Shown here: positions 1 through 64,000 of the stretch, piece after piece
Numbering within the stretch: the stretch's first letter is position 1
How the letters are laid out: each line of letters starts with the position of its first letter
Assembly (NCBI RefSeq): GCF_025950095.1
Contig: NZ_JAPDDR010000019.1
Location: forward strand, 1 to 64,000
Direction: 5' to 3'
DNA from: Luteolibacter rhizosphaerae
GTDB lineage: Bacteria > Verrucomicrobiota > Verrucomicrobiia > Verrucomicrobiales > Akkermansiaceae
Length of the DNA stretch: 64,000 bases
Notes under the pieces: generated by a model
What the model saw: only the letters and a program-made list of their open reading frames with translations
Told to the model about the DNA's origin: nothing
The model's database searches: none
Made by a program: the position numbers and the translations under genes

Positions 1-90
1 ATCGAAACCTTTTACAACCCGGTGCGCCTCCACAGCTCGCTGGGCTATCAATCGCCCGTGGAATACGAACAATCCCTCAACCACAGCTAA
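1..90 (+). CDS. IS3-family transposase (OrfB), C-terminal end only
   Basis: The first 29 codons read through ETFYNPVRLHSSLGYQSP and end at TAA. The pattern (F/Y)NxxRxHSSLGYxSPxxYE is the conserved C-terminal tail of the DDE integrase domain of IS3-family OrfB transposases. The catalytic residues lie upstream of the window, so it cannot be said whether the element is intact. The terminal inverted repeat follows 10 bases after the stop, as expected for this family. Confidence 0.85.
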   Translation: METFYNPVRLHSSLGYQSPVEYEQSLNHS

Positions 91-127
91 CCCCCGAAAC
101 CGTGTCCGCGCTTTCAAAGTAAGATCA
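1..127 (+). mobile_element. right end of an IS3-group insertion sequence
   Basis: Downstream of the transposase stop, positions 101-127 read on the minus strand start TGATCTTAC and continue to GCGGACACG. This resembles the known IS3-group terminal repeat, which begins TGATCTTACCC and contains GTGGACACG. The element would therefore end at 127, with CGG at 128-130 as a possible 3-bp target duplication. The left end is outside the window. Confidence 0.75.
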
Positions 128-181
128 CGGTCAACGCACGAAGGGGCAATGTCAGCACATTCCGCTTCTTCATGGCTGCTC

Positions 182-221
182 GATTTTTGCGCCCTTCTGC
201 GCCTCTTCGCGGCAAAAAATC
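182..221. repeat. near-palindrome at the 3' end of the hydrolase gene
   Basis: GATTTTTGCGCC on the left and GGCAAAAAATC on the right are almost exact reverse complements, separated by about 17 bases of GC-rich sequence. The right arm overlaps the hydrolase stop codon, and on the minus strand a T-rich run follows the stop. It may act as a transcription terminator for the minus-strand gene or be a dispersed repeat. Confidence 0.4.
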
Positions 222-1257
222 ACTTCTTCCCGATCCTCACCTCATCCCCCGTCTTCACCCCCAGCATCTCCGCCGCGTTGCCGCGATTCACCACCACCGC
301 ACCCCAGCCGGACGGCGTCAGATACACCCCCGCCTTCCCCGCCTCCAGATCGCTCCAATACCGCACCACCTGCACCTCGATCTTCTTCGCCCCCTGCAGC
401 ACCGCGGTATCCCCGACCCTTAGCCCCAGCGTTTCAAAATCCTTCGCGACTAGATCGGTCGAGACATTGCCCCAGGATTCGGAAACCACCGTGACTTTCC
501 CCACCAAGACGCCGTCCTCCTTCCTCGCCGTGCTCGGGCGTTCCGGCGATCCCACGGTGCCATCTTTCTCCTTCGCGACTTCCTTGCCCTCGATCCAATC
601 GCTGACCGCCAGCACCCCGTTCAGGCGCTCGATGTCGGAGACGTTGCAGTGCCCCGGACGCTTGATCTCCCACAGCGCCACCTTGTCCGCTCCGACCTCC
701 TGCCGGTAGTGCTTCGGGTGGTCCAGTTCGGTTTCGTTGGTCAGGTGCAGCACCGGAACCTTCGGCTGGAACTTCAGCGCGGGGTAGTAGCGGCCTTCCT
801 CCCGCGAGGGATCGCCCAAGTAGGCACCCACCAGCACCACCCCGTCCACGCCTTCCATCGCGCCTTCCGCTATCAGGGTCCCGATCAGGCCTCCCATCGA
901 GCTACCCAGCAGCACGCTGCGCTTCGGCTCGCCGTATTGCTTCACCACTTGGGCACGCAGGTTCTTCAGGTCGGTGATGGCGTCCTCGACGATCCACCCG
1001 TTCCGCCGGTAGCTCGTCGCCGCGATCGCCCAGCCCTTCTCCAGGAGACCGGTCGCGAACTCGTCCTTCGCGTCGAAATCGCCGTCCAGCTCCCCGCCTT
1101 CCGGGCGGTAGCCGTGCGCGATCAGCACCAGCTTGCCCTCCCACTTCTCCGGCGTGGCGATCATGTACTTCGCCCCCTCGATCTCCCCGCGCGACACCTC
1201 GCCCTGCAGCGGCAGGATGGTTGCCAGCATTCCCAACAAAGCCCCGAGAAGTCTCAT
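220..1257 (-). CDS. secreted alpha/beta hydrolase fused to a SAM-hydrolase-type C-terminal beta domain
   Basis: The 345-residue product has a signal peptide (about residues 1-20). It then has an alpha/beta hydrolase domain with nucleophile elbow GSSMG (Ser120), an oxyanion-type LIAHGY strand end near 46-50 and a candidate catalytic His203 in RPGHCN. Residues about 249-345 do not belong to that fold. They read GKVTVVSESWGN, then GWGAVVVNRGNAAEMLG and GDEVRI, which matches the C-terminal beta-barrel of the DUF62/SAM hydroxide adenosyltransferase family (FGN and N-x-GNAA signatures). The N-terminal SAM-binding domain of that family is absent. Substrate unknown; an esterase or amidase acting outside the cytoplasm is likely. 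It stands alone, convergent with the IS end. Confidence 0.75.
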   Translation of the reverse strand: MRLLGALLGMLATILPLQGEVSRGEIEGAKYMIATPEKWEGKLVLIAHGYRPEGGELDGDFDAKDEFATGLLEKGWAIAATSYRRNGWIVEDAITDLKNLRAQVVKQYGEPKRSVLLGSSMGGLIGTLIAEGAMEGVDGVVLVGAYLGDPSREEGRYYPALKFQPKVPVLHLTNETELDHPKHYRQEVGADKVALWEIKRPGHCNVSDIERLNGVLAVSDWIEGKEVAKEKDGTVGSPERPSTARKEDGVLVGKVTVVSESWGNVSTDLVAKDFETLGLRVGDTAVLQGAKKIEVQVVRYWSDLEAGKAGVYLTPSGWGAVVVNRGNAAEMLGVKTGDEVRIGKK

Positions 1258-1407
1258 ATCCTCATCCTAGGAACCCTTTCCCACCCAAGGGGAGGAGAAA
1301 TCCACGCCTCCCTTGCGCCCTATTCTTCGCGAGCCGAGGGTGACATAATCTTCCCGGCTCTGTCCTGATCGCCGCTGCCCGTTCGTCGATTCATTGAAAA
1401 CCGACCC

Positions 1408-2178
1408 ATGAGCACCTCATTCACGGAACAAAACCAGAAGGCCGCCGCCGGACATCCGGTGGTGTCCCAAGCGGAATGGATCGAGGCTCGCAAGGAATTG
1501 CTGGCTAAGGAGAAGGAATACACCCGCTTGGGCGATCAGCTCAGCGCCAAGCGCCGGGAACTGCCATGGGTGAAGGTCGAAAAGGACTACGTTTTCGAAG
1601 GACCGGAGGGTAAGCTCGGCTTGGCGGATCTGTTCCAAGGCCGCAGCCAGCTCATTGTCCACCATCTCATGTTCACGCCCGGCGATACGGTCGCCTGTCC
1701 CGGCTGTTCCTATCAGGCGGACCACATTGCGGGCCCCCTCCAGCACCTGAAGCATCATGATGTGATGATCGTTGCCGTTTCCCGTGCTTCCTTGTCGGAG
1801 ATCGCCTCCTTCAAGAAGCGGATGGGCTGGCACTTCGACTGGGTTTCCTCCCACGGCACCGATTTCAACCGGGACTTCCGAGTTACCTTCACGCCGGAGG
1901 AAATCGCCACCGGCAAGATCGACTACAATTTTTCCACCTCACCTTACCTCTTCGAGGAACTCCCCGGCATCAGCGTCTTTATCAAGGGCGAGGATGGCAG
2001 CATCTACCGCACCTACTCCGCCTACTCCCGCGGGCTAGATGTCCTGATCGGTGCCCACCATTACCTTGATCTCACTCCGCTCGGTCGGAACGAGGAAGGC
2101 GATGGCAAGGACTGGGTCAAATACCACGACCGCTACGAGGAAGCCTCCGGGCCATCCTGCTGCCAGAGCGGAAAATAG
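1408..2178 (+). CDS. DUF899 family thioredoxin-like protein
   Basis: The 256-residue protein matches the DUF899 family, annotated as thioredoxin-like. Recognisable stretches are PWVKVEKDYVFEGPEG near residues 51-66, FQGRSQLIVHHLMF, the cysteine pair in ACPGCSYQ (about 96-103), MGWHFDWVSS and the C-terminal YHDRYEE. The CPGC pair could be redox-active, but the family has no established enzymatic role. No membrane segment is seen. It opens a run of five small co-directional genes (DUF899, DUF1428, VOC, SRPBCC, YCII) with gaps of 22-85 bp, so one transcript is likely. The start is ATG without a visible Shine-Dalgarno site. Confidence 0.88.
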   Translation: MSTSFTEQNQKAAAGHPVVSQAEWIEARKELLAKEKEYTRLGDQLSAKRRELPWVKVEKDYVFEGPEGKLGLADLFQGRSQLIVHHLMFTPGDTVACPGCSYQADHIAGPLQHLKHHDVMIVAVSRASLSEIASFKKRMGWHFDWVSSHGTDFNRDFRVTFTPEEIATGKIDYNFSTSPYLFEELPGISVFIKGEDGSIYRTYSAYSRGLDVLIGAHHYLDLTPLGRNEEGDGKDWVKYHDRYEEASGPSCCQSGK

Positions 2179-2235
2179 AATTCTCCTGAAACCGAAACCC
2201 CGCCTCCCGCGGATAAACACCAACCCCAAATAGCC

Positions 2236-2598
2236 ATGTCTCTATACATTGACGGATTCGTACTGCCGCTGCCCAAGGATAAGATCGAAGCCTACAAGGA
2301 AATGTCGTCGAAGGCCTCGAAGGTCTGGAAGGAATACGGCGCCATCGAATATCGCGAATGCGTCGGCGATGACCTCGACATCAAGGATGTGCTCAGCTTC
2401 CGCACCCTGGCGGGCGCCGGTCCGGACGAAACGGTCGTTTTCGCCTACATCGCCTACAATTCCCGCGAACATCGCGACGAGGTGAATGCCAAGGTGATGG
2501 CCGATCCCCGGATGAACGAGATGTGCGGCGAGGCCGGCATGCCCTTCGACTCCAAGAAGATGGCCTACGGCGGCTTCACCACCTTCGTCGAAGGCTGA
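2236..2598 (+). CDS. DUF1428 family protein
   Basis: The 120-residue protein is full length for DUF1428 (YbaA-like), a small ferredoxin-like dimeric alpha/beta fold. Diagnostic segments are the N-terminal YIDGFVLPLPKDKIEAYKEM, then WKEYGAIEYRECVGDD and a C-terminal RMAYGGF-like motif, here KKMAYGGFTTFVEG. No catalytic residues are known for the family. It lies 57 bp after the DUF899 gene and 85 bp before the VOC gene, within the putative small-protein operon. Confidence 0.9.
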   Translation: MSLYIDGFVLPLPKDKIEAYKEMSSKASKVWKEYGAIEYRECVGDDLDIKDVLSFRTLAGAGPDETVVFAYIAYNSREHRDEVNAKVMADPRMNEMCGEAGMPFDSKKMAYGGFTTFVEG

Positions 2599-2683
2599 GT
2601 CCGGAAAAAATCACCGGCCTTGTCCGATTCCCTCCCCGCCATTCGTCGGATTGACGAAACCAACCATTCCTCCTCCACCACCA

Positions 2684-3100
2684 ATGAAGATTGAACCTTA
2701 CCTCTGGGGCTTTTCCGGTCGTTGCGAAGAAGCCGTCGAATTCTACAAGCAAGCCCTCGGTGCCGAAGTCCAGATGCTCATGCGCTTCAAGGATAGCCCC
2801 GAGCCCTGCGGGGACGGGCCCATGCCCGATGGCGAGAAGATCATGCATGGCAGCCTCAAGATCGGGGATAGCATCCTGATGGTCTCCGACGGCCAATGCA
2901 CCGGCGACAAGGGCCCGAAGTTCGAGGGCATGTCCCTGTCCCTGAATCCCGCCACCGAGGCCGATGCCAACCGCATCTTCGACGCGCTCAAGGACGGCGG
3001 CGAGATCGGCATGCCGCTCGGCAAGACCTTCTGGTCACCCTGCTTCGGCATGGTCACGGACCGCTTCGGCGTCGCCTGGATGATCAATGTCGTGCCCTGA
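2684..3100 (+). CDS. PhnB-like VOC (glyoxalase/bleomycin-resistance) family protein
   Basis: The 138-residue product starts at the ATG at 2684. An upstream in-frame TTG at 2651 would add a proline-run extension that does not fit the family. The sequence KIEPYLWGFSGRCEEAVEFYKQALGAEV is the standard PhnB opening, and DSILMVSDG plus FWSPCFGMVTDRFGVAW is the characteristic end. PhnB-type VOC proteins are often mislabelled 3-demethylubiquinone methyltransferase; no methyltransferase motif is present. The ligand is unknown. It sits in the same cassette as YCII and SRPBCC proteins, a common pairing in bacterial genomes. Confidence 0.9.
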   Translation: MKIEPYLWGFSGRCEEAVEFYKQALGAEVQMLMRFKDSPEPCGDGPMPDGEKIMHGSLKIGDSILMVSDGQCTGDKGPKFEGMSLSLNPATEADANRIFDALKDGGEIGMPLGKTFWSPCFGMVTDRFGVAWMINVVP

Positions 3101-3136
3101 ACCCTGTTGCAGCCTTAACCCTATCCCCTCCCGGTC

Positions 3137-3679
3137 ATGTTGAAGAAAATACTCCTCATCCTCGCGGCCCTTGTGGTCGTGCTCTTCGCGGTGATTGCGA
3201 TGCAGCCGGCGGATTTCTCCGTCAGCCGCTCCACCACCGTGAATGCCCCGCCGTCCGCGCCCTTTGCCCAGGTGAACGACTTCCGCAACTGGGCGGGCTG
3301 GTCGCCGTGGCTGAAGATGGACCCGGATACCAAGGTCACCTTCGATGGACCGGCCGAGGGGAAGGGGGCCAAGTATGCTTGGGTGAGCCAGAAGACCGGG
3401 GAGGGGAACATGACCATCCTCGAGAGTCAGGCGAACGAGCGGATCCTGATCGACCTGATCTTCGTGAAGCCTTTCGCGGGCGATAACGATGTGGAGTTCA
3501 CCTTCAAACCCGAGGGCAATGGCACCACCGTTACTTGGACGATGACGGGCAAGAACAGCTTCATGGGTAAGGCCTTCAGCCTGTTCATGAGCATGGACAA
3601 GATGGTCGGCGGCGAGTTCGAGAAGGGCCTCGCCGATATCAAGGCCGCTGCGGAAGCCCCGGCTCCGGCCGCCAACTGA
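3137..3679 (+). CDS. SRPBCC (START-like, polyketide cyclase-type) protein with N-terminal membrane anchor
   Basis: The 180-residue protein has a hydrophobic helix at about residues 3-22 (LKKILLILAALVVVLFAVIA). A SRPBCC ligand-binding domain follows: SRSTTVNAPPSAPFAQVNDFRNWAGWSPWLKMDP is typical of the Polyketide_cyc2 group, and FTFKPEGNGTTVTWTMTG forms later strands. A short Pro/Ala tail ends the protein. The helix would place the ligand pocket outside the membrane or anchor it to it. It is 36 bp from the VOC gene and 22 bp from the YCII gene, so co-transcription is likely. Ligand unknown. Confidence 0.85.
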   Translation: MLKKILLILAALVVVLFAVIAMQPADFSVSRSTTVNAPPSAPFAQVNDFRNWAGWSPWLKMDPDTKVTFDGPAEGKGAKYAWVSQKTGEGNMTILESQANERILIDLIFVKPFAGDNDVEFTFKPEGNGTTVTWTMTGKNSFMGKAFSLFMSMDKMVGGEFEKGLADIKAAAEAPAPAAN

Positions 3680-3701
3680 CACCCGTTCACTCCTCAAGAC
3701 G

Positions 3702-4145
3702 ATGTCCGCCATCAAAAGTCACCACCCGGTTGGTTCCGCCGAGAACCCCGTCGCCGATCCGGTCCGCTACATGTTCCTCTTCCGTCACGGCACTTGGGAC
3801 AAGGACCTGAGCTCCGATCAAGTCAGCACCGTCATGGATGAGGTCGCCCTCTGGTTCGATGGAATCGCCAGCCGCGGCATCGTCATCGGCGGAACTCCGC
3901 TTTACGAAGGTGGGAAATCGATCGCGTTGAGGGATGGCCGCATCGCCGTCACCGACGGGCCCTTCGCGGAAGCGAAGGAAGCGGTGGCCGGCTATCTCAT
4001 CATCCAGGTGGAAACCGAAGATGAAGCGGTGGCCATCGCGCAGACCTCGCCGCTACTGAAGCATGGCATGATCACGGAGGTTCGCCGGATTGCCCCGGAG
4101 TGCCCGGTGCACGAGCGCCTCCGCCAGCGCGCCGCCACGGTCTGA
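3702..4145 (+). CDS. YCII-related (DGPF) domain protein
   Basis: The 147-residue protein carries the YCII/DGPF signature: YMFLFRHGTWDKDLSSDQ near the start, IVIGGTPLYEGGKSIALRDG in the middle and VTDGPFAEAKEAVAGYLIIQ with the diagnostic DGPF. YCII proteins are ferredoxin-like barrels of unknown physiological role. In many bacteria the gene is next to an ECF sigma factor and PhnB/SRPBCC genes. Here the partner genes are present but no sigma factor is adjacent. It is the last gene of the cassette, ending 5 bp from the convergent GH43 gene. Confidence 0.88.
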   Translation: MSAIKSHHPVGSAENPVADPVRYMFLFRHGTWDKDLSSDQVSTVMDEVALWFDGIASRGIVIGGTPLYEGGKSIALRDGRIAVTDGPFAEAKEAVAGYLIIQVETEDEAVAIAQTSPLLKHGMITEVRRIAPECPVHERLRQRAATV

Positions 4146-4150
4146 GTCCC

Positions 4151-5095
4151 TTAACGCCGCACCGGTGAGACCGGCGACTTTCCGTCGGTCATGCGGATCG
4201 TTTTGATCAGCCCCTTGTCGTCGTAGTCCACCTTCTCCACCGCGATCTTCCGGCCGCCGCGGAAGGGGCCTTCCTTCTTCGCGGTTTCCCAGCGGTGATA
4301 GACGATGAACCATTCCTTCGTGGACGGATTCTCCACGAAGGAATGATGGCCCGGGCCCTGGTGCTTCGCATCGCTTTCCAAGACGCAGCCGCGGTAGTGC
4401 CAGGGACCTTCCGGTGAACTCGCGGTCGCGTAGTGCACCGAGTAGCTGGAGTCGTTCCACTTTCCGTGGCTGTAGGAGAGGTAGTAAATCTTCCCGCGCC
4501 GGTGCATGAAGGCGCCCTCGGTAAACTTCTCCGGTTGCTTCACGGTCACCTCGCGCTTGAAGGAGACCATGTCCGGATTCATCTCGAAGACCCGCAGCGT
4601 CGCCCCGGCGCTGCCTCCGGCGTAGAACCACGCCCTATCATCCGCCGGGTCCACGAAGACCATCGGGTCGATCGCTTCGAATCCGTTTCCGCCGGTCAGC
4701 AGCGGTTTGCCGCTGTCGGTGAAAGGGCCGGTCGGGGAATCCCCCACCGCCACTCCGATCCGGCTGGGAGTGGGATCCTGTGGTCCCACCGAGTAGTAGA
4801 AATAGAACTTCCCGCCCTTCTCGGTCATCCCCGGCGCCCAAGCACCGTGCCACGGCGCGCCATCGGCCTTCACCCACGGCACCTTGTCCAAGTCGAGGAT
4901 CGTGCCCTCCCGCTTCCAAGTCCTGAGATCGGTGGAGCGGTAGGCCGCAAAAATGGGCCGCCGGCTCCGGGCCTCCGTCGGATACATCCAGTAGTCGCGC
5001 CCCGAAACCAGCGCGTGCGGGTCCGCTCCGTCCATCACCGGGTTCGCCGGTAGGGGTAGGATCAGGGCGATGGCAGCCAGCAGGCGGAGGAGCAT
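4151..5095 (-). CDS. secreted glycoside hydrolase family 43 protein
   Basis: The 314-residue protein has a signal peptide (about 1-18) and a single five-bladed propeller catalytic domain. The GH43 triad is visible: Asp25 in DGADPHA (base), Asp143 in EAIDPMVF (pKa modulator) and Glu193 in KFTEGAF (acid). Blade strands such as WAPGMTEKGGKFYFYYS and HHSFVENPSTKEWFIVYHRW fit arabinanase, xylosidase and related enzymes. The late HHS motif resembles the His that coordinates a metal in arabinan-active members. No carbohydrate-binding module is attached. It is monocistronic and convergent with the YCII gene. The polysaccharide substrate cannot be read from sequence. Confidence 0.88.
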   Translation of the reverse strand: MLLRLLAAIALILPLPANPVMDGADPHALVSGRDYWMYPTEARSRRPIFAAYRSTDLRTWKREGTILDLDKVPWVKADGAPWHGAWAPGMTEKGGKFYFYYSVGPQDPTPSRIGVAVGDSPTGPFTDSGKPLLTGGNGFEAIDPMVFVDPADDRAWFYAGGSAGATLRVFEMNPDMVSFKREVTVKQPEKFTEGAFMHRRGKIYYLSYSHGKWNDSSYSVHYATASSPEGPWHYRGCVLESDAKHQGPGHHSFVENPSTKEWFIVYHRWETAKKEGPFRGGRKIAVEKVDYDDKGLIKTIRMTDGKSPVSPVRR

Positions 5096-5167
5096 GCCCT
5101 CCGTTACCGTCCCAAGATGCCGACGTCTTGCGAAAATCTCGCCCTACAAACGAAAACCATCTGCCAA

Positions 5168-5203
5168 ACAAAAAGAAAGGCCCGCCCGCAGATGCGGACG
5201 GGC
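5168..5203 (-). terminator. rho-independent terminator of the DUF6515 lipoprotein gene
   Basis: On the minus strand the arm GCCCGTCCGC (5203-5194), loop ATCT and arm GCGGGCGGGC (5189-5180) form a 10-bp stem with one mismatch. They are followed by a T-rich run, CTTTCTTTTTG. It lies about 35 bp after the lipoprotein stop. Confidence 0.75.
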
Positions 5204-5238
5204 TGCTACGGCTGGGAAATAGTAATCCCGGCAGTGCC

Positions 5239-5736
5239 TTAGAAGGGACTTCCGACGATGATGTACCCACCGCCGCTCGATTGATAGTAGCGGTCGCCTG
5301 CACGGTAGTAACGTTGGCCGCGGTGATTCACCACCGTGTAGCCATTCGGGAGTTCGCGGATCACGGTCACGTTGCGATCACGGCCCGGTCCTGGGCCGGG
5401 GCCACGGCGATCCCAGTCCCGGTCGCGATCACGACGGCCGTCCCAGTCGTGGTCCCGATCATGATCGTGGCGCGGCACGTGACGATGCGGCGAATCTACC
5501 ACCACGTAGCTCCGGCCCTGCGGGCGGTAGTAGACGTTATTGTGGTAGTAGTAGCGGGTTCCTCCGATCACCTCGGCCCGATAGCCGGAGGGAAGCGTGT
5601 TGATCGTGTAGCCGGGGCGGTAGGCCGGTTCGACCACCGTGGTGCTGTGGCTCGGATAGGTATCCACCACACAGCTCGTAAGGAGAGCGCCGGACCCGGC
5701 AACAATCAGCATCAGCAAGGTTGATTTGGTTTTCAT
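5239..5736 (-). CDS. DUF6515-type lipoprotein
   Basis: The 165-residue product starts at the ATG at 5736, chosen because GAGAGGAGG lies just upstream (one of the few strong Shine-Dalgarno sites here) and because it opens a lipoprotein signal, MKTKSTLLMLIVAGSGALLTSC, with Cys22. The body has three related short Tyr-rich units (YYHNNVYYRPQGRSYVVVDSP, then RYYRAGDRYYQSSGGGYIIVGSP), as in DUF6515 proteins, separated by a low-complexity RDRDWD/PGPG linker. It is an outer-surface or periplasmic lipoprotein of unknown role. The gene stands alone and has its own terminator. Confidence 0.82.
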   Translation of the reverse strand: MKTKSTLLMLIVAGSGALLTSCVVDTYPSHSTTVVEPAYRPGYTINTLPSGYRAEVIGGTRYYYHNNVYYRPQGRSYVVVDSPHRHVPRHDHDRDHDWDGRRDRDRDWDRRGPGPGPGRDRNVTVIRELPNGYTVVNHRGQRYYRAGDRYYQSSGGGYIIVGSPF

Positions 5737-6159
5737 GGGCCTCCTCTCTTGCAGGCCCTGTACCCACTCCCCGGATGACCACGCATGGAATTGGCCTTCA
5801 GTTGCTTGGGAGAGCTTGCCGCATTCGTCTACTCCCTCACCCGGTGCAGGCTGCATCCGGACCGGCGTGCAGCCTGCATGGGAGAGAACTCATCGGGATG
5901 TCCGATTTTGCGACCTTGTTGTGAATTTCATTTATAGAAGGATGCGAGGTTAAGGTTATGGCTTCATGTCATATTTTCAGCATTTTTAAGCCATTTTCGG
6001 CATGGCTTCGTCCTTTTGCATGCAACTGATTATCTGGCGATTGCGTGAATCAAAAACAGGATTCATGAATGCCGGAATATTAGAGCATGTTAGGTTTTTG
6101 ATGTTGTGCTGAGGTTGCCGTTAGCTTAACCAGCGCCCCGCACTTTTACCCCCCTGCGG
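5737..6159. other. 423-bp intergenic region between divergent genes
   Basis: No convincing gene. It is more AT-rich than its surroundings from about 5910 to 6110. It must carry the promoters of the divergent lipoprotein and M48 protease genes. It contains an 11-bp perfect inverted repeat (5845-5878) and the palindrome ATTCATGAAT at 6061-6070. No -35/-10 pair could be assigned with confidence. Confidence 0.6.
5845..5878. repeat. 11-bp perfect inverted repeat
   Basis: TGCAGGCTGCA (5845-5855) and TGCAGCCTGCA (5868-5878) are exact reverse complements around a 12-nt loop. There is no T-run on either side, so a terminator is unlikely. It could be an operator or an RNA hairpin in the leader of the lipoprotein gene. 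Confidence 0.6.
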
Positions 6160-8010
6160 ATGACCCGCGATACCTTCAATTCCCTTGTAGCGGAGCTGGA
6201 TCGCTCGTGGAGCGACCAGCCGCGCGGGCTATTGCGGGAGACCTTGGCTTGGGTCGCATTGGGATATCTCGTCTTGCTCGCGGCGCTTTTCATGTGCGCA
6301 CTGCTCTTTGCCGTTGGCCTTTACGTGGCGGTAAAATTTCACGGCCCGACTTGGACTTTTGTCGCCGCGGTGGCGGCGCTTCTCGGTTCCTTGGCCTCCG
6401 TGCTGATCCTCGGGTCCCTGTGGGTGCGCTTCGTTCCGCCGGAAGGGATCACCCTGGACGAAGCCAGCCACCCCGAGCTGCACCGGGTCATCCGGGAGAC
6501 TAGCCGGGCTGCGGGGGGGATCCATCTGCATCAGCTCCTGTTGGATCCCGAGTTGAATGCCTCGGCGGTGCAGAATCCGCGTCTCGGGGTCTTCGGCTGG
6601 TATAGAACCTACCTGGTGATCGGCTTACCCCTGATGGAAGCGCTCAGCCCGGAGGAATTCCGTGCGGTGCTCGCCCACGAACTCGCCCATGTTTCCGGGC
6701 CGGACGGCAGGCTCCGGGCTTGGCTACACCGCACGCGGATGACTTGGGAAAGGATCGTCGGGCAGATCTCGGCCAGCCGCTTTTGCCCGGGACTCTCGAA
6801 GTTCTTCCACTGGTTCTGGCCGCGCTTCAATTCCCGGGCCTTCCTCCTTTCACGCTATCATGAACTGGAAGCGGACCGCGTTTCCGCGGAGGCCGTCTCG
6901 GCGGAGGCCCTGGCCTCCGGCCTACGCCGTCTGGCCATCCAAGCCAGCCGCTTGGACGAGCAAATCTGGCAGCCCTTGGAGCTCGCGATCCCGGGACGGG
7001 CGGAGCTTCCGGCGGATGTGATGAGTCGGGTTTCCTCGCTGATTCGCAGCGTTCCGGAAGCCGCCGAGGAGGAAAGATGGGCTGCCCAAGCCCTCGGGAA
7101 AACCACCGGCCTTCTCGACCAACACCCCGCCCTTTCGGATCGCCTGTCGCGCTTGGGCCAAGGCGAGCCTCTCCCGGGCCCTTTGGTCCCGGGTCATTCC
7201 GCCGCCGCGGAATTTCTGGCGCCGGAATTCGTGGCCTCCGCTCGCTCCCGATTCAGCGCTGCCTGGCTCGCAGGTGCCTTGGTCTCGCGGAAGTCGCTAG
7301 GCGGCAGCAGCAGTGCGGCGGCGGAATACCGGGCCGTGCTGGAATCTTGGAAACGGATTGCCTCCCTCTCGCGCATCGATGGCTTGGAGAGGCTCCAGCC
7401 GGAGATCGTCAAGCTGCTCGAACGCCGTCCGGACCATGCCGGAGCCTTGTTCCTGCGCGGATCTCATTTGGCGGAGAAGGGCCAGAAAAGCTCGACGGTG
7501 TTTCTGGAGAAGGCCGCCTCGGATCCCACCCTCGCGGTGAAATCCTATGAAACCATGGCCCGCTATTATTCCCGCTTCGGAGATCCCGATGCCGCTAAGC
7601 TTCTGGAAGCCCGGGCGGACCGCCATGAGCGGGAAATGCGTGAGGCCTTGATCGAACGGGGCAGCGTGGGCAAAGGTGATTCCTTTCTCCCCCACGATTT
7701 GGGCGAAACCGAGCTCGAGCTCCTGCGGGAGGTCTTGGCGACGGACCCCGCGATCCGCCGGGTCTGGTTGGGCGCCCGGGAGGTGAAGCACTTTCCTCGC
7801 TGGCGGCACCTCGTGCTGGTGGTGGAGCAGCGCTGGCCCGCCTTCAAGCCGGTCTCGGAGCGAATGCAGCAGCAATTGCTGGCCCGCGTGGCGGAGCGCT
7901 GGGAGGTGGACGCCTTCGTCCAGCCGCTGCGCTACGATGAGGGGACCAGGCCGATACTCCGGGCACTCCGGCGTCAGGTTGCGGATAGCGAGGTTTACCG
8001 CCGCAGGTAG
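6160..8010 (+). CDS. M48-family membrane zinc metalloprotease
   Basis: The 616-residue protein has two N-terminal membrane helices (about 33-59 and 64-90). A cytoplasmic M48 peptidase domain follows: zinc motif HELAH at 173-177 in EEFRAVLAHELAHVSG, and the third ligand in HELEAD (Glu236). The remaining ~370 residues are alpha-helical with repeated Ala/Leu-rich helices and may be TPR-like; they resemble no named domain that I recognise. HtpX/Ste24-type enzymes cleave membrane or membrane-associated substrates. The gene is monocistronic with a long upstream region. The terminator at 8157 is 150 bp beyond the stop. Confidence 0.85.
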   Translation: MTRDTFNSLVAELDRSWSDQPRGLLRETLAWVALGYLVLLAALFMCALLFAVGLYVAVKFHGPTWTFVAAVAALLGSLASVLILGSLWVRFVPPEGITLDEASHPELHRVIRETSRAAGGIHLHQLLLDPELNASAVQNPRLGVFGWYRTYLVIGLPLMEALSPEEFRAVLAHELAHVSGPDGRLRAWLHRTRMTWERIVGQISASRFCPGLSKFFHWFWPRFNSRAFLLSRYHELEADRVSAEAVSAEALASGLRRLAIQASRLDEQIWQPLELAIPGRAELPADVMSRVSSLIRSVPEAAEEERWAAQALGKTTGLLDQHPALSDRLSRLGQGEPLPGPLVPGHSAAAEFLAPEFVASARSRFSAAWLAGALVSRKSLGGSSSAAAEYRAVLESWKRIASLSRIDGLERLQPEIVKLLERRPDHAGALFLRGSHLAEKGQKSSTVFLEKAASDPTLAVKSYETMARYYSRFGDPDAAKLLEARADRHEREMREALIERGSVGKGDSFLPHDLGETELELLREVLATDPAIRRVWLGAREVKHFPRWRHLVLVVEQRWPAFKPVSERMQQQLLARVAERWEVDAFVQPLRYDEGTRPILRALRRQVADSEVYRRR

Positions 8011-8156
8011 GTCCTCCCCCACTCCGGAAAAAAGTTTCGGAATCTTTGAACATCAGGAGGGCTGGCCTGTCTGATCCTATGAAGACCGCGCACTGCGTGT
8101 GTTTTCATGTAAGGGTGAACAGCACATTGTCAGCCTGAAAGGGGTTGATGATTTTA

Positions 8157-8191
8157 GCCGCCGGGGGTGGGACCCCGGCGGCAATTTTTTT
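8157..8191 (+). terminator. strong rho-independent terminator
   Basis: Perfect 10-bp stem GCCGCCGGGG (8157-8166) / CCCCGGCGGC (8173-8182), 6-nt loop and a run of seven T at 8185-8191. It is oriented for plus-strand transcripts. The 146 bp between the M48 stop and this hairpin contain a possible 19-codon reading frame (ATG 8079 to TGA 8138) but nothing recognised. Confidence 0.88.
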
Positions 8192-8204
8192 GCCCGCATC
8201 TCGG

Positions 8205-8651
8205 CTAGCGGCGCTTTTCGCCGCTCATGGCAGCGGCGACGGCGGCGGGCAGGTTGACCCCGCCCCGGCCTCCGAGCCGGAAATCGATGTCCTCCAGGCG
8301 CTGGATTAGGTCCCGCACGTCCTTCCGGGAGGCCGGTCCGCCCGCGGCATCGCAGAAATGGGTGCGGCAACCGAAAGGGCGGCCCTCGTAGATCTGGCAG
8401 CGACCTTCCTTCAGGAAGGGGCAGGCTCCGTCCACCGTCTCCGGCACGGAACTCCGGCCTGCCGCCCGCCACGCGACGGCTGCCACCAGGGCCTCGCCCT
8501 TGGTCAGGAAAGGGGTGCGGCCGGTCATCCGGAAGCGGCAGCAATCGCCCCGCCCGGTGCAGCCGCGGTCGAGCGGTCGCTCCTCCCACTCGCGGTAGAT
8601 GGTGCGGACCTCCGCGGCGATGGCTTTGAGATCGGGTCCGGGCTGCTTCAC
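8205..8651 (-). CDS. YkgJ-family cysteine cluster protein
   Basis: The 148-residue protein has the conserved cysteine arrangement of the YkgJ / CxxxCxxCC family (putative zinc- or iron-chelating domain). Segments are RGCTGRGDCCRF near 29-40, then CPFLKEGRCQIYEGRPFGCRTHFC around residues 77-100. The order C-x5-CC, CPFL-x(n)-C-x-IY and RPxxCR is diagnostic. Members are small cytosolic metal-binding proteins of unknown function. The C-terminal 40 residues are variable. It is convergent with the terminator at 8157-8191 and is a single-gene unit. Confidence 0.88.
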   Translation of the reverse strand: MKQPGPDLKAIAAEVRTIYREWEERPLDRGCTGRGDCCRFRMTGRTPFLTKGEALVAAVAWRAAGRSSVPETVDGACPFLKEGRCQIYEGRPFGCRTHFCDAAGGPASRKDVRDLIQRLEDIDFRLGGRGGVNLPAAVAAAMSGEKRR

Positions 8652-8816
8652 GGGAGAGCTTGTTTCTTCGTAGATCAGGGGCTCCGGTCCCTCAAGCCGG
8701 ACTTGAAGCTTCCGCAGTGACCTTGATTCGCATCTTTATGCGACGGACGAAGGAAAGGGGATCAGACAGAATTTCCCTGCTTCCCCGGTAGGAGCCGCCC
8801 CGGTTACCCATTTGTC

Positions 8817-11800
8817 ATGAAGATCCGATCCCTACTCACCGCGTTGGCGACCGCGCCGCTGCTATACGCAGCCCCGGTCTTCGAGGCCCCGGCCAAGAAC
8901 GAGCACATCGTCATGATCGGCAATGGCTTGGGCGAGCGCATGCAGTATTTCGGGAACTTTGAAACCGAGCTGCAGCTCCGCTACCCGGATCACCAGCTCA
9001 CGATCCGGAACATGTGCTTCCCGGGTGACACGCCCAGCTATCGCCCGCGTGCCGGCCGCAAGACCCCTTGGGCCTTCGAGGGTGCGGAGAAGTTCCACCC
9101 CGAGCTCGCGCTCCATCGCGGGGAGGGTCACTACCCCTCGGAAGACGAGTGGCTCACCGTTTGCAAGGCGGACACCATCCTCGCCTTTTTCGGTATCAAC
9201 GAATCCTTCGAGGGCGCGGGAGGCGTGACCCGCTTCCGGGCAGAGCTCGAGGCTTTCGTTACACACACGCTGGCGCAGAAGTACAACGGCACCAGCGCGC
9301 CGAAGTTGATTCTGGTTTCTCCGATCAGCTTTGAAGACCTGACCCAGTTTTACGACCTGCCGGACGGCAAGAAGGAGAACGAGAACCTCGCCCTGTATGC
9401 GGAGGTCATCAAGCAGGTAGCCGCCGCGCATAAGGTGGGATTCGTCGATCTCCTCGAACCCACCCGCAAGCTCTACGACGAGCTCAAGGAGCCGCTCACG
9501 ATCAACGGATTCTCCCTCAATGATCTTGGTGACCGCCGAGTCTCCACGGTATTGGCGAACGAACTCTACCGCCAAGGGCAGATGACGCTCGTGACCAATC
9601 CGGATCGCGTGCGGAAGATGGTGATCGAGAAATCCTGGTTCTGGCACAATGACCATCGCATGCTCAACGGCGTCCATGCCTATGGCCGGCGCTGGAAGCC
9701 CTTCGGCGATTTCAACTACCCGCAGGAGATTGAGAAGATCCGCGAGATGACCGTGAACCGGGATCTGGCGATCTGGCGCACCCTTAAGAACGAAGATCCC
9801 AAGCTGGAAGCGGAGGACGCGAAGACCCGCAAGCTTGATCCGGTCGTCACGAACTTCGAGCAACCGATCCGCTATTTGCGGGAGAAGGAATCGCTGAAGT
9901 CTTTCACCCTGATGGATGGATTCGAAATCGGCCTCTTCGCCTCCGAGGAAGATTTCCCGGACATCGCGAACCCGATGCAGATGACCTTCGACAACAAGGG
10001 CCGTCTCTGGGTCTGCACCATGCCCTCTTACCCGCACTACCGGCCGGGCGATCCGATGCCGAACGACAAGATCCTGATCTTGGAGGATACGGATGGCGAC
10101 AACCGCGCGGACAAGCAGACCATCTTCGCGGACGGCCTGCACCTGCCCATCGGCATCGAGCTCGCGCCGGAAGGTGTCTACGTCTCGCAGGAGCCGAACC
10201 TGATGCTGCTGCGTGATTCGGATGGTGATGACAAGGCCGATCGCCGCGAGTACTTGCTCCACGGCTTCGACCCGCACGACACGCACCACGCCATCCACGC
10301 TTTCTCCACGGATGCGGCGGGTGCCATCTACATGGGAGAGGGCGTGTTTCTGCACTCCCAGGTGGAGACCCCCTATGGCCCGCAGCGCTGCAGCGGCGGC
10401 GGCATCTGGCGCTTCGATCCGAAGACCTGGCGCCTCGACCGCTACGTGCAGACCTACTTCAACAATCCATGGGGCATCGCCTTTAACGATTGGCAGCAGT
10501 GCTTCATCGCGGATGCCTCGGGTGGTAATAACTGGTGGGCGCTGCCAATCTCGATCAAGGCCCCCTTCGGCTACGAAACGGGGAAGATTGCGGAATTCGC
10601 ACCGAAGCGGGCCCGTCCCACGGCGGGTGCGGAGTTCATCTCCTCCCGCCACTTCCCGGATGAGTTGCAGGGCGGCTTCATGACCAACAACTCGATCGGC
10701 TTCCTCGGCACCAGCATTCATCAGGTGTGGGAAGACGGCGGCGGCTTCTCCGGCAAGCACCTCGGCGATTTGCTTACTTCATCCGATCCGAACTTCCGTC
10801 CCGCGGATCTCGAGTTTGCACCGGATGGCTCGCTCTACATCACCGATTGGCACAACGCGCTGATCGGCCACATGCAGCACTCGGCGCGTGATCCCAAGCG
10901 CGGCAAGACGCACGGCCGCATCTACCGCATCAGCCACAAGTCCCGTCCGACCGTGCCGACCGCAAGCATCGCCGGTGCGGAGATCCCGCAGCTCTTCACC
11001 CTGCTGAAGGAACCGGAATACCGCACCCGCTACCGCGCGCGCCGCGAACTTCGCGGGCACAAGCCGGAGATCGTGGTTGCCGCCGCGAAGGCATGGGCGG
11101 GCACGCTCGACAAGGCGGATCCCCGCTACGAGCACCACCTCTCCGAAGCCATGTGGGTGACGTGGGCGCAGAACCGCATCGACCACGATCTGCTTGAACA
11201 ATGCCTGAACGCGAAGGCTCATCAGGCACGTGCTGCCGCGGTGGAGGTGCTCCGTCATTCCTGGAGGAAGGTGCCGGATCACGTCGCCTTGCTGACGAAG
11301 GCCGCCAACGATGAGCATCCTCAGGTCCGTCTGGAAGCCCTCGCCGCGGCTTCCTGGATGGACAATGCGGATGGTGCCCGCATCGCGCTCGAAGTGCTGA
11401 GGCATCCGATCGACAAGTGGATGCCGGAAGCGATCAAGACCGCCTTCATCACCCTGAAGGACGATATCGAGCTCCTGAAGAAGGAAGGTAAGCTCGACCT
11501 ATCTAACAATCCGCGTGCCGCCGATTACCTCGATGGCAAATTGAAGATCGAGCCCGAGGAAACCGCGAAGGCGGAACCGGAGCCAAAGCTCTCAGCCGCC
11601 GATCTCGAGCTCTGGCGCGTGGGCAAGGAAGTCTTCTCTCGCGATGCCCACTGCGCCATCTGCCACCAAGCGGATGGCAAAGGCTTGGCCGGTGTTTATC
11701 CGCCTCTCGCCGGTAGCGAATGGGTCACGGGCAATGAAGAGCGCCTGATCAAGCTCACCCTGAACGGGCTCATGGGGCCCATCACGGTAAAGGGCGTTCA

Positions 11801-12029
11801 CTACGATCCTAACAAGGGCGTGCCGCCGATGACTCCCTTCGGTCCCTTGCTGAACGACAAGGAACTCGCAGGTGTACTCACATATATTCGCAATAGTTTC
11901 GGCAACCAGGCTTCATCTGTGAAACCGGAGACTGTGGCAAAGGTACGGGAAAACACGAAGGCCAAGACGGGCTTCTATAGTCCGGAAGAATTGCTCAAGG
12001 AGCATCCCTTGGAAAACGAAGGCAAGTAA
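8817..12029 (+). CDS. PVC-type multidomain protein: SGNH-like, beta-propeller dehydrogenase, HEAT repeats, cytochrome c
   Basis: The 1070-residue secreted protein has a signal peptide (1-19). Residues about 28-260 form an SGNH/GDSL-like domain (IGNGLGERM replacing GDS, then FFGINESF). Residues about 360-690 are a sugar/sorbosone-dehydrogenase-like beta-propeller as in PVC membrane-bound dehydrogenases (DGFEIGLFASEEDFPDIANP, ILEDTDGDNRADK, ITDWHNALIGHMQHSARDP). HEAT-like helices follow (about 715-890). A class I cytochrome c ends the protein, with haem motif CAICH near 946-950 and a Met-containing PPMTPFGP loop as axial ligand candidate. It is presumably a periplasmic oxidoreductase passing electrons from sugar or alcohol substrates to the c haem. 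Substrate and cofactor are unknown. Confidence 0.87.
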   Translation: MKIRSLLTALATAPLLYAAPVFEAPAKNEHIVMIGNGLGERMQYFGNFETELQLRYPDHQLTIRNMCFPGDTPSYRPRAGRKTPWAFEGAEKFHPELALHRGEGHYPSEDEWLTVCKADTILAFFGINESFEGAGGVTRFRAELEAFVTHTLAQKYNGTSAPKLILVSPISFEDLTQFYDLPDGKKENENLALYAEVIKQVAAAHKVGFVDLLEPTRKLYDELKEPLTINGFSLNDLGDRRVSTVLANELYRQGQMTLVTNPDRVRKMVIEKSWFWHNDHRMLNGVHAYGRRWKPFGDFNYPQEIEKIREMTVNRDLAIWRTLKNEDPKLEAEDAKTRKLDPVVTNFEQPIRYLREKESLKSFTLMDGFEIGLFASEEDFPDIANPMQMTFDNKGRLWVCTMPSYPHYRPGDPMPNDKILILEDTDGDNRADKQTIFADGLHLPIGIELAPEGVYVSQEPNLMLLRDSDGDDKADRREYLLHGFDPHDTHHAIHAFSTDAAGAIYMGEGVFLHSQVETPYGPQRCSGGGIWRFDPKTWRLDRYVQTYFNNPWGIAFNDWQQCFIADASGGNNWWALPISIKAPFGYETGKIAEFAPKRARPTAGAEFISSRHFPDELQGGFMTNNSIGFLGTSIHQVWEDGGGFSGKHLGDLLTSSDPNFRPADLEFAPDGSLYITDWHNALIGHMQHSARDPKRGKTHGRIYRISHKSRPTVPTASIAGAEIPQLFTLLKEPEYRTRYRARRELRGHKPEIVVAAAKAWAGTLDKADPRYEHHLSEAMWVTWAQNRIDHDLLEQCLNAKAHQARAAAVEVLRHSWRKVPDHVALLTKAANDEHPQVRLEALAAASWMDNADGARIALEVLRHPIDKWMPEAIKTAFITLKDDIELLKKEGKLDLSNNPRAADYLDGKLKIEPEETAKAEPEPKLSAADLELWRVGKEVFSRDAHCAICHQADGKGLAGVYPPLAGSEWVTGNEERLIKLTLNGLMGPITVKGVHYDPNKGVPPMTPFGPLLNDKELAGVLTYIRNSFGNQASSVKPETVAKVRENTKAKTGFYSPEELLKEHPLENEGK

Positions 12030-12123
12030 CCGTCGGAAACCCCGTTGCGTTTAGTGTCCGGGTGCGAAATCTCAGGATCGATTCGCTAATTAATCGTAAC
12101 ATTCAATTCGATCACCGGAATTC

Positions 12124-12158
12124 AGCGCGGGCATGAGACTCTCTCAGCCCGCGCTTTT
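12124..12158 (+). terminator. probable terminator hairpin after the cytochrome/propeller gene
   Basis: AGCGCGGGC (12124-12132) pairs perfectly with GCCCGCGCT (12147-12155) and is followed by TTTT (12155-12158). It lies 95 bp after the stop of the large oxidoreductase. An in-frame ATG of the next gene at 12133 falls inside the loop, which argues against that ATG as the real start. Confidence 0.55.
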
Positions 12159-12201
12159 GCGGTCTGGCACGGGTGGCATGCCAGCCGCTAGGTCCGGAGG
12201 C

Positions 12202-13002
12202 ATGGCACGCGTTGGATTCTTACTTGATATGGACGGGGTGATTTACCGGGGTTCCCGTTTGGTACCCGGTGCGTCCGACTTCATCACCCGCTTGAGGAAC
12301 CACGGGATTCCGTTCCGCTTCCTCACGAACAACTCGCAGCGGGCACGCCGCGATGTGGCATTGAAGCTCCGCCGCCTCGGCATCGAGGCAAGCGAGAACG
12401 AAGTCTTCACCTGCGCGATGGCGACCGCGCGCTTCCTTGCTTCCCAGAAGCCGGACGGCACCGCCTACGTGATCGGCGAGCATGGCCTCGCCGCGGCGCT
12501 TCACCGCAACGGCCTGACCGTGGTGGATGACGATGCTGACTTCGTGGTCGTCGGTGAAGGCCGCACGCTCACCTTCGAGATGATCGAGCGCGGCGTGCGT
12601 CTGGTTGAGAAGGGCGCGCGTCTGATCGCCACCAACATCGATCCGAATTGCCCGACCGACCAAGGCATCCGCCCCGGTTGCGGGGCGATTGTCGCGATGA
12701 TCGAGAAGGCGACCGGAGTGCAGGCTTTCTCCGTCGGCAAGCCGAGCCCGATCATGATGCGCGTGGCGCGTAAGGAGATGGGCCTCCGCACGGATGAGAT
12801 CATCATGGTGGGCGACACCATGGAGACCGACATCCTCGGCGCGGTGCAGATGGGCTATCGCAGCGTGCTGGTGCTCAGCGGCGGAACCCGTCGCCAAGAT
12901 CTCAAGCGCTTCGCGTATCAGCCGGACATCGTGGTCGATCACGTCGGCATGATCTCGGACGAATTCATTTTCGATAAAATGCCGATGGCGTTGGCACAAT
13001 GA
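12202..13002 (+). CDS. HAD-IIA family phosphatase (NagD/4-nitrophenylphosphatase-like)
   Basis: The 266-residue protein starts at the ATG at 12202 (MARVGFLLDMDGVIYRG). ATGs at 12133 and 12178 are possible, but the first lies inside a terminator-like hairpin. All HAD motifs are present: I LDMDGV (Asp nucleophile and acid), II LTNNSQ, III Lys in SVGKPSP, and IV MVGDTMETDILGA. The cap is the large C2A type of the NagD/PGP/AraL group, with GVRLVEKGARLIATNIDPNCPT typical. The product is cytosolic and Mg-dependent. Substrates in the family include nucleotides, phosphoglycolate and sugar phosphates; which applies here is not visible. Confidence 0.88.
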   Translation: MARVGFLLDMDGVIYRGSRLVPGASDFITRLRNHGIPFRFLTNNSQRARRDVALKLRRLGIEASENEVFTCAMATARFLASQKPDGTAYVIGEHGLAAALHRNGLTVVDDDADFVVVGEGRTLTFEMIERGVRLVEKGARLIATNIDPNCPTDQGIRPGCGAIVAMIEKATGVQAFSVGKPSPIMMRVARKEMGLRTDEIIMVGDTMETDILGAVQMGYRSVLVLSGGTRRQDLKRFAYQPDIVVDHVGMISDEFIFDKMPMALAQ

Positions 13003-13044
13003 GAGCTTTCCTTGGTTAGCGGATGGTCCGCGGTGGATAGGCTG

Positions 13045-13111
13045 TTTCTTGGGTTTAACGGTCTGTCCATCGCGGCTCGCCACGGTCGGTGAAGGGTTTC
13101 TTGGGTTTAAC
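13045..13111. repeat. two direct copies of a 15-bp word upstream of the nucleotidyltransferase gene
   Basis: TTTCTTGGGTTTAAC occurs at 13045-13059 and again at 13097-13111, 52 bp apart. Around the second copy, CCACGGTCGG (13079-13088) and CCGACCGTGG (13119-13128) form a perfect 10-bp inverted repeat. The region separates the HAD gene from the nucleotidyltransferase and may contain its regulatory site. Confidence 0.5.
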
Positions 13112-13212
13112 CCTGGAGCCGACCGTGGTATCCGCCGAACTTTTCGCCCGCTGGTTCCGGGCTCTGCTTTGGCCTTTCCGGCCGCCGCTCTTGCCATCAA
13201 CCTCCTCCCGGG

Positions 13213-15030
13213 ATGCATCGGGAGATCAACGAGCTGTTAGATGGAATCGAGGCGCGATATGGCGTCAGGATCCCTTACGCCTGCGAGTCGGGCAGCCGCG
13301 CCTGGGGCTTCGCTTCGCCGGATAGCGATTACGACATCCGCTTCCTCTTCGTCCGTCCCGCTCACGAGTATCTCTCGATCTGGGATCAAGCGGACACCAT
13401 CGAGCTGCCGATCGAAAACGATCTGGATGCCGGTGGCTGGGACGTGCGGAAGGCGGCTCGTCTCTTGGGCAGGTCGAACGGCGCGTTGGTGGAGTGGCTC
13501 CACTCTCCGATCGTTTATCGCAGCGAGCCCGGTTTTCTCGAACGCTGGCAGTCGGCATCGCGTGCGGTGTTCTCGCCCAAGGCCTCGCGCGATCACTACC
13601 TCGGCCTCGCCCGGCAAATGGTGCTAGGCAAGCTTCAGTCGGAGCAGGTTCGCGCGAAGGACTATCTGTATGCGCTGCGTTCGGTTCTCTGCGCCCGCTG
13701 GGTAGCGGATGGGAAGGGGAATCCGCCGGTACCCTTCGGTCAATTGGTGCCGACCGCGCCGCCGGAAGTCCGCGATCTGGTGCCCGCGCTTCTGGAGCAC
13801 AAGGCGCGAACGGCGGAGAGCGAGCGGATGGGCCGCATCGACATCCTCGATCTCTACCTCAAGCAAACCTTCGAGGAGCACCTTGAGGTCCCGGTGGGGA
13901 ATGCCGATGGTGAAGCACTCGACCGTCTCTTCCTCGGTGAGATCCGTCCTGCACAGCGGATTCCGCGTGTGGAGGCATTCACCTTGGAACGCGTGCGCGA
14001 GCATGACTTGCTCTTGCTCGACTCGGTTGCCGGCAGCCGCGCCTTTGGAACGAATCTTGAACACTCGGATGAAGACCGCCGCGGTGTCTTCGCCGCGTCG
14101 CAGGATTTCCTGCTCGGTCTCGGGGAGATCGAGCAGGTCTCGGATGAACGCGGGGATGAGGTCTACTACGAGCTCGGGCACTTTGTCTCGCTGCTGCTGC
14201 GGAACAATCCGAACGCGCTCGAATTGCTGGCCATGCCGGAAGACTGCATCCGGCACCGCCATCCCGCGTTCGCCCTCCTGCGGCCGGAGATATTTCTCTC
14301 GAAGCTCTGTGCCAAAACCTTCGGCGAGTACGCCATGGGCCAGATCCGCAAGGCCCGCGGCCTGAACAAGAAGATCGTGAATCCCCAGCCCGAGCAGCGT
14401 CGCGCGATGCTCGACTTCTGCCACGTGCCGCAAGGGCAGGGGAGTGTGCCGGTGCTGGAGTGGCTCGCCGCGCGGTCCATCGATCTCAAGAAGTGCAGTC
14501 TCACCGCGGTGCAGCACGCCGCCGGCATGTTCGCCATCTACGATGATCCTCGTAGCGAGTCCCGCGGTCTCGTTTCGCCGAATGATCCGGACACACTGAT
14601 CTTCAGCAGCGTAACGAAGGAGGCCGTGCCGGTGGCGTGGATGCACTTCAATCAGGATGCCTTCCAAGCCCACTGCAAGGCCCACCGCGAGTACTGGGAG
14701 TGGGTGGGCCAGCGGAACCCCGAGCGCTACGCCACCAATGCCCAGCACGGCCGTGGCTACGACTCGAAGAACCTCATGCACACCCTCCGCCTGCTCGATA
14801 TGGCCGGGGAGATCGCCCGCGAGGGCGTGCTGCGCGTTCGCCGCCCGAACCGGGACTACCTCCTCCGCGTCCGCGCCGGGGAGTTCGAGTACGATGATCT
14901 CGTCAGTCAGGCGGAGCGCCAGCTTGCGGAGGTCCAGGAGGCATTCCTGAAATCCTCGCTACAGGACGAGCCGGACCGGGATGCGGTGAATGCTCTGCTG
15001 GTGCGAGTACGGCGGAAAATGCAGCCTTAG
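13213..15030 (+). CDS. tandem nucleotidyltransferase (two PF10127-type domains fused)
   Basis: The 605-residue protein contains two pol-beta-type nucleotidyltransferase domains that normally occur as separate proteins. Domain 1 (about 10-235) has the active-site signature ESGSRAWGFASPDSDYD, with the DxD acidic pair, and KDYLYALRSVLCARW. Domain 2 (about 260-590) has AGSRAFGTNLEHSDEDRRG and a helical region ending KNLMHTLRLLDMAGEI. Relatives (RlaP/COG3541, 'predicted nucleotidyltransferase') are often found near RNA ligases in RNA-repair loci; no ligase is seen in this window. Both active sites look intact, so two different transfer reactions or a duplicated one are possible. Substrate unknown. 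The start is the ATG 10 nt after GGGAT with no strong ribosome site. Confidence 0.85.
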   Translation: MHREINELLDGIEARYGVRIPYACESGSRAWGFASPDSDYDIRFLFVRPAHEYLSIWDQADTIELPIENDLDAGGWDVRKAARLLGRSNGALVEWLHSPIVYRSEPGFLERWQSASRAVFSPKASRDHYLGLARQMVLGKLQSEQVRAKDYLYALRSVLCARWVADGKGNPPVPFGQLVPTAPPEVRDLVPALLEHKARTAESERMGRIDILDLYLKQTFEEHLEVPVGNADGEALDRLFLGEIRPAQRIPRVEAFTLERVREHDLLLLDSVAGSRAFGTNLEHSDEDRRGVFAASQDFLLGLGEIEQVSDERGDEVYYELGHFVSLLLRNNPNALELLAMPEDCIRHRHPAFALLRPEIFLSKLCAKTFGEYAMGQIRKARGLNKKIVNPQPEQRRAMLDFCHVPQGQGSVPVLEWLAARSIDLKKCSLTAVQHAAGMFAIYDDPRSESRGLVSPNDPDTLIFSSVTKEAVPVAWMHFNQDAFQAHCKAHREYWEWVGQRNPERYATNAQHGRGYDSKNLMHTLRLLDMAGEIAREGVLRVRRPNRDYLLRVRAGEFEYDDLVSQAERQLAEVQEAFLKSSLQDEPDRDAVNALLVRVRRKMQP

Positions 15031-15106
15031 GCGGGCGGGCGTTTTGCACCCAGCCATTCCAAACAGGAGGCTTTGGCTTTCTGCACTTTGGGCCGATTGT
15101 GTTAGC

Positions 15107-15700
15107 ATGACAGGCTACCATCCCGGCTTGCAGACCTTCCACCTCCCCCTGCGTGAGGGCACTGTCACCCTCCGCGAAGGCCTGCGCCGCTTGATGGAAG
15201 TCGGAAACGCACAATCGGAGGTCCCGCTGATCGTCCGCCTCATGGAGAACCCTGCGTTCGACATGCCACCTCTCTCGATGTTCCGCGGCCGGGTGAATCT
15301 GGAACACCACGATTGCATCCACCTCGTGCTCGGCCGCGGCACCACGCTTATCGATGAAGCTTTCACCATCGGCTTCACCATGGGTTCCACCAAGCGGATG
15401 AGCACCTCGGCCACCGACCTCTTCGCCGCGGTGGCGGAGAAGCTTTACCCGAAGGCCTATCGCTTTCCGCCCAGCGCGGTCCGCGTCTTTCGGGATGCCG
15501 TGCACCTCGCCGCCATCTCGAACTGCCGCCGGCTCGATGCCGTGGATTTCAGCACCATGATGGACATGAGCCTGCGCGAGATCCGCCAGCGCCTCGGCGT
15601 GGAGGAGGAGCTGCTGATCGCCTACTACCGCTTGGAGGCACAGCGGAATCCGGATGTCGCGGCCAGCCGGAGGCTCTTGCCCCCGGAGTCCGCGCTTTGA
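15107..15700 (+). CDS. Coq4-like protein
   Basis: The 197-residue protein starts at the ATG at 15107, 76 bp after the nucleotidyltransferase. Residues 68-84 read HDCIH, then 11 residues, then Glu. This is exactly the HDxxHx(11)E metal-binding motif of the ubiquinone-biosynthesis protein Coq4. Surroundings (RLMENPAFDMPPLSMFRG before, LFAAVAEKLYPKAYRFP after) are helical as in that fold. Eukaryotic COQ4 acts on the C1 position of coenzyme Q precursors. Bacteria of this phylum are expected to use menaquinone, so the substrate here is open. No other quinone gene is adjacent. It ends 6 bp from convergent argF. Confidence 0.68.
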   Translation: MTGYHPGLQTFHLPLREGTVTLREGLRRLMEVGNAQSEVPLIVRLMENPAFDMPPLSMFRGRVNLEHHDCIHLVLGRGTTLIDEAFTIGFTMGSTKRMSTSATDLFAAVAEKLYPKAYRFPPSAVRVFRDAVHLAAISNCRRLDAVDFSTMMDMSLREIRQRLGVEEELLIAYYRLEAQRNPDVAASRRLLPPESAL

Positions 15701-15706
15701 TCCGCC

Positions 15707-16606
15707 TCAGCGCTTGGCCAATGCCACCAGGATTGCCTTCTGCGCGTGCAGTCGGTTCTCCGCTTCTTGGAAGATCACATCGGCGTGCTTCTCCAGCACC
15801 TCTTCCGTGATTTCCTTGCCGCGATAGGCCGGCAGGCAATGCAGCACCACATGACCTTCCGCGGCGTTCTGGAGGAGTGCGGCATTCACTTGGAAAGGCC
15901 CGAAAGCTTCTTCCTTGTCCTTCTGGTCCTCCTGACCCATCGAGAGCCACACGTCCGTGTTGATGACATGGGCACCCTTCGCCGCAAGTACGGGATCCGT
16001 CGTAACCGTTACGTTCGGCGCATCCAGCTTGGCCAGGAATTCCGCCGTGGGCTGGAAGGCCGCAGGGGCCGCCACCGCCAGCTCGAAGCCGAGCTTCTTC
16101 GCCGCCCACATCCAGGAGATCGTCATGTTCGAGAAGCCGTCACCGATGAAGGCGATCTTCTTCCCTTCCCAGCCGCCCAGCACTTCCTTCACCGTCAGCA
16201 GATCCGCCAGGATCTGGCACGGATGCTCGTCATCCGTCAGCGCGTTGATCGTCGGGATGCCGGAGTATTCCGCGAAGTCCACCACATCCTGCTGCGCGAA
16301 GGTCCGGATGATGCAGCCGTGGACCATCCGGCCCAGCACCCGCGCGGTGTCCTTGATCGGCTCCCCGCGGCCGAGCTGGATATCGTTCTTCGAGAGGAAC
16401 ATTGGGAAGCCCCCGAGCTCGCGCACGCCGACCTCGAAGGACACGCGTGTCCGCGTTGACGATTTCGTGAAAATCATCCCCCAGGTTTGCCCCGCAAGTG
16501 GCTGTTCGCTGTGATAGCCACGCTCCGCCTTCAAGGTCACCGCGTTGTCGATCAACGTGGAGATCTCGGTGGCAGTCAGTTCTTCGATAGAGAGCAGGTG
16601 CTTCAT
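15707..16606 (-). CDS. argF: ornithine carbamoyltransferase
   Basis: The 299-residue enzyme makes citrulline from ornithine and carbamoyl phosphate in arginine synthesis. Visible motifs are the carbamoyl-phosphate site STRTR (50-54), HPCQ (128-131), the ornithine loop with SMG (about 222-224) and HCLP (256-259), all diagnostic of OTC rather than aspartate carbamoyltransferase. Its length is normal or slightly short. The ATG at 16606 overlaps the argD stop as TGATG, which fixes the start and implies translational coupling. It is the last gene of the EamA-argD-argF unit. Confidence 0.95.
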   Translation of the reverse strand: MKHLLSIEELTATEISTLIDNAVTLKAERGYHSEQPLAGQTWGMIFTKSSTRTRVSFEVGVRELGGFPMFLSKNDIQLGRGEPIKDTARVLGRMVHGCIIRTFAQQDVVDFAEYSGIPTINALTDDEHPCQILADLLTVKEVLGGWEGKKIAFIGDGFSNMTISWMWAAKKLGFELAVAAPAAFQPTAEFLAKLDAPNVTVTTDPVLAAKGAHVINTDVWLSMGQEDQKDKEEAFGPFQVNAALLQNAAEGHVVLHCLPAYRGKEITEEVLEKHADVIFQEAENRLHAQKAILVALAKR

Positions 16607-17919
16607 CACAGGGATTGGAGAACGGTTTTGAGAATCGCGAGCGCCTCGTCGACTTCGCTGTCGGAGACGTTGAGCGGTGGGAGAAGGCGGATCGTTTCGG
16701 GGCCGGCGGGAGGAACAAGCAGTCCCGCTTCCAGCAGCTTGCCGCAGACGTAGCCTGCAGGCAGCTTGCCTTCCGGCACTTCGAACTTCGAGACATCCAG
16801 CCCGATGCCGAGCAGCAGGCCGATGCCGCGCACCTCGGTAATCACCGGCAGATTCCAAGCCGCGATCTGCTCCCGGATCCGCTGCTCTTGCTTCAACACA
16901 TGCGCGCCCAGATCTTGCTCAGCGATTTCCGCGAGAACAGCGAGCGATGCCGCGCAGGCCAGCGGATTGCCACCATAGGTGGTGCCGTGGGAACCTGCCC
17001 CCATCAGCGAAGCGAGGGTCTTCCCGGAGGCATCGATGGCTCGCTCGGAAAGCCAGAAGGCACCGATGGGGAAACCGCCACCCATGCCCTTGGCCCAGGA
17101 GATGGCATCTGGCTGCACTTCGGGTGCGATCGCCCGCCAGGCCATCGGCTGGCCGCAGCGGCCGAAGCCGGTCTGCACCTCGTCCAGCATCAGCAGCAGG
17201 TCATGCTTCTTGCATAGCGCGGCCACACCCCGCAGGAATTCCGGCGTCACGACGTTCACGCCGCCTTCGCCTTGGATCGGCTCTAACAGGATCGCCACGG
17301 TCTCGGGTGCGATTGCCGCTTCCAGCCCCGCCAGATCATTCAGCGGCAGATGCCGGAAGCCGGGCAGCATCGGGTCGAAGCCTTCCTTCACCTTGTCCTG
17401 ACCGGTGGCATTGATGCCGCCGAGCGTCCGGCCGTGGAAGGACTTCGTGAAGCTGATCACCTCGTAGCGCGGCGAGCCATCCGGCAGGGGCCGCGCGTGG
17501 CCGAAGCGCCGCGCCGTCTTGATCAGGCCGTCGTTGGATTCAGCGCCAGAGTTCGCGAAGAACACCTTGCCCGGCAGCTTCACGTGGTCTTCCACGATCA
17601 CCCGCGCCAGCTCTCCCTGCTGCGGCACGGAGTAGAGGTTGGAGACATGCATCAGCGTCCCGGCTTGCTCGCGGATCGCCTCCACCAGCCGCGGCGGGCA
17701 GTGGCCCAGCGCGCAGACCGCGATGCCGGTGCAGAAATCCAGGTAGCTTTTCCCGGCGTCATCCCACACGCGGGTGCCTTCGCCGCGGACCAGCGTGACG
17801 GGGAAGCGGGCATAGGTGGGCAGGACGTGGCTCATGGGAAAGGGGCGGACGCTAGCGGTCTTCACGGGATTGGCAAACCGGGAAATTGCGGCGGATTGGT
17901 CGGATAGAGTGGCATTCAT
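16606..17919 (-). CDS. argD: acetylornithine aminotransferase (class III, PLP)
   Basis: The 437-residue PLP enzyme converts N-acetylglutamate semialdehyde to acetylornithine. Class III features are NSGAES (123-128), FHGRTLGG (161-168), DEVQTGFGR (246-254) and the PLP Lys277 in SWAKGMGGG. The start at 17919 overlaps the EamA stop as ATGA, a 4-nt overlap supporting it. A second ATG at 17835 (MSHVLPTYARFP) is where most homologues begin, so the 28-residue N-terminal extension may not be translated. It is coupled at its 3' end to argF. Confidence 0.94.
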   Translation of the reverse strand: MNATLSDQSAAISRFANPVKTASVRPFPMSHVLPTYARFPVTLVRGEGTRVWDDAGKSYLDFCTGIAVCALGHCPPRLVEAIREQAGTLMHVSNLYSVPQQGELARVIVEDHVKLPGKVFFANSGAESNDGLIKTARRFGHARPLPDGSPRYEVISFTKSFHGRTLGGINATGQDKVKEGFDPMLPGFRHLPLNDLAGLEAAIAPETVAILLEPIQGEGGVNVVTPEFLRGVAALCKKHDLLLMLDEVQTGFGRCGQPMAWRAIAPEVQPDAISWAKGMGGGFPIGAFWLSERAIDASGKTLASLMGAGSHGTTYGGNPLACAASLAVLAEIAEQDLGAHVLKQEQRIREQIAAWNLPVITEVRGIGLLLGIGLDVSKFEVPEGKLPAGYVCGKLLEAGLLVPPAGPETIRLLPPLNVSDSEVDEALAILKTVLQSL

Positions 17920-18836
17920 GGTTCGGAGACAGGGGTTAGGGATGGCGTGGCAGGGGCGGCAGCAGGCTTGGTTTTCCCCGCGGCCACCCGCCAAGTGGCG
18001 AGCAAGGTCAGCGCGGCACCCGCGAGCTCGATCAGCGTGAAACGCTCGCCGAAGATCAGGAAGGCCCCCGCCGCGGTTACCAGCGGCAGCAGCATCTGGA
18101 TGGAGGAGCCCTGCGAAACCGGCATCGTGCGATAGGCGTTCGTCATCACCAGTTGGGAGACGCCCACGATGATCGCCGCCGCGATCAGGGCCCCGTGCCC
18201 CAGCGGCGGCAGCTCGCCCACATGATTCGCCCGCAGCGGCAGGGCCAGCAGGATGCTGTAGAAGCATTGGGAGGCATAGATGGTTCCGGCGTGCTCGGTC
18301 GCCCGCAGCTTCCGGATCAGCACCACCACGATGCCCGCGCCCACCGCCCCGGCCAGCGCCACCAGATCCCAGCCCGAGAATCCCCGCGAGGCATCCCCGC
18401 CCACGAAGATCGCCAGCCCGGCGAAACCCGCGAACATCCACAGTAGCGCCTGCCGGGAGACCTTTTCCTTCAGCCACCACGCCGCGATCAGCGTGGCGAA
18501 GATCGGGTAGGTCAGGTTCAGCACCACCGCCCGGGATGCCCCCAGGGTCGCGATCGTCAGGTAGAAGGCCGCGATGCTCAGCGCACCGATGATGCCCCGC
18601 AGCGCCACCAGCCGGCTGCCGATTAGCGCTTTCATCGAGAGCCCCCGGCCGAATCCGTAGAGCGCAGCCACCATTAGCATCCCGAAGCTGCCACGATACA
18701 GCGCCGCCATCCAGCCATCTGCCGCAGGCAGGTGGAGGCTGAGAGCGCGGAGGAGCAGGGTGTTCGCGGCGAAGAGGATCACCGAGAGCAGCATCATCAG
18801 CAGCCCGCGCGGGTCAGGGGATTCGGTTGGTTTCAT
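17916..18836 (-). CDS. EamA/DMT-family membrane transporter
   Basis: The 306-residue integral membrane protein has about ten hydrophobic helices arranged as two EamA repeats (about 10-140 and 155-290). The conserved glycine/proline ends are visible (NLTYPIFATLIAAWWLKEK in repeat 1; SSIQMLLPLVTAAGAFLIFGE in repeat 2). EamA proteins export or import small metabolites, often amino acids. It overlaps argD by 4 nt, so it probably moves an arginine-pathway metabolite or related amino acid; this is inference from context. A possible 80-codon frame ends just before its start. Confidence 0.9.
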   Translation of the reverse strand: MKPTESPDPRGLLMMLLSVILFAANTLLLRALSLHLPAADGWMAALYRGSFGMLMVAALYGFGRGLSMKALIGSRLVALRGIIGALSIAAFYLTIATLGASRAVVLNLTYPIFATLIAAWWLKEKVSRQALLWMFAGFAGLAIFVGGDASRGFSGWDLVALAGAVGAGIVVVLIRKLRATEHAGTIYASQCFYSILLALPLRANHVGELPPLGHGALIAAAIIVGVSQLVMTNAYRTMPVSQGSSIQMLLPLVTAAGAFLIFGERFTLIELAGAALTLLATWRVAAGKTKPAAAPATPSLTPVSEP

Positions 18837-18840
18837 CGGA

Positions 18841-19083
18841 TCATCGTTGGATCCGGAAACGGCGGGCGCGGCGAAAGGGAATCAGCTCTTCCTCCGGGGG
18901 GCCCAGGGCCGCGTCCGGAGGTGGCTTGGTGCCATCAAGCTCCGAACGCGCCGACGCGCCAAATGGCGCGGGCGGTAAGTCGGGCAGCTTTGCGAAGGTT
19001 CGCGGGCACGGGCGGGGAGTGGCAGGAGCAGGGTGGAAAGTCAAGGATACATTGGAACGCCTCTCGTTAGGCCGTGCTTGCAT
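18841..19083 (-). CDS. possible small protein upstream of the EamA transporter
   Basis: An open frame of 80 codons runs from ATG 19083 to TGA at 18841, only 4 nt before the EamA ATG, as an operonic gene would. The product is Pro/Arg-rich (FAKLPDLPPAPFGASARS, then EEELIPFRRARRF) and matches no family I know. Its 3' half has GC-rich third codon positions, the 5' half less so. It would overlap the leader region of the divergent lepB. It may be a chance frame in GC-rich DNA. Confidence 0.28.
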   Translation of the reverse strand: MQARPNERRSNVSLTFHPAPATPRPCPRTFAKLPDLPPAPFGASARSELDGTKPPPDAALGPPEEELIPFRRARRFRIQR

Positions 19084-19114
19084 GCACGCCGCCCCGTGCC
19101 GACACTGCCGCCCG

Positions 19115-20314
19115 ATGTTCGCGCCGAAATGGAAGAAAGAGGCGAAGCTCTTGTACAAGGGGGCGAAGAAATACATTCACTACAAGCGCGACCTGCTGAA
19201 GGAAGATCGCATTGAGGAGATCGAGTCGCGCCGCGCCGATTTGCTCGAGGCCATCAAGGCGAATGACAAGGCCAAGGCCGAGGAAGCCTCCAAGCAGCTC
19301 CGCAACACCTGCGAGAAGGCGCTGCCGAATTTCCCGCAGCAGAGTGCGTGGGAGGAGAACGTGGAAGTGATCTTCGTCGCCCTGGTCGTCGCCCTCGGTC
19401 TGCGCGCCTACGTGGTGCAGCCCTTCCGCATTCCGACGAATTCGATGCAGCCGACCCTGAACGGCATCAACATCACCGCGGAAGACGGTTACGAGGCCCC
19501 GTGGTTCGGCAAGCGCGCGGCGGATTTCGTCCTGCGTGGCCGCTCGCATACTCATATCGTGGCAGAGAACGACTGCAAGGTGACGGGCGTGCGGGACAAA
19601 TCGTGGTTTCTCTTCACCCGCACCGAAGTCAGCTTCAGCGATGGCAGCAAAGTGAAGATCGCAGCCCCTGAGAGCGAAACCATGCGGGCGCTGAAGATCT
19701 ATCCCATCCGCAATCCCAAGACCGGACAGGTGGAGTTCGATCGCAGCTTCGAAAAGGGTAAAACCATCCTCAATGGGACCATCGATGCCGGCGATCTGGT
19801 CCTTGTAGATAAGGTTTCCTACCATTTCCGCACGCCGACGCGCGGCGAGGTCTTCGTATTCGACACCCGCGGCATTCCGACTGGTGGCCGCGATGCCGCC
19901 CGCATGGGCGATCAGGCGGAGGGCACGCACTACATCAAGCGCCTCGCCGGCGTCCCCGGAGACACGCTCTCCATCGCTCCGCCCAATCTCTGGGTAAACG
20001 GGAAGATTGCCCAAGAGCCCGGGATTCAGCGCGTGATTCAGGCGGAGGGTCTTTACAAGCGACTGAATCCGAATGGTTACGAGATCGCCCGCGGGGATTT
20101 GAATCATCCTCGGCCCTTGGGCGCGATCAACCAGCAGTTCCATCTGAAGGACCAAGCGCCTCCCGGCCTGCGCGAGTACGCCGCGCTGGGCGATAACACC
20201 GGGAATTCCTTGGATTCGCGCTACTGGGGCTCCGTGAAGGAGTTCAACCTCGCAGGCCCCGCCCTGTTCTCGCTCTGGCCCATCACCAGCGGGCATTGGG
20301 GCTTCATCCGCTGA
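19115..20314 (+). CDS. lepB: signal peptidase I
   Basis: The 399-residue protein cleaves signal peptides of exported proteins. It begins with a charged, probably coiled-coil region (1-80), then one membrane helix (about 82-101), then the catalytic domain: Ser110 in RIPTNSMQPTL and Lys275 in HYIKRLAGVPGD. The late GDNTGNSLDSRYWG box is also canonical. A long insert (about 118-225) separates the serine and the DKVSYHFR box. The start ATG at 19115 (MFAPKWKKEAKLL) fits the hydrophilic N-terminus; ATG 19082 is an in-frame alternative adding 11 residues. The many secreted proteins in this window would depend on this enzyme. Confidence 0.92.
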   Translation: MFAPKWKKEAKLLYKGAKKYIHYKRDLLKEDRIEEIESRRADLLEAIKANDKAKAEEASKQLRNTCEKALPNFPQQSAWEENVEVIFVALVVALGLRAYVVQPFRIPTNSMQPTLNGINITAEDGYEAPWFGKRAADFVLRGRSHTHIVAENDCKVTGVRDKSWFLFTRTEVSFSDGSKVKIAAPESETMRALKIYPIRNPKTGQVEFDRSFEKGKTILNGTIDAGDLVLVDKVSYHFRTPTRGEVFVFDTRGIPTGGRDAARMGDQAEGTHYIKRLAGVPGDTLSIAPPNLWVNGKIAQEPGIQRVIQAEGLYKRLNPNGYEIARGDLNHPRPLGAINQQFHLKDQAPPGLREYAALGDNTGNSLDSRYWGSVKEFNLAGPALFSLWPITSGHWGFIR

Positions 20315-20375
20315 ATACCGCAAATGCACGCATGGCCAAGATGGCATTTCATGTGCATTGTTTTGCAACTTCCCC

Positions 20376-21212
20376 ATGACCGATTCCGCTGAGATCACGC
20401 GACAGGCGAAATCGAATCTCGCCTTCGCGCTCCAGATTCTTCCCAAGGAGAGGCGGGAGGGGATGGTGACCTTTTACGCGTTTTGTCGCGTAGTGGATGA
20501 CCTTGCGGATGACCCTGCGCGCCCGCTCGCAGAGCGTGAGGCTGGCCTCGCCGCATGGAAAGACGGGCTGGAAAACGGCTTTGCCGATCCCGACCCGCTG
20601 CAGGCCGAGGTTGTCGCGCTCATGAAGCGCCACTCGATTCCGGCCCACCTGCTCACCGCGATCATCGACGGTTGTCTCATGGATCTCCATCCCCAGCGTT
20701 TCGGCACTTGGGAGGATCTCTCGCAATATACTTACAAGGTTGCCTGCGCCGTCGGCCTTGCTTCGCTGAAAGTCTTCGGCGCGGAAGATCCTGCTTCGGA
20801 GCGCTACGCCGTCGCCCTCGGTCACGCCCTGCAGCTGACGAATATCCTGCGGGATGTCGGTGAAGACCTTTCAAACGGCGTGCGCATCTACCTGCCGCTG
20901 GCGGATCTGGCCCGCTTCCAATACACCGAGCGTGATCTGATCGGCCGCGTTTACGATGGCCGCTTCGTGGCCCTCATGAATTACGAGGCGGACCGCGCCT
21001 TGGCCTTTTATCAGGAGGCGCTGGATGCCATGCCGAAGAGCGATGCCAAGGCGCTCGTGCCTGCGGAAATCATGCGCTCCATCTACCAGACCCTGTTGGA
21101 GAAGATGCGCCGCGGCGGATTCAAGGTTTTCGACCGCCGTTACAGCCTCTCGAAGGCCCGGAAGATGGCGATCTTCTCGAAGCATTTCTTGCGCCTCGGC
21201 GAGACGGCTTGA
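20376..21212 (+). CDS. squalene/phytoene synthase family protein (HpnD-like)
   Basis: The 278-residue trans-isoprenyl diphosphate synthase joins two C15 or C20 prenyl diphosphates head to head. The two Asp-rich Mg sites are intact: VVDDLADD (about 39-46) and ILRDVGEDLSNGRVYLP-type, here LTNILRDVGEDLSNGVRIYLP. It also has FYAFCRVVDD and the terminal LLEKMRRGGFKVFDRRYSLSKARK. Length and motifs best fit presqualene diphosphate synthase (HpnD) or a bacterial phytoene synthase; no hopanoid or carotenoid partner gene is adjacent. The start is the ATG at 20376; the upstream TTG adds six residues. Confidence 0.87.
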   Translation: MTDSAEITRQAKSNLAFALQILPKERREGMVTFYAFCRVVDDLADDPARPLAEREAGLAAWKDGLENGFADPDPLQAEVVALMKRHSIPAHLLTAIIDGCLMDLHPQRFGTWEDLSQYTYKVACAVGLASLKVFGAEDPASERYAVALGHALQLTNILRDVGEDLSNGVRIYLPLADLARFQYTERDLIGRVYDGRFVALMNYEADRALAFYQEALDAMPKSDAKALVPAEIMRSIYQTLLEKMRRGGFKVFDRRYSLSKARKMAIFSKHFLRLGETA

Positions 21213-21246
21213 ATATTGGTGCATCGTCACCGTCCCAAAGGCCGCA

Positions 21247-21696
21247 ATGAAAGTGCTTCTCGCCCTGCCCTTCGTTCTCGTTTGTGCCTCCTGCGTCTAT
21301 CCGGAGCCTTACCCCGAACCACGGTCGCCTTACTATCGTCCGGACGGCTCGCGCTATGCGCCTTACGATCGCGGTCCCGGCCCGGGACCGGGTCCTGATT
21401 CGGACTACGGCACGGAATCCGGCCGTTACCAACCTCTCGATGAGCAGGGCACCGGTCCCCGCCAGCCTGACACGCGTCCGGCTCCGGCACCGCGTATTGA
21501 AGACGATTTCGATCCCCAACCCCCGGCCCCGCAGCAGCCGAAGCCACGTCCGGAATACCCGGTCGCGGAGGCTACCGAAACCGCCGGTCGCGTCCTTAGC
21601 CCCTATCCTCCCTACAACGTAATCGACGTGGAAGGATTCAAGAGCGGCGCTCTTGCGAAGGACCCATCGAACGGGAAGATCTTCCGGGTCCCCTGA
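21247..21696 (+). CDS. proline-rich lipoprotein
   Basis: The 149-residue protein starts at ATG 21247. It has a lipoprotein signal, MKVLLALPFVLVCASC, with Cys16. The mature part is low-complexity, rich in Pro, Tyr, Arg and Asp (YPEPYPEPRSPYYRPDGS, RGPGPGPGPDSD), with a folded-looking C-terminus (SPYPPYNVIDVEGFKSGALAKDPSNGKIFRVP). The terminal block resembles the end of other verrucomicrobial lipoproteins, but I cannot name the family. It follows the prenyl synthase by 34 bp and may be co-transcribed. Confidence 0.72.
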   Translation: MKVLLALPFVLVCASCVYPEPYPEPRSPYYRPDGSRYAPYDRGPGPGPGPDSDYGTESGRYQPLDEQGTGPRQPDTRPAPAPRIEDDFDPQPPAPQQPKPRPEYPVAEATETAGRVLSPYPPYNVIDVEGFKSGALAKDPSNGKIFRVP

Positions 21697-21959
21697 GCAG
21701 ACTCGTGATCGGGTGGGCCGGTGAGGCCCGGGATGGAATCTCCCCCATGAGAGGGAGGTGAATTGCGCTCTTGATGCGCGATTCGCGGGAAAATAGCCGC
21801 CTCGCAGGGCTGTTAGGGCCATCGGCTTTGCCAGTCCCGGGCGGGTATGAACCTTGAGGCTGTCTCCCGGCCCCAAGAGCCGGGTGCAAGCGGAATCCTT
21901 TCCCCATGCCGTCAGATGGCCGGCAGAGGTTTCGCTTCCGAACCCCAACTCCGAAGCCC
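21697..21959 (+). other. 263-bp leader region of the beta-strand-repeat protein
   Basis: No gene. The region is GC-rich and can fold: CCCGGC (21866-21871) pairs with GCCGGG (21879-21884) around a 7-nt loop, and GGCTGTTAGGGCC/GGCTTTGCC segments lie near 21807-21835. I compared it with cobalamin, glycine and cyclic-di-GMP riboswitch cores and found no match. It probably holds the promoter and a structured 5' untranslated region. Confidence 0.4.
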
Positions 21960-24900
21960 ATGAAACCCGAGCGTAATTGCCTCGCCGTGACCCTGCCCCG
22001 CTGGTCCGGCATCTTCGCCGCCCTTCTCAGTTCCGCCGCCTATTCGGCCGTTTGGGACGGGGCCGCGCCCGCCAATTTCAATGACGCACCCAGTTGGGAT
22101 ACCAACGTGGTGCCTGTCGCCGCGGAAACCGCCACACTGTCAAACGGTGGCACCATCCAGGTCCCTGCCGGGGTGACCGCACCGGCCACGGGTGCCTTGG
22201 GTGCCTTCACCGTTTCTAACGGAACGCTCTCCGTGTCCGGGGGCACGCTCACCATGGGGGCGAATATCTCCCTCGGTGCCACCGGCACGCTCGATGTCGG
22301 GAGCGGCACCGTTACCGGCTCCACCATCGGCGCTTCGGGCATCGCCTCGAATGGCGGCCTCGCCACCAGCGCCGCAGGCGGCGCGTGGTCCATCAGTGGC
22401 GGGATCGTGAATCTGAATGGCATCTCCGGCAGTCACGGCGGCAATCATGGGATCAGCGGCGGGAGCGTCTCGACCTTGGATTTCCGTAACAGCGGCGGCA
22501 CCACCATCACTCTCTCCGGCGGCACCTTGGTTCCGGGGAAGGTCACCGCGGGTAGCAGCGGCACGGGCACCATCGTCGTCAGCGGCACCGGGATCGTGAA
22601 CCAGAACATCGCCGGGCAAGCAGCGAGCGGTAGCAACAACGAGCTCTGGATCGGCAACAATGCCTCGACCGGCACGATCACTCTGAAGGATAGCGGCCAG
22701 TGGAACTACACCTTCTACAATGCGAATAGCTCGGTGAACTTCGGTCGCGGCGCGGGCAATCACGTCTTCAACATTCAGGACAGCGCCAGCTTCACCACCG
22801 CGGCGGGAACCGGGGCGCTCAAGGCGATCGACGTCGGTACCACCAACGCGGGCTCGCGGTGCACGGTGAACCTGAATGGCGGCACCATGACCGTGCTCGG
22901 CTTCACCAAGAGCACGGGTACCGGCGTGATCAATGCGAACGGCACGCTCCTCAAGGCCGCCGGCTTCAGCACGAACTTCTTCAATGGCTTCAGCGGCACC
23001 GGCGGCGAGGCGAACACCAGCAACTCCGTCAACCTGCTCGCCGGCGGCCTGAAGTTCGATACCAACGGCTCCGATGTCACCATCACCAACGTGCTCTCCG
23101 GCACGGGCGGCTTGCAGAAGCTGGGAGCCGGACTGCTCACCCTGAGCGGGAACAGCACCTACACCGGTAACACCACGGTGAGCGAGGGCCAGCTCACCAT
23201 GAACTCCGCCTCCTTGGCCGATGGCAGCACGCTCACGGTGGCTACCGATGCCGTGGTGAATCTCGCCCACGGGATCGAGGACATCGTCGGCTCGCTGGTG
23301 GTGGATGGCGTGACTTACAGCTCAGGCACCGTCGGCTCCTTCGAATCCACCGCCACGGTCCAGCTTCCGCAGTTTCTGGGTCTTGGCAAAATCCGCATCG
23401 GCCCTCCGCCGCTTGGCCGCAATCTCGTCTGGACCGGAGCCACCTCCGAGTTCTGGACCACCCTCTTCGCGGATGAGAACTTCACCGTGGCAGGCACTCC
23501 GACTGCCTACCAGGCGAACGATCATGTGCTCTTTGATGATAGCAGCGCCGTGAACACCGTGTTGCTCTCCGGTAATGTTCAAGCCGGCGTCATCACCTTC
23601 AACGGCGCTGCAAACTACACCATCGATGGCACCTCTTCCGGGATCTCGGGCGAAGCTTCCATCGTGAAGAATAGCACCGGCTCGCTCACGCTCGGTGGCA
23701 CGAGCAGCAATTTCACCGGCACGATCGCGGTGAATGCAGGCCTGCTCGTGAAGGCCGATAACAACTCTTTCGGCCTTACTTCCGGCATCACGATCGCGAA
23801 CGGTGCGCAAGTGAATATTAACGGCAAGGGCTCCAGCTCGATCCACAGCTACACCATCGGCGGCACCGGTCCTTCGGGCAGCGGCGCGATCATCAATACC
23901 GGCGGGGACATCTTCTCCTCCGGCGGCGTGAAGAACCTCACCCTCACCGCGAACTCCACCATCGGCAGCGATGGCGGGCGCTTCGATGTCGGTGGTGGCG
24001 GCGGCACGATCACCGGGAATGGCCATACCCTAACCAAGGTGGGCAACAGTGCGATGGCCTTCCGCGGCAATGCCAGCGGCACTCCCATCCATTACATCAT
24101 CGCCGGTGGTGCAGCATGGACGGAGAACAGCGCCCTCGGCTTCGGCGGCGCGACCGGCACAGTCACGGTGAAGAACGGCGCACGCGTGGGGAATGTGGGC
24201 GACTTCAGCATTGCCACCCCCGTGATCGTGGAGAGCGGCGGCCGCATCTATAGCAACGGTGGCACCGGCACCTGGACCGGCGCGATCTCGCTGCAGGGTG
24301 AATCGATCATCGATGGCGCGGTGGGTGCCGTTATCATCAATGGCGCTCTCACCGGCACCGCGAACCTCACCAAGACCGGCCCGGCCAACGTGACCTTCGG
24401 GAACATCGGCTACACCGGAAACACCACCGTGGATATGGGCCGCCTGATCCTCGGTGCCGCCACCCTGCCCGATAGCGGTGACGTGGTCGTGGACTCGGAT
24501 GCCACGCTTGAACTCACCCACGGCCTGCAGGACTCCGTCCACACCTTGCGCCTCGGCGGTGTCCCGGCAGCGGCCGGCATCTGGGGCTCCACCACCTCCG
24601 GCGCGGCGAATACCAGCCCTCTGCTCATCGGCTCCGGCACCCTCCTGGTCCTGACCACCGCTTCCTCGCCCTTCGACGACTGGGCGGCCGCCTTGCCGGA
24701 AGGCCAGCGCACCCGCGAAAGCGATCCGGATGGTGACGGCTTAAGCAATCTGGAGGAGTTCCTCTTCGGCACCGATGCCGCGGTGAACACGGGATCCTTG
24801 GTTCAATCCAGCCAGTCCGGGGCCACGCTCGTCATCCGCTGGAATCAGCGCAACTCCGGCGCCAGCTACCAGCTTCAGGAACGTGCTGCCGACCTCGACA

Positions 24901-25040
24901 CGGCATGGCCCGCCAGCGCCATCACCGTGAGCGATGCCGCCGACCAGGCCGCAGTTCCCGCGAACTACACCCGCAAGGAAGCCATCGTGCCCATCGATTC
25001 CGCCCGCAAGTTCGTCCGCGTCAACGCCACCGAACCCTGA
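21960..25040 (+). CDS. autotransporter-associated beta-strand repeat (PATR) surface protein
   Basis: The 1026-residue secreted protein starts at ATG 21960 (signal peptide, about 1-28). Nearly all of it is Gly/Ser/Thr/Asn-rich beta-helix. It includes at least three good PATR units: LQKLGAGLLTLSGNSTYTGN, SIVKNSTGSLTLGG and LTKTGPANVTFGNIGYTGNTT. No C-terminal outer-membrane barrel follows, so it is not a type V autotransporter. Instead the last ~125 residues form a module: DDWAAALP, DPDGDGLSNLEEFLFGTD, a beta domain and a terminal KFVRV. The same type of end occurs in two other large proteins in the window. It is probably a cell-surface or extracellular adhesin-like protein. Confidence 0.82.
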   Translation: MKPERNCLAVTLPRWSGIFAALLSSAAYSAVWDGAAPANFNDAPSWDTNVVPVAAETATLSNGGTIQVPAGVTAPATGALGAFTVSNGTLSVSGGTLTMGANISLGATGTLDVGSGTVTGSTIGASGIASNGGLATSAAGGAWSISGGIVNLNGISGSHGGNHGISGGSVSTLDFRNSGGTTITLSGGTLVPGKVTAGSSGTGTIVVSGTGIVNQNIAGQAASGSNNELWIGNNASTGTITLKDSGQWNYTFYNANSSVNFGRGAGNHVFNIQDSASFTTAAGTGALKAIDVGTTNAGSRCTVNLNGGTMTVLGFTKSTGTGVINANGTLLKAAGFSTNFFNGFSGTGGEANTSNSVNLLAGGLKFDTNGSDVTITNVLSGTGGLQKLGAGLLTLSGNSTYTGNTTVSEGQLTMNSASLADGSTLTVATDAVVNLAHGIEDIVGSLVVDGVTYSSGTVGSFESTATVQLPQFLGLGKIRIGPPPLGRNLVWTGATSEFWTTLFADENFTVAGTPTAYQANDHVLFDDSSAVNTVLLSGNVQAGVITFNGAANYTIDGTSSGISGEASIVKNSTGSLTLGGTSSNFTGTIAVNAGLLVKADNNSFGLTSGITIANGAQVNINGKGSSSIHSYTIGGTGPSGSGAIINTGGDIFSSGGVKNLTLTANSTIGSDGGRFDVGGGGGTITGNGHTLTKVGNSAMAFRGNASGTPIHYIIAGGAAWTENSALGFGGATGTVTVKNGARVGNVGDFSIATPVIVESGGRIYSNGGTGTWTGAISLQGESIIDGAVGAVIINGALTGTANLTKTGPANVTFGNIGYTGNTTVDMGRLILGAATLPDSGDVVVDSDATLELTHGLQDSVHTLRLGGVPAAAGIWGSTTSGAANTSPLLIGSGTLLVLTTASSPFDDWAAALPEGQRTRESDPDGDGLSNLEEFLFGTDAAVNTGSLVQSSQSGATLVIRWNQRNSGASYQLQERAADLDTAWPASAITVSDAADQAAVPANYTRKEAIVPIDSARKFVRVNATEP

Positions 25041-25074
25041 GCCATCCCTCGGGCCACCATCATTGCGTCATCCA

Positions 25075-25106
25075 GAAAGCACCGGTCTAAACCGGTGCTT
25101 TCTTTT
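25075..25106 (+). terminator. rho-independent terminator after the PATR protein gene
   Basis: Perfect 12-bp stem GAAAGCACCGGT (25075-25086) / ACCGGTGCTTTC (25091-25102) with tetraloop CTAA, followed by TTTT (25103-25106). It lies 34 bp after the stop. Confidence 0.88.
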
Positions 25107-25141
25107 GTCCGTTAACCTTGCACCCTGCGGAAAGCATCCGA

Positions 25142-26002
25142 ATGAAAATCCTTCTCCTTCTCGCGCTCTTGCCGGGCGCCACCGCGTTCGCGGCGGACCC
25201 TCCGGCGCAGACCTTTCAGATTCACTGCTCCGCCTGCCACGCGGTCGATCACATGCTGGTCGGCCCCTCGCTGGTGGAGATCTCAGGCATCTATCGCGAG
25301 AATCAGGATGGCTTCGTGAAGTGGTGTGTGGAGCCCCAGCACAAGCGCGAGGGCGTCGTCGAAATGCCCTCCATGGCCCATCTCGGCGGACCGGTCCTCC
25401 GCGGCTTGCACGGCTACATCCTTGAGGCCGCAGCCGGGAAAACCGAGCTGAAGAAAACCGAAGGCGACCCCTACACGGTGCCGAGCGCCATGACCCGACG
25501 CCCGCAGGTCATGCGCATCTTCATGCCGGACGCCTCGCCCGCCGCCATCGCCGTGGCCCTCCCCGGCGATCTCTCTTTTTGTTTCGATGCCTCCGAATGC
25601 CGCCTGCGCTATGTCTGGAAAGGCGGCTTCATCGATGGCTTCCCCTATTGGAAGGCGAACGGCAGCTCGCTGGCCAAGCTCGACGGTCAGGTCGTCTATC
25701 GCGAGCCGAAGCCGCCGCTGGTGGCGCTGACGAGTGTCGCGGCTCCCCCGAAGTTTCTCGGCTACCGCGTCGGCAAGGACGGCATCCCGGTCTTCCGCTA
25801 CCGCAACGAGGTCGGCAACTCCATCGAGGAAACCATCCGTCCCACCGCCGATGGCAAGGGCATCGAACGCCAGTTCAGAACGGATGGCCAAGGCTTCTCC
25901 GTCGCTGCGCCCGAGGGTGTCCAAGTCGAGTCGAGCACCGGCAGCCTGCAGATCTCGCCGGAACAAGCCAAATCCTTCACCCTCACCTACCGCTGGAAAT
26001 GA
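25142..26002 (+). CDS. secreted c-type cytochrome with unknown C-terminal domain
   Basis: The 286-residue protein starts at ATG 25142, with signal peptide MKILLLLALLPGATAFAA. Residues about 24-100 form a class I cytochrome c: CSACH haem motif near 29-33, GPSLVEISGIY and a distal Met in VEMPSM. Residues about 120-286 form a beta-rich domain (FCFDASECRLRYVWKGGFIDG; FRYRNEVGNSIEETIRP) seen with PVC-type dehydrogenases; no name known. Its stop overlaps the next start as ATGA. It is therefore translated together with the beta-propeller protein and is its likely electron acceptor. Confidence 0.85.
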   Translation: MKILLLLALLPGATAFAADPPAQTFQIHCSACHAVDHMLVGPSLVEISGIYRENQDGFVKWCVEPQHKREGVVEMPSMAHLGGPVLRGLHGYILEAAAGKTELKKTEGDPYTVPSAMTRRPQVMRIFMPDASPAAIAVALPGDLSFCFDASECRLRYVWKGGFIDGFPYWKANGSSLAKLDGQVVYREPKPPLVALTSVAAPPKFLGYRVGKDGIPVFRYRNEVGNSIEETIRPTADGKGIERQFRTDGQGFSVAAPEGVQVESSTGSLQISPEQAKSFTLTYRWK

Positions 26003-27492
26003 TACGGCATCTCTCGTACTTCATCGCTCTCCTCGGCACCGTCTCCGCCGCCGGGTTCAAGATCGAGCGCATGCCGAATCCTCCCGGCGTGGATCCCCAG
26101 ATCGGCGGTGTCGCTGCCTTGCCCGATGGCAAGATCGCCACCGTCTTCCACCGCGGCGAGCTCATGATTTTCGATCCCGTCGCGAAGTCTTGGAAGAAAT
26201 TTGCGGAAGGCCTCCAGGAGCCCCTCGGCATCGTCGCCGAATCGCCATCCACCTTCGTCGTCATGCAGCGTGCCGAGCTAACCCGCATCAAGGACAGCGA
26301 TGGCGACGGCAAGGCCGACGAATACGAGACCGTCTGGGACGGCTTCGGCATGACCGGCAACTATCACGAGTTCGCCTTCGGCCCGGCGCAGGGCCCCGAC
26401 GGCAATTACTACGTCGCCCTCAATCTCGGGTCGAACGGCGCAGGCATCCGCAAGGAGATCCGCGGCAAGTGGTCGGAGCTCGGCGACCTCAACTTCGAGC
26501 AGATGATCCACGACGGCGAATGGGGCAAGCGCAACAAGGCCGCCGGGCGTATGTACTCGCGCGTTCCCTACCGCGGCTGGATCATGAAGATCTCCCCGGA
26601 TGGCAAGACCGGTGAACCCTTCGGCAGCGGCTTCCGCTCGCCTGAAGGCATCGGCTTCGATGCCCAGGGCAATCTCCTCGTCACCGACAATGAGGGCGAC
26701 TGGCGCGGTACCTCTCCGCTCCACATCGTCAAGAAGGACGGCTTCTACGGCCACCCCGCCTCGCTCGTGTGGCGCGATGGCTGGAACAAAGGCAACCCCA
26801 TCAAACTCCCCGTTGCCGAACTCGACGCGCTGCGCACCAAGGAAGCCGGCCGCTTCCCACAGGGTGACCTCGCGAACTCGCCCACCCAGCCCGTCATCAT
26901 CCCCGCCTCATGGGGCCCCTACGCCGGGCAAGTCGTCTTCGGCGAGATGAACCAGAATCGCATGGTCCGCTACCTCCCGGATGATGTGCAGGGCTTCCGC
27001 CAGTGCGCCCTCATCCCGATGTTCGACGACACCAATCTCGGCAATGGCAACCACCGCCTCTCCTTCGACAAGGACGGCGCCCTCTGGGTCGGCAAGACCC
27101 ACCTCTCTTGGGCCGGTGCAGAAGGCCTCGTGAAGATCATCCCGCAGGATATCGCCTCCGCCTTCATCGTCACCGGCGTGCACCTGGAGAAGTCAGGCGA
27201 TCGCCAGAGCCTTCGTATCACCTTCAGCCAACCGCTCGCCTCGGGCCTCGAAGGCATCACTGCGAACCGCTTCAACTACCTCTACCGCGAAGAATACGGC
27301 TCCCCGAAGATCGACGAGGCCTCCATCGCTCTCGATACCCCCGTCGTCGATGAAGCCAAGCGCGAGATCCGACTCGGCCTCGATGCCAAGCAGGGTGCCA
27401 TCCACCGCATCGATCTCAGCTCACTCAAGTCCGCCACCGGCAACAGCCTCGAAGGCAAACTCATCTTCTACCAAGCCACGATGCTACCCTAG
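25999..27492 (+). CDS. PVC-type beta-propeller dehydrogenase (without its own haem domain)
   Basis: The 497-residue protein starts at ATG 25999, overlapping the cytochrome stop by 4 nt; an earlier in-frame start would run through the cytochrome gene. Signal peptide (about 1-18), then a six-bladed soluble-glucose-dehydrogenase-like propeller: GGVAALPDGKIATVFHRGEL, RIKDSDGDGKADEYETVWDG, SGFRSPEGIGFDAQGNLLVTDNEGDW and GNHRLSFDKDGALWVGKTH. The C-terminal ~120 residues are a beta domain. No CxxCH is present, so it should use the upstream cytochrome. Cofactor and substrate are unknown; sugars or alcohols are usual for related folds. Confidence 0.84.
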   Translation: MIRHLSYFIALLGTVSAAGFKIERMPNPPGVDPQIGGVAALPDGKIATVFHRGELMIFDPVAKSWKKFAEGLQEPLGIVAESPSTFVVMQRAELTRIKDSDGDGKADEYETVWDGFGMTGNYHEFAFGPAQGPDGNYYVALNLGSNGAGIRKEIRGKWSELGDLNFEQMIHDGEWGKRNKAAGRMYSRVPYRGWIMKISPDGKTGEPFGSGFRSPEGIGFDAQGNLLVTDNEGDWRGTSPLHIVKKDGFYGHPASLVWRDGWNKGNPIKLPVAELDALRTKEAGRFPQGDLANSPTQPVIIPASWGPYAGQVVFGEMNQNRMVRYLPDDVQGFRQCALIPMFDDTNLGNGNHRLSFDKDGALWVGKTHLSWAGAEGLVKIIPQDIASAFIVTGVHLEKSGDRQSLRITFSQPLASGLEGITANRFNYLYREEYGSPKIDEASIALDTPVVDEAKREIRLGLDAKQGAIHRIDLSSLKSATGNSLEGKLIFYQATMLP

Positions 27493-27551
27493 GCGGCGAG
27501 CACCCTACTTCTCCCTAGGAACTTCCAGCGTCCTCGTTCACGCTACGCCTC

Positions 27552-28289
27552 ATGCAGGATCTCATCGGAATCGTGTTAGGCTCCGGCCTCGGCCCCCTTG
27601 CGGATCGCGTCGCCGTAGATCGCAGCGTCGGCTTTGCCGAAGTCGATCTCCCCGTCTCGAAGGTCAAGGGCCACGCCGGTCGCTTCCTTTTCGGTAGGCT
27701 CGGATCGCGGCAAGTGATCGTCATGCAAGGCCGGGTCCACCTCTACGAAGGTCACGATGCCAAGGCCCTCACCGCCGGCGTGCGTTGGATGCATTCGCAG
27801 GGCGTGCAGCACCTCATCCTCACGAATGCCGCGGGCACCCTCGATCCCGCCATGAGCCCCGGCACTTGGATGATGCTCTCGGATCACCTCAATCTCACCG
27901 GCACCTCCCCGCTCGAAGGCGGGCCGAACTTCGTCGATATGACCGAAGTCTACGATGGCTCCGCCCGCGAGAGTTTCCGGCAACTTGCCGCCACTCAGGG
28001 CATGGAACTCCACGAAGGCGTCTATGCCGGTCTACGGGGGCCGCAGTACGAGACTCCTGCGGAGATCCGCATGCTCCGCACCCTCGGCGCGGATGCCGTC
28101 GGCATGAGCACCGTTCTCGAAGCACTCCAAGCTCGCGCCCTCGGCGTCAAGGTCAGCGCCTTCTCCTGCCTCACCAATTGGGCCGCAGGCCTTTCTCCCA
28201 CCACCCTCGATCACGCCGAGGTCATCGAGACCGGAGCCGCCGCCGCCGCTTCCATGATGAGCCTCCTGGAAGCCTGGTGCGTCGCTTGA
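27552..28289 (+). CDS. punA: purine nucleoside phosphorylase (trimeric type)
   Basis: The 245-residue enzyme splits purine nucleosides with phosphate to base and ribose-1-phosphate. PNP/MTAP signatures are visible in order: GIVLGSGLGPLAD, VMQGRVHLYEGHD (the MxGRxHxYEG motif), LILTNAAGTLDP, GLRGPQYETPAEIRML and GADAVGMSTV, followed by the base-site Asn in SCLTNWAAG. Asn at that position is typical of 6-oxopurine (inosine/guanosine) PNP rather than MTAP. It is cytosolic, slightly shorter than the usual 270 residues, and monocistronic. Confidence 0.93.
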   Translation: MQDLIGIVLGSGLGPLADRVAVDRSVGFAEVDLPVSKVKGHAGRFLFGRLGSRQVIVMQGRVHLYEGHDAKALTAGVRWMHSQGVQHLILTNAAGTLDPAMSPGTWMMLSDHLNLTGTSPLEGGPNFVDMTEVYDGSARESFRQLAATQGMELHEGVYAGLRGPQYETPAEIRMLRTLGADAVGMSTVLEALQARALGVKVSAFSCLTNWAAGLSPTTLDHAEVIETGAAAAASMMSLLEAWCVA

Positions 28290-28300
28290 TTACGGCACAC

Positions 28301-29083
28301 CTAGTACTTCCGGTTTTCCCGCGTCTTGCCCCGCCCCGCGATCTGCCCGCGTGATGCCTCCGCGATCGAACCGAGCGCGCAGGCCCAGTCGAAAGGAAAC
28401 TTCTCCGTCGCCCCGCAGAGCACCGCCTCGCTCTCCCAGGTTTCAAGCCCGGGAACTCCCTCCGCCTTCCAGCGCTGTAGTATCGTCCACGCATCCACCT
28501 GCCGGTCGATGAAACGCGCCATCTCCGACCAATCGTCGGGATGCTCGCGCTTCGCCGCGTTCACCAGCTCGTCGCGATCCTCTCTCAGCATCTTCGTCTG
28601 GCTCGCCGCAAAGGCCTGCACCGCCCGGTAGCCCGCCCCTTCCGCCTCGGTATCTTCTAGTGCCAGCCAGCTCCGCGATTCCCTTCCCGCCTTCCGCAGG
28701 ATCTCCGCCGCCACCGGCCCCGGTACCCCGCTCAACCCGTTTTGCCGGTAGCTCGCGATCTTCCGGATCTCCGGGCTCGTTTCGTCCTTCTCAGCATTCG
28801 CGCGTATCCGCGTCGGCTTCGTCAGCGCCGTCACTTTCTCCAGCCGTGCCTCTCCCACTTGCGCGGCCAGCAGGCTATTGGTTTCCTCCAGCGCGGCGAT
28901 GCGCTCATACATCTGCCGCATCTCCTTGCGATGCTCCTTCTTCAGCTCCGCCTCCCGGAATTCCTTGGCATGGCTGGCATTGATATCCGGCGGATCTCCG
29001 CAGGAGATCAGGCATCCGGTGAAGATCGTCACCAGCAGACCCGGCACACGGGCCCTGCCAACCGCGAGTAAGGAGGAGTTCAT
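28301..29083 (-). CDS. coiled-coil lipoprotein of unknown function
   Basis: The 260-residue protein starts at ATG 29083 and has a lipoprotein signal whose Cys28 sits in CLISC. A charged helical stretch follows (KEFREAELKKEHRKEMRQMYERIAALEET in part, about 38-75), likely a coiled coil. The globular alpha-helical C-terminus has no recognised motif (SWLALEDTEAEGAGYRAVQ; DDWSEMARFIDRQVDAW). It ends 12 bp from the convergent purine nucleoside phosphorylase gene and lies 43 bp after the panE-like gene on the same strand, so the two may share a transcript. Confidence 0.7.
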   Translation of the reverse strand: MNSSLLAVGRARVPGLLVTIFTGCLISCGDPPDINASHAKEFREAELKKEHRKEMRQMYERIAALEETNSLLAAQVGEARLEKVTALTKPTRIRANAEKDETSPEIRKIASYRQNGLSGVPGPVAAEILRKAGRESRSWLALEDTEAEGAGYRAVQAFAASQTKMLREDRDELVNAAKREHPDDWSEMARFIDRQVDAWTILQRWKAEGVPGLETWESEAVLCGATEKFPFDWACALGSIAEASRGQIAGRGKTRENRKY

Positions 29084-29126
29084 GGCTTGACCGCTTGCGA
29101 CGCATCGGCCCGCCATTCTATTCACT

Positions 29127-30080
29127 TCAAATTTCCAGGCCGATTCTCTCCCGGATCCTCTCCGCCAGCCGCTCCATGTGCGGCACCTCCACGCCTGCCG
29201 CCTGGGCCCGCCGCAGCGGCTCCGCCCAGATCGCCTCGTACTCCACCTCGCGCCCCTCGACATAGTCGATCATGCTGGAGGGCCGGTAGGGACCCATCGG
29301 CCGGGTCCGCTCGATGTTGAAGTCGATCAGCGCATCCTCCAGCACCAGCTCCTGCGCGCGCCCCGCGGCGACCACCTCCGTCATCAGTGCCCGGATCTCG
29401 TCCTCCACTCCCGGTGTCTGCAGCAGCACATCGGTCGTCACACCGCCCTCCGCAATCGCCAGACCGTTGAAGGGGATGTTCCACACCAGCTTCTTCCACT
29501 GCGCCTCCGCCAGGCTTGCCGCAGCATCTGCCGGCACCTTCGCTTCTATGAAGCGCCGCGCGATCTCCTCCGCCCGCCCGCCCCCGTCATTCACGTACTC
29601 GCCCACGCTGATCCGTCCCCCCGCCGTGTGGCTCACCAAGCCCGGCGAAAGGCGGTTCAGGCACACGAAGCACAGCGCCCCCAGCACCCGCTCCGCGCCC
29701 GCGATCTCCGCGATCCGCTCGCAGTTCCCCAGGCCGTTCTGCAGCGTCATCACCTGAGTGTCCGCGTGCAGCAGCGGTGGCAGCACCTCGGCCAGCAGAT
29801 GATTGGAAGTCGCCTTCCACGCGATGATCACCAGATCCACCGGACCGATCTCCTCCGGCGTCCGGAAGGCCTGCACCTTCTCCAGATGCAGATCACCGGC
29901 TACGCTCTCCAGCCGGATGCCGTCGGCCTGCACCGCATCGTAGTCCGAGCGCAGCAGGAAGCGCACATCACCACCCGCCTCCGCGAGACGCGCCCCGTAG
30001 TAGAGACCCACCGCGCCCGCGCCCACGATTGCCACCGATCCGAATGTCCAGCTCACCCCCGAGGTGTAGGCCGGGAGCAC
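29127..30080 (-). CDS. panE: 2-dehydropantoate 2-reductase family protein
   Basis: The 317-residue protein has the N-terminal NADP Rossmann motif VAIVGAGAVGLYYGARL (about 17-33). It then has VIIAWKATSN with the conserved Lys, TLQNGLGN, the catalytic Lys region EAQWKKLVWNIPFNGL and the C-terminal helical domain with RPSSMIDYVEGREVEYEAI. This is the ApbA/PanE fold, which reduces ketopantoate to pantoate in coenzyme A synthesis; paralogues use other 2-oxoacids. The encoded start may instead be the GTG at 30056, eight residues downstream (VSWTFGSVAIVGAG), closer to the family norm. Confidence 0.86.
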   Translation of the reverse strand: MLPAYTSGVSWTFGSVAIVGAGAVGLYYGARLAEAGGDVRFLLRSDYDAVQADGIRLESVAGDLHLEKVQAFRTPEEIGPVDLVIIAWKATSNHLLAEVLPPLLHADTQVMTLQNGLGNCERIAEIAGAERVLGALCFVCLNRLSPGLVSHTAGGRISVGEYVNDGGGRAEEIARRFIEAKVPADAAASLAEAQWKKLVWNIPFNGLAIAEGGVTTDVLLQTPGVEDEIRALMTEVVAAGRAQELVLEDALIDFNIERTRPMGPYRPSSMIDYVEGREVEYEAIWAEPLRRAQAAGVEVPHMERLAERIRERIGLEI

Positions 30081-30117
30081 CGCTCAGGAAAAGGCAATGT
30101 AGCGGTGAACCCTCTCA

Positions 30118-31002
30118 TCAATCCTTCAGCCACGCATCCAGCAGCGTCGGCCACACCGCCAGATCGCCCTTGCCGTTCATTCCGTAGCCATGCCCGCCGC
30201 TCTCGAATTGGAACAGCGAGGCTGGCACCCCGTGTGCCTTGCAGGCCGCCGCGAAGTCCAGGCTGTTGCGGCAGTCCACCCCGTCGTCCGCCGTCGTCAG
30301 CAGGAAGACCCGCCCCAGTCCCTTGCTCACCTGCTTCTCCGTCGAGCATTTCTCCAACAGTTCCGGGGATGGATTCGCCCCCAGCAGATTGTTGCGCGAT
30401 CCGCTATGCCCCGTCCCGCCCATCGAGATCACCGGGTAGATCAGGATCGAGAAGTCCGGCTTGCAGCTCAGCTTGTCGATCTCGTCCTTGCCCTCTTCCG
30501 GGAAACTGTCGCCGGAGCGTGTCGTGCACAGGCTGGCCAGGTGCCCGCCCGCGGAGGAACCCATCACGCCCACCTTGTTCGGATCCACGCCCCACTCCGC
30601 CGCCCGGGCCCGCACCGTTCGGATCGCCCGCCTCGCATCCAGGAAGGGCACCGGGAATTGGTAACCGAAGTCCGCCTTCCCGCTCACGCGGTACTTCACC
30701 ACCACCCCCGTGATCCCGCGTTCATTCAGCCACTTCGCGTAGTCGTGGCCCTCGTGGTTCATCGCCAGGATCCCGTAGCCACCGCCCGGGAAGATCACCA
30801 CCGCCTTACCGGTGTTCTTGTCCTTCGGTGCCGGGTAGGCGAAGTACTGCGGCACCTCGATGTCCGTGTAGCGCCAGCCGTCGTTGACCTTCTCGGTCCC
30901 TGCCGCGGGCCGCTTGGCTCCCGGTGCCTCGCCTGTCCAGAGCGGTTCCCAATCGGCGGCGGCAGTCATCACGAGGGCGAGCAGGGCGAAGGCGGATTTC
31001 AT
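30118..31002 (-). CDS. secreted alpha/beta hydrolase (acetyl-xylan-esterase-like)
   Basis: The 294-residue protein has a short signal peptide (1-15). Its alpha/beta hydrolase fold is of the BD-FAE / esterase D-like group: oxyanion segment VVIFPGGGYGILAMNHEG, nucleophile elbow VMGSSAGGHLASL, acid TTADDGVD and His in SGGHGYGM. Homologues deacetylate xylan or act on feruloyl and other sugar esters. Together with the GH43 and GH16 enzymes here it suggests a polysaccharide-degrading lifestyle. It is 37 bp upstream of the panE-like gene on the same strand. Confidence 0.86.
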   Translation of the reverse strand: MKSAFALLALVMTAAADWEPLWTGEAPGAKRPAAGTEKVNDGWRYTDIEVPQYFAYPAPKDKNTGKAVVIFPGGGYGILAMNHEGHDYAKWLNERGITGVVVKYRVSGKADFGYQFPVPFLDARRAIRTVRARAAEWGVDPNKVGVMGSSAGGHLASLCTTRSGDSFPEEGKDEIDKLSCKPDFSILIYPVISMGGTGHSGSRNNLLGANPSPELLEKCSTEKQVSKGLGRVFLLTTADDGVDCRNSLDFAAACKAHGVPASLFQFESGGHGYGMNGKGDLAVWPTLLDAWLKD

Positions 31003-31109
31003 GGTCAGCAGATACTGGAATACTCTCGGAGGTATTTCGGCGGGTGAGGAAAGTGCAGCATGCGAGCCGGGCGCTTTCCATTCACCAATCGGGTTACCCG
31101 CGACCGTCT

Positions 31110-34100
31110 TCAGTTCACCACCTCATAGACCACCCGCAGGAAGCGGCGGCCCAGGCTGCGTGTCACTTCGTAGCCACCCGGAATTGCTGTCACCCCGGCC
31201 GTTCCCCAGCTGTCGAGGTCGGTCGAAGTTTCCACCGAGCGGTTGATTCCCACCGGTGCCGCGGGCAGCAGGAGCTGCATCTTGGTCGCCGTCAACACCG
31301 GCACGAGTTGGGGCACCGAGGTCCCGCTCAGCGGTGATGTCCCCAGCGCATACTCGCTCGCATTGTCCCATCCGTCCTGATCCAGATCGGCGCCAGCCGC
31401 TGCTGCCGGCGCGTCCGGATTGCTGAAGCCCGCGATCCATGCCCGGTAGGCGGACACGATCACGAAGCTGCCGCTCGCACTGCCCGTGTAGCCGGGGCTC
31501 GTCACGGTGGCCTGCATCGCGTAGGTGCCGGCGTTCACCGGCAGTTGCGCCGAGCCGTTGTAGGTCACAGTCGTTGCCAGCCCCGCGGGATTGGTCGTCA
31601 CCGTCGCCGACTTCGGCGTGCCATCGTAGGTCACGGAGAGATTGGAGAGCGTCACCGTCGCGCTCTGGATCTCCGTGTCCGCAATGCTGATGGAAACCGA
31701 CGAAGGCGCTGCTGCCGCGAAGCCCGCCGCACCGCTGGGGATCGCCAGGTTGAGCGTTTCCGCTCCTTCGACCAAGCCGTCTGCACTCGCGGTGATCCCC
31801 AAGCTCGTGCTCGTCTGTCCCGCGGGCAGCACAAGGGTGTTTAGACCGTTCACATCCGCCGCACTCGCCGTGCCGCTCACGTTCAGCGCCACGCTTACGC
31901 TCTGCACCAGCGGGAGCGGCGTCGTCAGCGTCAGGTTTACCGGGGTTGATGAAGACTCGGACAAGCTCGTTCCGGAGGCGCTCAGCGAAACGAAGGGCTT
32001 GAAAGGATCCGCCGTCGGGACCTCGGAGCTCAGGATCACGCTATCCACGTTCCATCCGCTCTGTCCTACCGAGCTATCATGCACCAGTCTCCAGCGGAAG
32101 GCCATGGTGGATCCGCCCCAAGCGGCCGGGATGACGATACGGGTCGGAACGAATGACCCTGAATCCGAGCTCCATGCCTCCCTCCCCGCGATGGAAGAGC
32201 TGAATCCCGTCGCAATGGTACGATTGTAGTCGCCGTCCTCCACCGTGGCCGCGGAATTCATCAGGTCGAACCAAGCCCCACCATTCTGGGAAGCCTCCAA
32301 GACCCCGCCATCATAGCCGTCCTCCAGATTGTAGCGATGTTGGAATTCCAAGGTTCCTCCTAGCGGTCCGATCGTGACCGTAGGCGAGGTCAGGATGGCT
32401 TCTCCCGGGGTGGCCACCGAAGGCGAGAAAGCTGAATTCGGCGCGGAACTGGAGAAGTTGCTGGAGATCACCCATTGGCTTCCGGCCCCGGAGACGGACC
32501 GCGTCCATCCGGAGGGTAAGGCCGTGCCACCATCAAAGTTCTGGTTGAGCGGGGCACTGGTGTTCATCTCACCCAGAGTCACCGGGATCGTCAGGGTTTC
32601 GCTATAGCCGCTCGCATTCAGGGCCAGGCTCAGGTTCACCTGTTGGCTCGCCGCTCCGGAGAGCGCGAAGACGAATAACCTTTCCGCCGAGGCTCCCGTG
32701 GCCAGCGTGCCGTAGCTTTCGCTTCCGTCGAAGATCGTGGTACCGGATGGACCTGTTAGGGTCGCGTTCAGGCTGTTGGCCGAGAGCGTGCCGTTGTTCA
32801 CCAGCGTGATGCCCAGCCGCACTGTCTCGCTCGGATCGGCCGCGCCGTTCAGCCCGCTGTTGGATTCGGCATCCAGCCGCGTCGCGGAGGCGGATACCAC
32901 CGGTGACGGTATCGCATTCACTAGCAGCACCTCCATCCGGTAGAGCTGGGCGCGGTCTGCACTTCCACCACGCACGCGGATGTAATGCGTCCCGTTCGTC
33001 GGGATCTGGAAATTGGTGATCTCCTCCGTTTCACCGGCAGGCCTGCTTACCGCCGTGGTACTCACGGTGGTTCCGTTGCTCGCCAGTAAGTCCAGGATCA
33101 GGTCCTGCTGCGTGGTCGGGTCGAAGGCGGTTCCAGCGCTACAGCTCCCGTCGGAGTTCTGCGAACCTTCCAGATAGGTATCGGTATTGGGATTTGCCGG
33201 CTGGATCGGATCGGAGGGAATGATCCGCACCGTCACCTGCTGGGCGGTGTTTGCACTGAAGGAATAGTGATCGCTATCCGTGTTGTCGTCGATGCTCAGC
33301 CACTCCCATGAGGAAGTCGTGCCCGCTACCAACGTCAGTGCCCGCGCATTCGCAGTGCTGTCATTGTTCCGCAGGGTGCCATGCACCTCCAGAGGATCCC
33401 CGTAGTTCCGCTGGAACGAATAAACGTCGTCGAACTGCGAGCCTCGGTAGGCGGTGCTGATGAACGGCTCCATCAGCTTCGTCTGGTTGATCGGGCACAC
33501 GTGATCGAGACCCAGTGCGTGGCCGATCTCGTGTTCCATGACATTGCGGAGCCGGATTGAATTGTTAGAGATGTCGGCGAAGAAGCTATCGTTGGTATCC
33601 ACCACGACATCCCCGTTGTCGGGATAGTAGGCATAGGCCAGCACGTTGCTGTTGCCATCGATGGAGTGACCGCTGATCCGGATATCGCCTCGTGTCCCGG
33701 TCACACCCCAATCCGAGCCGTTGGTGATGCCGTCGATCGTCACGCCGTCGTCGTTCGGCTCGTAGACGAATCGCAGACCGGAAACCGCAGCCAGATTGTC
33801 GAAAACCGCTTGGAACACCGGGAACCACGGCTGCGCCGCAGGGTCGCCCGTGGCACTGCCGCCGTAGATAGCGGTCATCCTCGCCCGCAAGCTGCTTGCA
33901 TCGGATGACTCTCCGGATTCGGTCGAGGGAATCGGCGTGCCGTCGGGCACGATGCTCCACCGGAGGGTCACCGGCTGCCCTTGCGTGCCTTGGCCGGTCC
34001 CGTTCGTCGCGGTGCGGTTCCAGCGGTCGGCGATCTGCAGCGCTTTCACGCTCATTCCGCCCGCGGCAGCGATCTGCTGCTCCACCTTCTGGTAGGCATA

Positions 34101-34553
34101 CACCGTCTCCGGAGCCGTATCCGGTGCCCAGCATTGGATCCGCGGCGTGTCGGAGTTCGCCAGCTGGGCCGCGTAGCGTGCTAGGGACTCACGCCGCTCC
34201 TCCTTGAGGCCGGGGAAGGTATTGATTGTCGCAAGAATTCCCTCCAGAGCCTCGATCTTGCGTGCCTTCACCTCTTCCGGGCTTAGCGGCCCGGAGGGCA
34301 GGGGACTTGCCTCCGGCGTGGTCTTCCGCCCCGCGCGGGGAAGCCTTTGGAAATCGTCCCGGCTCTCCGCTGTGGCCACCGGCATCGCCTCATCGGCGGC
34401 TTCCACCCCGGCCATTCGCGGTGCCTCCCGCTTGGAGACTTTCTCCGGCCCCCGCCCTTCCGCGGCGCTCTCCGGCTGCTGGGAAACCACCCCGACCAGG
34501 GCCCCCATCAATAGGGCGAACAACATTGCGAGAGGAACTTGGGAGCGTTTCAC
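31110..34553 (-). CDS. large secreted matrixin-type metalloprotease with C-terminal surface module
   Basis: The product is about 1147 residues, read from GTG 34553 (VKRSQVPLAMLFALLMGALVG signal). The frame upstream runs into the divergent hxlR gene, so a longer start is unlikely. A propeptide-like region (about 40-150) precedes a metzincin domain: HEIGH 341-345 in VMEHEIGHALGLDH, with third His351 and a following QFDDVYSFQ. A PPC-type beta domain, a CARDB-like repeat, a MAM/galactose-binding-like region (NQNFDGGTALPSGW...), a Calx-beta domain and an MBG-like domain follow. The last ~115 residues are the shared module (AWIAGF, DLDQDGWDNASEYALGTSP, RFLRV). Zinc-dependent extracellular proteolysis is expected. 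Confidence 0.85.
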   Translation of the reverse strand: MKRSQVPLAMLFALLMGALVGVVSQQPESAAEGRGPEKVSKREAPRMAGVEAADEAMPVATAESRDDFQRLPRAGRKTTPEASPLPSGPLSPEEVKARKIEALEGILATINTFPGLKEERRESLARYAAQLANSDTPRIQCWAPDTAPETVYAYQKVEQQIAAAGGMSVKALQIADRWNRTATNGTGQGTQGQPVTLRWSIVPDGTPIPSTESGESSDASSLRARMTAIYGGSATGDPAAQPWFPVFQAVFDNLAAVSGLRFVYEPNDDGVTIDGITNGSDWGVTGTRGDIRISGHSIDGNSNVLAYAYYPDNGDVVVDTNDSFFADISNNSIRLRNVMEHEIGHALGLDHVCPINQTKLMEPFISTAYRGSQFDDVYSFQRNYGDPLEVHGTLRNNDSTANARALTLVAGTTSSWEWLSIDDNTDSDHYSFSANTAQQVTVRIIPSDPIQPANPNTDTYLEGSQNSDGSCSAGTAFDPTTQQDLILDLLASNGTTVSTTAVSRPAGETEEITNFQIPTNGTHYIRVRGGSADRAQLYRMEVLLVNAIPSPVVSASATRLDAESNSGLNGAADPSETVRLGITLVNNGTLSANSLNATLTGPSGTTIFDGSESYGTLATGASAERLFVFALSGAASQQVNLSLALNASGYSETLTIPVTLGEMNTSAPLNQNFDGGTALPSGWTRSVSGAGSQWVISSNFSSSAPNSAFSPSVATPGEAILTSPTVTIGPLGGTLEFQHRYNLEDGYDGGVLEASQNGGAWFDLMNSAATVEDGDYNRTIATGFSSSIAGREAWSSDSGSFVPTRIVIPAAWGGSTMAFRWRLVHDSSVGQSGWNVDSVILSSEVPTADPFKPFVSLSASGTSLSESSSTPVNLTLTTPLPLVQSVSVALNVSGTASAADVNGLNTLVLPAGQTSTSLGITASADGLVEGAETLNLAIPSGAAGFAAAAPSSVSISIADTEIQSATVTLSNLSVTYDGTPKSATVTTNPAGLATTVTYNGSAQLPVNAGTYAMQATVTSPGYTGSASGSFVIVSAYRAWIAGFSNPDAPAAAAGADLDQDGWDNASEYALGTSPLSGTSVPQLVPVLTATKMQLLLPAAPVGINRSVETSTDLDSWGTAGVTAIPGGYEVTRSLGRRFLRVVYEVVN

Positions 34554-34682
34554 TTCTTCTTGAGTGTGAATAATTAAGGGGGCCGTAGCAAGCCGGGACT
34601 TGGTGACGCTTTTTGCCCCGGCCTGGGAGGCGGGCCTCTTGTCTCCGGTTGAACGATGCCATTCCGTCTGCATAGTCCGGCG

Positions 34683-35075
34683 ATGAAGTCCGTCCAAGAC
34701 TACCTGCCGAAAGCCGATCACCTGCGCGATCTCTGCCCGGTGCGTGCCGCGCTCGATGTATTGGCCGGCCGCTGGAAGCCGTCGATCCTCTGGGAACTCC
34801 AGCGGAAGAGCTGCAGGTACTCCGATCTTCAGACCGCGCTTCCCGGCATCAGCGCCCAGACGCTCACGCTCCAACTTCGTCAACTCGAGGCGGATGACAT
34901 CGTGCTCCGCACCGTCTACCCCGAGGTGCCTGCCCGGGTCGAATACAGCCTCAGCGAGCACGGCAAGTCGCTCTCCGCCCTTCTCGACGAACTCGAGCGC
35001 TGGGGCGTCCGTCACATGGCTCGCCAGGGGAAGGAACCCTGCGATTGCTACGTCCGCTCACAAGATTGTGAGTAG
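34683..35075 (+). CDS. HxlR-family transcriptional regulator with N-terminal cysteine
   Basis: The 130-residue winged-helix protein starts at ATG 34683. HxlR/DUF24 features are present: DLCPVRAALDVLAGRWKPSILWEL (helices 1-2), YSDLQTALPGISAQTLTLQLRQLEADDIVLRTVYPEVPARVEYSLSEHGKSL in part, with the PxxVEYxLTxxG wing. Cys18 in DLCPV sits where YodB/HypR-type members carry their redox-sensing cysteine. Its stop codon lies at the centre of a 27-bp palindrome, and an azoreductase gene follows 54 bp later. This arrangement parallels Bacillus YodB, which represses azoR1 and responds to quinones and diamide. Confidence 0.87.
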   Translation: MKSVQDYLPKADHLRDLCPVRAALDVLAGRWKPSILWELQRKSCRYSDLQTALPGISAQTLTLQLRQLEADDIVLRTVYPEVPARVEYSLSEHGKSLSALLDELERWGVRHMARQGKEPCDCYVRSQDCE

Positions 35076-35087
35076 CTCACAATCTTG
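35061..35087. promoter_or_regulatory. 27-bp palindrome, likely HxlR operator of the azoreductase gene
   Basis: CAAGATTGTGAG (35061-35072) and CTCACAATCTTG (35076-35087) are perfect 12-bp reverse complements around TAG, which is the hxlR stop codon. It lies 43 bp before the azoreductase ATG. No T-run follows, so a terminator is unlikely. An operator for the dimeric HxlR protein is the simplest reading. Confidence 0.7.
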
Positions 35088-35129
35088 GGACGAAGCAGGT
35101 CCGGCGGAGACGTGCCACGCTGCCGGGGT

Positions 35130-35774
35130 ATGAAAACGCTCCTCGTCATCGACTCCAGCGCCCGCACCAAGCGCTCCACCACCCGTTCCCTCACGCATCG
35201 TTTCGCCACGGCATGGCGCGCCCGCTTCGGGGACAGCTCCGTCGTCCATCGCGATCTCGGGGTGAATCCTCCGCAGGCGATTGACCAAGCCTGGATCTCC
35301 TCCGCCTTCGAAAAGGAACCGGGCGGCCCTTCCACCGCCCTCGCGGAGAGCAACATGCTCATCGATGAAATCTTCCGCGCCGATGTCATCGTCGTCGGTG
35401 CTCCGATGTACAACTTCGGGATGCCTGCCGTGCTGAAGAGCTACATCGACCAGATCGTCCGCTCCGGGCGCACCTTCGATTTCACCGATTCCGACGAGAA
35501 TCCCTACATCCCGCTCGTGCCCTCCCGGCCCCTCGTGCTCATCACCTCGAAGGGTTCCGGTGAGTACGAACCGGGAGGTGTCATGGAATCCATGAACTAC
35601 CTCGAACCTCACCTCGCCACGGTCTTCGGCTTCATCGGCCTCGGCGATATCCGCTTCGTGAAAGTCGCTCGCGAGGAATACAAGGACGAGCAATGGAAGC
35701 AGATGGTCCTCGATGCCGAACAAGCCGTGGACCAACTATCTACCAGTCTTTCCGCCGAACCTGCCTTGGCCTGA
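35130..35774 (+). CDS. azoR: FMN-dependent NAD(P)H azoreductase / quinone reductase
   Basis: The 214-residue flavodoxin-like protein starts at ATG 35130. AzoR features are LLVIDSSARTKRSTTRSLTHRF (FMN phosphate loop), DVIVVGAPMYNFGMPAVLKSYIDQIVRSGRTF (flavin-binding, highly conserved) and LVLITSKGSGEYEPGG. It performs two-electron reduction of quinones and azo compounds, protecting against electrophile and redox stress. It is preceded by an HxlR regulator with a perfect palindrome between the two genes and followed by a terminator at 35798, so regulator and enzyme form a compact module. Confidence 0.92.
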   Translation: MKTLLVIDSSARTKRSTTRSLTHRFATAWRARFGDSSVVHRDLGVNPPQAIDQAWISSAFEKEPGGPSTALAESNMLIDEIFRADVIVVGAPMYNFGMPAVLKSYIDQIVRSGRTFDFTDSDENPYIPLVPSRPLVLITSKGSGEYEPGGVMESMNYLEPHLATVFGFIGLGDIRFVKVAREEYKDEQWKQMVLDAEQAVDQLSTSLSAEPALA

Positions 35775-35797
35775 TCTTATCTCCCTTGTCACAACAG

Positions 35798-35820
35798 CCC
35801 GGCACGAAGTGCCGGGTTCT
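35798..35820. terminator. terminator hairpin between convergent azoR and HPP genes
   Basis: CCCGGCAC (35798-35805), loop GAA, GTGCCGGG (35809-35816), then TTCT. Perfect 8-bp stem. The T-tract is weak but the position between two convergent stops (35774 and 35830) fits a shared terminator. Confidence 0.65.
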
Positions 35821-35829
35821 CTCTATCCG

Positions 35830-36357
35830 TCACGGCTTCGCCTCCCGCCCCCACCAGTAGACCGGATACTTTCCCCGGCCGGTCGCCTGGTGGTAGATCA
35901 GCCCCACCAGCACCAGTCCCACCGCCCCCAAGAGGGTCGGCGTGACCAAGAAGGACCACCCGGGTGCAGTCAGGAATACGATCACCGGATTCGATCCTGC
36001 CGGCGCATGGACCATCCGCGTCGCGAACATCAGCATGATGGCCAGCCCGAGGGCGATCCCCAGCGCCCACGGCTGCGCGCCGAACAGCGAGTAGATCGCC
36101 AAGCCCGTCGCGCTGCTGATCAGGTGACCCCCGATCACGTTCCGCGGCTGGGAGAAGGGCGCCTCCGGCAGTCCGAAGATGAACACGCAGCTCGCCCCGA
36201 AGGAGCCGAGCACCAAGGCCGTCCCGCTCAGTTGGGTGAGCGTGGCCAGCAGGGCGATCGCCAAGGCACCGCCCAAGCCAGCCAAGAGGATCTGGCGCGC
36301 GGGCAAACGCGGCGGCAAGGTGCCACCCCCTGCGATCGATTGAATGAAGTTTCTCAT
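35830..36357 (-). CDS. HPP-family membrane protein
   Basis: The 175-residue protein starts at ATG 36357. It has four hydrophobic helices and the HPP-family signature: FGASCVFIFGLPEAPFSQPRNVIGGHLISSATG includes the conserved GASxxxxF...PxxPxxQPRNxxxGH pattern, and later ATRMVHAPAGSNPVI gives the HPPAG-type motif (here HAPAG). HPP proteins are small integral membrane proteins; some cyanobacterial and plant members are nitrite transporters. It is transcribed divergently from a TetR gene with two operator palindromes between them, so it is probably the TetR target. Confidence 0.85.
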   Translation of the reverse strand: MRNFIQSIAGGGTLPPRLPARQILLAGLGGALAIALLATLTQLSGTALVLGSFGASCVFIFGLPEAPFSQPRNVIGGHLISSATGLAIYSLFGAQPWALGIALGLAIMLMFATRMVHAPAGSNPVIVFLTAPGWSFLVTPTLLGAVGLVLVGLIYHQATGRGKYPVYWWGREAKP

Positions 36358-36376
36358 CGGCAACTGGACCAGTAAA

Positions 36377-36423
36377 TAGACAGGTCTGTCTATATTGCAA
36401 GCTAAAATAGACAGATCTGTCTT
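36377..36423. promoter_or_regulatory. two TetR-type operator palindromes in the divergent promoter
   Basis: Site 1, 36377-36392: TAGACAG-GT-CTGTCTA, arms perfect. Site 2, 36408-36423: TAGACAG-AT-CTGTCTT, one mismatch at the end. The centres are 31 bp apart (three helical turns), so two dimers would bind the same face. The TAGACxG...CxGTCTA form is typical of AcrR/TetR-family operators. They lie between the HPP gene start (36357) and the TetR start (36464). Confidence 0.82.
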
Positions 36424-36463
36424 TCTTCTTGAGAAACTCGGATCGACAGACATTTCATGACCT

Positions 36464-37030
36464 GTGCGCTTCTCGCCCAAACGCGAAATCCTTCTCGATG
36501 CCGCCTGGCGGCTCTTCTATCGCGACGGCTTCCACGCCGTCGGCATCGACACCGTCCTTGCCGAGGCCGGCGTCGCGAAGATGACCCTCTACAATCACTT
36601 CCCCTCGAAGGACGACCTCATCGTCGCCGTCCTCGAGCGCCGCGCCGCCCAGTTCGAGGGCTCCCTCTTCGCCGCTGTCGAAGCCGCCGGTGACGATCCG
36701 ATGAAGCGCCTGATGACTGTCTTCGATTGGCATGCCGAATGGCTCCGCTCCCCGGATTTCAATGGCTGCGCCTTCATCAAGGCCGTCGCCGAGTTCCCGC
36801 TACAAGAAGCCAAGCCCCACCAAGTCGCCATCGCCCACAAGACTCGGATCTACCGGCTCCTCAAGTCCCTCCTCAAGGCCCTGTCCGTCCGCCAAGCCTC
36901 CGCCCTCGCGCGCCAATTCGAGCTCCTTATCGAAGGAGCCATCGTCGCCGCCCACACCCACGGCCGTCCCACCGCCGCCAAGGACGCCCGCTCCGCCGCC
37001 GAGTCGTTGCTCGGCTCTCGTCTTCGCTAG
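36464..37030 (+). CDS. TetR/AcrR-family transcriptional regulator
   Basis: The 188-residue regulator starts at GTG 36464 (VRFSPKREILLDAAW). The N-terminal helix-turn-helix is canonical: REILLDAAWRLFYRDGFHAVGIDTVLAEAGVAKMTLYNHFPSKDDL. The C-terminal ligand domain (WLRSPDFNGCAFIKAVAEFP) is like the YcdC/AcrR C-terminal group, where the NGCxF motif is common. It probably autoregulates and controls the divergent HPP gene through the paired palindromes 40-90 bp upstream. The inducer is unknown. Confidence 0.92.
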   Translation: MRFSPKREILLDAAWRLFYRDGFHAVGIDTVLAEAGVAKMTLYNHFPSKDDLIVAVLERRAAQFEGSLFAAVEAAGDDPMKRLMTVFDWHAEWLRSPDFNGCAFIKAVAEFPLQEAKPHQVAIAHKTRIYRLLKSLLKALSVRQASALARQFELLIEGAIVAAHTHGRPTAAKDARSAAESLLGSRLR

Positions 37031-37041
37031 CTGCCGGAACG

Positions 37042-37072
37042 AAAGAAGCCGGAGGGTTTCCCCTCCGGCTTC
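37042..37072 (-). terminator. terminator of rpsA
   Basis: On the minus strand GAAGCCGGAGGG (37072-37061), tetraloop GAAA, CCCTCCGGCTTC (37056-37045), then TTTCGTT. This is a perfect 12-bp stem with a stable GNRA loop, 24 bp after the rpsA stop. It also separates the convergent TetR gene. Confidence 0.85.
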
Positions 37073-37096
37073 CGGAATTCGTTCTGACTACAAGGA

Positions 37097-38806
37097 TCAG
37101 TCTTCGGACGGGCTCCACTCCTCGGCCTTGAAGGCGGCGAGGTTGAAGGCCTGCTCGAGGCCCACCATCTCGGAGGACGGGCGCAGGCTTTCGAAGCTGG
37201 CGCTTTCCTTCTTGAGATCGGCTTCGCTGTAGTTGACGGCCTTGATCGAGAGACCGATACGGCGCTCGACCTTGTCGACCTTGATCACGCGGGCTTCGAC
37301 TTCGTCGCCCACCTTGATCACGTCCTTCACCTTCTCCACGTGGTCTTCGCTGAGCTGCGAGATGTGGATCAGGCCGTCGATGTCGCCATCGAGGCTGATG
37401 AAGGCGCCGAAGGAAGCGATCTTCGCCACGGTGCCCTTGACGAGGTCGCCCACCTTGAAGCGCTCGTCGATGTGGCTCCATGGATCGTCCTCAAGCTGCT
37501 TGAGGCCGAGCGAGACGCGCTGGTTGGCCTTGTCGATGGAGAGCACGATCGCTTCCACTTCGTCGTTCTTCTTGAGAACTTCGGAGGGGTGATTGATCTT
37601 GCGGGTCCAGGACATGTCGGAGACGTGGACCATGCCGTCGATGCCTTCTTCCAGCTCCACGAACGCACCGTAAGCGGTGAGATTGCGGACCGGACCCTTG
37701 ATGGTGGCGCCGATCGGGTAGCGGACTTCGATTTCGTCCCAAGGATTCGGCTCGAGCTGGCGGACACCGAGGGAGATCTTCTGCTCCTCGATGCTGATGC
37801 CGAGCACGACGGCCTCGATGACCTGGTCGAGCTCGAGCACGTCGCTCGGGCGGGTGATGCGCTTGACCCAAGACAGTTCGGAAACGTGCACCAGACCTTC
37901 AACACCACGCTCGAGTTCGATGAACGCGCCGTAGGGGAGAAGCTTCGTGACCTTGCCCTTGACCTGGGAACCGATCGCGAACTTGCGCTCGATGTCTTCC
38001 CAAGGATTGTCGGACATTTGCTTCAGGCCGAGAGAGACACGCTCCTTCTCGCGATCCACGTCCAGGATGACCACATCCACCGGCTGGCCGATGATGAGCA
38101 TCTCGGAAGGGTGGTTGATCCGGCCCCACGACATGTCGGTGATGTGGAGCAGGCCGTCCATGCCCTGCAGGTCGACGAAGGCACCGAAGTCGGTGATGTT
38201 CTTGACCGCGCCGGTGACCTTGTCGCCCACCTTGACGGTGCGCAGGAACTGCTGGCGCAGTTCGGCACGCTCGGCCTCGATGACCTCGCGGCGGGAAAGC
38301 ACGATGTTCTTCCGCTCGTCGTTGACCTTGACGATCTTGAACTCGTAGATGTTGCCGACGTATTCGTTGAGATCCTTCGGCGGGATGATGTCCACCTGGG
38401 AGCCGGGCAGGAAGGCTTCGACGCCAACGTTGACGGTGAGACCGCCCTTGACGACCGACTTGACCTTGCCGCGAACGAGGCCGCCGTCTTGGAACACCTT
38501 GACGATCTTTTCCCAGTTCTGCTTGTGGGCAGCCTTTTCCTTCGAGAGGACGACCATGCCCTCATCGTTCTCAAGCTTTTCGAGAAGCACTTCGACTTCG
38601 TCGCCGACTTCGATTTCTTCATCCTCGAACTCGTTCGATGGGATGGCGCCCTCGGACTTGTAGCCGATATCGACGAGGACGACTTGCGGGCGGATCTCGA
38701 TGATCGTGCCCTTCACGATGGTTCCTTCGCGGAACTCGCGGAACTTGGAATCGATCAGATCGGCAAGTTCCTGATTGGTTGTGGATTCAAGCACTGAGGT
38801 GCTCAT
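37097..38806 (-). CDS. rpsA: 30S ribosomal protein S1
   Basis: The 569-residue protein has six S1 (OB-fold) RNA-binding repeats. Their starts are recognisable as VKGTIIEIRPQVVLVDIGYKSEG, VRGKVKSVVKGGLTVNVG, VTGAVKNITDFGAFVDL, VKGKVTKLLPYGAFIEL, IKGPVRNLTAYGAFVEL and VKGTVAKIASFGAFISL. The ATG at 38806 (MSTSVLESTTNQELADLI) is the natural start; the upstream open frame is the leader. S1 binds mRNA and is essential for initiation on mRNAs with weak Shine-Dalgarno sites, which are the majority here. A folded leader and a strong terminator frame the gene. Confidence 0.96.
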   Translation of the reverse strand: MSTSVLESTTNQELADLIDSKFREFREGTIVKGTIIEIRPQVVLVDIGYKSEGAIPSNEFEDEEIEVGDEVEVLLEKLENDEGMVVLSKEKAAHKQNWEKIVKVFQDGGLVRGKVKSVVKGGLTVNVGVEAFLPGSQVDIIPPKDLNEYVGNIYEFKIVKVNDERKNIVLSRREVIEAERAELRQQFLRTVKVGDKVTGAVKNITDFGAFVDLQGMDGLLHITDMSWGRINHPSEMLIIGQPVDVVILDVDREKERVSLGLKQMSDNPWEDIERKFAIGSQVKGKVTKLLPYGAFIELERGVEGLVHVSELSWVKRITRPSDVLELDQVIEAVVLGISIEEQKISLGVRQLEPNPWDEIEVRYPIGATIKGPVRNLTAYGAFVELEEGIDGMVHVSDMSWTRKINHPSEVLKKNDEVEAIVLSIDKANQRVSLGLKQLEDDPWSHIDERFKVGDLVKGTVAKIASFGAFISLDGDIDGLIHISQLSEDHVEKVKDVIKVGDEVEARVIKVDKVERRIGLSIKAVNYSEADLKKESASFESLRPSSEMVGLEQAFNLAAFKAEEWSPSED

Positions 38807-38850
38807 GTTCTTAACGGGGTTAAGGTTAGGTTGGTTTGGTTTCGCTTTTC

Positions 38851-38911
38851 CTTCCGGCAATTGCCCCGATGGAAGAACCGGCGAGCCACGGGGCTCCGAC
38901 TGCCCGCCGGT
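38851..38911 (-). promoter_or_regulatory. structured 5' leader of rpsA
   Basis: Two hairpins lie in the ~100 nt before the rpsA start. Distal: arms ACCGGC/GCCGGT (38877-38882 with 38906-38911) enclose the inner stem GAGCC/GGCTC (38883-38887 with 38892-38896, loop 4 nt). Proximal: CTTCC/GGAAG (38851-38855 with 38871-38875) enclose palindromic GGCAATTGCC. S1 autoregulates through its leader in other bacteria; whether these stems do so here is inference. Confidence 0.42.
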
Positions 38912-38983
38912 ATTTTGAAAGTTGAAACGGGGCGGCGAAACTAGTGCCTGACCCCCCGATGGCAAGCCAAATCCCTCGCGATT

Positions 38984-39226
38984 TCAGGGACTTCCGGAGG
39001 CCGATCGCTTCGGTCTCTCGGGCTTCACCTCCCGCTCCTTTTCCTCCTCATCCTTCTCGTCCTCCTTGGTATCGGGAGGCGGCGGGCCGAAACCCTCGAT
39101 CATCCCCCCGCCCGCCGCCGGTTTCTTCCCCGGCATCCACTCCGGATTCATCCCTGCAAGGAGACATGCCAGTCCGACCACGGCGAGGCCGCAGCAGCAG
39201 AGCAAGCTCATGACAGAGGGTTTCAT
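38984..39226 (-). CDS. small membrane-anchored acidic/basic tail protein
   Basis: The 80-residue frame starts at ATG 39226. It has one hydrophobic helix (MKPSVMSLLCCCGLAVVGLACLLAG, about 5-25), a Pro/Gly segment (GGGMIEGFGPPPPD) and a highly charged Lys/Glu/Arg tail. The organisation (single N-terminal anchor, charged tail) is plausible for a real small protein, but I recognise no family. It lies 177 bp upstream of rpsA on the same strand. Confidence 0.5.
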   Translation of the reverse strand: MKPSVMSLLCCCGLAVVGLACLLAGMNPEWMPGKKPAAGGGMIEGFGPPPPDTKEDEKDEEEKEREVKPERPKRSASGSP

Positions 39227-39529
39227 CAAGCAAATCGGCGCGAGAATGTGTAAATACGGAATAAATACCTTGGATATTTATTGGAAGCGTTTTTAGGGAT
39301 GTAAAACAACTTTTTCTCCTGCTCCCTCGTGCTTAATGACTTTGGAGGAGAATTGTTACAGGCGGCTTTGGAGCAGACGCACTGGCGGTCACTTCTCGTC
39401 TCCTTCAGCGACACAAAGGTGAAGAATGATCGGAACTCCTTTTCAAATTCCAAGCGGGTCGAAGCATCTCTTGTCAAAAACTTCCCTTGCCTCCCGCCCC
39501 AAGCCCCGCTATCCCCGCCGCCCGCCGCG
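39227..39529 (+). other. 303-bp AT-richer region upstream of hisG
   Basis: No gene found. Around 39257-39282 it is strikingly AT-rich for this genome, with the inverted repeat AATAAAT/ATTTATT separated by 9 nt, probably marking the promoters of hisG and the divergent small membrane gene. The rest is unremarkable. Confidence 0.45.
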
Positions 39530-40417
39530 ATGCCGGACACCTCAGAAAAGACTCTCAAGCTGGCCATTCCCAAGGGTTCCTTGGAAGGGCCGACCATCGA
39601 CCTTCTCGCGAAGGCCGGTTACGAGGTCTATGTGTCGTCCCGTGGCCTGCGTCCGACCTCGAACGATTCCGAATTGGATCTCTATCTGATTCGAGCCCAA
39701 GAGGTTGCCCGCTATATCGACCAAGGCTTCATCGACTGCGGCATCACCGGTCTCGACTGGGCCAGCGAGTTCGACGGCAGCTTGGTGGATCTCGCCGAGC
39801 TTCCCTTCTCGCGCGCCTCCGCCATGCCGACCCGTTGGGTTCTCGTGGTGCCGGAAGCCTCCGAGATCAAGAAGCCGGAAGACCTTCAGGGCAAGCGCAT
39901 CGCGACCGAAGGCGTGGCCATCACCGAGCGCTACCTGAAGTCCAAGGGGATCGAAGCCGAAGTGGAGTTCTCCTGGGGTGCCACCGAAGTGAAGGTGCCC
40001 GATCTGGTGGATGCCATCGTGGACGTCACCGAGACCGGTTCCTCGATCAAGGCGAACAAGCTGCGCATCGTCGATACCCTGCTGACCTCTTTCCCTCACT
40101 TCTACGCCAGCCAGTCCGCCGCTGCGGATCCCTGGAAGCGCCAGAAGATGGAGCGCCTCGTTCTTCTGCTGAAGGCCGCGCTCGAAGCCCGAGACAAGGT
40201 GGGCTTGAAAATGAATCTTCCGGCGGACAAGCTGCCCGCCCTGCTCGAACGCCTTCCCGCGATGCGTCGTCCGACCGTCTCCCAGCTCTCGGAAGAGGGA
40301 TGGGTCGCGGTGGAAACCGTCATCCACGAGAAAGTCGTCCGCGATATCATCCCGACGCTCAAGGAACTCGGTGCCGAAGGCATCATCGAGTACCCGTTGA
40401 ACAAGATCGTCGCCTGA
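39530..40417 (+). CDS. hisG: ATP phosphoribosyltransferase, long form
   Basis: The 295-residue enzyme catalyses the first step of histidine synthesis, joining ATP and PRPP. It starts at ATG 39530 (MPDTSEKTLKLAIPKGSLEG). Motifs are LAIPKGSLEGPTIDLL, DCGITGLDWASE, GKRIATEGVAITERYL, and the PRPP site VDAIVDVTETGSSIKAN. The C-terminal ~80 residues (LKMNLPADKLPALLERLPAMRRPTVSQLSEEGWVAVETVI in part) are the ACT-like regulatory domain of the long hexameric form. Histidine feedback inhibition is therefore expected and no HisZ is needed. No other his gene is adjacent. Confidence 0.94.
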   Translation: MPDTSEKTLKLAIPKGSLEGPTIDLLAKAGYEVYVSSRGLRPTSNDSELDLYLIRAQEVARYIDQGFIDCGITGLDWASEFDGSLVDLAELPFSRASAMPTRWVLVVPEASEIKKPEDLQGKRIATEGVAITERYLKSKGIEAEVEFSWGATEVKVPDLVDAIVDVTETGSSIKANKLRIVDTLLTSFPHFYASQSAAADPWKRQKMERLVLLLKAALEARDKVGLKMNLPADKLPALLERLPAMRRPTVSQLSEEGWVAVETVIHEKVVRDIIPTLKELGAEGIIEYPLNKIVA

Positions 40418-40458
40418 ACCAACCCTTTCCTATCCAACCGTAACCCCAAGCACCAACC

Positions 40459-40563
40459 ATGGGCTCGCTGAAGAAACGCCGTAAGACGAAGATCAACAAG
40501 CACAAGCGCAAAAAGCGCATGAAGCAGAACCGCCACAAGAAGCGGCTCCGCTACAAGTCCTAA
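40459..40563 (+). CDS. 34-residue bS22/mS38-like (AURKAIP1/COX24 domain) ribosomal protein
   Basis: ATG 40459 to TAA 40563 encodes a 34-residue, extremely basic peptide: MGSLKKRRKTKINKHKRKKR, then MKQNRHKKRLRYKS. The pattern MGSxxKKRRKxxxKHKxRKxxRxxRxxxR is that of the AURKAIP1/COX24 family: mitochondrial mS38 and mycobacterial small-subunit protein bS22. It would sit near the decoding-site helices of the 30S subunit. It is 41 bp after hisG and is followed by a hairpin terminator. It is easily missed because of its size. Confidence 0.82.
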   Translation: MGSLKKRRKTKINKHKRKKRMKQNRHKKRLRYKS

Positions 40564-40618
40564 GCTCACGGCGTGAGCGCCACGGGCTCGACCCGTGCTT
40601 GATGAAGTTCTTCCCGAC

Positions 40619-40649
40619 AGGGATCCGGTTCGCGCCGGATCCCTTGTTT
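40619..40649 (+). terminator. terminator after the bS22-like gene
   Basis: AGGGATCCGG (40619-40628) / CCGGATCCCT (40635-40644), 6-nt loop TTCGCG, then TGTTT. A smaller hairpin CACGGG/CCCGTG (40581-40586 with 40592-40597) lies just upstream. Confidence 0.75.
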
Positions 40650-40712
40650 CGCGTACGCCGGGCAGTCTGAAACTTTCCCCAAGAAAATCGCGGCTTTCAC
40701 GATTCTACCGTC

Positions 40713-41882
40713 GTGAACGCGACACCCGATGACAGCGCCGAGGTGGATTCCGAGGATATTGTGCCCGAACCCGCGGCGATCCGTGGTCCGGAGGGACTGT
40801 TCCATCGTTACTGGCGGAAGATTGGAGCCGGGTCCCTCATGGTTGCCATCCTTCTCCATGTCGGCCTCTTGGTGCTCGGTGCCATGATCGTCTACAAAAC
40901 GATCCAAGAGCCGGAGAAGACGGTCGACTTCATCCCGGGCAAGGGCGGGGGCGGTGGAGGCGGGGGTGAGATGCAGAAGCGCGCCGAGCGCATGGCGAAA
41001 TCCACCCCGGTCCAGTCGCTCCGTCGGGTCTCGGCGGAGGGCGCGACTACTTCCGTGGTCATGCCGGATCCGGGAGACAGCTTCGGGCAGATGGCCTCGC
41101 TCGGTTCGCTAAGCGGCGGTGGCGGCATGGGCGGAGGCAGCGGATTGGGCAGCGGCGGCGGCCATGGCAATGGCGTGGGAACCGGCACCGGCAATGGTGT
41201 CGGGGCGGGCGGGTTCGGCACCGGGACCATGTTCTTCAATCAGGAGATCAAGGCGAGCAGGGTCGCTTACGTCATCGATTTCTCCCTCTCCATGTCCGGC
41301 AAGCGTGAGAAGCTGATGCGCCAGGAACTGGAGAGATCCGTGCGCCAGCTCTCCCCACTCATGCATTTCCAGCTCATCTTCTTCTCCGGCCCGGTGTGGA
41401 TCGCAGGCGATACCGTCGACATGAACTTGGGCAACAAGGATGCCGTGGTGCGACATGGTGATACGGAATACAAATGGGAAGCGGGGAAGACTTCCGGAAG
41501 TTGGGAGAGCAAGGGTAAGAAACCGGAGGCCGAATGGCTGACCGCCAGTCCGGAGGCGATCGATCTCGCCGCAACCCGAATTCAGAAAACGCCCCTCCAG
41601 TATGGCACACACTGGGTCTCCCCGCTGGAGATGGCCTTGGCCATGACCCCGCCGCCGGACGTGATTTTCTTCATGACTGACGGGGCCTCCGCCGCCACCA
41701 CGGAGCGGGACATCGATCGCATCGGCAGCCGCGCTCGTTCCCGGAAAACCGTGATCAACACGATGGCCCTGATGGAGCCGGACGCGGAAGCCGGCATGAA
41801 GGAGCTCGCCCGTCGCAGCAAAGGCCGCTTTACCATCATCGATTCCACAGGCACCGCGCGCGAGGTGCCCCTCGACAAGTGA
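40713..41882 (+). CDS. membrane protein with von Willebrand A-type domain
   Basis: The 389-residue protein starts at GTG 40713. It has an N-terminal cytoplasmic segment, one membrane helix (about 41-64, SLMVAILLHVGLLVLGAMIVY), a glycine run at about 75-85 and a longer Gly-rich linker (about 130-170, GGGGMGGGSGLGSGGG). A VWA-like domain follows: VIDFSLSMSG gives the DxSxS metal site, with FFMTDGAS as the later MIDAS element. Similar proteins in Verrucomicrobia accompany TonB/ExbBD-like or export systems; none is visible here. The next gene overlaps its stop by 4 nt (GTGA). Confidence 0.75.
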   Translation: MNATPDDSAEVDSEDIVPEPAAIRGPEGLFHRYWRKIGAGSLMVAILLHVGLLVLGAMIVYKTIQEPEKTVDFIPGKGGGGGGGGEMQKRAERMAKSTPVQSLRRVSAEGATTSVVMPDPGDSFGQMASLGSLSGGGGMGGGSGLGSGGGHGNGVGTGTGNGVGAGGFGTGTMFFNQEIKASRVAYVIDFSLSMSGKREKLMRQELERSVRQLSPLMHFQLIFFSGPVWIAGDTVDMNLGNKDAVVRHGDTEYKWEAGKTSGSWESKGKKPEAEWLTASPEAIDLAATRIQKTPLQYGTHWVSPLEMALAMTPPPDVIFFMTDGASAATTERDIDRIGSRARSRKTVINTMALMEPDAEAGMKELARRSKGRFTIIDSTGTAREVPLDK

Positions 41883-42556
41883 GGGGCCTCGCCTCCGTTG
41901 ACTTCGCCGGGCTTCCGCTTCAGCTTCGGGCCGTGGACACGATCAAGATCCTCTTCGGCCTGGTCGCGGCGCTCCTTGTCGGGGCGCTCGTTCACTCGTG
42001 GAAGGACTTCAAGGTAGCGCGTGGCAAGGAATTGCCGGAGAAGCTCTCCGAGCAGCGGATCGAGATCGGATTGATCAACGATGTCCGCGCGAAGATGAAG
42101 GAGGACCGTGACCGGATTACCGGAGTCACTCCGCCGAAGTCCCTCGACGAACCGCCCGAAGTTTCCACCGATGCTTCCGCGGTTGATCTGGCCGCCATCG
42201 ATGCCGCTTCTTCGCTGGGAGATCCGGTTGATGATTCAGCTCCCGCGCCCACACCTGAACCGGTCCCCGCGCCGAAGATGGACCGCGCCGCTGCCATTGC
42301 CGCCGCCCCGGTCGTGGCGAAGATCGTGGAATGGGCGGAGGATCCGTCCTTCGGTCAGTTTGCCACGGTGGATGTGATCGATTCCAAGCTCACCCCGGGC
42401 ACAGTGGTCGCGATCCGGCGCAACAACGGAATTCTCGGTCGGCTCAAGATTGTCGAGATTACGGCGGAAGGCACCTTGGCCAACCCGGTGGCCGCTTTCA
42501 CCGAGGTGAAACCCCAGAAGGGCGACCTCCTCATCATCGAGCCGCCCTTGGAGTAG
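41879..42556 (+). CDS. membrane-anchored protein of unknown function, partner of the VWA protein
   Basis: The product is 225 residues if read from GTG 41879, which overlaps the VWA stop as GTGA; GTG 41933 (VDTIKILFGLV) is an alternative that puts the membrane helix at the very N-terminus. One helix (about 22-38), a charged segment (RIEIGLINDVRAKMKEDRDRI), a Pro/Ala-rich linker and a C-terminal beta domain (ATVDVIDSKLTPGTVVAIRR, LGRLKIVEIT, KGDLLIIEP) follow. Such small beta domains are often found in envelope proteins, but I cannot assign a family. Its 3' end overlaps the convergent dus gene by about 23 bp. Confidence 0.68.
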   Translation: MRGLASVDFAGLPLQLRAVDTIKILFGLVAALLVGALVHSWKDFKVARGKELPEKLSEQRIEIGLINDVRAKMKEDRDRITGVTPPKSLDEPPEVSTDASAVDLAAIDAASSLGDPVDDSAPAPTPEPVPAPKMDRAAAIAAAPVVAKIVEWAEDPSFGQFATVDVIDSKLTPGTVVAIRRNNGILGRLKIVEITAEGTLANPVAAFTEVKPQKGDLLIIEPPLE

Positions 42557-43580
42557 CGAGCAGCTCGCTGAAGCCGCAGAAGACCCGCGAGTCCTCCTGC
42601 GGGCTGGGTGGCACCGGCTCATCGCGATCCAGGTGATCCCGGCAGGCGGAGTGGAAATCCTCCGGCGTTTTTGCCCGGCGGATTCGGAACTCGAAATCCG
42701 GATCATGCCCCTGCGTCACGAAGACCATCGTCTTCTTCATCCGTTGCACGTGGCCGACCGGATTGAAGTTTTCGGTGAAGGCCGCGAGCTCGTCATAGAG
42801 GCGCGTCACATATTCTAACAGGTCGCGGCAGGATGGCGTGTCGACGGTTTCTCCCGCGAAGGCGGAGCGCAGCTGCGAGAAAAGCCAGGGATTCCGGATC
42901 GCGCCGCGCCCCATCATCAGGCCGGCGGCCCCCGATTGGTCGAGGTAGGCCAAGCCGGTCTCCACATCCACCACATTGCCATTCGCGATCACGGGGCAGG
43001 GGAGTGCTTCCGCGGCCATCTTCACGCAGTCCGGATGCACCGGCGTGCTGTAGCGTTCCTCCACGGTGCGGCCATGGATCACCAGCGCATCGATCGCGTG
43101 CTTGCGGAAGATCTCTAACAAATTGGGAAACTCCGCGTGATCATGGTAGCCGATCCGGGTCTTCACCGTGAAGCGGGTGGGGATCGCATCGCGCAGCGCA
43201 CCCAGGATGCTGTCCACCTTCGGCAGGTTCCGTAGCAAGCCTCCGCCTGCCTCCTTCTTGCACACCACCGGTGCCGGGCAGCCGAGGTTCAGGTCGATGC
43301 CTACCACGGGATGTTCTAACAAAGCCTTGGCCGTCTTCACCAGTGCCGGGATGTCTTGCCCGATCATCTGCGCCAGAATCGGCTTTCCCGTCGGATTCTC
43401 GTCGATCGAGCGCAGCACCCAGGCACTGGGCCGCGAGTCATTGTGCACGCGGAAGTATTCCGTCACGTAAACATCCGCCCCGCCGTATGGATGGATCACC
43501 TTCATGAAGGGCAGATCCGTCACATCCTGCATGGGGGCCAAGTAGAGAACCGACCTGCCCTCTGGATACAGCTCCCTCAT
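42534..43580 (-). CDS. dus: tRNA-dihydrouridine synthase
   Basis: The 348-residue FMN enzyme reduces specific uridines in tRNA. Motifs are LAPMQDVTDLPF (FMN-binding start), ILAQMIGQD, the catalytic-cysteine loop DLNLGCPAPVVCKKEAGGGLL, TVKTRIGYHDH, LVIHGRTVEERY, PVIANGNV and GLMMGRGAIRNPWLF. It belongs to the bacterial DusA/B/C superfamily; the exact class is uncertain, and the C-terminal ~80 residues are divergent. The start ATG 43580 overlaps the flavin-reductase stop as ATGA. It is the last gene of a four-gene minus-strand operon. Confidence 0.93.
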   Translation of the reverse strand: MRELYPEGRSVLYLAPMQDVTDLPFMKVIHPYGGADVYVTEYFRVHNDSRPSAWVLRSIDENPTGKPILAQMIGQDIPALVKTAKALLEHPVVGIDLNLGCPAPVVCKKEAGGGLLRNLPKVDSILGALRDAIPTRFTVKTRIGYHDHAEFPNLLEIFRKHAIDALVIHGRTVEERYSTPVHPDCVKMAAEALPCPVIANGNVVDVETGLAYLDQSGAAGLMMGRGAIRNPWLFSQLRSAFAGETVDTPSCRDLLEYVTRLYDELAAFTENFNPVGHVQRMKKTMVFVTQGHDPDFEFRIRRAKTPEDFHSACRDHLDRDEPVPPSPQEDSRVFCGFSELLATPRAAR

Positions 43581-44191
43581 TTCGGACGCGCCATTTCGAA
43601 GAGATCCGCCGTGTGGCAATACCAGTTCGGTGAGCCCATCCGCCCTACCGGATGGTGCTTCTCCTGGATGATTCGCAGATGCTCCGGTTCGAAGATTGCA
43701 TCGGCCACATGCACCCGATGCACGATTCCCAAGATAATCCGGTTGCTCCCGATCTCCTGCACCGAGTGAACCTTGCATTCCAAGGCTGCCGGCACGCCTG
43801 CAATCCGCGGCGGCCCTACCACGCTTGAAGGCAGCGTTTCCAAACCTGCATGCGGGATCTCGCTCACTCCATTCGGCAGCGTGGCAGCGGTCAGGTTCAT
43901 CGCCTCCTTCATCTCCTCGCTCACCAAATTGACCACAAACTCCCCGCTGCGCTTGGCGTTCAGCGCGCTGTCTTTCGGCGTGCCATCGGCCCGGTCACCC
44001 GGCGCGAAAATCACCAGCGGCGGATCATCACCGAAGACATTGAAAAAAGAGAACGGCGCCGCATTCACGCTGCCGTCCTTATTCAATGTCGTCACCCACG
44101 CAATCGGCCGGGGCATCACCAGCCCGGCCAGAATCGCATAGGCGCGGTCGGCATGCTCGCCGAGCAAATCGAGTTCCATGCGCGAGAGCAT
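43577..44191 (-). CDS. flavin reductase-like (DIM6/NTAB) family protein
   Basis: The 204-residue FMN-binding split-barrel protein starts at ATG 44191 (a second ATG at 44179 is possible). It has the family sequence YAILAGLVMPRPIAWVTTLNKDGSVNAAPFSFFNVFGDDPPLVIFAPGD in its first 80 residues; GEFVVNLVSEEM and the later IILGIVHRVHV are also typical. Members reduce free flavin with NAD(P)H or bind FMN as oxidoreductases. It overlaps dus by 4 nt and follows the HD gene by 33 bp. It lies 3 kb from three halogenase-like flavoenzymes, which in other organisms require such a reductase. Confidence 0.87.
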   Translation of the reverse strand: MLSRMELDLLGEHADRAYAILAGLVMPRPIAWVTTLNKDGSVNAAPFSFFNVFGDDPPLVIFAPGDRADGTPKDSALNAKRSGEFVVNLVSEEMKEAMNLTAATLPNGVSEIPHAGLETLPSSVVGPPRIAGVPAALECKVHSVQEIGSNRIILGIVHRVHVADAIFEPEHLRIIQEKHHPVGRMGSPNWYCHTADLFEMARPK

Positions 44192-44224
44192 GGGGGAGGA
44201 CCCGCCCTCCGGCAAATCGGGATT

Positions 44225-44875
44225 CTACGGCTTCTGCTCTCCCGTGAGTCGCTCCAGCTCCCGCCGGATATTCTCCCGCGCAGCTTCCTCCCGTATCAGG
44301 AAGCTCTCTGTCCGGTAGATGGGCTGGGAGAGGAAGTGCTCCATGACCTTCGCCCGGCCTGCGCAAAAGGCGTCCTCGGGCACATGAGAATACTCGAGTC
44401 GTATCGCCCGGGTGTAAGCGAGGTAAACCTCCGGTAGACTGCTGAGAATCGCCAGATCGATGTCGATCATCAGGGCCTCCGAGGGCTCATCCCTTCGAGG
44501 TTTCCGGAAGTCGGTGGCTTCGATCAAGCGGCAGATGGCATCCCTCGTATCCTCGGCGATCCAGCCCGCAGTCTGCTCCCTAAACCACCGGATGCTGGCA
44601 TCCTCGTTGTCGTGGCCCTTCGGATCATAGATCACGTCGTGGAACCAGATCGCTCCTTCGAGCAGCTTATCGGAAGTCTGTTGGAGATTGAGCTCCGCCA
44701 AGGATGAAGCAATGTGGCCCAAGTGATGATAGTGACGACCCGGCTCCTGATAGCGGGAGGCAAGACCCTCTGCCAAAGACGCCGCGACATCGCTCGCCGC
44801 TCCTTGGTCCACGCACCACGAGATGAAGCGCGGCAGGATCCGCGCGGTCGCTTTGGCATCGGGTCGCTCGATCAC
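44225..44875 (-). CDS. HD-superfamily metal-dependent phosphohydrolase (COG4339-like)
   Basis: The 216-residue protein starts at GTG 44875, which overlaps the GH16 stop as GTGA. Motifs are RYQEPGRHYHHLGHI (about 41-55), AIWFHDVIYDPKGHDNEDAS with the HD pair and DIDLAILSS, matching predicted HD phosphohydrolases of the COG4339 group. Two or more His plus the HD dyad would bind a divalent metal. The substrate is unknown. It sits between a secreted GH16 enzyme and a flavin reductase in a tightly packed operon; no functional link is obvious. Confidence 0.85.
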   Translation of the reverse strand: MIERPDAKATARILPRFISWCVDQGAASDVAASLAEGLASRYQEPGRHYHHLGHIASSLAELNLQQTSDKLLEGAIWFHDVIYDPKGHDNEDASIRWFREQTAGWIAEDTRDAICRLIEATDFRKPRRDEPSEALMIDIDLAILSSLPEVYLAYTRAIRLEYSHVPEDAFCAGRAKVMEHFLSQPIYRTESFLIREEAARENIRRELERLTGEQKP

Positions 44876-46776
44876 GGCACCTCCACAATCTGAATGCCAG
44901 CCACCCCCGTCTGACCACCCGCCAGGGTGCCATCCCACTCCAGCGAGAATTCCTTGGCCGTCTGACCGCGGAAGACGACGTAGTTCCCGCCCGCAGCCGT
45001 TTCCGCCGTGGTGCCCGCGGACTCGATGAATTTCCCGTCGTGCCAGCCGAGTTTGTAGTGCCGGTCCTCCTGCCGCCCGCCCGCTTGGAGCGATACCTTG
45101 CCGGAGCCGCCATTGTCATCGGCGTTCACATACACATGTATCTCGTAGCGTGGGTAGCGAATGCCGGACACCGCGAGCTTGCCCTTGCCTTGGATATAGC
45201 CGCGCTGCATCCCGAGATGGCCGCCGCTGAAACCCCACTCCCGGCCGGTCTTGCTGCGTCCGGCCTGATCTCCTCCCGGCAGCTCCCAACGCGCTTCGAC
45301 TCCTTCAGACGCCTTCCCGCCTGAATCCTTGAGAGACGCTGCTCGCCCGCTTGCCCCGGGCAGATTGTTCCAGTTCATCTGTGACACACCTGCCGCTCCC
45401 GCCGTCTCGCCCGGTGCCAGCTCCGTCGATTTGTCGCTTGCCACCGAGAAGTTCAGCCCGATCCCGCGCGTCGTGATCTCCGGTGCACTGCCGGGTGGGG
45501 CCAGCACATAGTCCGGCACTGCTTCCTTCGCGTAGACCCGCACGTAGTCCACATACATATCGGTGCCCTCGCCGTAGCGCGCCAGGTCGATCGGCCAGCC
45601 GCTGATCCCGCCGATCGCGTAGTTCATCAGGAAGCAGTGAGGATACTTCTTCGACACATCGTTGGTCGGATGCCGGAAGACCTCGATGTCGTCCAGGTAG
45701 TAAACCGTGTCGTCCAGGCCGATCGAAACCGCATAGGTGTGGAAAGTACTAGACCAGTAGGACTTCCCACCCAGCTCCATCATCCGCACCACCGTATTCG
45801 GGTGCTCCTTGTCTTTTCCGTCCGGCCCCTTTTGGCCCCATGGATGCGTCACGATCGAGTACCCCGGGTGATTGGGGTGCCCGGTGCCATTGCCTCCGTA
45901 AGCCTCCACGATATCCAGCTCGTCGCCATTCGAGCCTTGGTCCAGATGCGTGATGGTCCAGAAGGCCGGCCAAGTTCCGGGCGCGGATTGCGCGGTGAAG
46001 CGGCATTCCAGATAGGCCGGAGCCTTCGCCCACACACCTTTGCCATCCATGTTCACGGAGGAGATGATCCCGCTTCTGCCCTTGGGAGAGGTGTCGTCCT
46101 TCCTTGCCGCTATCTTGAGCCAGGTGCCGGTTTGCGAGAAGGGCTTGCCCTCTCCCAGCACATCGGAGAATTGCCAGCCGCTGAAATCCCCGTAGCGCGG
46201 TTTGTGCGCCGCATAGCGCGCGCCCCTCCCATCGTTGGAGATGGAGAGCGGCCCGTCGAAGTCGTCGGCGAAGATCTGCTTCAGGCCCTTTGCCGCCGGA
46301 GGGTCTTGCTTCGGGATCCCTTGATTCCACTTCACGCCACCCAGATTGAAGAGCTGCAGCTCGTAGATGTCCTTCTTCCCCTCCGCGCTCTCCGCGAAGA
46401 TGCGTACATTCACCGGGCCATTCGGGAAGCTCTCCGCGGGGAAGATGAAGGAGCCTTCGCCCGCGGCTCCCAGCTTGATCCCGCCGGGCGTCAGGTTCTC
46501 GTCGTGCCCCCACTCGCTCGGCTGCTCCTTCGTCGGCTGCTGCCAGCACAGGGCTTTGGCCGCAGCCATCCCCTGGGCTGCGAATTTTACCTCCACATCC
46601 CCCTTCACCTCCGAGCGCGGTGCAGGTGTGGATACCGAGATCGCCTGCACCCACTCCGCACCGCCCCGATCTTGGCCGTTGTTGAATTCCAGGTAGACTC
46701 GTTCCTTCTCCTCGGCCCCCGCCGTTTGCAGCGTGGTGAGTGTGGTCGCGAGGAGCAGCGAGGAGAGTGCTTTCAT
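44872..46776 (-). CDS. secreted glycoside hydrolase family 16 protein with accessory domains
   Basis: The 634-residue protein has a signal peptide (1-21) and an N-terminal Ig-like region (about 25-165, VEVKFAAQGMAAAKALCW...). A GH16 jelly-roll catalytic domain (about 170-430) carries the nucleophile/acid motif ELDIVE within SNGDELDIVEAYGG. Substrate-cleft strands are WPAFWTITHLDQG, FHTYAVSIGLDDTVYYLDDIEVFRH and YVDYVRVY. A C-terminal carbohydrate-binding-like domain (about 520-634, YEIHVYVNADDNGGSG) follows. GH16 members cleave beta-1,3/1,4-glucans, agarose, carrageenan or porphyran; the specific one is not clear. It is the first gene of the operon with HD, flavin reductase and dus. Confidence 0.87.
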   Translation of the reverse strand: MKALSSLLLATTLTTLQTAGAEEKERVYLEFNNGQDRGGAEWVQAISVSTPAPRSEVKGDVEVKFAAQGMAAAKALCWQQPTKEQPSEWGHDENLTPGGIKLGAAGEGSFIFPAESFPNGPVNVRIFAESAEGKKDIYELQLFNLGGVKWNQGIPKQDPPAAKGLKQIFADDFDGPLSISNDGRGARYAAHKPRYGDFSGWQFSDVLGEGKPFSQTGTWLKIAARKDDTSPKGRSGIISSVNMDGKGVWAKAPAYLECRFTAQSAPGTWPAFWTITHLDQGSNGDELDIVEAYGGNGTGHPNHPGYSIVTHPWGQKGPDGKDKEHPNTVVRMMELGGKSYWSSTFHTYAVSIGLDDTVYYLDDIEVFRHPTNDVSKKYPHCFLMNYAIGGISGWPIDLARYGEGTDMYVDYVRVYAKEAVPDYVLAPPGSAPEITTRGIGLNFSVASDKSTELAPGETAGAAGVSQMNWNNLPGASGRAASLKDSGGKASEGVEARWELPGGDQAGRSKTGREWGFSGGHLGMQRGYIQGKGKLAVSGIRYPRYEIHVYVNADDNGGSGKVSLQAGGRQEDRHYKLGWHDGKFIESAGTTAETAAGGNYVVFRGQTAKEFSLEWDGTLAGGQTGVAGIQIVEVP

Positions 46777-47094
46777 GGATGAGAAGTGGTGCGAACCCGG
46801 CCTCTACGAATGGTGTATCAAGCGTCTTTCCCCTTTGCCAATGGCCTTGGGGAGATCATTGCCCAGCTTACCGAGTGGACTCAATCCTAGGGACTTACAG
46901 CAACAGGCAAGGGATGCTCGCACCTCCTCTAACGCAACATTGCAAAATGCATTCGCATTAAGAAACTCCTCGACGCTGTGGTGAGCATATTTGCACCACA
47001 TGATGGTGCGCCTCTTAGCCATCAATCTCTTTAACGCCATCCCCGGTGCGTCGCGTCCCGGCTCGTTCCCCTGCTTCCTCGCCCTTTCCGGCCG
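46777..47094. other. 318-bp intergenic region between divergent GH16 and oxidoreductase genes
   Basis: No gene. The part from 46900 to 47000 is comparatively AT-rich and probably holds both promoters. A small hairpin GCACCA/TGGTGC lies at 46993-47009. Nothing else stands out. Confidence 0.5.
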
Positions 47095-48387
47095 ATGAAT
47101 TACGACGCAATCATCATCGGCGGCGGGCCGGGAGGAAGCACGGCAGGCAGTGTCTTGGCAAAGGCCGGCAAGAAGGTGCTGATACTCGAGCGCGAGCGCT
47201 TCCCGCGCTTCCATGTAGGGGAATCCCTCATCCCCTACGGCAACGACGTGCTCCGGGAGATCGGCGCGTGGGACAAGATGGTGGCACACGGCTTCATGGA
47301 GAAGCTGGGGGCGGAGTTCGTGTTGGGGAACTCGAAGGCGGGCATCAACATCATCTTCGGGCGCTACCTGAACGCGCGCTATGCCCAGACCTTCCAAGTG
47401 GAGCGGGCGAAGTTCGACAACCTCCTGTTAGAGAACTCGGCCTCGTTGGGCTGCGAGGTCTGGCAGGAAACGAAAGTGAAGGAGGCGAAGGTCACGGACG
47501 AGGGATCGACGATCACCTGCGAGAAAGATGGCGAGGTCCACGAGATCTCCGCTCGATGGGTGCTGGATGCCAGCGGGCGCGACGCCTTCCTCGGACGGCA
47601 GATGAAGCTGCCGAAGACCGATCTCGGCCTGCCCAAGAAGTTCGCCACCTTCGCCCACTTCCGCGGGGTGAAGCGGAATGACGCGCCCTACCACGGGCAC
47701 ATCACGATCGTGCGCCTGAACTTCGGCTGGTTCTGGATGATCCCGCTGGATGCCGAGAAGACCTCGATCGGCCTCGTGCAGACGCTGGAGCACTTCAAGT
47801 CCACCGGCATGAGCCCGGGCGAATGCTTCGAGCACGTGGTGGCCACTTCCTCCGAGCTTCAGCGGCGTATGGCCGGAGCCGAGAGGGTGAACGAATACAA
47901 CTTCGCCGGCGACTACACCTACCGTCATTTGCAGAACGCCGGTCCGCGTTGGCTCTTGATCGGCGATGCCGCGGGCTTCATCGACCCGATCTTCTCCTCC
48001 GGCGTGATGCTCGCCATCCGCTCCGGTCATGCCGCGGCCAAGGAAGTGGTGGCGGCGGATGCGAAGGGCACCACCCTGAGCACCCGTGCCCAGCGGCGCT
48101 ATACCAAGCGCGTGGGCGAAATGTGCGAGGTGTTCCTGAACATGATCAAGATGTTCTACAACAACGACTCCTTCGAGGTCTTCATGGACGAGCACCCGCC
48201 GAAGGGAATGGAGTGGGCGGTGAACAATCTGGTGGCCGGTAACACGCGCATGGGCTGGCGGCTGCGCTTCCATGTCTGGCTCTTCTACGCCGTGTGCACG
48301 CTGCACCGGCACAAAACCATCGTGAAGAAGATCGACTTCTCCGATCCGCGCGCCGCCACCGCAGGCGCGTCCACCTCAGTCTCGTGA
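47095..48387 (+). CDS. FAD-dependent halogenase-like oxidoreductase (phenol-halogenase type)
   Basis: The 430-residue flavoprotein has an N-terminal FAD Rossmann motif IIIGGGPGGSTAG (7-19) and the halogenase/reductase signature FPRFHVGESLIP (36-47). Lys70 in MEKLGAEF aligns with the catalytic lysine of FADH2-dependent halogenases. FGWFWMIPLDAEKTSIGL is the WxWxIP-like segment, and DPIFSSGVMLA matches the CmlS/PltA/CndH type. Some geranylgeranyl reductases and hydroxylases share parts of this fold, so halogenation is not proven. It is the first gene of a run (47095-53040) with two more halogenase-like proteins and an antiporter; the gap to the next gene is 5 bp. Confidence 0.78.
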   Translation: MNYDAIIIGGGPGGSTAGSVLAKAGKKVLILERERFPRFHVGESLIPYGNDVLREIGAWDKMVAHGFMEKLGAEFVLGNSKAGINIIFGRYLNARYAQTFQVERAKFDNLLLENSASLGCEVWQETKVKEAKVTDEGSTITCEKDGEVHEISARWVLDASGRDAFLGRQMKLPKTDLGLPKKFATFAHFRGVKRNDAPYHGHITIVRLNFGWFWMIPLDAEKTSIGLVQTLEHFKSTGMSPGECFEHVVATSSELQRRMAGAERVNEYNFAGDYTYRHLQNAGPRWLLIGDAAGFIDPIFSSGVMLAIRSGHAAAKEVVAADAKGTTLSTRAQRRYTKRVGEMCEVFLNMIKMFYNNDSFEVFMDEHPPKGMEWAVNNLVAGNTRMGWRLRFHVWLFYAVCTLHRHKTIVKKIDFSDPRAATAGASTSVS

Positions 48388-48392
48388 TTCCC

Positions 48393-49949
48393 ATGGAAAC
48401 CGTTCCTTCATCCGATACCTACGATGTGATCGTACTCGGCGGCGCACTTTCCGGCGCGGCCACCGCCACGCTGCTGATGCGCCATAATCCCGGCATCCGC
48501 GTGCTCATCATCGAGCGCACCGAGCGGCTCGGCCGCCGGGTCGGCGAGGCTACCGTGGAAGTCAGCGCCTATTTCATGGGCCGCGTGCTGGGCCTCACCC
48601 GCTATCTCAACGAGAACCACATCTGCAAGCAGGGCCTGCGCTTCTGGTTCAAGAACGACGAGGTGGAGAACATCTCCCAGGCCAGCGAACTGGGCGCGAA
48701 ATACCAAGTGCGTTTGCCCTCGTATCAACTCGACCGCCAGACCTTCGATGAAGAGGTGCTGCGCCGCGCGGGAGAATCAGGTGCCGAGATCCTGCGCCCC
48801 GCGGTAATCCGGAATGTCGATCTCGCCGCTGGCGGACACCAGAGCGTGGAGATCAAGCACGATGGCGCAATCCGCATGCTCAAGGCTCGCTGGGTGGTGG
48901 ATGCTTCCGGCGTGGCGGCACTACTCGCCCGCAAGAATGGCTGGTGGGTCCGCAATGACGAGCATCCCACCGCTGCGGCATGGTCGCGTTGGAAGGGTTT
49001 GAAGGATTGGGACGGCCGCGAGCTTGCGGAGAAGTATCCTGAGTGGGCGAAGTACTGCGACGGCGTGCGCGGCACCGCCACCAACCACATCATCGGAGAT
49101 GGCTGGTGGAGCTGGTGGATCCCGCTGAAGGGCGGCGATACCAGCGTGGGCGTGGTCTTCGACCAACGCATTGTGGAATGGAAGGAGGGCGGCAAGGTGG
49201 CCGAGCGCCTGAAGGATTTCCTCATGGAGCATCCGGTAGCGCGCGAGCTACTCGCCGATGCCACCTACGATGAGGAGGATGTTCATTGGCGTCGGAACCT
49301 CGCCTATTACAGCACCACCTTTGCCGGCGACGGCTTCGTGCTAGTCGGCGATGCTGCTGCTTTCATGGATCCCTTCTATAGCCCGGGCATGGACTGGATC
49401 TCCTTCAGCACCACCAGCGCCGCGCATCTCATCACGCGCCAGCGCAAGGGTGAGGCCGTGGCACCGCTCGTGGAGCGGCACAACCGTGACTTCGCGACCT
49501 GTCATCGCCGTTGGTTCGAGTCCGTCTACAAGGACAAGTACCACTACATGGGAGAGTATGATCTCATGAGCCTGGCCTTCCGCCTGGACCTGAGCCTCTA
49601 CTACTGGGGCGTGGTGGTGCCACCCTTCTCGGACGGCGAGCTGGCGCTCACGATGCCGCCCTTCTCGCCGCCCAGCGGCAAGCTCTTCTCCGCGCTGATG
49701 AGCTGTTACAACCGGCGCTTCGCCGCGATCGCGAAACGCCGCCGCAAGCACGGCCTGCTCGGTCGCACGAACAAGGAGATGCGCTGTCTTCTGTCCGGCT
49801 TCACACTTGAGCGAAAGGACATGTTCCGCCTCTTTGGCATGCTCTTCGATTGGCTGAAGCTGGAGCTGCGGGAGGGCTTCTACACCTGGTTCTCGCCCGA
49901 TGAGGATGAACCGATGACCAGTCCCGTGAAGCGCGAGGTCCGGGCCTGA
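48393..49949 (+). CDS. second FAD-dependent halogenase-like oxidoreductase
   Basis: The 518-residue flavoprotein starts at ATG 48393, 5 bp after the previous stop. FAD motif VIVLGGALSGAATATLL (about 13-29), RRVGEATVEVSAYFM in place of the GES box and Lys79 in CKQGLRFWF at the catalytic-lysine position. GWWSWWIPL is a clear WxWxIP motif, and DPFYSPGMDWISF corresponds to the DPxxSxG block. The C-terminal ~150 residues (LYYWGVVVPPFSDGEL; RRRKHGLLGRTNKEMRCLL) are unlike known halogenases. It is divergent from both neighbours, so the three are not recent duplicates. Confidence 0.75.
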   Translation: METVPSSDTYDVIVLGGALSGAATATLLMRHNPGIRVLIIERTERLGRRVGEATVEVSAYFMGRVLGLTRYLNENHICKQGLRFWFKNDEVENISQASELGAKYQVRLPSYQLDRQTFDEEVLRRAGESGAEILRPAVIRNVDLAAGGHQSVEIKHDGAIRMLKARWVVDASGVAALLARKNGWWVRNDEHPTAAAWSRWKGLKDWDGRELAEKYPEWAKYCDGVRGTATNHIIGDGWWSWWIPLKGGDTSVGVVFDQRIVEWKEGGKVAERLKDFLMEHPVARELLADATYDEEDVHWRRNLAYYSTTFAGDGFVLVGDAAAFMDPFYSPGMDWISFSTTSAAHLITRQRKGEAVAPLVERHNRDFATCHRRWFESVYKDKYHYMGEYDLMSLAFRLDLSLYYWGVVVPPFSDGELALTMPPFSPPSGKLFSALMSCYNRRFAAIAKRRRKHGLLGRTNKEMRCLLSGFTLERKDMFRLFGMLFDWLKLELREGFYTWFSPDEDEPMTSPVKREVRA

Positions 49950-49971
49950 GATTATCCGGAAACGACGTCTT

Positions 49972-51441
49972 ATGAATCGCAACGCGATATTCTACCTGGT
50001 GGTTCTCCTCGTCGTCGGCGGGGGGATCTTGGGAGTCATCCATCTCGGGGCCGGCTTGCCTGCACCCGCGCACACGGATGCCTCGCTGGCGGCAGAGGCC
50101 GCTCGTGCCGCTACAGCACCGGCAGCAGTAGCTCCGCCAAGCTCCGCCTTCGGCGCGATGCTTGCCTCGCTTTCTGCCAATCTCAGCCACCCGCTCAGCC
50201 ACCTCTTCATCCAGCTCCTCGTCATCATCGCTGCCTCGCGTGTGGCAGGCGGTCTCTTCACGAAGTTCGGCCAGCCGGCGGTGATGGGGGAGATGATGGC
50301 GGGTATCCTGCTCGGGCCTTCGTTGCTGGGCTGGGTTTCTCCGGAAATGTTTCAGTTCGTCTTCCCGGCCTCCTCTCTCGGGACACTGAAGCTTCTCAGT
50401 CAGATCGGCGTGTGTCTCTTCATGGTCACGGTGGGCATGGAGCTGGATGTCCGGCAGGTGCGGAACAAGGCGCATACCGCGGTGGTCGTCAGCCATGCCA
50501 GCATCGTCGCACCCTATTTCCTCGGCGTGGTGCTGGCCTACTTTGTTTATAGTAGTTTGGCCCAGCCCGGTACGAATTTCACAGCCTTTGCCCTCTTCAT
50601 GGGCATTTCGATGAGCATCACGGCCTTTCCAGTGCTCGCCCGCATTCTTCAAGAGCGCGGCATGTCCCGGACCTACCTGGGCACAACCGCTGTAACCTGT
50701 GCTGCCGTGGACGATGTGACCGCATGGAGCGCCCTGGCCTTCGTCGTCGCGATCGCGGGTTCCACCAGCGTGGCCGGGTCGGCTCTGAATCTCGCATTGG
50801 TTCTTGTTTTCATCGCGGTGACGATCTGGGGCCTGCGTCCCTTGCTGCCGCGGCTCTTCGGTCGCGAGGAGCTGGAGCGTGCGGATCCATCCAAGCGGAC
50901 ACTCGCCATTACTATCTGCGCGGTGCTCGCCTGCGCGCTCTGCACGGAGTTGGTCGGCATCCACGCCCTCTTCGGCTCCTTCCTCGCGGGGGCGATCATG
51001 CCGACGGTGGCGGGCTTCCGTCACAAGCTGGCAGTGCGGATCGAGAATTTCAGCACGGTGCTGCTGCTTCCTCTCTTCTTCGCCTTCACCGGCCTGCGCA
51101 CCCAGATCGGCTTGCTCAATGATCTCAGTGGCTGGCTGATCTGCCTGGCCATCATCGGCGTGGCGACCGCCGGCAAGCTCGGAGGAACCGCGCTGACCGC
51201 GCGCTTCACCGGGATGAGCTGGCGCGATTCCCTGCAACTCGGCGCGCTGATGAATACCCGCGGGCTCATGGAGCTCATCGCGCTGAACATCGGCTACGAC
51301 CTCGGCATTCTCTCGCCGCGCATCTTCGCCATGCTGGTGATCATGGCATTGGTGACCACCGCCATGACAGGTCCCTTGCTCACATGGTTCCAGCGCATGC
51401 GGTTGCGGGACGAAGTCCCCGATCACCTCGTGCGCTCCTGA
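49972..51441 (+). CDS. CPA2-family cation:proton antiporter
   Basis: The 489-residue membrane protein has an extra N-terminal helix and an Ala/Pro-rich periplasmic segment (1-55), then about 12 transmembrane helices of the Kef/NapA (CPA2) fold. Diagnostic pieces are FGQPAVMGEMMAGILLGPSLLG, TVGMELDVRQVRNKA, TAFPVLARIL, the ion-site Asp pair region AAVDDVTAWSALA and LMNTRGLMELIAL. No C-terminal TrkA-N domain is attached, so it is a NapA/GerN-like exchanger of Na+ or K+ against H+. It lies 22 bp after the second halogenase-like gene and 99 bp before the third, presumably co-transcribed. Confidence 0.9.
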   Translation: MNRNAIFYLVVLLVVGGGILGVIHLGAGLPAPAHTDASLAAEAARAATAPAAVAPPSSAFGAMLASLSANLSHPLSHLFIQLLVIIAASRVAGGLFTKFGQPAVMGEMMAGILLGPSLLGWVSPEMFQFVFPASSLGTLKLLSQIGVCLFMVTVGMELDVRQVRNKAHTAVVVSHASIVAPYFLGVVLAYFVYSSLAQPGTNFTAFALFMGISMSITAFPVLARILQERGMSRTYLGTTAVTCAAVDDVTAWSALAFVVAIAGSTSVAGSALNLALVLVFIAVTIWGLRPLLPRLFGREELERADPSKRTLAITICAVLACALCTELVGIHALFGSFLAGAIMPTVAGFRHKLAVRIENFSTVLLLPLFFAFTGLRTQIGLLNDLSGWLICLAIIGVATAGKLGGTALTARFTGMSWRDSLQLGALMNTRGLMELIALNIGYDLGILSPRIFAMLVIMALVTTAMTGPLLTWFQRMRLRDEVPDHLVRS

Positions 51442-51540
51442 GAAGTCTTCTGATCCCAACTCCCCCGGGTGTCTGGCGGCCTCTTCCTCCTGATGGTGGA
51501 AGGGGCTGTCAGCTCCGAAAGAAAACCCAAAAACAAACCC

Positions 51541-53040
51541 ATGATTAAGGAAGTATTGGTACTCGGCGGCGGCAGCGCTGGCTTCATCGCGGCGATCTCG
51601 ATCAAGCGGAAGATCCCGCAGCTCAAGGTGCTGGTGGTTCGCAGCCCTTCGATCGGCGTGATCGGCGTGGGCGAGAGCACGACTCCGAACTTCCCGCCAC
51701 ATCTCTTTGAATACCTCGGCATCTCGCGGAAGCGCTTCTACGCCCTCGCGCAGCCAACTTGGAAGCTGGGAATCCGCTTCCTCTGGGGCGCTCGCGGCAG
51801 CTTCGATTACACTTTCAATCTCCAGCTCGACACTCACTACGCGGATCTCGCCAAGCCCACGGGCTACTACTGCGATGACGATTTCAACGATGCCAGCCTG
51901 CCCGGCGCGTTGATGCGTCGCGACATGGCCTTTCCCCGTCAGGAAAATGGCGCCCCGGATATCCACGGCTGGCACGCCTTCCACATCGAGAACAAGAAGT
52001 TCATCGAGATCCTCGAGATCGTGGCGAAGGAAGAAGGCGTGGAGGTGACGGATGGCAAGGTCACCGGCAGCGAGCGCGGTGACAAAGGGATCTCCGCCGT
52101 GCACCTCGAGGATGGCCGACGCCTCACCGCGGATCTCTTCATCGACGCCAGCGGTTTCCGCAGCGAGCTGTTAGGGAAAACCTTGGAGGAACCCTTCGTC
52201 AGCTTCGACAAATCTCTCTTCTGCAAGAAGGCCGTGATCGGAGGCTGGGAGCGCGGGCCCGATGAACCTATTCTGCCCTATACGACGGCGGAGACGATGG
52301 ACGCAGGCTGGGCCTGGCGCATCGACCACGAACACCTGATCAATCGCGGCTACGTCTATTGCCCGGATCACATCTCGGATGACGAAGCGGCCGCAGAATT
52401 CCAGCGCAAGAATCCGAAGGCCAAGATCGAGCCGAAGATCGTGAACTTCCGTTCGGGGTTCTACCAACGTCAATGGGTCGATAACGTCGTTGCCTTCGGC
52501 AACGCGGGCGGCTTCGTCGAGCCGCTGGAATCCACGGCCATCATGATTCTCTGCTCGCACGTGCAGACCTTGGTGGATTTCCTCCTCCACAGCGATCTGG
52601 AGCCCACGCCCACCATGCAGCGGCTCTACAACGATCTAACCGCCAACACTTGGAACGACATCCGCCAGTTCCTCTCGCTGCATTATAAGTTCAACGGCAA
52701 ACTGGACACGCCGTTCTGGAAGGTCGCTCGGGAAGAAACCGATGTCTCGGGTATCGCGGACTTCATCGAGTTCTATCAGGAGAACGGGCCCACCGGCTTC
52801 TGCCGCTACCAACTACCTCGCTCGGAGAATGACTTCGGCTTGGAAGGGTTCCTCGTCATGATGGTGGGGAATCAAGTGCCCTATAAGAAGCGCTACAAGG
52901 CAACGCAGCAGGAGGCTCAGGCATGGGCCCGGCGCAAGCAGCAGTTCGCGCAGGAGGCGAACCGGGGCATCCGCAGCGAGGAGGCCCTTGCCTACATCAA
53001 ACATCCCGGCTGGCAGTGGAACAGCGACGCTACGAAGTAG
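51541..53040 (+). CDS. tryptophan halogenase family flavoprotein
   Basis: The 499-residue protein starts at ATG 51541. It has FAD motif VLGGGSAGFIAA (8-19), VGEST (43-47), Lys75 in PTWKLGIRF (PrnA Lys79 position), WAWRID at 257-262 and EPLESTAI at 328-335, with the Glu partner of the lysine. In classical tryptophan halogenases the signature is WxWxIP; here the Pro is replaced by Asp. Family members chlorinate or brominate indoles and other aromatics using FADH2, O2 and halide; the substrate cannot be inferred. It closes the cluster of three halogenase-like genes and one antiporter; there is no PKS or NRPS nearby. Confidence 0.86.
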   Translation: MIKEVLVLGGGSAGFIAAISIKRKIPQLKVLVVRSPSIGVIGVGESTTPNFPPHLFEYLGISRKRFYALAQPTWKLGIRFLWGARGSFDYTFNLQLDTHYADLAKPTGYYCDDDFNDASLPGALMRRDMAFPRQENGAPDIHGWHAFHIENKKFIEILEIVAKEEGVEVTDGKVTGSERGDKGISAVHLEDGRRLTADLFIDASGFRSELLGKTLEEPFVSFDKSLFCKKAVIGGWERGPDEPILPYTTAETMDAGWAWRIDHEHLINRGYVYCPDHISDDEAAAEFQRKNPKAKIEPKIVNFRSGFYQRQWVDNVVAFGNAGGFVEPLESTAIMILCSHVQTLVDFLLHSDLEPTPTMQRLYNDLTANTWNDIRQFLSLHYKFNGKLDTPFWKVAREETDVSGIADFIEFYQENGPTGFCRYQLPRSENDFGLEGFLVMMVGNQVPYKKRYKATQQEAQAWARRKQQFAQEANRGIRSEEALAYIKHPGWQWNSDATK

Positions 53041-53210
53041 CGGTAGCCACCGGATCGAGAAGCGATTCCAAGCAATAGCGCGCCGATCCATTCGGCTGCT
53101 TCATGGGTCGGCGTGGCCGCTTCTAACAAGTGCAATCCATCGCTATTTTTGGTGCGAGCTTGTAGCTTTCGTCAATTTACACTTCAGGCCGTTTCCTTAG
53201 ACTCGGCCTT

Positions 53211-53513
53211 GTGCGTCCCCGAAGGAGTTTTCCCAATATCAGTAGCCTGCGCGCCGCGATCCAAGGTCGTCGGATCGTGCGCTTCTGGTGGAAGAACCGG
53301 GAGTTCAGGATCGAACCCTACGGCCTTCTGCAGGCGAAATGTACCAAGGCTTGGGTTCTTGCAGGTTGGTGCCTTGAGCGTCAGTCATGGCGCTTCTTCC
53401 GCTTCGCGGAACTGAGGGACATCGAGACCTCGCAGGAGCGCTTCCCGCTTCGCGATGATTTCCCTATGGAGGTACCGGATTGCCGCGGAGGATGGCGACG
53501 GCGCGACGCCTGA
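53211..53513 (+). CDS. stand-alone WYL-domain protein
   Basis: The 100-residue protein starts at GTG 53211. SLRAAIQGRRIVRFWWKNREF, then RIEPYGLLQAKCTKAWVLAG and WRFFRFAELRDIETSQERFP follow the WYL-domain order: an AI-x-RR helix and strand, xEPYGL, W-x-LAG and an FR-x-xRIxxI strand with final FxxxxDF. WYL domains bind ligands or nucleic acids, usually as the C-terminal part of HTH regulators; this one has no HTH. It is separated from the halogenase gene by 170 bp and by an AT-rich promoter-like stretch. Confidence 0.72.
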   Translation: MRPRRSFPNISSLRAAIQGRRIVRFWWKNREFRIEPYGLLQAKCTKAWVLAGWCLERQSWRFFRFAELRDIETSQERFPLRDDFPMEVPDCRGGWRRRDA

Positions 53514-53638
53514 GCATGGCTTTCCCCGCTCTTGGCGGGCGGGGTGGGCTGGATACTATCGTTTGACAAATCCCGGTATTCCCCGAGCCTGCACCCGGCA
53601 GCAGCTCTTGAGGAGCCGTGTGCCGTCTCTCCCATCCG

Positions 53639-53977
53639 ATGACCGTCAACGAGGACAAATTTGCTCCCGGCCCATGGATCCCCTGGATCCTGGCGCTGAC
53701 GGTTTGGTTCGGTTGGAACGCCTTTGCTCCCGACCATTCGGCGACGGTGAAGGATGACTCCGGGTCCGGAGTCGGCTTGGTCCATCATGCCGATGACTTC
53801 CGTGCTCCCGCGGGTCATTCCCATCAGCTCGCCGGTCTGCTGCTTGCCGGTTGTGGTATCGACTGGGTCGGTGCGCAGCCATCGAAGCGCCTCGGGATTG
53901 AAGTGCTCCGGGAATCCTCGGCGGAGGATCTGCGCTGGGATAGTATTCAGGGTCGCGCGCCGCCTTTCGGGGCTTGA
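53639..53977 (+). CDS. weak candidate small membrane-anchored protein
   Basis: ATG 53639 opens 112 codons. The N-terminus has a plausible hydrophobic helix (PWIPWILALTVWFGWNAFAP, about 12-31), followed by a hydrophilic segment and a Leu/Gly-rich stretch (LAGLLLAGCGIDW). Third codon positions are fairly GC-rich. No family is recognised, and the opposite strand is also open, so chance is a serious alternative. Confidence 0.3.
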   Translation: MTVNEDKFAPGPWIPWILALTVWFGWNAFAPDHSATVKDDSGSGVGLVHHADDFRAPAGHSHQLAGLLLAGCGIDWVGAQPSKRLGIEVLRESSAEDLRWDSIQGRAPPFGA

Positions 53978-53991
53978 GTAAAGTCCGGCCC

Positions 53992-54156
53992 ATGGAGACT
54001 TGCCTGAAGGGCGGGTGTCCGTGTGGCTCGCTTGTTCCCAATCCGGCTGCGGATCCCTTCGAGATCGCGGCGGGTTACTCATTCCCCGAGCGCACCTCGT
54101 TCTGCCGAGGCTGCCATGCTCCCGCATTTCCCGGGAGCGGTTCCATGCCCGTCTGA
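53992..54156 (+). CDS. weak candidate cysteine-rich microprotein
   Basis: ATG 53992 opens 54 codons, 14 bp after the previous candidate. The product has CLKGGCPCG near the start and CRGCH later, a pattern that could bind zinc, separated by PFEIAAGYSFPERTS. No homologue is known to me. The sequence lies in a stretch open on both strands. Confidence 0.25.
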   Translation: METCLKGGCPCGSLVPNPAADPFEIAAGYSFPERTSFCRGCHAPAFPGSGSMPV

Positions 54157-54249
54157 TCCCATGACCTCTTTGCGTACAACACGATCCCAGATCGCCGCCC
54201 CGGCTTCCCTGAGCCGGACTTTTCTCGAAACCTCCAGCCTCTCCGCCCG

Positions 54250-57180
54250 ATGATCCAGTGGCTCTTTCCCAAATTGCTGGGCGGTAAGGATCAGCGCGAA
54301 CTCCACCGACTGCGTCCCACGGTCGCCCGCATCAACGAGATCGAGGAGAAGCTCCAGCAGGAGCCGGCCGAGAAGCTGATCGAACTCACCCGCAGCTGGC
54401 AGGATCACCTTGCCCGTTATCATCCGCTCAAGGCACCGAACAAGGTGCAGCTCGAGCAGATGGATCAGGCCGGGCTCCAATCCGTGGCGGACTCCATTCA
54501 CTCGCGCTTGGCCATCCTCGCACGGGAATTTCCCTCCCTGCCATCCACCGTCTCGCCAAGCGTCGAATCGATCGAGAAGGCCAGGACGGCATTCCACGCG
54601 GTAGAGGAGCAGTTCCAGAAACCGCGCGCCAAGTATCTCGAGAAGATCCTGCCGGAAGCTTATGCCGTGGTGAAAAACGCGGCCCGGCGGCTCTGTGGCT
54701 CCGAGGTGTCGCTCGATGGACAGCCGCTGCGCTGGAACATGGTCCACTTCGATGTCCAGCTTCTGGGTGGTGTCGCCATTCACCGCGGCATGATCGCCGA
54801 GATGCAAACCGGCGAGGGCAAGACCTTGGTCGCCACCCTGCCAATCTTCTTGAATGCCCTCACCGGCCTCGGCGTGCACGTCGTGACCGTGAACGACTAC
54901 CTTGCCCGCCGCGATGCGGCATGGATGGGCACGCTCTTCCGCTACCTCGGCCTCAGCGTGGGTTGCGTAGTCAACCAGATGCAGTCGCAGGAGCGGCACC
55001 AGGCCTACGCTTGCGATATCACTTACGGCACGAACTCGGAGTTCGGCTTCGACTACCTGCGCGACAACGGCATGGCCTCGACCAAGGAAGAGCAGGTTCA
55101 GCGCGGTCATCACTTCGCGGTGATCGACGAGGTGGATTCCGTGCTCATCGACGATGCCCGCACGCCCCTGATCATCACCGGCCCCTCGCCGGAATCTTCG
55201 AAGCCCTTCGAACTCTACAACACGGCCGTTGAGCGTCTGGTGCGGAAGCAAACCGAGCTCTGCAGCCAGCTCGCATCTCAGGCCAAGCAGTTGCTGGAGA
55301 AGGGTGACACCAAGGAAGCCGGCCTCGTTCTCCTCAAACTCAAGCTCGGCCAACCTCGGAACCGCCAGTTCCTGCGTCTCATGGAGAATCCCGAATGGCG
55401 GCGTTTGCTGGAAAGCACCGAGCTCGCCTTCCATCGCCAGATGTTCCGGAAAGATCTGCACCGGCTAAAGGAGGAACTCTTCTTCGCCGTGGACGAAAAG
55501 ACCCGCGATGCCGATCTCATGGAGAATGGCCGCCGCTTCCTCGATCCCGAGGACCCGGATTCCTTCACGCTGCCCGATGCCGGTGCCATCCTCGATGGCA
55601 TCCGCTCGGACCCTACGCTGAATACGGAGAAGAAGGAGCTCGCCATCAGCGCAGTGGTGCAGCGCCGGGAAGAGCAGGCCTTGAAGGTCCATTCCATCTC
55701 TCAGTTGCTCAAGGCCCACTGCCTCTACGAAAAGGACGTCCACTACGTGGTGCGCGAGGGAAAGATCAACATCGTGGACGAAAGCACGGGCCGCGAGATG
55801 GAAGGCCGCCGCTGGTCGGATGGCCTTCATCAAGCGGTGGAAGCCAAGGAGCGGGTGAAGGTGGAAAAGGAGAACCGCACCTACGCGACGATCACGATCC
55901 AGAACTACTTCCGTCTCTACGACAAGTTGGCCGGCATGACGGGCACTGCTTCCACCGAGGCCGCCGAGTTCCACGATATCTATCAGCTCGACGTTCTCCC
56001 CATCCCGACCAACGCGCCAAACCTGCGCATCGACGAGAACGACCAGATCTTCAAGACGCGCCGTGACAAGTACACGGCGGTGATCGCCCGAATCGAAACG
56101 GCGCACGCCAAGGGTCAGCCGGTCCTTGTCGGCACCGCTTCCGTGGAAGCATCCGAAACCGTTTCACGCATGCTGAAGCGCGCCCAGATCCCTCACACGG
56201 TTCTGAATGCAAAGCACCACCAGGAAGAAGCCGGGATCGTCTCGCTCGCCGGACAACGCGGGGCCGTCACCGTGTCCACTAACATGGCGGGCCGCGGCAC
56301 CGATATCAAACTTGGGGAAGGCGTGGCCGAGTTGGGCGGCTTGTTGGTCGTCGGCACCGAGCGTCATCCCTCGCGTCGCGTGGACCGCCAGTTGCGCGGT
56401 CGCTGCTCGCGCCAAGGCGATCCCGGCGGGGCGCGGTTCTTCATCTCGCTGGAGGACGACCTCATGCGGAACCATGCCGAGCCCGCGAGGATGGCGGCGA
56501 TGATCGAGCAGGCCGGCAAGCGCGGCAGTGGCTTCTCCCTGGGTAGCTTGGTCGAGACCGCCCAGCAACAGGTCGAGCAGCGGGACTACCGCAGCCGCAA
56601 GCGTGTGCTCGATTTCGACGACGTGCTGAATCTCCAGCGCGAGATCGTCTACAGCTTCCGGAACGATGTCCTCGCTACCGGAGACATGCGCCGTCTCGTC
56701 CACGAGATCATCGCAGACGGTATTGGAGCCAAGGTGCAGGAGTTCCTTGCTGAAGCGGATTCACAGCAACCGGACCTCCAGCCCTTGCTCGATTGGGTCC
56801 GCTACCGCCTCCACGTCGATCTGGCGGATGAGGATCTCAGTGCGACCCGGACCGACCGGATGGTCGCCACCATCGCCGCAAAAGTCCGCGAGGCATACCA
56901 GAGCCGCGTGTCCGCCTTGCCCGCGGAACTCGTCGATCGGGAAGAACGCCTGCTGGTGATCTCCGCCGTCGACGCTCTGTGGCAGGAGCACCTCAGGGAC
57001 ATGGATGAGCTGCGCGAAGGCGTCTACCTCCGCGCGCAGGGGCAAAAGGACCCGCTCGTCGAATACAAGATCGAAGCCTTTGCCATCTTCGCCACCTTGA
57101 TGGATTCCATCAAGCAGCAGGCACTCTTCGGTTTGTCCCGCTTCTCAGCCGCGATGAGCACCCAGCCCGGCCAAGCTTGA
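54250..57180 (+). CDS. secA: preprotein translocase ATPase SecA
   Basis: The 976-residue motor drives proteins through SecYEG. It starts at ATG 54250 (MIQWLFPKLLGGKDQRELHRLR). Walker A is MQTGEGKTL at 185-193, about 80 residues later than in E. coli because of an N-terminal insertion. VTVNDYLARRDA, FGFDYLRDN, the Walker B region VIDEVDSVLID, MTGTAS and MAGRGTDIKLGEG are all present. The motif usually written LRGRSGRQGDPG reads LRGRCSRQGDPG. A second insertion (about 330-440) occurs in the DEAD/PPXD region. The C-terminus stops at FSAAMSTQPGQA without the zinc-binding SEC-C motif. It is monocistronic. Confidence 0.95.
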   Translation: MIQWLFPKLLGGKDQRELHRLRPTVARINEIEEKLQQEPAEKLIELTRSWQDHLARYHPLKAPNKVQLEQMDQAGLQSVADSIHSRLAILAREFPSLPSTVSPSVESIEKARTAFHAVEEQFQKPRAKYLEKILPEAYAVVKNAARRLCGSEVSLDGQPLRWNMVHFDVQLLGGVAIHRGMIAEMQTGEGKTLVATLPIFLNALTGLGVHVVTVNDYLARRDAAWMGTLFRYLGLSVGCVVNQMQSQERHQAYACDITYGTNSEFGFDYLRDNGMASTKEEQVQRGHHFAVIDEVDSVLIDDARTPLIITGPSPESSKPFELYNTAVERLVRKQTELCSQLASQAKQLLEKGDTKEAGLVLLKLKLGQPRNRQFLRLMENPEWRRLLESTELAFHRQMFRKDLHRLKEELFFAVDEKTRDADLMENGRRFLDPEDPDSFTLPDAGAILDGIRSDPTLNTEKKELAISAVVQRREEQALKVHSISQLLKAHCLYEKDVHYVVREGKINIVDESTGREMEGRRWSDGLHQAVEAKERVKVEKENRTYATITIQNYFRLYDKLAGMTGTASTEAAEFHDIYQLDVLPIPTNAPNLRIDENDQIFKTRRDKYTAVIARIETAHAKGQPVLVGTASVEASETVSRMLKRAQIPHTVLNAKHHQEEAGIVSLAGQRGAVTVSTNMAGRGTDIKLGEGVAELGGLLVVGTERHPSRRVDRQLRGRCSRQGDPGGARFFISLEDDLMRNHAEPARMAAMIEQAGKRGSGFSLGSLVETAQQQVEQRDYRSRKRVLDFDDVLNLQREIVYSFRNDVLATGDMRRLVHEIIADGIGAKVQEFLAEADSQQPDLQPLLDWVRYRLHVDLADEDLSATRTDRMVATIAAKVREAYQSRVSALPAELVDREERLLVISAVDALWQEHLRDMDELREGVYLRAQGQKDPLVEYKIEAFAIFATLMDSIKQQALFGLSRFSAAMSTQPGQA

Positions 57181-57200
57181 GTCCGAGATCCGGATCTAAC

Positions 57201-57228
57201 GCGCGCTCCCCGTCTCCGGGGAGCGCGC
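57201..57228 (+). terminator. GC-rich hairpin after secA
   Basis: GCGCGCTCCCC (57201-57211) / GGGGAGCGCGC (57218-57228), perfect 11-bp stem, 6-nt loop, 20 bp after the secA stop. No T-tract follows, so it may act as a rho-assisted or processing hairpin. A very similar hairpin follows the sigma gene (60369). Confidence 0.55.
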
Positions 57229-57464
57229 CTGCCAGATCACACACGCATCCAGTGGGGGAGACCTGTCGTGTGAGGACCCGATAGAAGCGCCAGCCCGAAC
57301 CCGCTGCGGCAGGATCCGCAGCGGTGATCGGACCGCGCTCGGTTTGGGAGGGAATTTGTCGTAGGCTGCTCCACCGGTCGGGCGGAGATGCCTTCATTCC
57401 CTTCATCGCCGCCGCTTCGAATGCGTGACAGTCCCCCGCCCGGATTTCTGAACAAAGTTCTCCG

Positions 57465-59543
57465 CTATTTTCCGGGCGCCGAGAGCAGCGCGTTCACCTC
57501 CGCCTCCCGCGTGCGCAGCGCCTCCGCCTCCTCGCGGCGACCGAGATTCTCATACGATTGCGCGAGCAGCCTGGCGCACCATGAGACGTGGTTGAGCAGG
57601 CCCTTGTGGCCGGGCATGGCGGCGGCTTCGTGCTCCGCGATGCGCAGGGCATCGGTGAAATAGGGCAGGGAATCTTCCGCCCGGCCGAGCTTTTGCAGCG
57701 CCACCCCCATGCGGAAGGCAGCGTGGGAATACATGTTGCTGTCGCGGCTGTAGTGCTTGAGCACGTGATCGTGGAACGCCGTGAAATGCCGCAGCATGCC
57801 CGGGTAGTCTCCCTGCGCCTCCGCGTTCGAGCCTTGGGACATGTCCAGCTCCGCCAGTTCACCGGCATAGATGACATCATTCGGAGTCTTCCCTAGCAGG
57901 CCGCGCAGGATCGCCTGCGCGCGGTCGTACTCCTCCCCTGCCTCCGGAGTTCCTCCCTCGATGTAGCCGAGCGCATGGCCGATCGCCCGATGCGCCGCCG
58001 CCTGCGCATGCACCGCACGCGTGTCCACATCGCGGGCAGCCAGAGCGTCCGCCTCTCCCAGCATGAGCCGTGCATCGGCCAGTGCCTCTGCATGTCGACC
58101 GCTCGCCATGCGATGCTCCGTGCGGTCGCGCAGCGCGGCGATTACCCGCAGCGCGCGCTCCGTGTCTTGAGGGGCGGCGTCACGAGCAGCTTCACAGAGT
58201 TCCAGCGCTTCCGTGTAGAGCGCATCGGCCTCCGTGTTCATCCCGCGCACCCCGATCACATCGCCCTTCACCACCAGCACATCGGCCAGCTTGAGCGCTG
58301 CCTCGGGAGTCCGCCCCGATTCGTCATAGGCCCGGCGGAAATGCTCCGCCGCCTTCTCCAGCACGGAATCCATCGCGCCCAGATTCCCGGTCGGCTCCAG
58401 TCGCTGTCGCAGATCCGTCAGCAGGAATTGCAGCAGTCCCGCCATGTGTTGCTCCGCGGCCTCGGCTGCCGCCCGGCGGGTTTCCGCCTCGCGCCGCGCC
58501 TTCCATGCCAGCACCGCGCTACCGCCGGTCACCAGCGATACCACCGCGAGCACCGCCACCACCCGCGCCCGCCGCACCATCTTCCGCCGCAGGGCCTGAT
58601 CGCGCAGCGCCTGCTGCCGTGGTCGGTCCGCGGCATGCAGGAAGGCCTCGCGGAACTTGCCCGCATCCGCATAGCGCCGCGCCGGGTCGGTCTGCAGCGC
58701 CCGCAGCACCACGCTGTCGAAGCTCGCATCCACCTCCGGATTTCTCAGCGAGGGCGGATCGAAGTTCCCGCGCGGCAGCTCGCCGGTCAGCACCTCATAG
58801 GCGAGCACGCCCAGGCTGAACACATCGCTGGCGGGCGATACTGCATGCGCGCGCGATAGCTGCTCCGGCGCGGCATACTCCGTCGTCCCCACCGTCGTGC
58901 CCGGGCGCGTCAGCCGCAGCGCCTCCGCCGCCTGCTCCGCCGTCAGGGCCAGACCGAAGTCGCCGAGCCGCGGTGGCCCATCCGCAGAGAGGAAGACATT
59001 CGCCGGCTTCACATCCCGGTGCACGATCCCCAGTTGGTGCGCCGCGTGCAGGGCATCCGCCACCTGCGCGATGAGTGGCACCGCCTCCTCCAGCGGCAGC
59101 TTCCCGCGCCGCAGCCGCGAGGCCAGGTCCTCGCCGTCCACGAATTCCATCGCATAATACAGATGGCCCTCCGCCGTCTCCCCCGCCTCATACACCTGCA
59201 CCACTCCCGGGTGCTTCAGGCTCGCCATCAGCCGCGACTCGTGCCGGAACCGCGGCGATAGCCCCGGCGTCTCTGCCAGCGCGGGCGAGAGCACCTTGAT
59301 CGCCACCCGCCGTTGCAGGTCCCGCTGCACCGCGGCGAAGACCGAGCCCATCCCGCCCTGCCCGATCAAGCGCTGCACCTCGTAGGCCGGCAGCATCGCC
59401 CGCGCCTCTTCCAGGCTCAGCGGCGGTCCCGCCTCCACATACGCCGCCGCGGAGGGACGCAGGCCCACCTGCAGCAAGGCCAGCGGATCCACGCCGCCTG
59501 GCAGGGAATCGCCGCCGGGGATCTGGGACAGTGACCGGCTCAT
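57465..59543 (-). CDS. membrane Ser/Thr protein kinase (Hanks type) with TPR-like sensor
   Basis: The 692-residue protein has a kinase domain (about 55-310): glycine loop GQGGMG 61-66, Lys83 in VAIKVL, catalytic HRDVKPAN 175-182, DFG 195-197 and APEQ 225-228. A membrane helix follows (about 327-347), then a ~340-residue alpha-helical region with TPR-like spacing (ALKLADVLVVKGDVIG; DALYTEALELCEAARDAAP; RMGVALQKLGRAEDSLPYFTDALRIAEHEA), presumably extracytoplasmic. It is divergent from an ECF sigma gene 83 bp away. Such pairs are common in this superphylum, where the kinase is thought to regulate the sigma factor. Confidence 0.92.
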   Translation of the reverse strand: MSRSLSQIPGGDSLPGGVDPLALLQVGLRPSAAAYVEAGPPLSLEEARAMLPAYEVQRLIGQGGMGSVFAAVQRDLQRRVAIKVLSPALAETPGLSPRFRHESRLMASLKHPGVVQVYEAGETAEGHLYYAMEFVDGEDLASRLRRGKLPLEEAVPLIAQVADALHAAHQLGIVHRDVKPANVFLSADGPPRLGDFGLALTAEQAAEALRLTRPGTTVGTTEYAAPEQLSRAHAVSPASDVFSLGVLAYEVLTGELPRGNFDPPSLRNPEVDASFDSVVLRALQTDPARRYADAGKFREAFLHAADRPRQQALRDQALRRKMVRRARVVAVLAVVSLVTGGSAVLAWKARREAETRRAAAEAAEQHMAGLLQFLLTDLRQRLEPTGNLGAMDSVLEKAAEHFRRAYDESGRTPEAALKLADVLVVKGDVIGVRGMNTEADALYTEALELCEAARDAAPQDTERALRVIAALRDRTEHRMASGRHAEALADARLMLGEADALAARDVDTRAVHAQAAAHRAIGHALGYIEGGTPEAGEEYDRAQAILRGLLGKTPNDVIYAGELAELDMSQGSNAEAQGDYPGMLRHFTAFHDHVLKHYSRDSNMYSHAAFRMGVALQKLGRAEDSLPYFTDALRIAEHEAAAMPGHKGLLNHVSWCARLLAQSYENLGRREEAEALRTREAEVNALLSAPGK

Positions 59544-59567
59544 GTCATGAATTCATCGCGGCGCGGA

Positions 59568-59617
59568 CCGATTTGTGACCTGAAAATCGGCGCCAGTCAG
59601 TTTAGAATGCTGCCAGT
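59568..59617. promoter_or_regulatory. repeat elements in the divergent kinase/sigma promoter
   Basis: An inverted repeat CCGATTT (59568-59574) / AAATCGG (59584-59590) with 9-nt spacer is followed by two direct copies of GCCAGT (59592-59597, 59612-59617), one of them just before the sigma start. Either could be a binding site or an ECF promoter element; both are close to the two starts. Confidence 0.4.
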
Positions 59618-59626
59618 AACCCCTCC

Positions 59627-60355
59627 ATGTCTTTCCCGCTGGAACCCTCAGCTCCCTTTCCGCTCACCCGCTGGAGCCTCGTGATCTCTTCATGCGGGCA
59701 GGACGAAGCCGCCCTTGAAGAGCTCTGCCGTCTCTACTGGCAGCCGCTCTACTCCTTCTGCCGCCGCAGCGGATTGAATATCGAGGACGCGGAGGATGTC
59801 ACCCAGCGCTTCTTCTACGACCTGCTGAGGAATCGTGCCGAGCTCTTGGAGGGAGCTTCACCGGATGGCGGCCGCCTTCGCTCCCTCTTCCTCCGCGTTA
59901 TCCAGCGCCGCATCGCCGATCACCGCCGCCAGGCCGGCGCGCTCACCCGCGGCGGGGGAAAGCTCCTCTCGCTCGATACGGAAGCTGCCGAGGCCGGACT
60001 CCAGGCCGTCGCCCCCACCGCCACCGCCGAGCAGGTCTTCGACCGCCAATGGGCGCTCAGCGTGCTCCAGCTCGCCCTCGCGCGCATGGAGAAGGACTTC
60101 GCCGCCACCGGCCGCGCCCATCACTTCGCCGCCCTTTCCCCCTTCCTCGATCTCGGCTCCCAGGAGCGCAGCTACGAGACCCTCCGCCAAGTCCTCCAGG
60201 TCGACGAGGTCTCCGCACGCCAGGTTGTGCATCGCTTCCGCAATCGCTTCCGCCGCCACCTTCGCAGCGAGATCGCCGAAACCATCGCTGATGCCGACGA
60301 AGACGCCATTGACCGCGAGCTAAACGACCTCTGCGCCATTCTCAGGGAGGGCTGA
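59627..60355 (+). CDS. ECF-type sigma factor (kinase-associated)
   Basis: The 242-residue sigma-70 family protein opens with FPLTRWSLVISSCGQDEAALEELCRLYWQPLYSFCRRSG, the characteristic start of PVC ECF factors; DAEDVTQRFFYDLL is sigma region 2. A linker and a divergent region 4 follow (YETLRQVLQVDEVSARQVVHRFRNRFRRHL). It is longer than a standard ECF (about 180 residues). It has no adjacent anti-sigma gene; instead a Ser/Thr kinase is divergently encoded 83 bp away. Activation by phosphorylation is likely by analogy with kinase-linked ECF groups, not shown by sequence. Confidence 0.88.
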   Translation: MSFPLEPSAPFPLTRWSLVISSCGQDEAALEELCRLYWQPLYSFCRRSGLNIEDAEDVTQRFFYDLLRNRAELLEGASPDGGRLRSLFLRVIQRRIADHRRQAGALTRGGGKLLSLDTEAAEAGLQAVAPTATAEQVFDRQWALSVLQLALARMEKDFAATGRAHHFAALSPFLDLGSQERSYETLRQVLQVDEVSARQVVHRFRNRFRRHLRSEIAETIADADEDAIDRELNDLCAILREG

Positions 60356-60368
60356 GCTGGTAAAGGAA

Positions 60369-60396
60369 AGCGCGCTCCCCTCCCGGAGAGCGCGCT
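60369..60396. terminator. hairpin between convergent sigma factor and PATR protein genes
   Basis: AGCGCGCTCCCC (60369-60380) pairs with GGAGAGCGCGCT (60385-60396) with one mismatch, loop TCCC. It lies between convergent stops at 60355 and 60424. It shares the GCGCGCTCCCC arm with the hairpin after secA and also lacks a T-tract. Confidence 0.5.
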
Positions 60397-60423
60397 GGGA
60401 AGACTCAAGGATCAGTCCTCGTC

Positions 60424-63400
60424 TCAGGGGGTGACCACCACCCGCAGGAAGCCTTTGCCGGGAGTTCCATTGGAACCGCCCAGGCTGAAGGTCTTCCAGA
60501 CATAGCCGGAGGGCAGCGTGATACCCGCAGGCGGCACCGCCGTGGGCACCACGTTCACCGTCTCGTTGAAGGCGCTCAGATTGAGGCTGCCTTCGACGCG
60601 ATAGCCGTAGGTCGGATCGTCGGAAGCAGCGCTCTTCGAGGTTGCGCCCGTGAAGGTCCCGGTGCCGCTGCGGACCGCGATCGTGAGCAGAAGCTCCTTG
60701 TTCGTGTCGCCGTCAGCGTCGCTGTCGGCCACGATCGGGAAGACCTTGGCATTGTCGCTGCCGCTGGCGGGATTGCCGCCCAAGGCGAACTCCGCTTGGT
60801 TGCTGAAGCCGTCCTTGTCCGGATCATCGCCCGGATCGCGGTCGCCCACCGGGATCGAAGGATAGCCCGCGATCCAAGTGCCGAAGGCCGACCCGCCCGG
60901 CACTGTGAGCACCAGGTCGTTCCCCACCACGGCCACCGTGCCGCTCAGCCCGCTCAGGTTCACCACCGTGTCCGTGAGGGTGCCGCCGCTATGCCCGGTG
61001 ATTCCATTGGTCGTGCTCACCAGGGTGTAAGTCCCGGGTGCAGGCGTGGCGGCCGCACTCAGGTCCAGTATGTCACCCGCGGCATTCAGATCGAGCGACA
61101 GTACCGAGCGGGTGGCTTGCGCGCCCGGTGTGGCTGCCACCGCCAGCGCATGATGAGCTCCCGCGGCGATGGTCAGCGCACCGCCGAAGTCTCCGTTCCC
61201 GCCCAGCGTGGCACCGGGGGCCACCGTCACCGCACCCGTGGCCGCCGGCGAATCCCCGCTCGCGATCAGCGTGCCGGCGTTCACCGTCGTCGTCCCCGTA
61301 TAGGTATTTGCTCCGCTTACGGTCCAGGTGCCGGCGCCATTCTTCGTGATGCTCGCCACCGCGGTGGGGCTCAGATCGGAGAGCACACCGCTGAAGGTGT
61401 TCGCATCCGTGGAGCTCCCGGTCAGGATGATCCCTCGCGTGGTCTGCGCCGCGGCGATCGTGATGTTACCGGTCAGCTTCAGTGAGCCGCTGTCGGATTG
61501 GATGACCGATCCTCCGCCCCCCGCTGTCAGGGAGATGTTGCCTTGAATCGTATTGTCCCCTCCCAGGTTGCCGATCGCGTAGGGTACCGTGGCACCGCTG
61601 GTGCCATCGTTGCTGGTCACGAAGTTCACCGTCGGAGGAAGCGTGATGCCCCCTTGCAATTGGATGCCCGAGTTACGGTTCACCGCAGTTACTACGCTGG
61701 TCCCGAGAGCATTGCTGTTCTGCAGGTTCAAATAGGTCGGATTTCCCGCGCCGCCGTTGATGTTCACTGCGCCTCCCAGCGAGTTCGTGCCGGTCAAGAC
61801 CAGCGAACCGCCGCCCACCGTCGTCACGCCGCTGTAGCTGTTATTACCGGTCAGCGTCAGGGTGCCGGTGCCCGGCTTGTTGACGCCGAGTGCTCCGGTG
61901 CCGCCATTGGAGAGGACTCCGCTGAAGGTGTTGCTTCCCACCACGTTCACGAACAGCCAGCGCTCGAAGTTCGCCCCGTTGGTGATCGTGCCGGTGCCTG
62001 CCAGGCTGGCCACCGTCAGGTCGCCCGTGCTGTTCGCATCCGGCGCCGTCGTGCGGTTGATCTGGAGCGTTCCTCCCGCCACGTTCAGCACGCCGTTCAC
62101 CACGCTCGAGGCGCCGCCTGCTCCAGTGCTCGTCAGCGCCAGCGTGCCGGCACCCGCCTTCGTGAAGCCTTGGTTTGCCGCCGTCTTCAGTTCCCCCACG
62201 GCCAGCAGGTTGGCACCCACCGTGACCGTGCGATCACCGCTTCCGCCTGTAGTGGCCGTGCCGGTACCCATGTCCAGATCGTTGCTGCCGGTGAAGGTGA
62301 AGTCACCGTTCCACGTCTGGGGGATGTTGGTCGTGAAGGCCACCGCCCCACCGCTGGTGTTGTTGATGGTGCCGCCATTGATCACCACCGCACCCACTCC
62401 GAGCGCGGAAGCCGTGTTCAGGTTCAGGGTGCCCGCATTCAGCGTCGTGCCGCCGTTGTAGAAGTTGGTCACGTTCAGCGTGACGCTACCCGTGCCGCTC
62501 TTCGTGAGCGTTCCGCCGGCGATCCCGAAGCCTCCGCTGCTCGCCATGGTGTAGTTCACCGTCGAGTTGTTGAAGACTGTCGTCGTCGGGATCACGTCGC
62601 CTTCGTCGATCTGCACCGTCTGGTTGCTTCCCGGCGTGTCGTTGAAAACCACGTCGTCCGCATCCATGAAGTCCGTCGCCGCATTGTTGGAGGTTTGCTT
62701 CCAATTCTTCGCCCCGGCGATCGTGTTGAAGGTCCACTGGTTGTTCTGCAGTCCGGTCCAGTAGATCGAGGTGCCGATCACTTCCAGAGCGATCGTGTTG
62801 CCGTTCATCACCAGATCGCCAAAGGATTGGCGCGCTCCCAGCAGCGGACCACTCGCCACGTTGTAGTCGAAGTCGTTGATGTCCGCGGAGGGGAAGGAGC
62901 TATAGCTGATCAGGTTATTCAGCCCGTTGGTCCATGGCCCGGTCCGCGTGATGTTCAGCAGGATGGCGTCGTTGACGCCCGAGGTCGTTAGCGTACCCGC
63001 CGTCAGGCCGATTCCCGTGGCGGCGCTCGGCAGGTTCACCGTCGCCACCCCGGCGAAGTTCAGCGTCCCGATGTTCGCTGCCGTCGTCCCGCTGCCCACG
63101 ATCGCGCCTGAGGAGTCCGCCACGTTCACCGTGCCGTAGCTCCCGGATCCATCCACCATGCCCAGCGTCAGGGTCACGGTGGGTGTCGCCGCCACGCTGC
63201 CCGTGTGGGTGAGCCTCGCATCCGGACCGTCCACCGTGATCCCGCTGCTGCTGTTGATCGCCCCACTGCCTTCCAGTCGCAGGGTTCCGCCGTTCACCGT
63301 GGTGGCACCCGCATAGCTGTTGGCCGCGTTCAACACCATCGAGCCTCCTCCTGTCTTCGTCAGCCCGCCGTTGGAGATCACCCCGGAGATGATCGCATCC

Positions 63401-64000
63401 GGCTCGATCGTCGTGTTCGCCACATCCAGTACCCGCGTGCTGCCGCCCAGGCTCACCGGCCCGGAGAAGATCATCTGGTTGTTGAAACCCGGGATGCCGA
63501 TTGTGAAGTCGGCGGCGAAGGTCGCTGCGTTGCTCAGGGTGCGGGCGGCAAGCCGCGGCACGATCACACCGCCGTTCACGGTTAGTGGTCCGGTGCCGAG
63601 CGCCGAGTTGTTGCCGATGTGCAGCGTCCCCGCATTCAGCGTCGTCCCGCCGCTATACGTATTCGCGCCGTCGAATCTCAGGCCCCCGCTACCCGCCTTG
63701 ATGATGCTGTTGGCGGTGGTGCCATTCGCGATCACACCCGTGGAGGTCAGGACCGCCGCGCCATTCGTGGTGATGGTCCGGCTCGTGCCTGCTGCCGTGC
63801 CCAAAGTCACCGCTCCGCCACCCAGACCCAGATCGTTCAGGTTGCTGCTTCCCGCCGTGCTGAAGCTGAAATCGCCATTCCACGTCTGTGCCGTGTTGGT
63901 CAGTGTCAGCGCCGCGCCGCTTGTGTTGTCCAGCGTGCCGTTGTTGATCGTGAAGGCCGCGTTCCCGAGCGCGTTCACACCACCCACGTTCAGTGTGCCG
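60424..64000 (-). CDS. PATR-repeat surface protein, N-terminus beyond the window
   Basis: At least 1190 residues; the frame is open to the window edge (GTLNVGGVNALG at the boundary) so the true start and signal peptide lie outside. It has many PATR-type units: LTKTGGGSMVLNAANSYAGATTVNGGTLRL, LTKSGTGSVTLNVTNFYNGGTTLNAGTLNL and GVNKPGTGTLTLTGNNSYSGVTTVGGGSLVL in part, about ten in all. The C-terminal ~190 residues hold the shared module: TWIAGYP, DPDKDGFSNQAEFALGGNP, a beta domain and terminal GFLRV. No outer-membrane barrel. It is probably a large cell-surface beta-helix protein. Confidence 0.85.
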   Translation of the reverse strand, partial: GTLNVGGVNALGNAAFTINNGTLDNTSGAALTLTNTAQTWNGDFSFSTAGSSNLNDLGLGGGAVTLGTAAGTSRTITTNGAAVLTSTGVIANGTTANSIIKAGSGGLRFDGANTYSGGTTLNAGTLHIGNNSALGTGPLTVNGGVIVPRLAARTLSNAATFAADFTIGIPGFNNQMIFSGPVSLGGSTRVLDVANTTIEPDAIISGVISNGGLTKTGGGSMVLNAANSYAGATTVNGGTLRLEGSGAINSSSGITVDGPDARLTHTGSVAATPTVTLTLGMVDGSGSYGTVNVADSSGAIVGSGTTAANIGTLNFAGVATVNLPSAATGIGLTAGTLTTSGVNDAILLNITRTGPWTNGLNNLISYSSFPSADINDFDYNVASGPLLGARQSFGDLVMNGNTIALEVIGTSIYWTGLQNNQWTFNTIAGAKNWKQTSNNAATDFMDADDVVFNDTPGSNQTVQIDEGDVIPTTTVFNNSTVNYTMASSGGFGIAGGTLTKSGTGSVTLNVTNFYNGGTTLNAGTLNLNTASALGVGAVVINGGTINNTSGGAVAFTTNIPQTWNGDFTFTGSNDLDMGTGTATTGGSGDRTVTVGANLLAVGELKTAANQGFTKAGAGTLALTSTGAGGASSVVNGVLNVAGGTLQINRTTAPDANSTGDLTVASLAGTGTITNGANFERWLFVNVVGSNTFSGVLSNGGTGALGVNKPGTGTLTLTGNNSYSGVTTVGGGSLVLTGTNSLGGAVNINGGAGNPTYLNLQNSNALGTSVVTAVNRNSGIQLQGGITLPPTVNFVTSNDGTSGATVPYAIGNLGGDNTIQGNISLTAGGGGSVIQSDSGSLKLTGNITIAAAQTTRGIILTGSSTDANTFSGVLSDLSPTAVASITKNGAGTWTVSGANTYTGTTTVNAGTLIASGDSPAATGAVTVAPGATLGGNGDFGGALTIAAGAHHALAVAATPGAQATRSVLSLDLNAAGDILDLSAAATPAPGTYTLVSTTNGITGHSGGTLTDTVVNLSGLSGTVAVVGNDLVLTVPGGSAFGTWIAGYPSIPVGDRDPGDDPDKDGFSNQAEFALGGNPASGSDNAKVFPIVADSDADGDTNKELLLTIAVRSGTGTFTGATSKSAASDDPTYGYRVEGSLNLSAFNETVNVVPTAVPPAGITLPSGYVWKTFSLGGSNGTPGKGFLRVVVTP

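Follow-up and report, generated by a model that had tools for sequence, protein, structure and literature searches.

Halogenase genes are present in clusters of the xanthomonadin type, as stated in parts of two reports (PMC3691225, PMC3949708), and a section of a third names K79 of PrnA and K83 of BrvH as halogenase lysines (PMC5945002). The flavoprotein QhpG has a CmlS-like fold, yet is described in an excerpt of PMC7876137 as a monooxygenase. Here we compare with these systems a locus in the window, the whole 64,000-nucleotide stretch of Luteolibacter rhizosphaerae DNA that was analysed (contig NZ_JAPDDR010000019.1), which encodes three flavoenzymes (A, B and C) together with an antiporter (X).

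Organization of the A-B-X-C gene set

The four genes A, B, X and C lie on the + strand with intergenic gaps of 5, 22 and 99 bp (Table 1), in agreement with a preliminary description of this DNA, and the start codon of C is the ATG at 51541-51543. Family matches and conservation rule out that any of them is a chance or shadow ORF. The same is ruled out by third-position-biased changes for a gene overlooked in that description, which encodes a WYL-domain protein and adjoins 5/5 A-B-X-C sets. Promoter and terminator signals in the region were no commoner than in shuffles. A flavin reductase gene (43577-44191, − strand) was considered as a partner and left out of the set because it found no tblastn match (E 1e-3) at six related loci of 9-20 kb each (L039, L105, L106, L107, L040 and L108).

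Table 1. Genes of the A-B-X-C region, with positions in the window.
Feature	Product	Coordinates	Strand	Basis or remark
A	Halogenase-like FAD enzyme, 430 aa	47095..48387	+	Nearest solved: FasV, ChlB4, PltA
B	Halogenase-like FAD enzyme, 518 aa	48393..49949	+	Homology, motifs, predicted fold
X	CPA2 antiporter with N-terminal extension, NapA-like from residue 74	49972..51441	+	Profile matches
C	Trp_halogenase-family protein (PF04820), 499 aa, EPLEST, WxWxID	51541..53040	+	Best solved relative 5UAO
WYL	Stand-alone WYL-domain protein, 100 aa	53211..53513	+	3' of C

Motifs and predicted folds of the encoded proteins

All three flavoenzymes exceed the 21-bit cut-off of the PF04820 profile (A 95, B 55.5 and C 340 bits), and the motifs DPIFSSGV, GWWSWWIPL and EPLEST noted previously are all found in the sequence. 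Lys70 of A, Lys79 of B and Lys75 of C are likewise present and line up with lysines in the solved halogenases 8ZOP, 3E1T and 5UAO, respectively, which we take to be the catalytic ones. In known halogenases such a lysine lies some 10 Å away from the flavin (about 10 A; PMC10696468). The GxGxxG motif ascribed to every one of these flavoproteins is indeed found in A (39/39 rows), but B has GGALSG, that is GxAxxG, at this place. The closest solved structures to A, 8ZOP (FasV) and ChlB4, were matched at about 1e-57, and the 12 positions compared in its GxGxxG, Lys (K70), WxWxIP and FxxPxxSxG motifs are each retained in 39/39 rows. Among the 71 rows of B, the third position of GxAxxG is A in 57, S in 12, G in one and a gap in one, and since GxGxxG is absent we label B halogenase-like only. 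The lysine is kept in 70/71 rows (one gap), as are the Pro of WxWxIP and the Gly of FxxPxxSxG, with the remaining residues of both motifs (W, W, I and F, P, S) kept in 71/71. The lysine and these two motifs also occur in all rows of A, A2, D and B' (the sister of B), and are missing from at most one row of B.

The predicted structure of B (pLDDT 91.9) has a PltM/Bmp2-like fold that includes the C-terminal part. PltM is the top Foldseek match, and the model aligns with the Bmp2 mutant 5BUL with a Z-score of 34.6 and an rmsd of 3.0 over 386 aligned residues. The C-terminus of B, formerly described as novel, is covered by known folds, as the alignment of the model with PltM spans residues 8-473 and that with CtcP 9-476. 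The fold, the lysine, WxWxIP and FxxPxxSxG are common to B and PltM, Bmp2, CtcP, PltA, ChlB4, FasV, CndH and CmlS, whereas flavin halogenases carry GxGxxG where B has GxAxxG, and identities in the structure alignments are 18-24%. Named halogenases except PrnA score Z 28.7-34.6 against the model and the top monooxygenase 28.2; PrnA reaches 26.4 and QhpG 26.6, and the list of fold matches is therefore continuous from halogenases to monooxygenases.

Rather unlikely, in our estimation, is the alternative that A and B act in an aryl-polyene-type pathway but hydroxylate or otherwise oxidize, instead of halogenating. Such a role has a precedent in QhpG, similar to CmlS in fold but a monooxygenase (PMC7876137, in part), and would fit the lack of a strict GxGxxG in B and the additional NCBIfam similarity, in every case under the cut-off, to QhpG, LodB and geranylgeranyl reductases. 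It is less easily reconciled with the lysine, WxWxIP and FxxPxxSxG kept in A, A2, B', D and nearly all B rows, or with the Z-scores, which place the halogenases other than PrnA above the top monooxygenase. We predict that B, and probably also A, are flavin-dependent halogenase-type enzymes.

The 523-codon frame of C matches 5UAO, the tryptophane-5-halogenase MibH, across residues 25-511 (1.9e-91). The earlier assignment of C to the tryptophan type is supported by family membership, but not by WxWxIP, which reads WxWxID in C and has D or E in place of P in 37/37 rows; C is therefore filed as a Trp_halogenase-family relative only, and would represent a lineage-specific one. The active-site residues K75 and E330, each kept in 34/37 rows, are shared with 5UAO and the BrvH/Xcc4156 group. 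C differs from 5UAO-type enzymes in WxWxID and in an Ala at the last Gly of FxPxSxG, a position at which BrvH is likewise an exception in the account given in part of PMC7336383. Copies of C adjoin PATR proteins at L099 and L212, the match at L099 being below the Pfam cut-off.

X is a CPA2-type antiporter, as had been proposed, with 201 bits to PF00999 and 156 bits to TIGR00932, the latter under the cut-off of 238. Residues 74-485 match the NapA Na+/H+ antiporter (4BWZ) with 88.7 bits, and D247, D248 and K402 are kept in 38/39, 39/39 and 39/39 rows. The PF00999 match, the DD motif and the conserved Lys are those of a NapA-type CPA2 protein; we take the DD motif and Lys to correspond to functional residues of NapA. 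X shares these residues with NapA but differs in its extra N-terminal segment and in its genomic link to flavoenzymes. The suggestion that the antiporter handles ions or pH is consistent with its predicted NapA-like character. A literature search for an antiporter linked with an aryl polyene or a halogenase gave nothing relevant, judged by titles.

Distribution of the set and its probable link to aryl-polyene-like clusters

The whole A-B-X-C set occurs in 5/116 related genomes, all of one Verrucomicrobiota genus (g1), and one set (L107) has an insert, the extra flavoenzyme D, between X and C; D also adjoins X in L108. With B within 3 kb of X at 10/15 places in the 116 genomes, the neighbourhood is conserved; homologues occurring singly, the finding that would have refuted the preliminary description, are thus not the rule. 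The restriction of the whole set to g1, where alone C stands beside X-B, would be expected if the genes were neighbours by descent only, performing separate jobs and kept together in one genus. We regard this as very improbable, given that B-X pairs extend to other genera at 67-80% identity and in rearranged orders, and that at 22/51 places, in 10 genera counted by hand, a gene of the X family has B or an A-type gene as its neighbour. Relatives of X (1e-60 or better) were found in 20/288 genomes and those of A2 (E 1e-70 or better) in 12/288; few are adjacent, and an A2-X pair is thus rejected as a phylum-wide rule.

A new finding is that B and D have relatives within aryl-polyene-like clusters. 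A pattern search for B yielded 59 loci from Verrucomicrobiota, going by their record titles, one labelled only 'PVC group', whose neighbours were recounted by tblastn because greedy gene calls were poor at some loci (e.g. L055, L061 and L205). An A-type gene is present in 34 loci, an X-type gene in 18 and aryl-polyene-type genes in nine, three of which have the ketosynthase (KS; L070, L083 and L085); 20 loci, with many contigs being short, have none of these, and 0/59 combine aryl-polyene genes with X. L085 contains ACP, KR, KS, CLF-like, FabA-like dehydratase, AMP-ligase and LolA genes by Pfam and an MMPL exporter by homology. Six of the ten D rows lie in aryl-polyene-like loci (L068, L071, L082, L205, L208 and L209), and a relative of A (45%) overlaps an ACP gene in L078. 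In the midpoint-rooted B tree, 9/9 cluster-tagged rows fall among the 16 early-branching rows and 0 among the other 54. Within the 116 genomes, B' lies within 15 kb of KS at 7/36 places and B at 0/15.

The presence of B or B' agrees with that of an aryl-polyene-like KS (54% identity or more) in 110/116 genomes, figures that are inflated by kinship: 43 have both, 67 neither, two only B or B' (G065 and G102) and four only KS (G072, G076, G083 and G113). At the genus level, 15 genera have both, three KS only and none B only. Eight genomes have B and KS without B', as if B replaced B'. The looser controls C and X agree with KS in 78 and 82 of the 116 genomes, and X-flavoenzyme pairs are also found in genomes without KS. 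This near-obligate co-occurrence is a further point in favour of the oxidizing role considered above: since 43 of the 47 genomes with KS have B or B', the oxidation could be a core reaction and not a decorative one.

No PKS or NRPS was recognized within the window, a comparison of the genes predicted there with 17 E. coli APE proteins gave no match (E 1e-4), and the gene set of an aryl-polyene cluster (KS/CLF, ACP, KR, DH, AMP-ligase, LolA, exporter) was not found in it. In the host genome, one contig (C24) carries KS, CLF-like, ACP-like and FAD oxidoreductase genes and another (C1) B', MMPL and LolA-like genes. The KS scores 321 bits to FabF (cut-off 494) and the LolA 60.6 bits to flexirubin LolA2 (cut-off 125), the CLF-like protein matched no family, and none of the three passed an aryl-polyene-specific model; only KS and MMPL matched E. 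coli APE proteins. As the host also has B', B may have another job. A third contig (C4) carries a 3220-codon frame with a ketosynthase and, 17 kb off, a KS-like gene, not tied to the A-B-X-C set.

The lack of a PKS in the window, like the A2-X pairs in genomes without KS (e.g. G079, G094 and G114), suits the earlier view of a stand-alone module for a free or imported aromatic, with no PKS tie. We do not favour this view and consider it improbable, since B/B' agrees with KS in 110/116 genomes and both B and B' occur within the KS cluster in some lineages.

A putative detached tailoring module compared with known clusters

We suggest, with a probability of roughly 0.55, that the A-B-X-C genes form a tailoring module detached from the rest of a dispersed pathway of the aryl-polyene type (type II PKS), with A and B as halogenase-type enzymes, because relatives of one of the enzymes sit in pigment-type gene clusters. 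The window's own copies would then serve that pathway, presumably by halogenation over hydroxylation of an aromatic or polyene substrate. Reduced FAD from a separate reductase would react with O2 and halide to give an oxidant, which the conserved lysine would help to hand to the substrate made by KS, CLF and ACP encoded elsewhere in the genome. X would be a NapA-type antiporter of a kind that recurs beside such flavoenzymes.

Decidedly more speculative is the extension that in Verrucomicrobiota an aryl-polyene-like synthase has a halogenase-type flavoenzyme, B and B' being interchangeable, as its near-obligate partner. A pathway scattered across the chromosome would then give halogenated aryl polyenes, and the flavoenzyme would act in a recurring unit with a Na+/H+ antiporter that supports it or its membrane product. 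A dispersed pathway that depends on halogenase-type flavoenzymes would in any case explain what some 'tryptophan halogenases' of Verrucomicrobiota do, lead one to expect halogenated pigments and mean that such a pathway can escape cluster-based mining. The antiSMASH account in part of PMC11427321 reports no aryl polyene for the yellow Luteolibacter soli.

The Xanthomonas and Azoarcus arcA clusters combine type II PKS, AMP-ligase, LolA, exporter and halogenase-type genes, and so do relatives of the present locus such as L085. In the window's genome, by contrast, the parts lie on separate contigs, and the likeness to xanthomonadin and arcuflavin clusters is one of gene content. A second difference from these clusters is that the flavoenzymes of the window stand with a CPA2 antiporter.

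The halogenase-like genes and the antiporter

The halogenase-like flavoenzyme genes A, B and C, together with X, the CPA2/NapA-like antiporter gene between B and C, are flanked by a GH16 gene on the opposite strand on one side and by secA on the other, on contig C19 of the 6.23-Mb genome, in a part with uniform G+C (0.60–0.62 across 42–54 kb of the window). The preliminary description of this arrangement, four genes with gaps of 5–99 bp, was mostly right, except that GxGxxG had been claimed for all three flavoenzymes and the FAD loop of B is GxAxxG; the sister family of B (B') has GGA/SxxG.

Coordinates of the gene set and of other features, in the window unless a locus or contig is named
Feature	Position	Strand	Remarks
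A, halogenase-like	47095-48387	+	gap to B 5 bp
B, halogenase-like	48393-49949	+	gap to X 22 bp
X, antiporter	49972-51441	+	gap to C 99 bp
C, Trp_halogenase-family	51541-53040	+	
Stand-alone WYL domain protein, 100 aa	53211-53513		3' of C; PF13280 38 bits
Flavin reductase-like protein	43577-44191	-	~3 kb before A; PF01613 100 bits
Squalene/phytoene synthase	20376-21212	+	PF00494 220 bits
Tandem of two Trp_halogenase-family genes	L101:8560-11561		window's genome
Ketosynthase-bearing frame, 3220 codons	C4:450001-464000		window's genome (L123)
D, halogenase-like	L107:12777-13997		between X and C (G009)
Remote antiporter, then directly remote C	L212:7092-9993		33% and 45%; G063

A matches FasV (8ZOP) and ChlB4 (~1e-57) and PltA (2.6e-54), B matches CndH (3E1T; 6e-25) and CmlS (6e-21), and C matches 5UAO over almost its full length (1.9e-91). 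Family rows were taken from fetched loci, dropping those with query coverage below 75% and those identical to another row over the last 120 residues, while keeping near-identical sequences. The Lys, WxWxIP and FxxPxxSxG are conserved throughout A (39/39 rows), the related A-type family A2 (22/22), the further halogenase-like family D (11/11) and B' (24/24); in the 71 rows of B, no position has more than one exception or gap. In the C family, the Lys and Glu are each kept in 34 of 37 rows, but every row has D or E where WxWxIP has its Pro. On these motifs and FAD loops, A fits the halogenase signature, B nearly and C in part only. The residue following the active-site Glu is Ala in 24 and Ser in 6 of the 30 rows of the C tree, which omitted three Lys-lacking rows and partial copies, and the Ser-bearing rows comprise the C of the window, its four syntenic counterparts and one other. 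One gene of the tandem elsewhere in the window's genome (29% to C) carries Thr at the Lys position.

The AlphaFold model of B (49 sequences; pLDDT 91.9) retrieved PltM as the top Foldseek match (3.5e-28), then Bmp2, FasV, CmlS, CndH, PltA and CtcP. Pairwise scores (VIA-align 2) were Z 34.6 for Bmp2 (5BUL; rmsd 3.0, 386 aligned), 33.6 for PltM (6BZT; rmsd 2.6, 433 aligned, model residues 8–473), 33.4 for 3NIX, 32.8 for CtcP and 28.7 for CmlS, with HspB highest among the monooxygenases at 28.2, and QhpG (26.6) and PrnA (26.4) within the same lower stretch. The predicted fold of B, for which comparison with PrnA, PltA and CmlS had been proposed, is halogenase-type, with a modest margin over monooxygenases, and fold alone is no proof of function.

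X matches NapA from residue 74 onwards (4.5e-24), and D247, D248 and K402 are conserved in 38, 39 and 39 of 39 rows, respectively. A possible role for X is to buffer the membrane or cytoplasm at the site where a membrane-bound product forms; shared regulation is another possible reason for its linkage. A flavin reductase-like protein is encoded upstream of A, with no match in six sister loci.

Recurrence of the gene set

The order A-B-X-C, suggested earlier as a search query, recurs as a conserved neighbourhood in five of 116 related genomes: the window, L039 (Haloferula sp. BvORR071; coordinates identical to G015), L105, L106 and L107, where D is inserted. The small WYL gene stands beside the four other sets with 77–88% identity, following C in three of them and preceding A in L107, its substitutions falling mostly at third codon positions; its family has matches in 6/116 genomes, all of the window's genus and at most seven per genome, and relatives elsewhere in that genus match more weakly. 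Besides the query, D has ten rows, six in aryl-polyene-like loci, two in sets with X (L184, the L107 gene itself, and L108, where an 83% relative adjoins X) and two at other sites of the window's genome (L008, L104).

B occupies 15 places in the 116 genomes; X is no more than 3 kb away in 10 of them, and an A-type gene no more than 4 kb away in 11. The 59 B-containing loci returned by pattern search hold an A-type gene in 34, C in one and an X-type gene in 18, nine orthologous (≥65%) and nine more remote, the latter varying in orientation. The remote antiporter (~40% to X) of L054, L055, L061–L064, L074, L084 and L095, often opposite in orientation, is a second type joined to B. The X family itself occupies 51 places, of which 22, in 10 genera (counted by hand), adjoin an A-type gene or B and 29 do not. 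The antiporter–C pair of L212, from another genus of the same family, adjoins a PATR-repeat protein.

Association with aryl-polyene-type genes

The presence of B or B' closely follows that of the aryl-polyene-like ketosynthase (KS), scored at ≥54% identity (next matches 35–48%, among the matches listed, best per genome): 43 of the 116 genomes have both, 2 only B or B', 4 only KS and 67 neither (Fisher 1.3e-24, kinship ignored). By genus, the counts are 15 with both, 3 with KS only, 20 with neither and 0 with B only. Within variable genera, G003, G058, G075, G098 and four of five genomes of genus g12 lack both, G065 and G102 have B or B' without KS, and G072 has KS without B. Eight genomes, one of them (G004) only 61% complete, combine B and KS without B'. 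As controls, C and X agree with KS in 78 and 82 genomes. This co-occurrence is the strongest evidence suggesting that B serves an aryl-polyene-type pathway even where apart from its cluster.

B' lies within 15 kb of KS in 7/36 places and B in 0/15. Among the 59 loci, tblastn found aryl-polyene-type genes in nine, three with KS. B is transcribed divergently from the KS and CLF-like genes of L083 and L085. L085 encodes, by Pfam, an ACP, KR, FabA-like dehydratase, AMP-ligase, LolA, methyltransferase and radical SAM enzyme. Its CLF-like protein falls just short of the PF00109 cut-off, and homology adds an MMPL exporter. Contig C24 of the window's genome has KS, CLF-like, ACP-like and FAD oxidoreductase genes, and contig C1 has B', MMPL and LolA-like genes. 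The ketosynthase-bearing frame on C4 appears, by eye, to belong to a PKS/NRPS-like locus beside polysaccharide-type genes, and the squalene/phytoene synthase is a possible other pigment or hopanoid source.

In a quick midpoint-rooted tree (93 rows, 26 on loci without a gene map), all nine B rows with cluster genes fall among 16 early-branching B rows and none of the other 54, window included, has such genes; cluster genes accompany 7 of 11 mapped rows in the B' half. Support is weak at several of the early forks. Taken at face value, this distribution would mean that B first departed from the cluster and afterwards became a neighbour of X and A.

The preliminary description envisaged a stand-alone aromatic halogenation or oxidation system. 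Its halogenase signature holds for A and nearly for B, and its autonomy is less likely: given the co-occurrence of B/B' with KS and the relatives of B within aryl-polyene-type loci, A-B-X-C is probably a detached piece of an aryl-polyene-type pathway, to which C and X have no assigned role. Among the titles listed for Verrucomicrobia halogenases, for antiporters with halogenases or aryl polyenes and for aryl polyenes in Luteolibacter, none describes the set.

Compared with the E. coli APE proteins, L083 matches in KR (1.7e-46), KS (2.4e-55), ACP (1.7e-10), glycosyltransferase, AMP-ligase and MMPL protein, with no match at E 1e-4 for its CLF-like and LolA-like proteins; the KS match alone is not specific, as a FabF-type KS would match equally. 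Excerpts from PMC3691225, PMC9865893, PMC8253772, PMC3949708, PMC5945002, PMC10696468, PMC11427321, PMC7876137 and PMC7336383 cover the halogenase motif set with its exceptions and APE cluster make-up, report an aryl-polyene cluster in the verrucomicrobial Oceaniferula flavus and place halogenase genes in xanthomonadin-type clusters (the last in PMC3691225 and PMC3949708).
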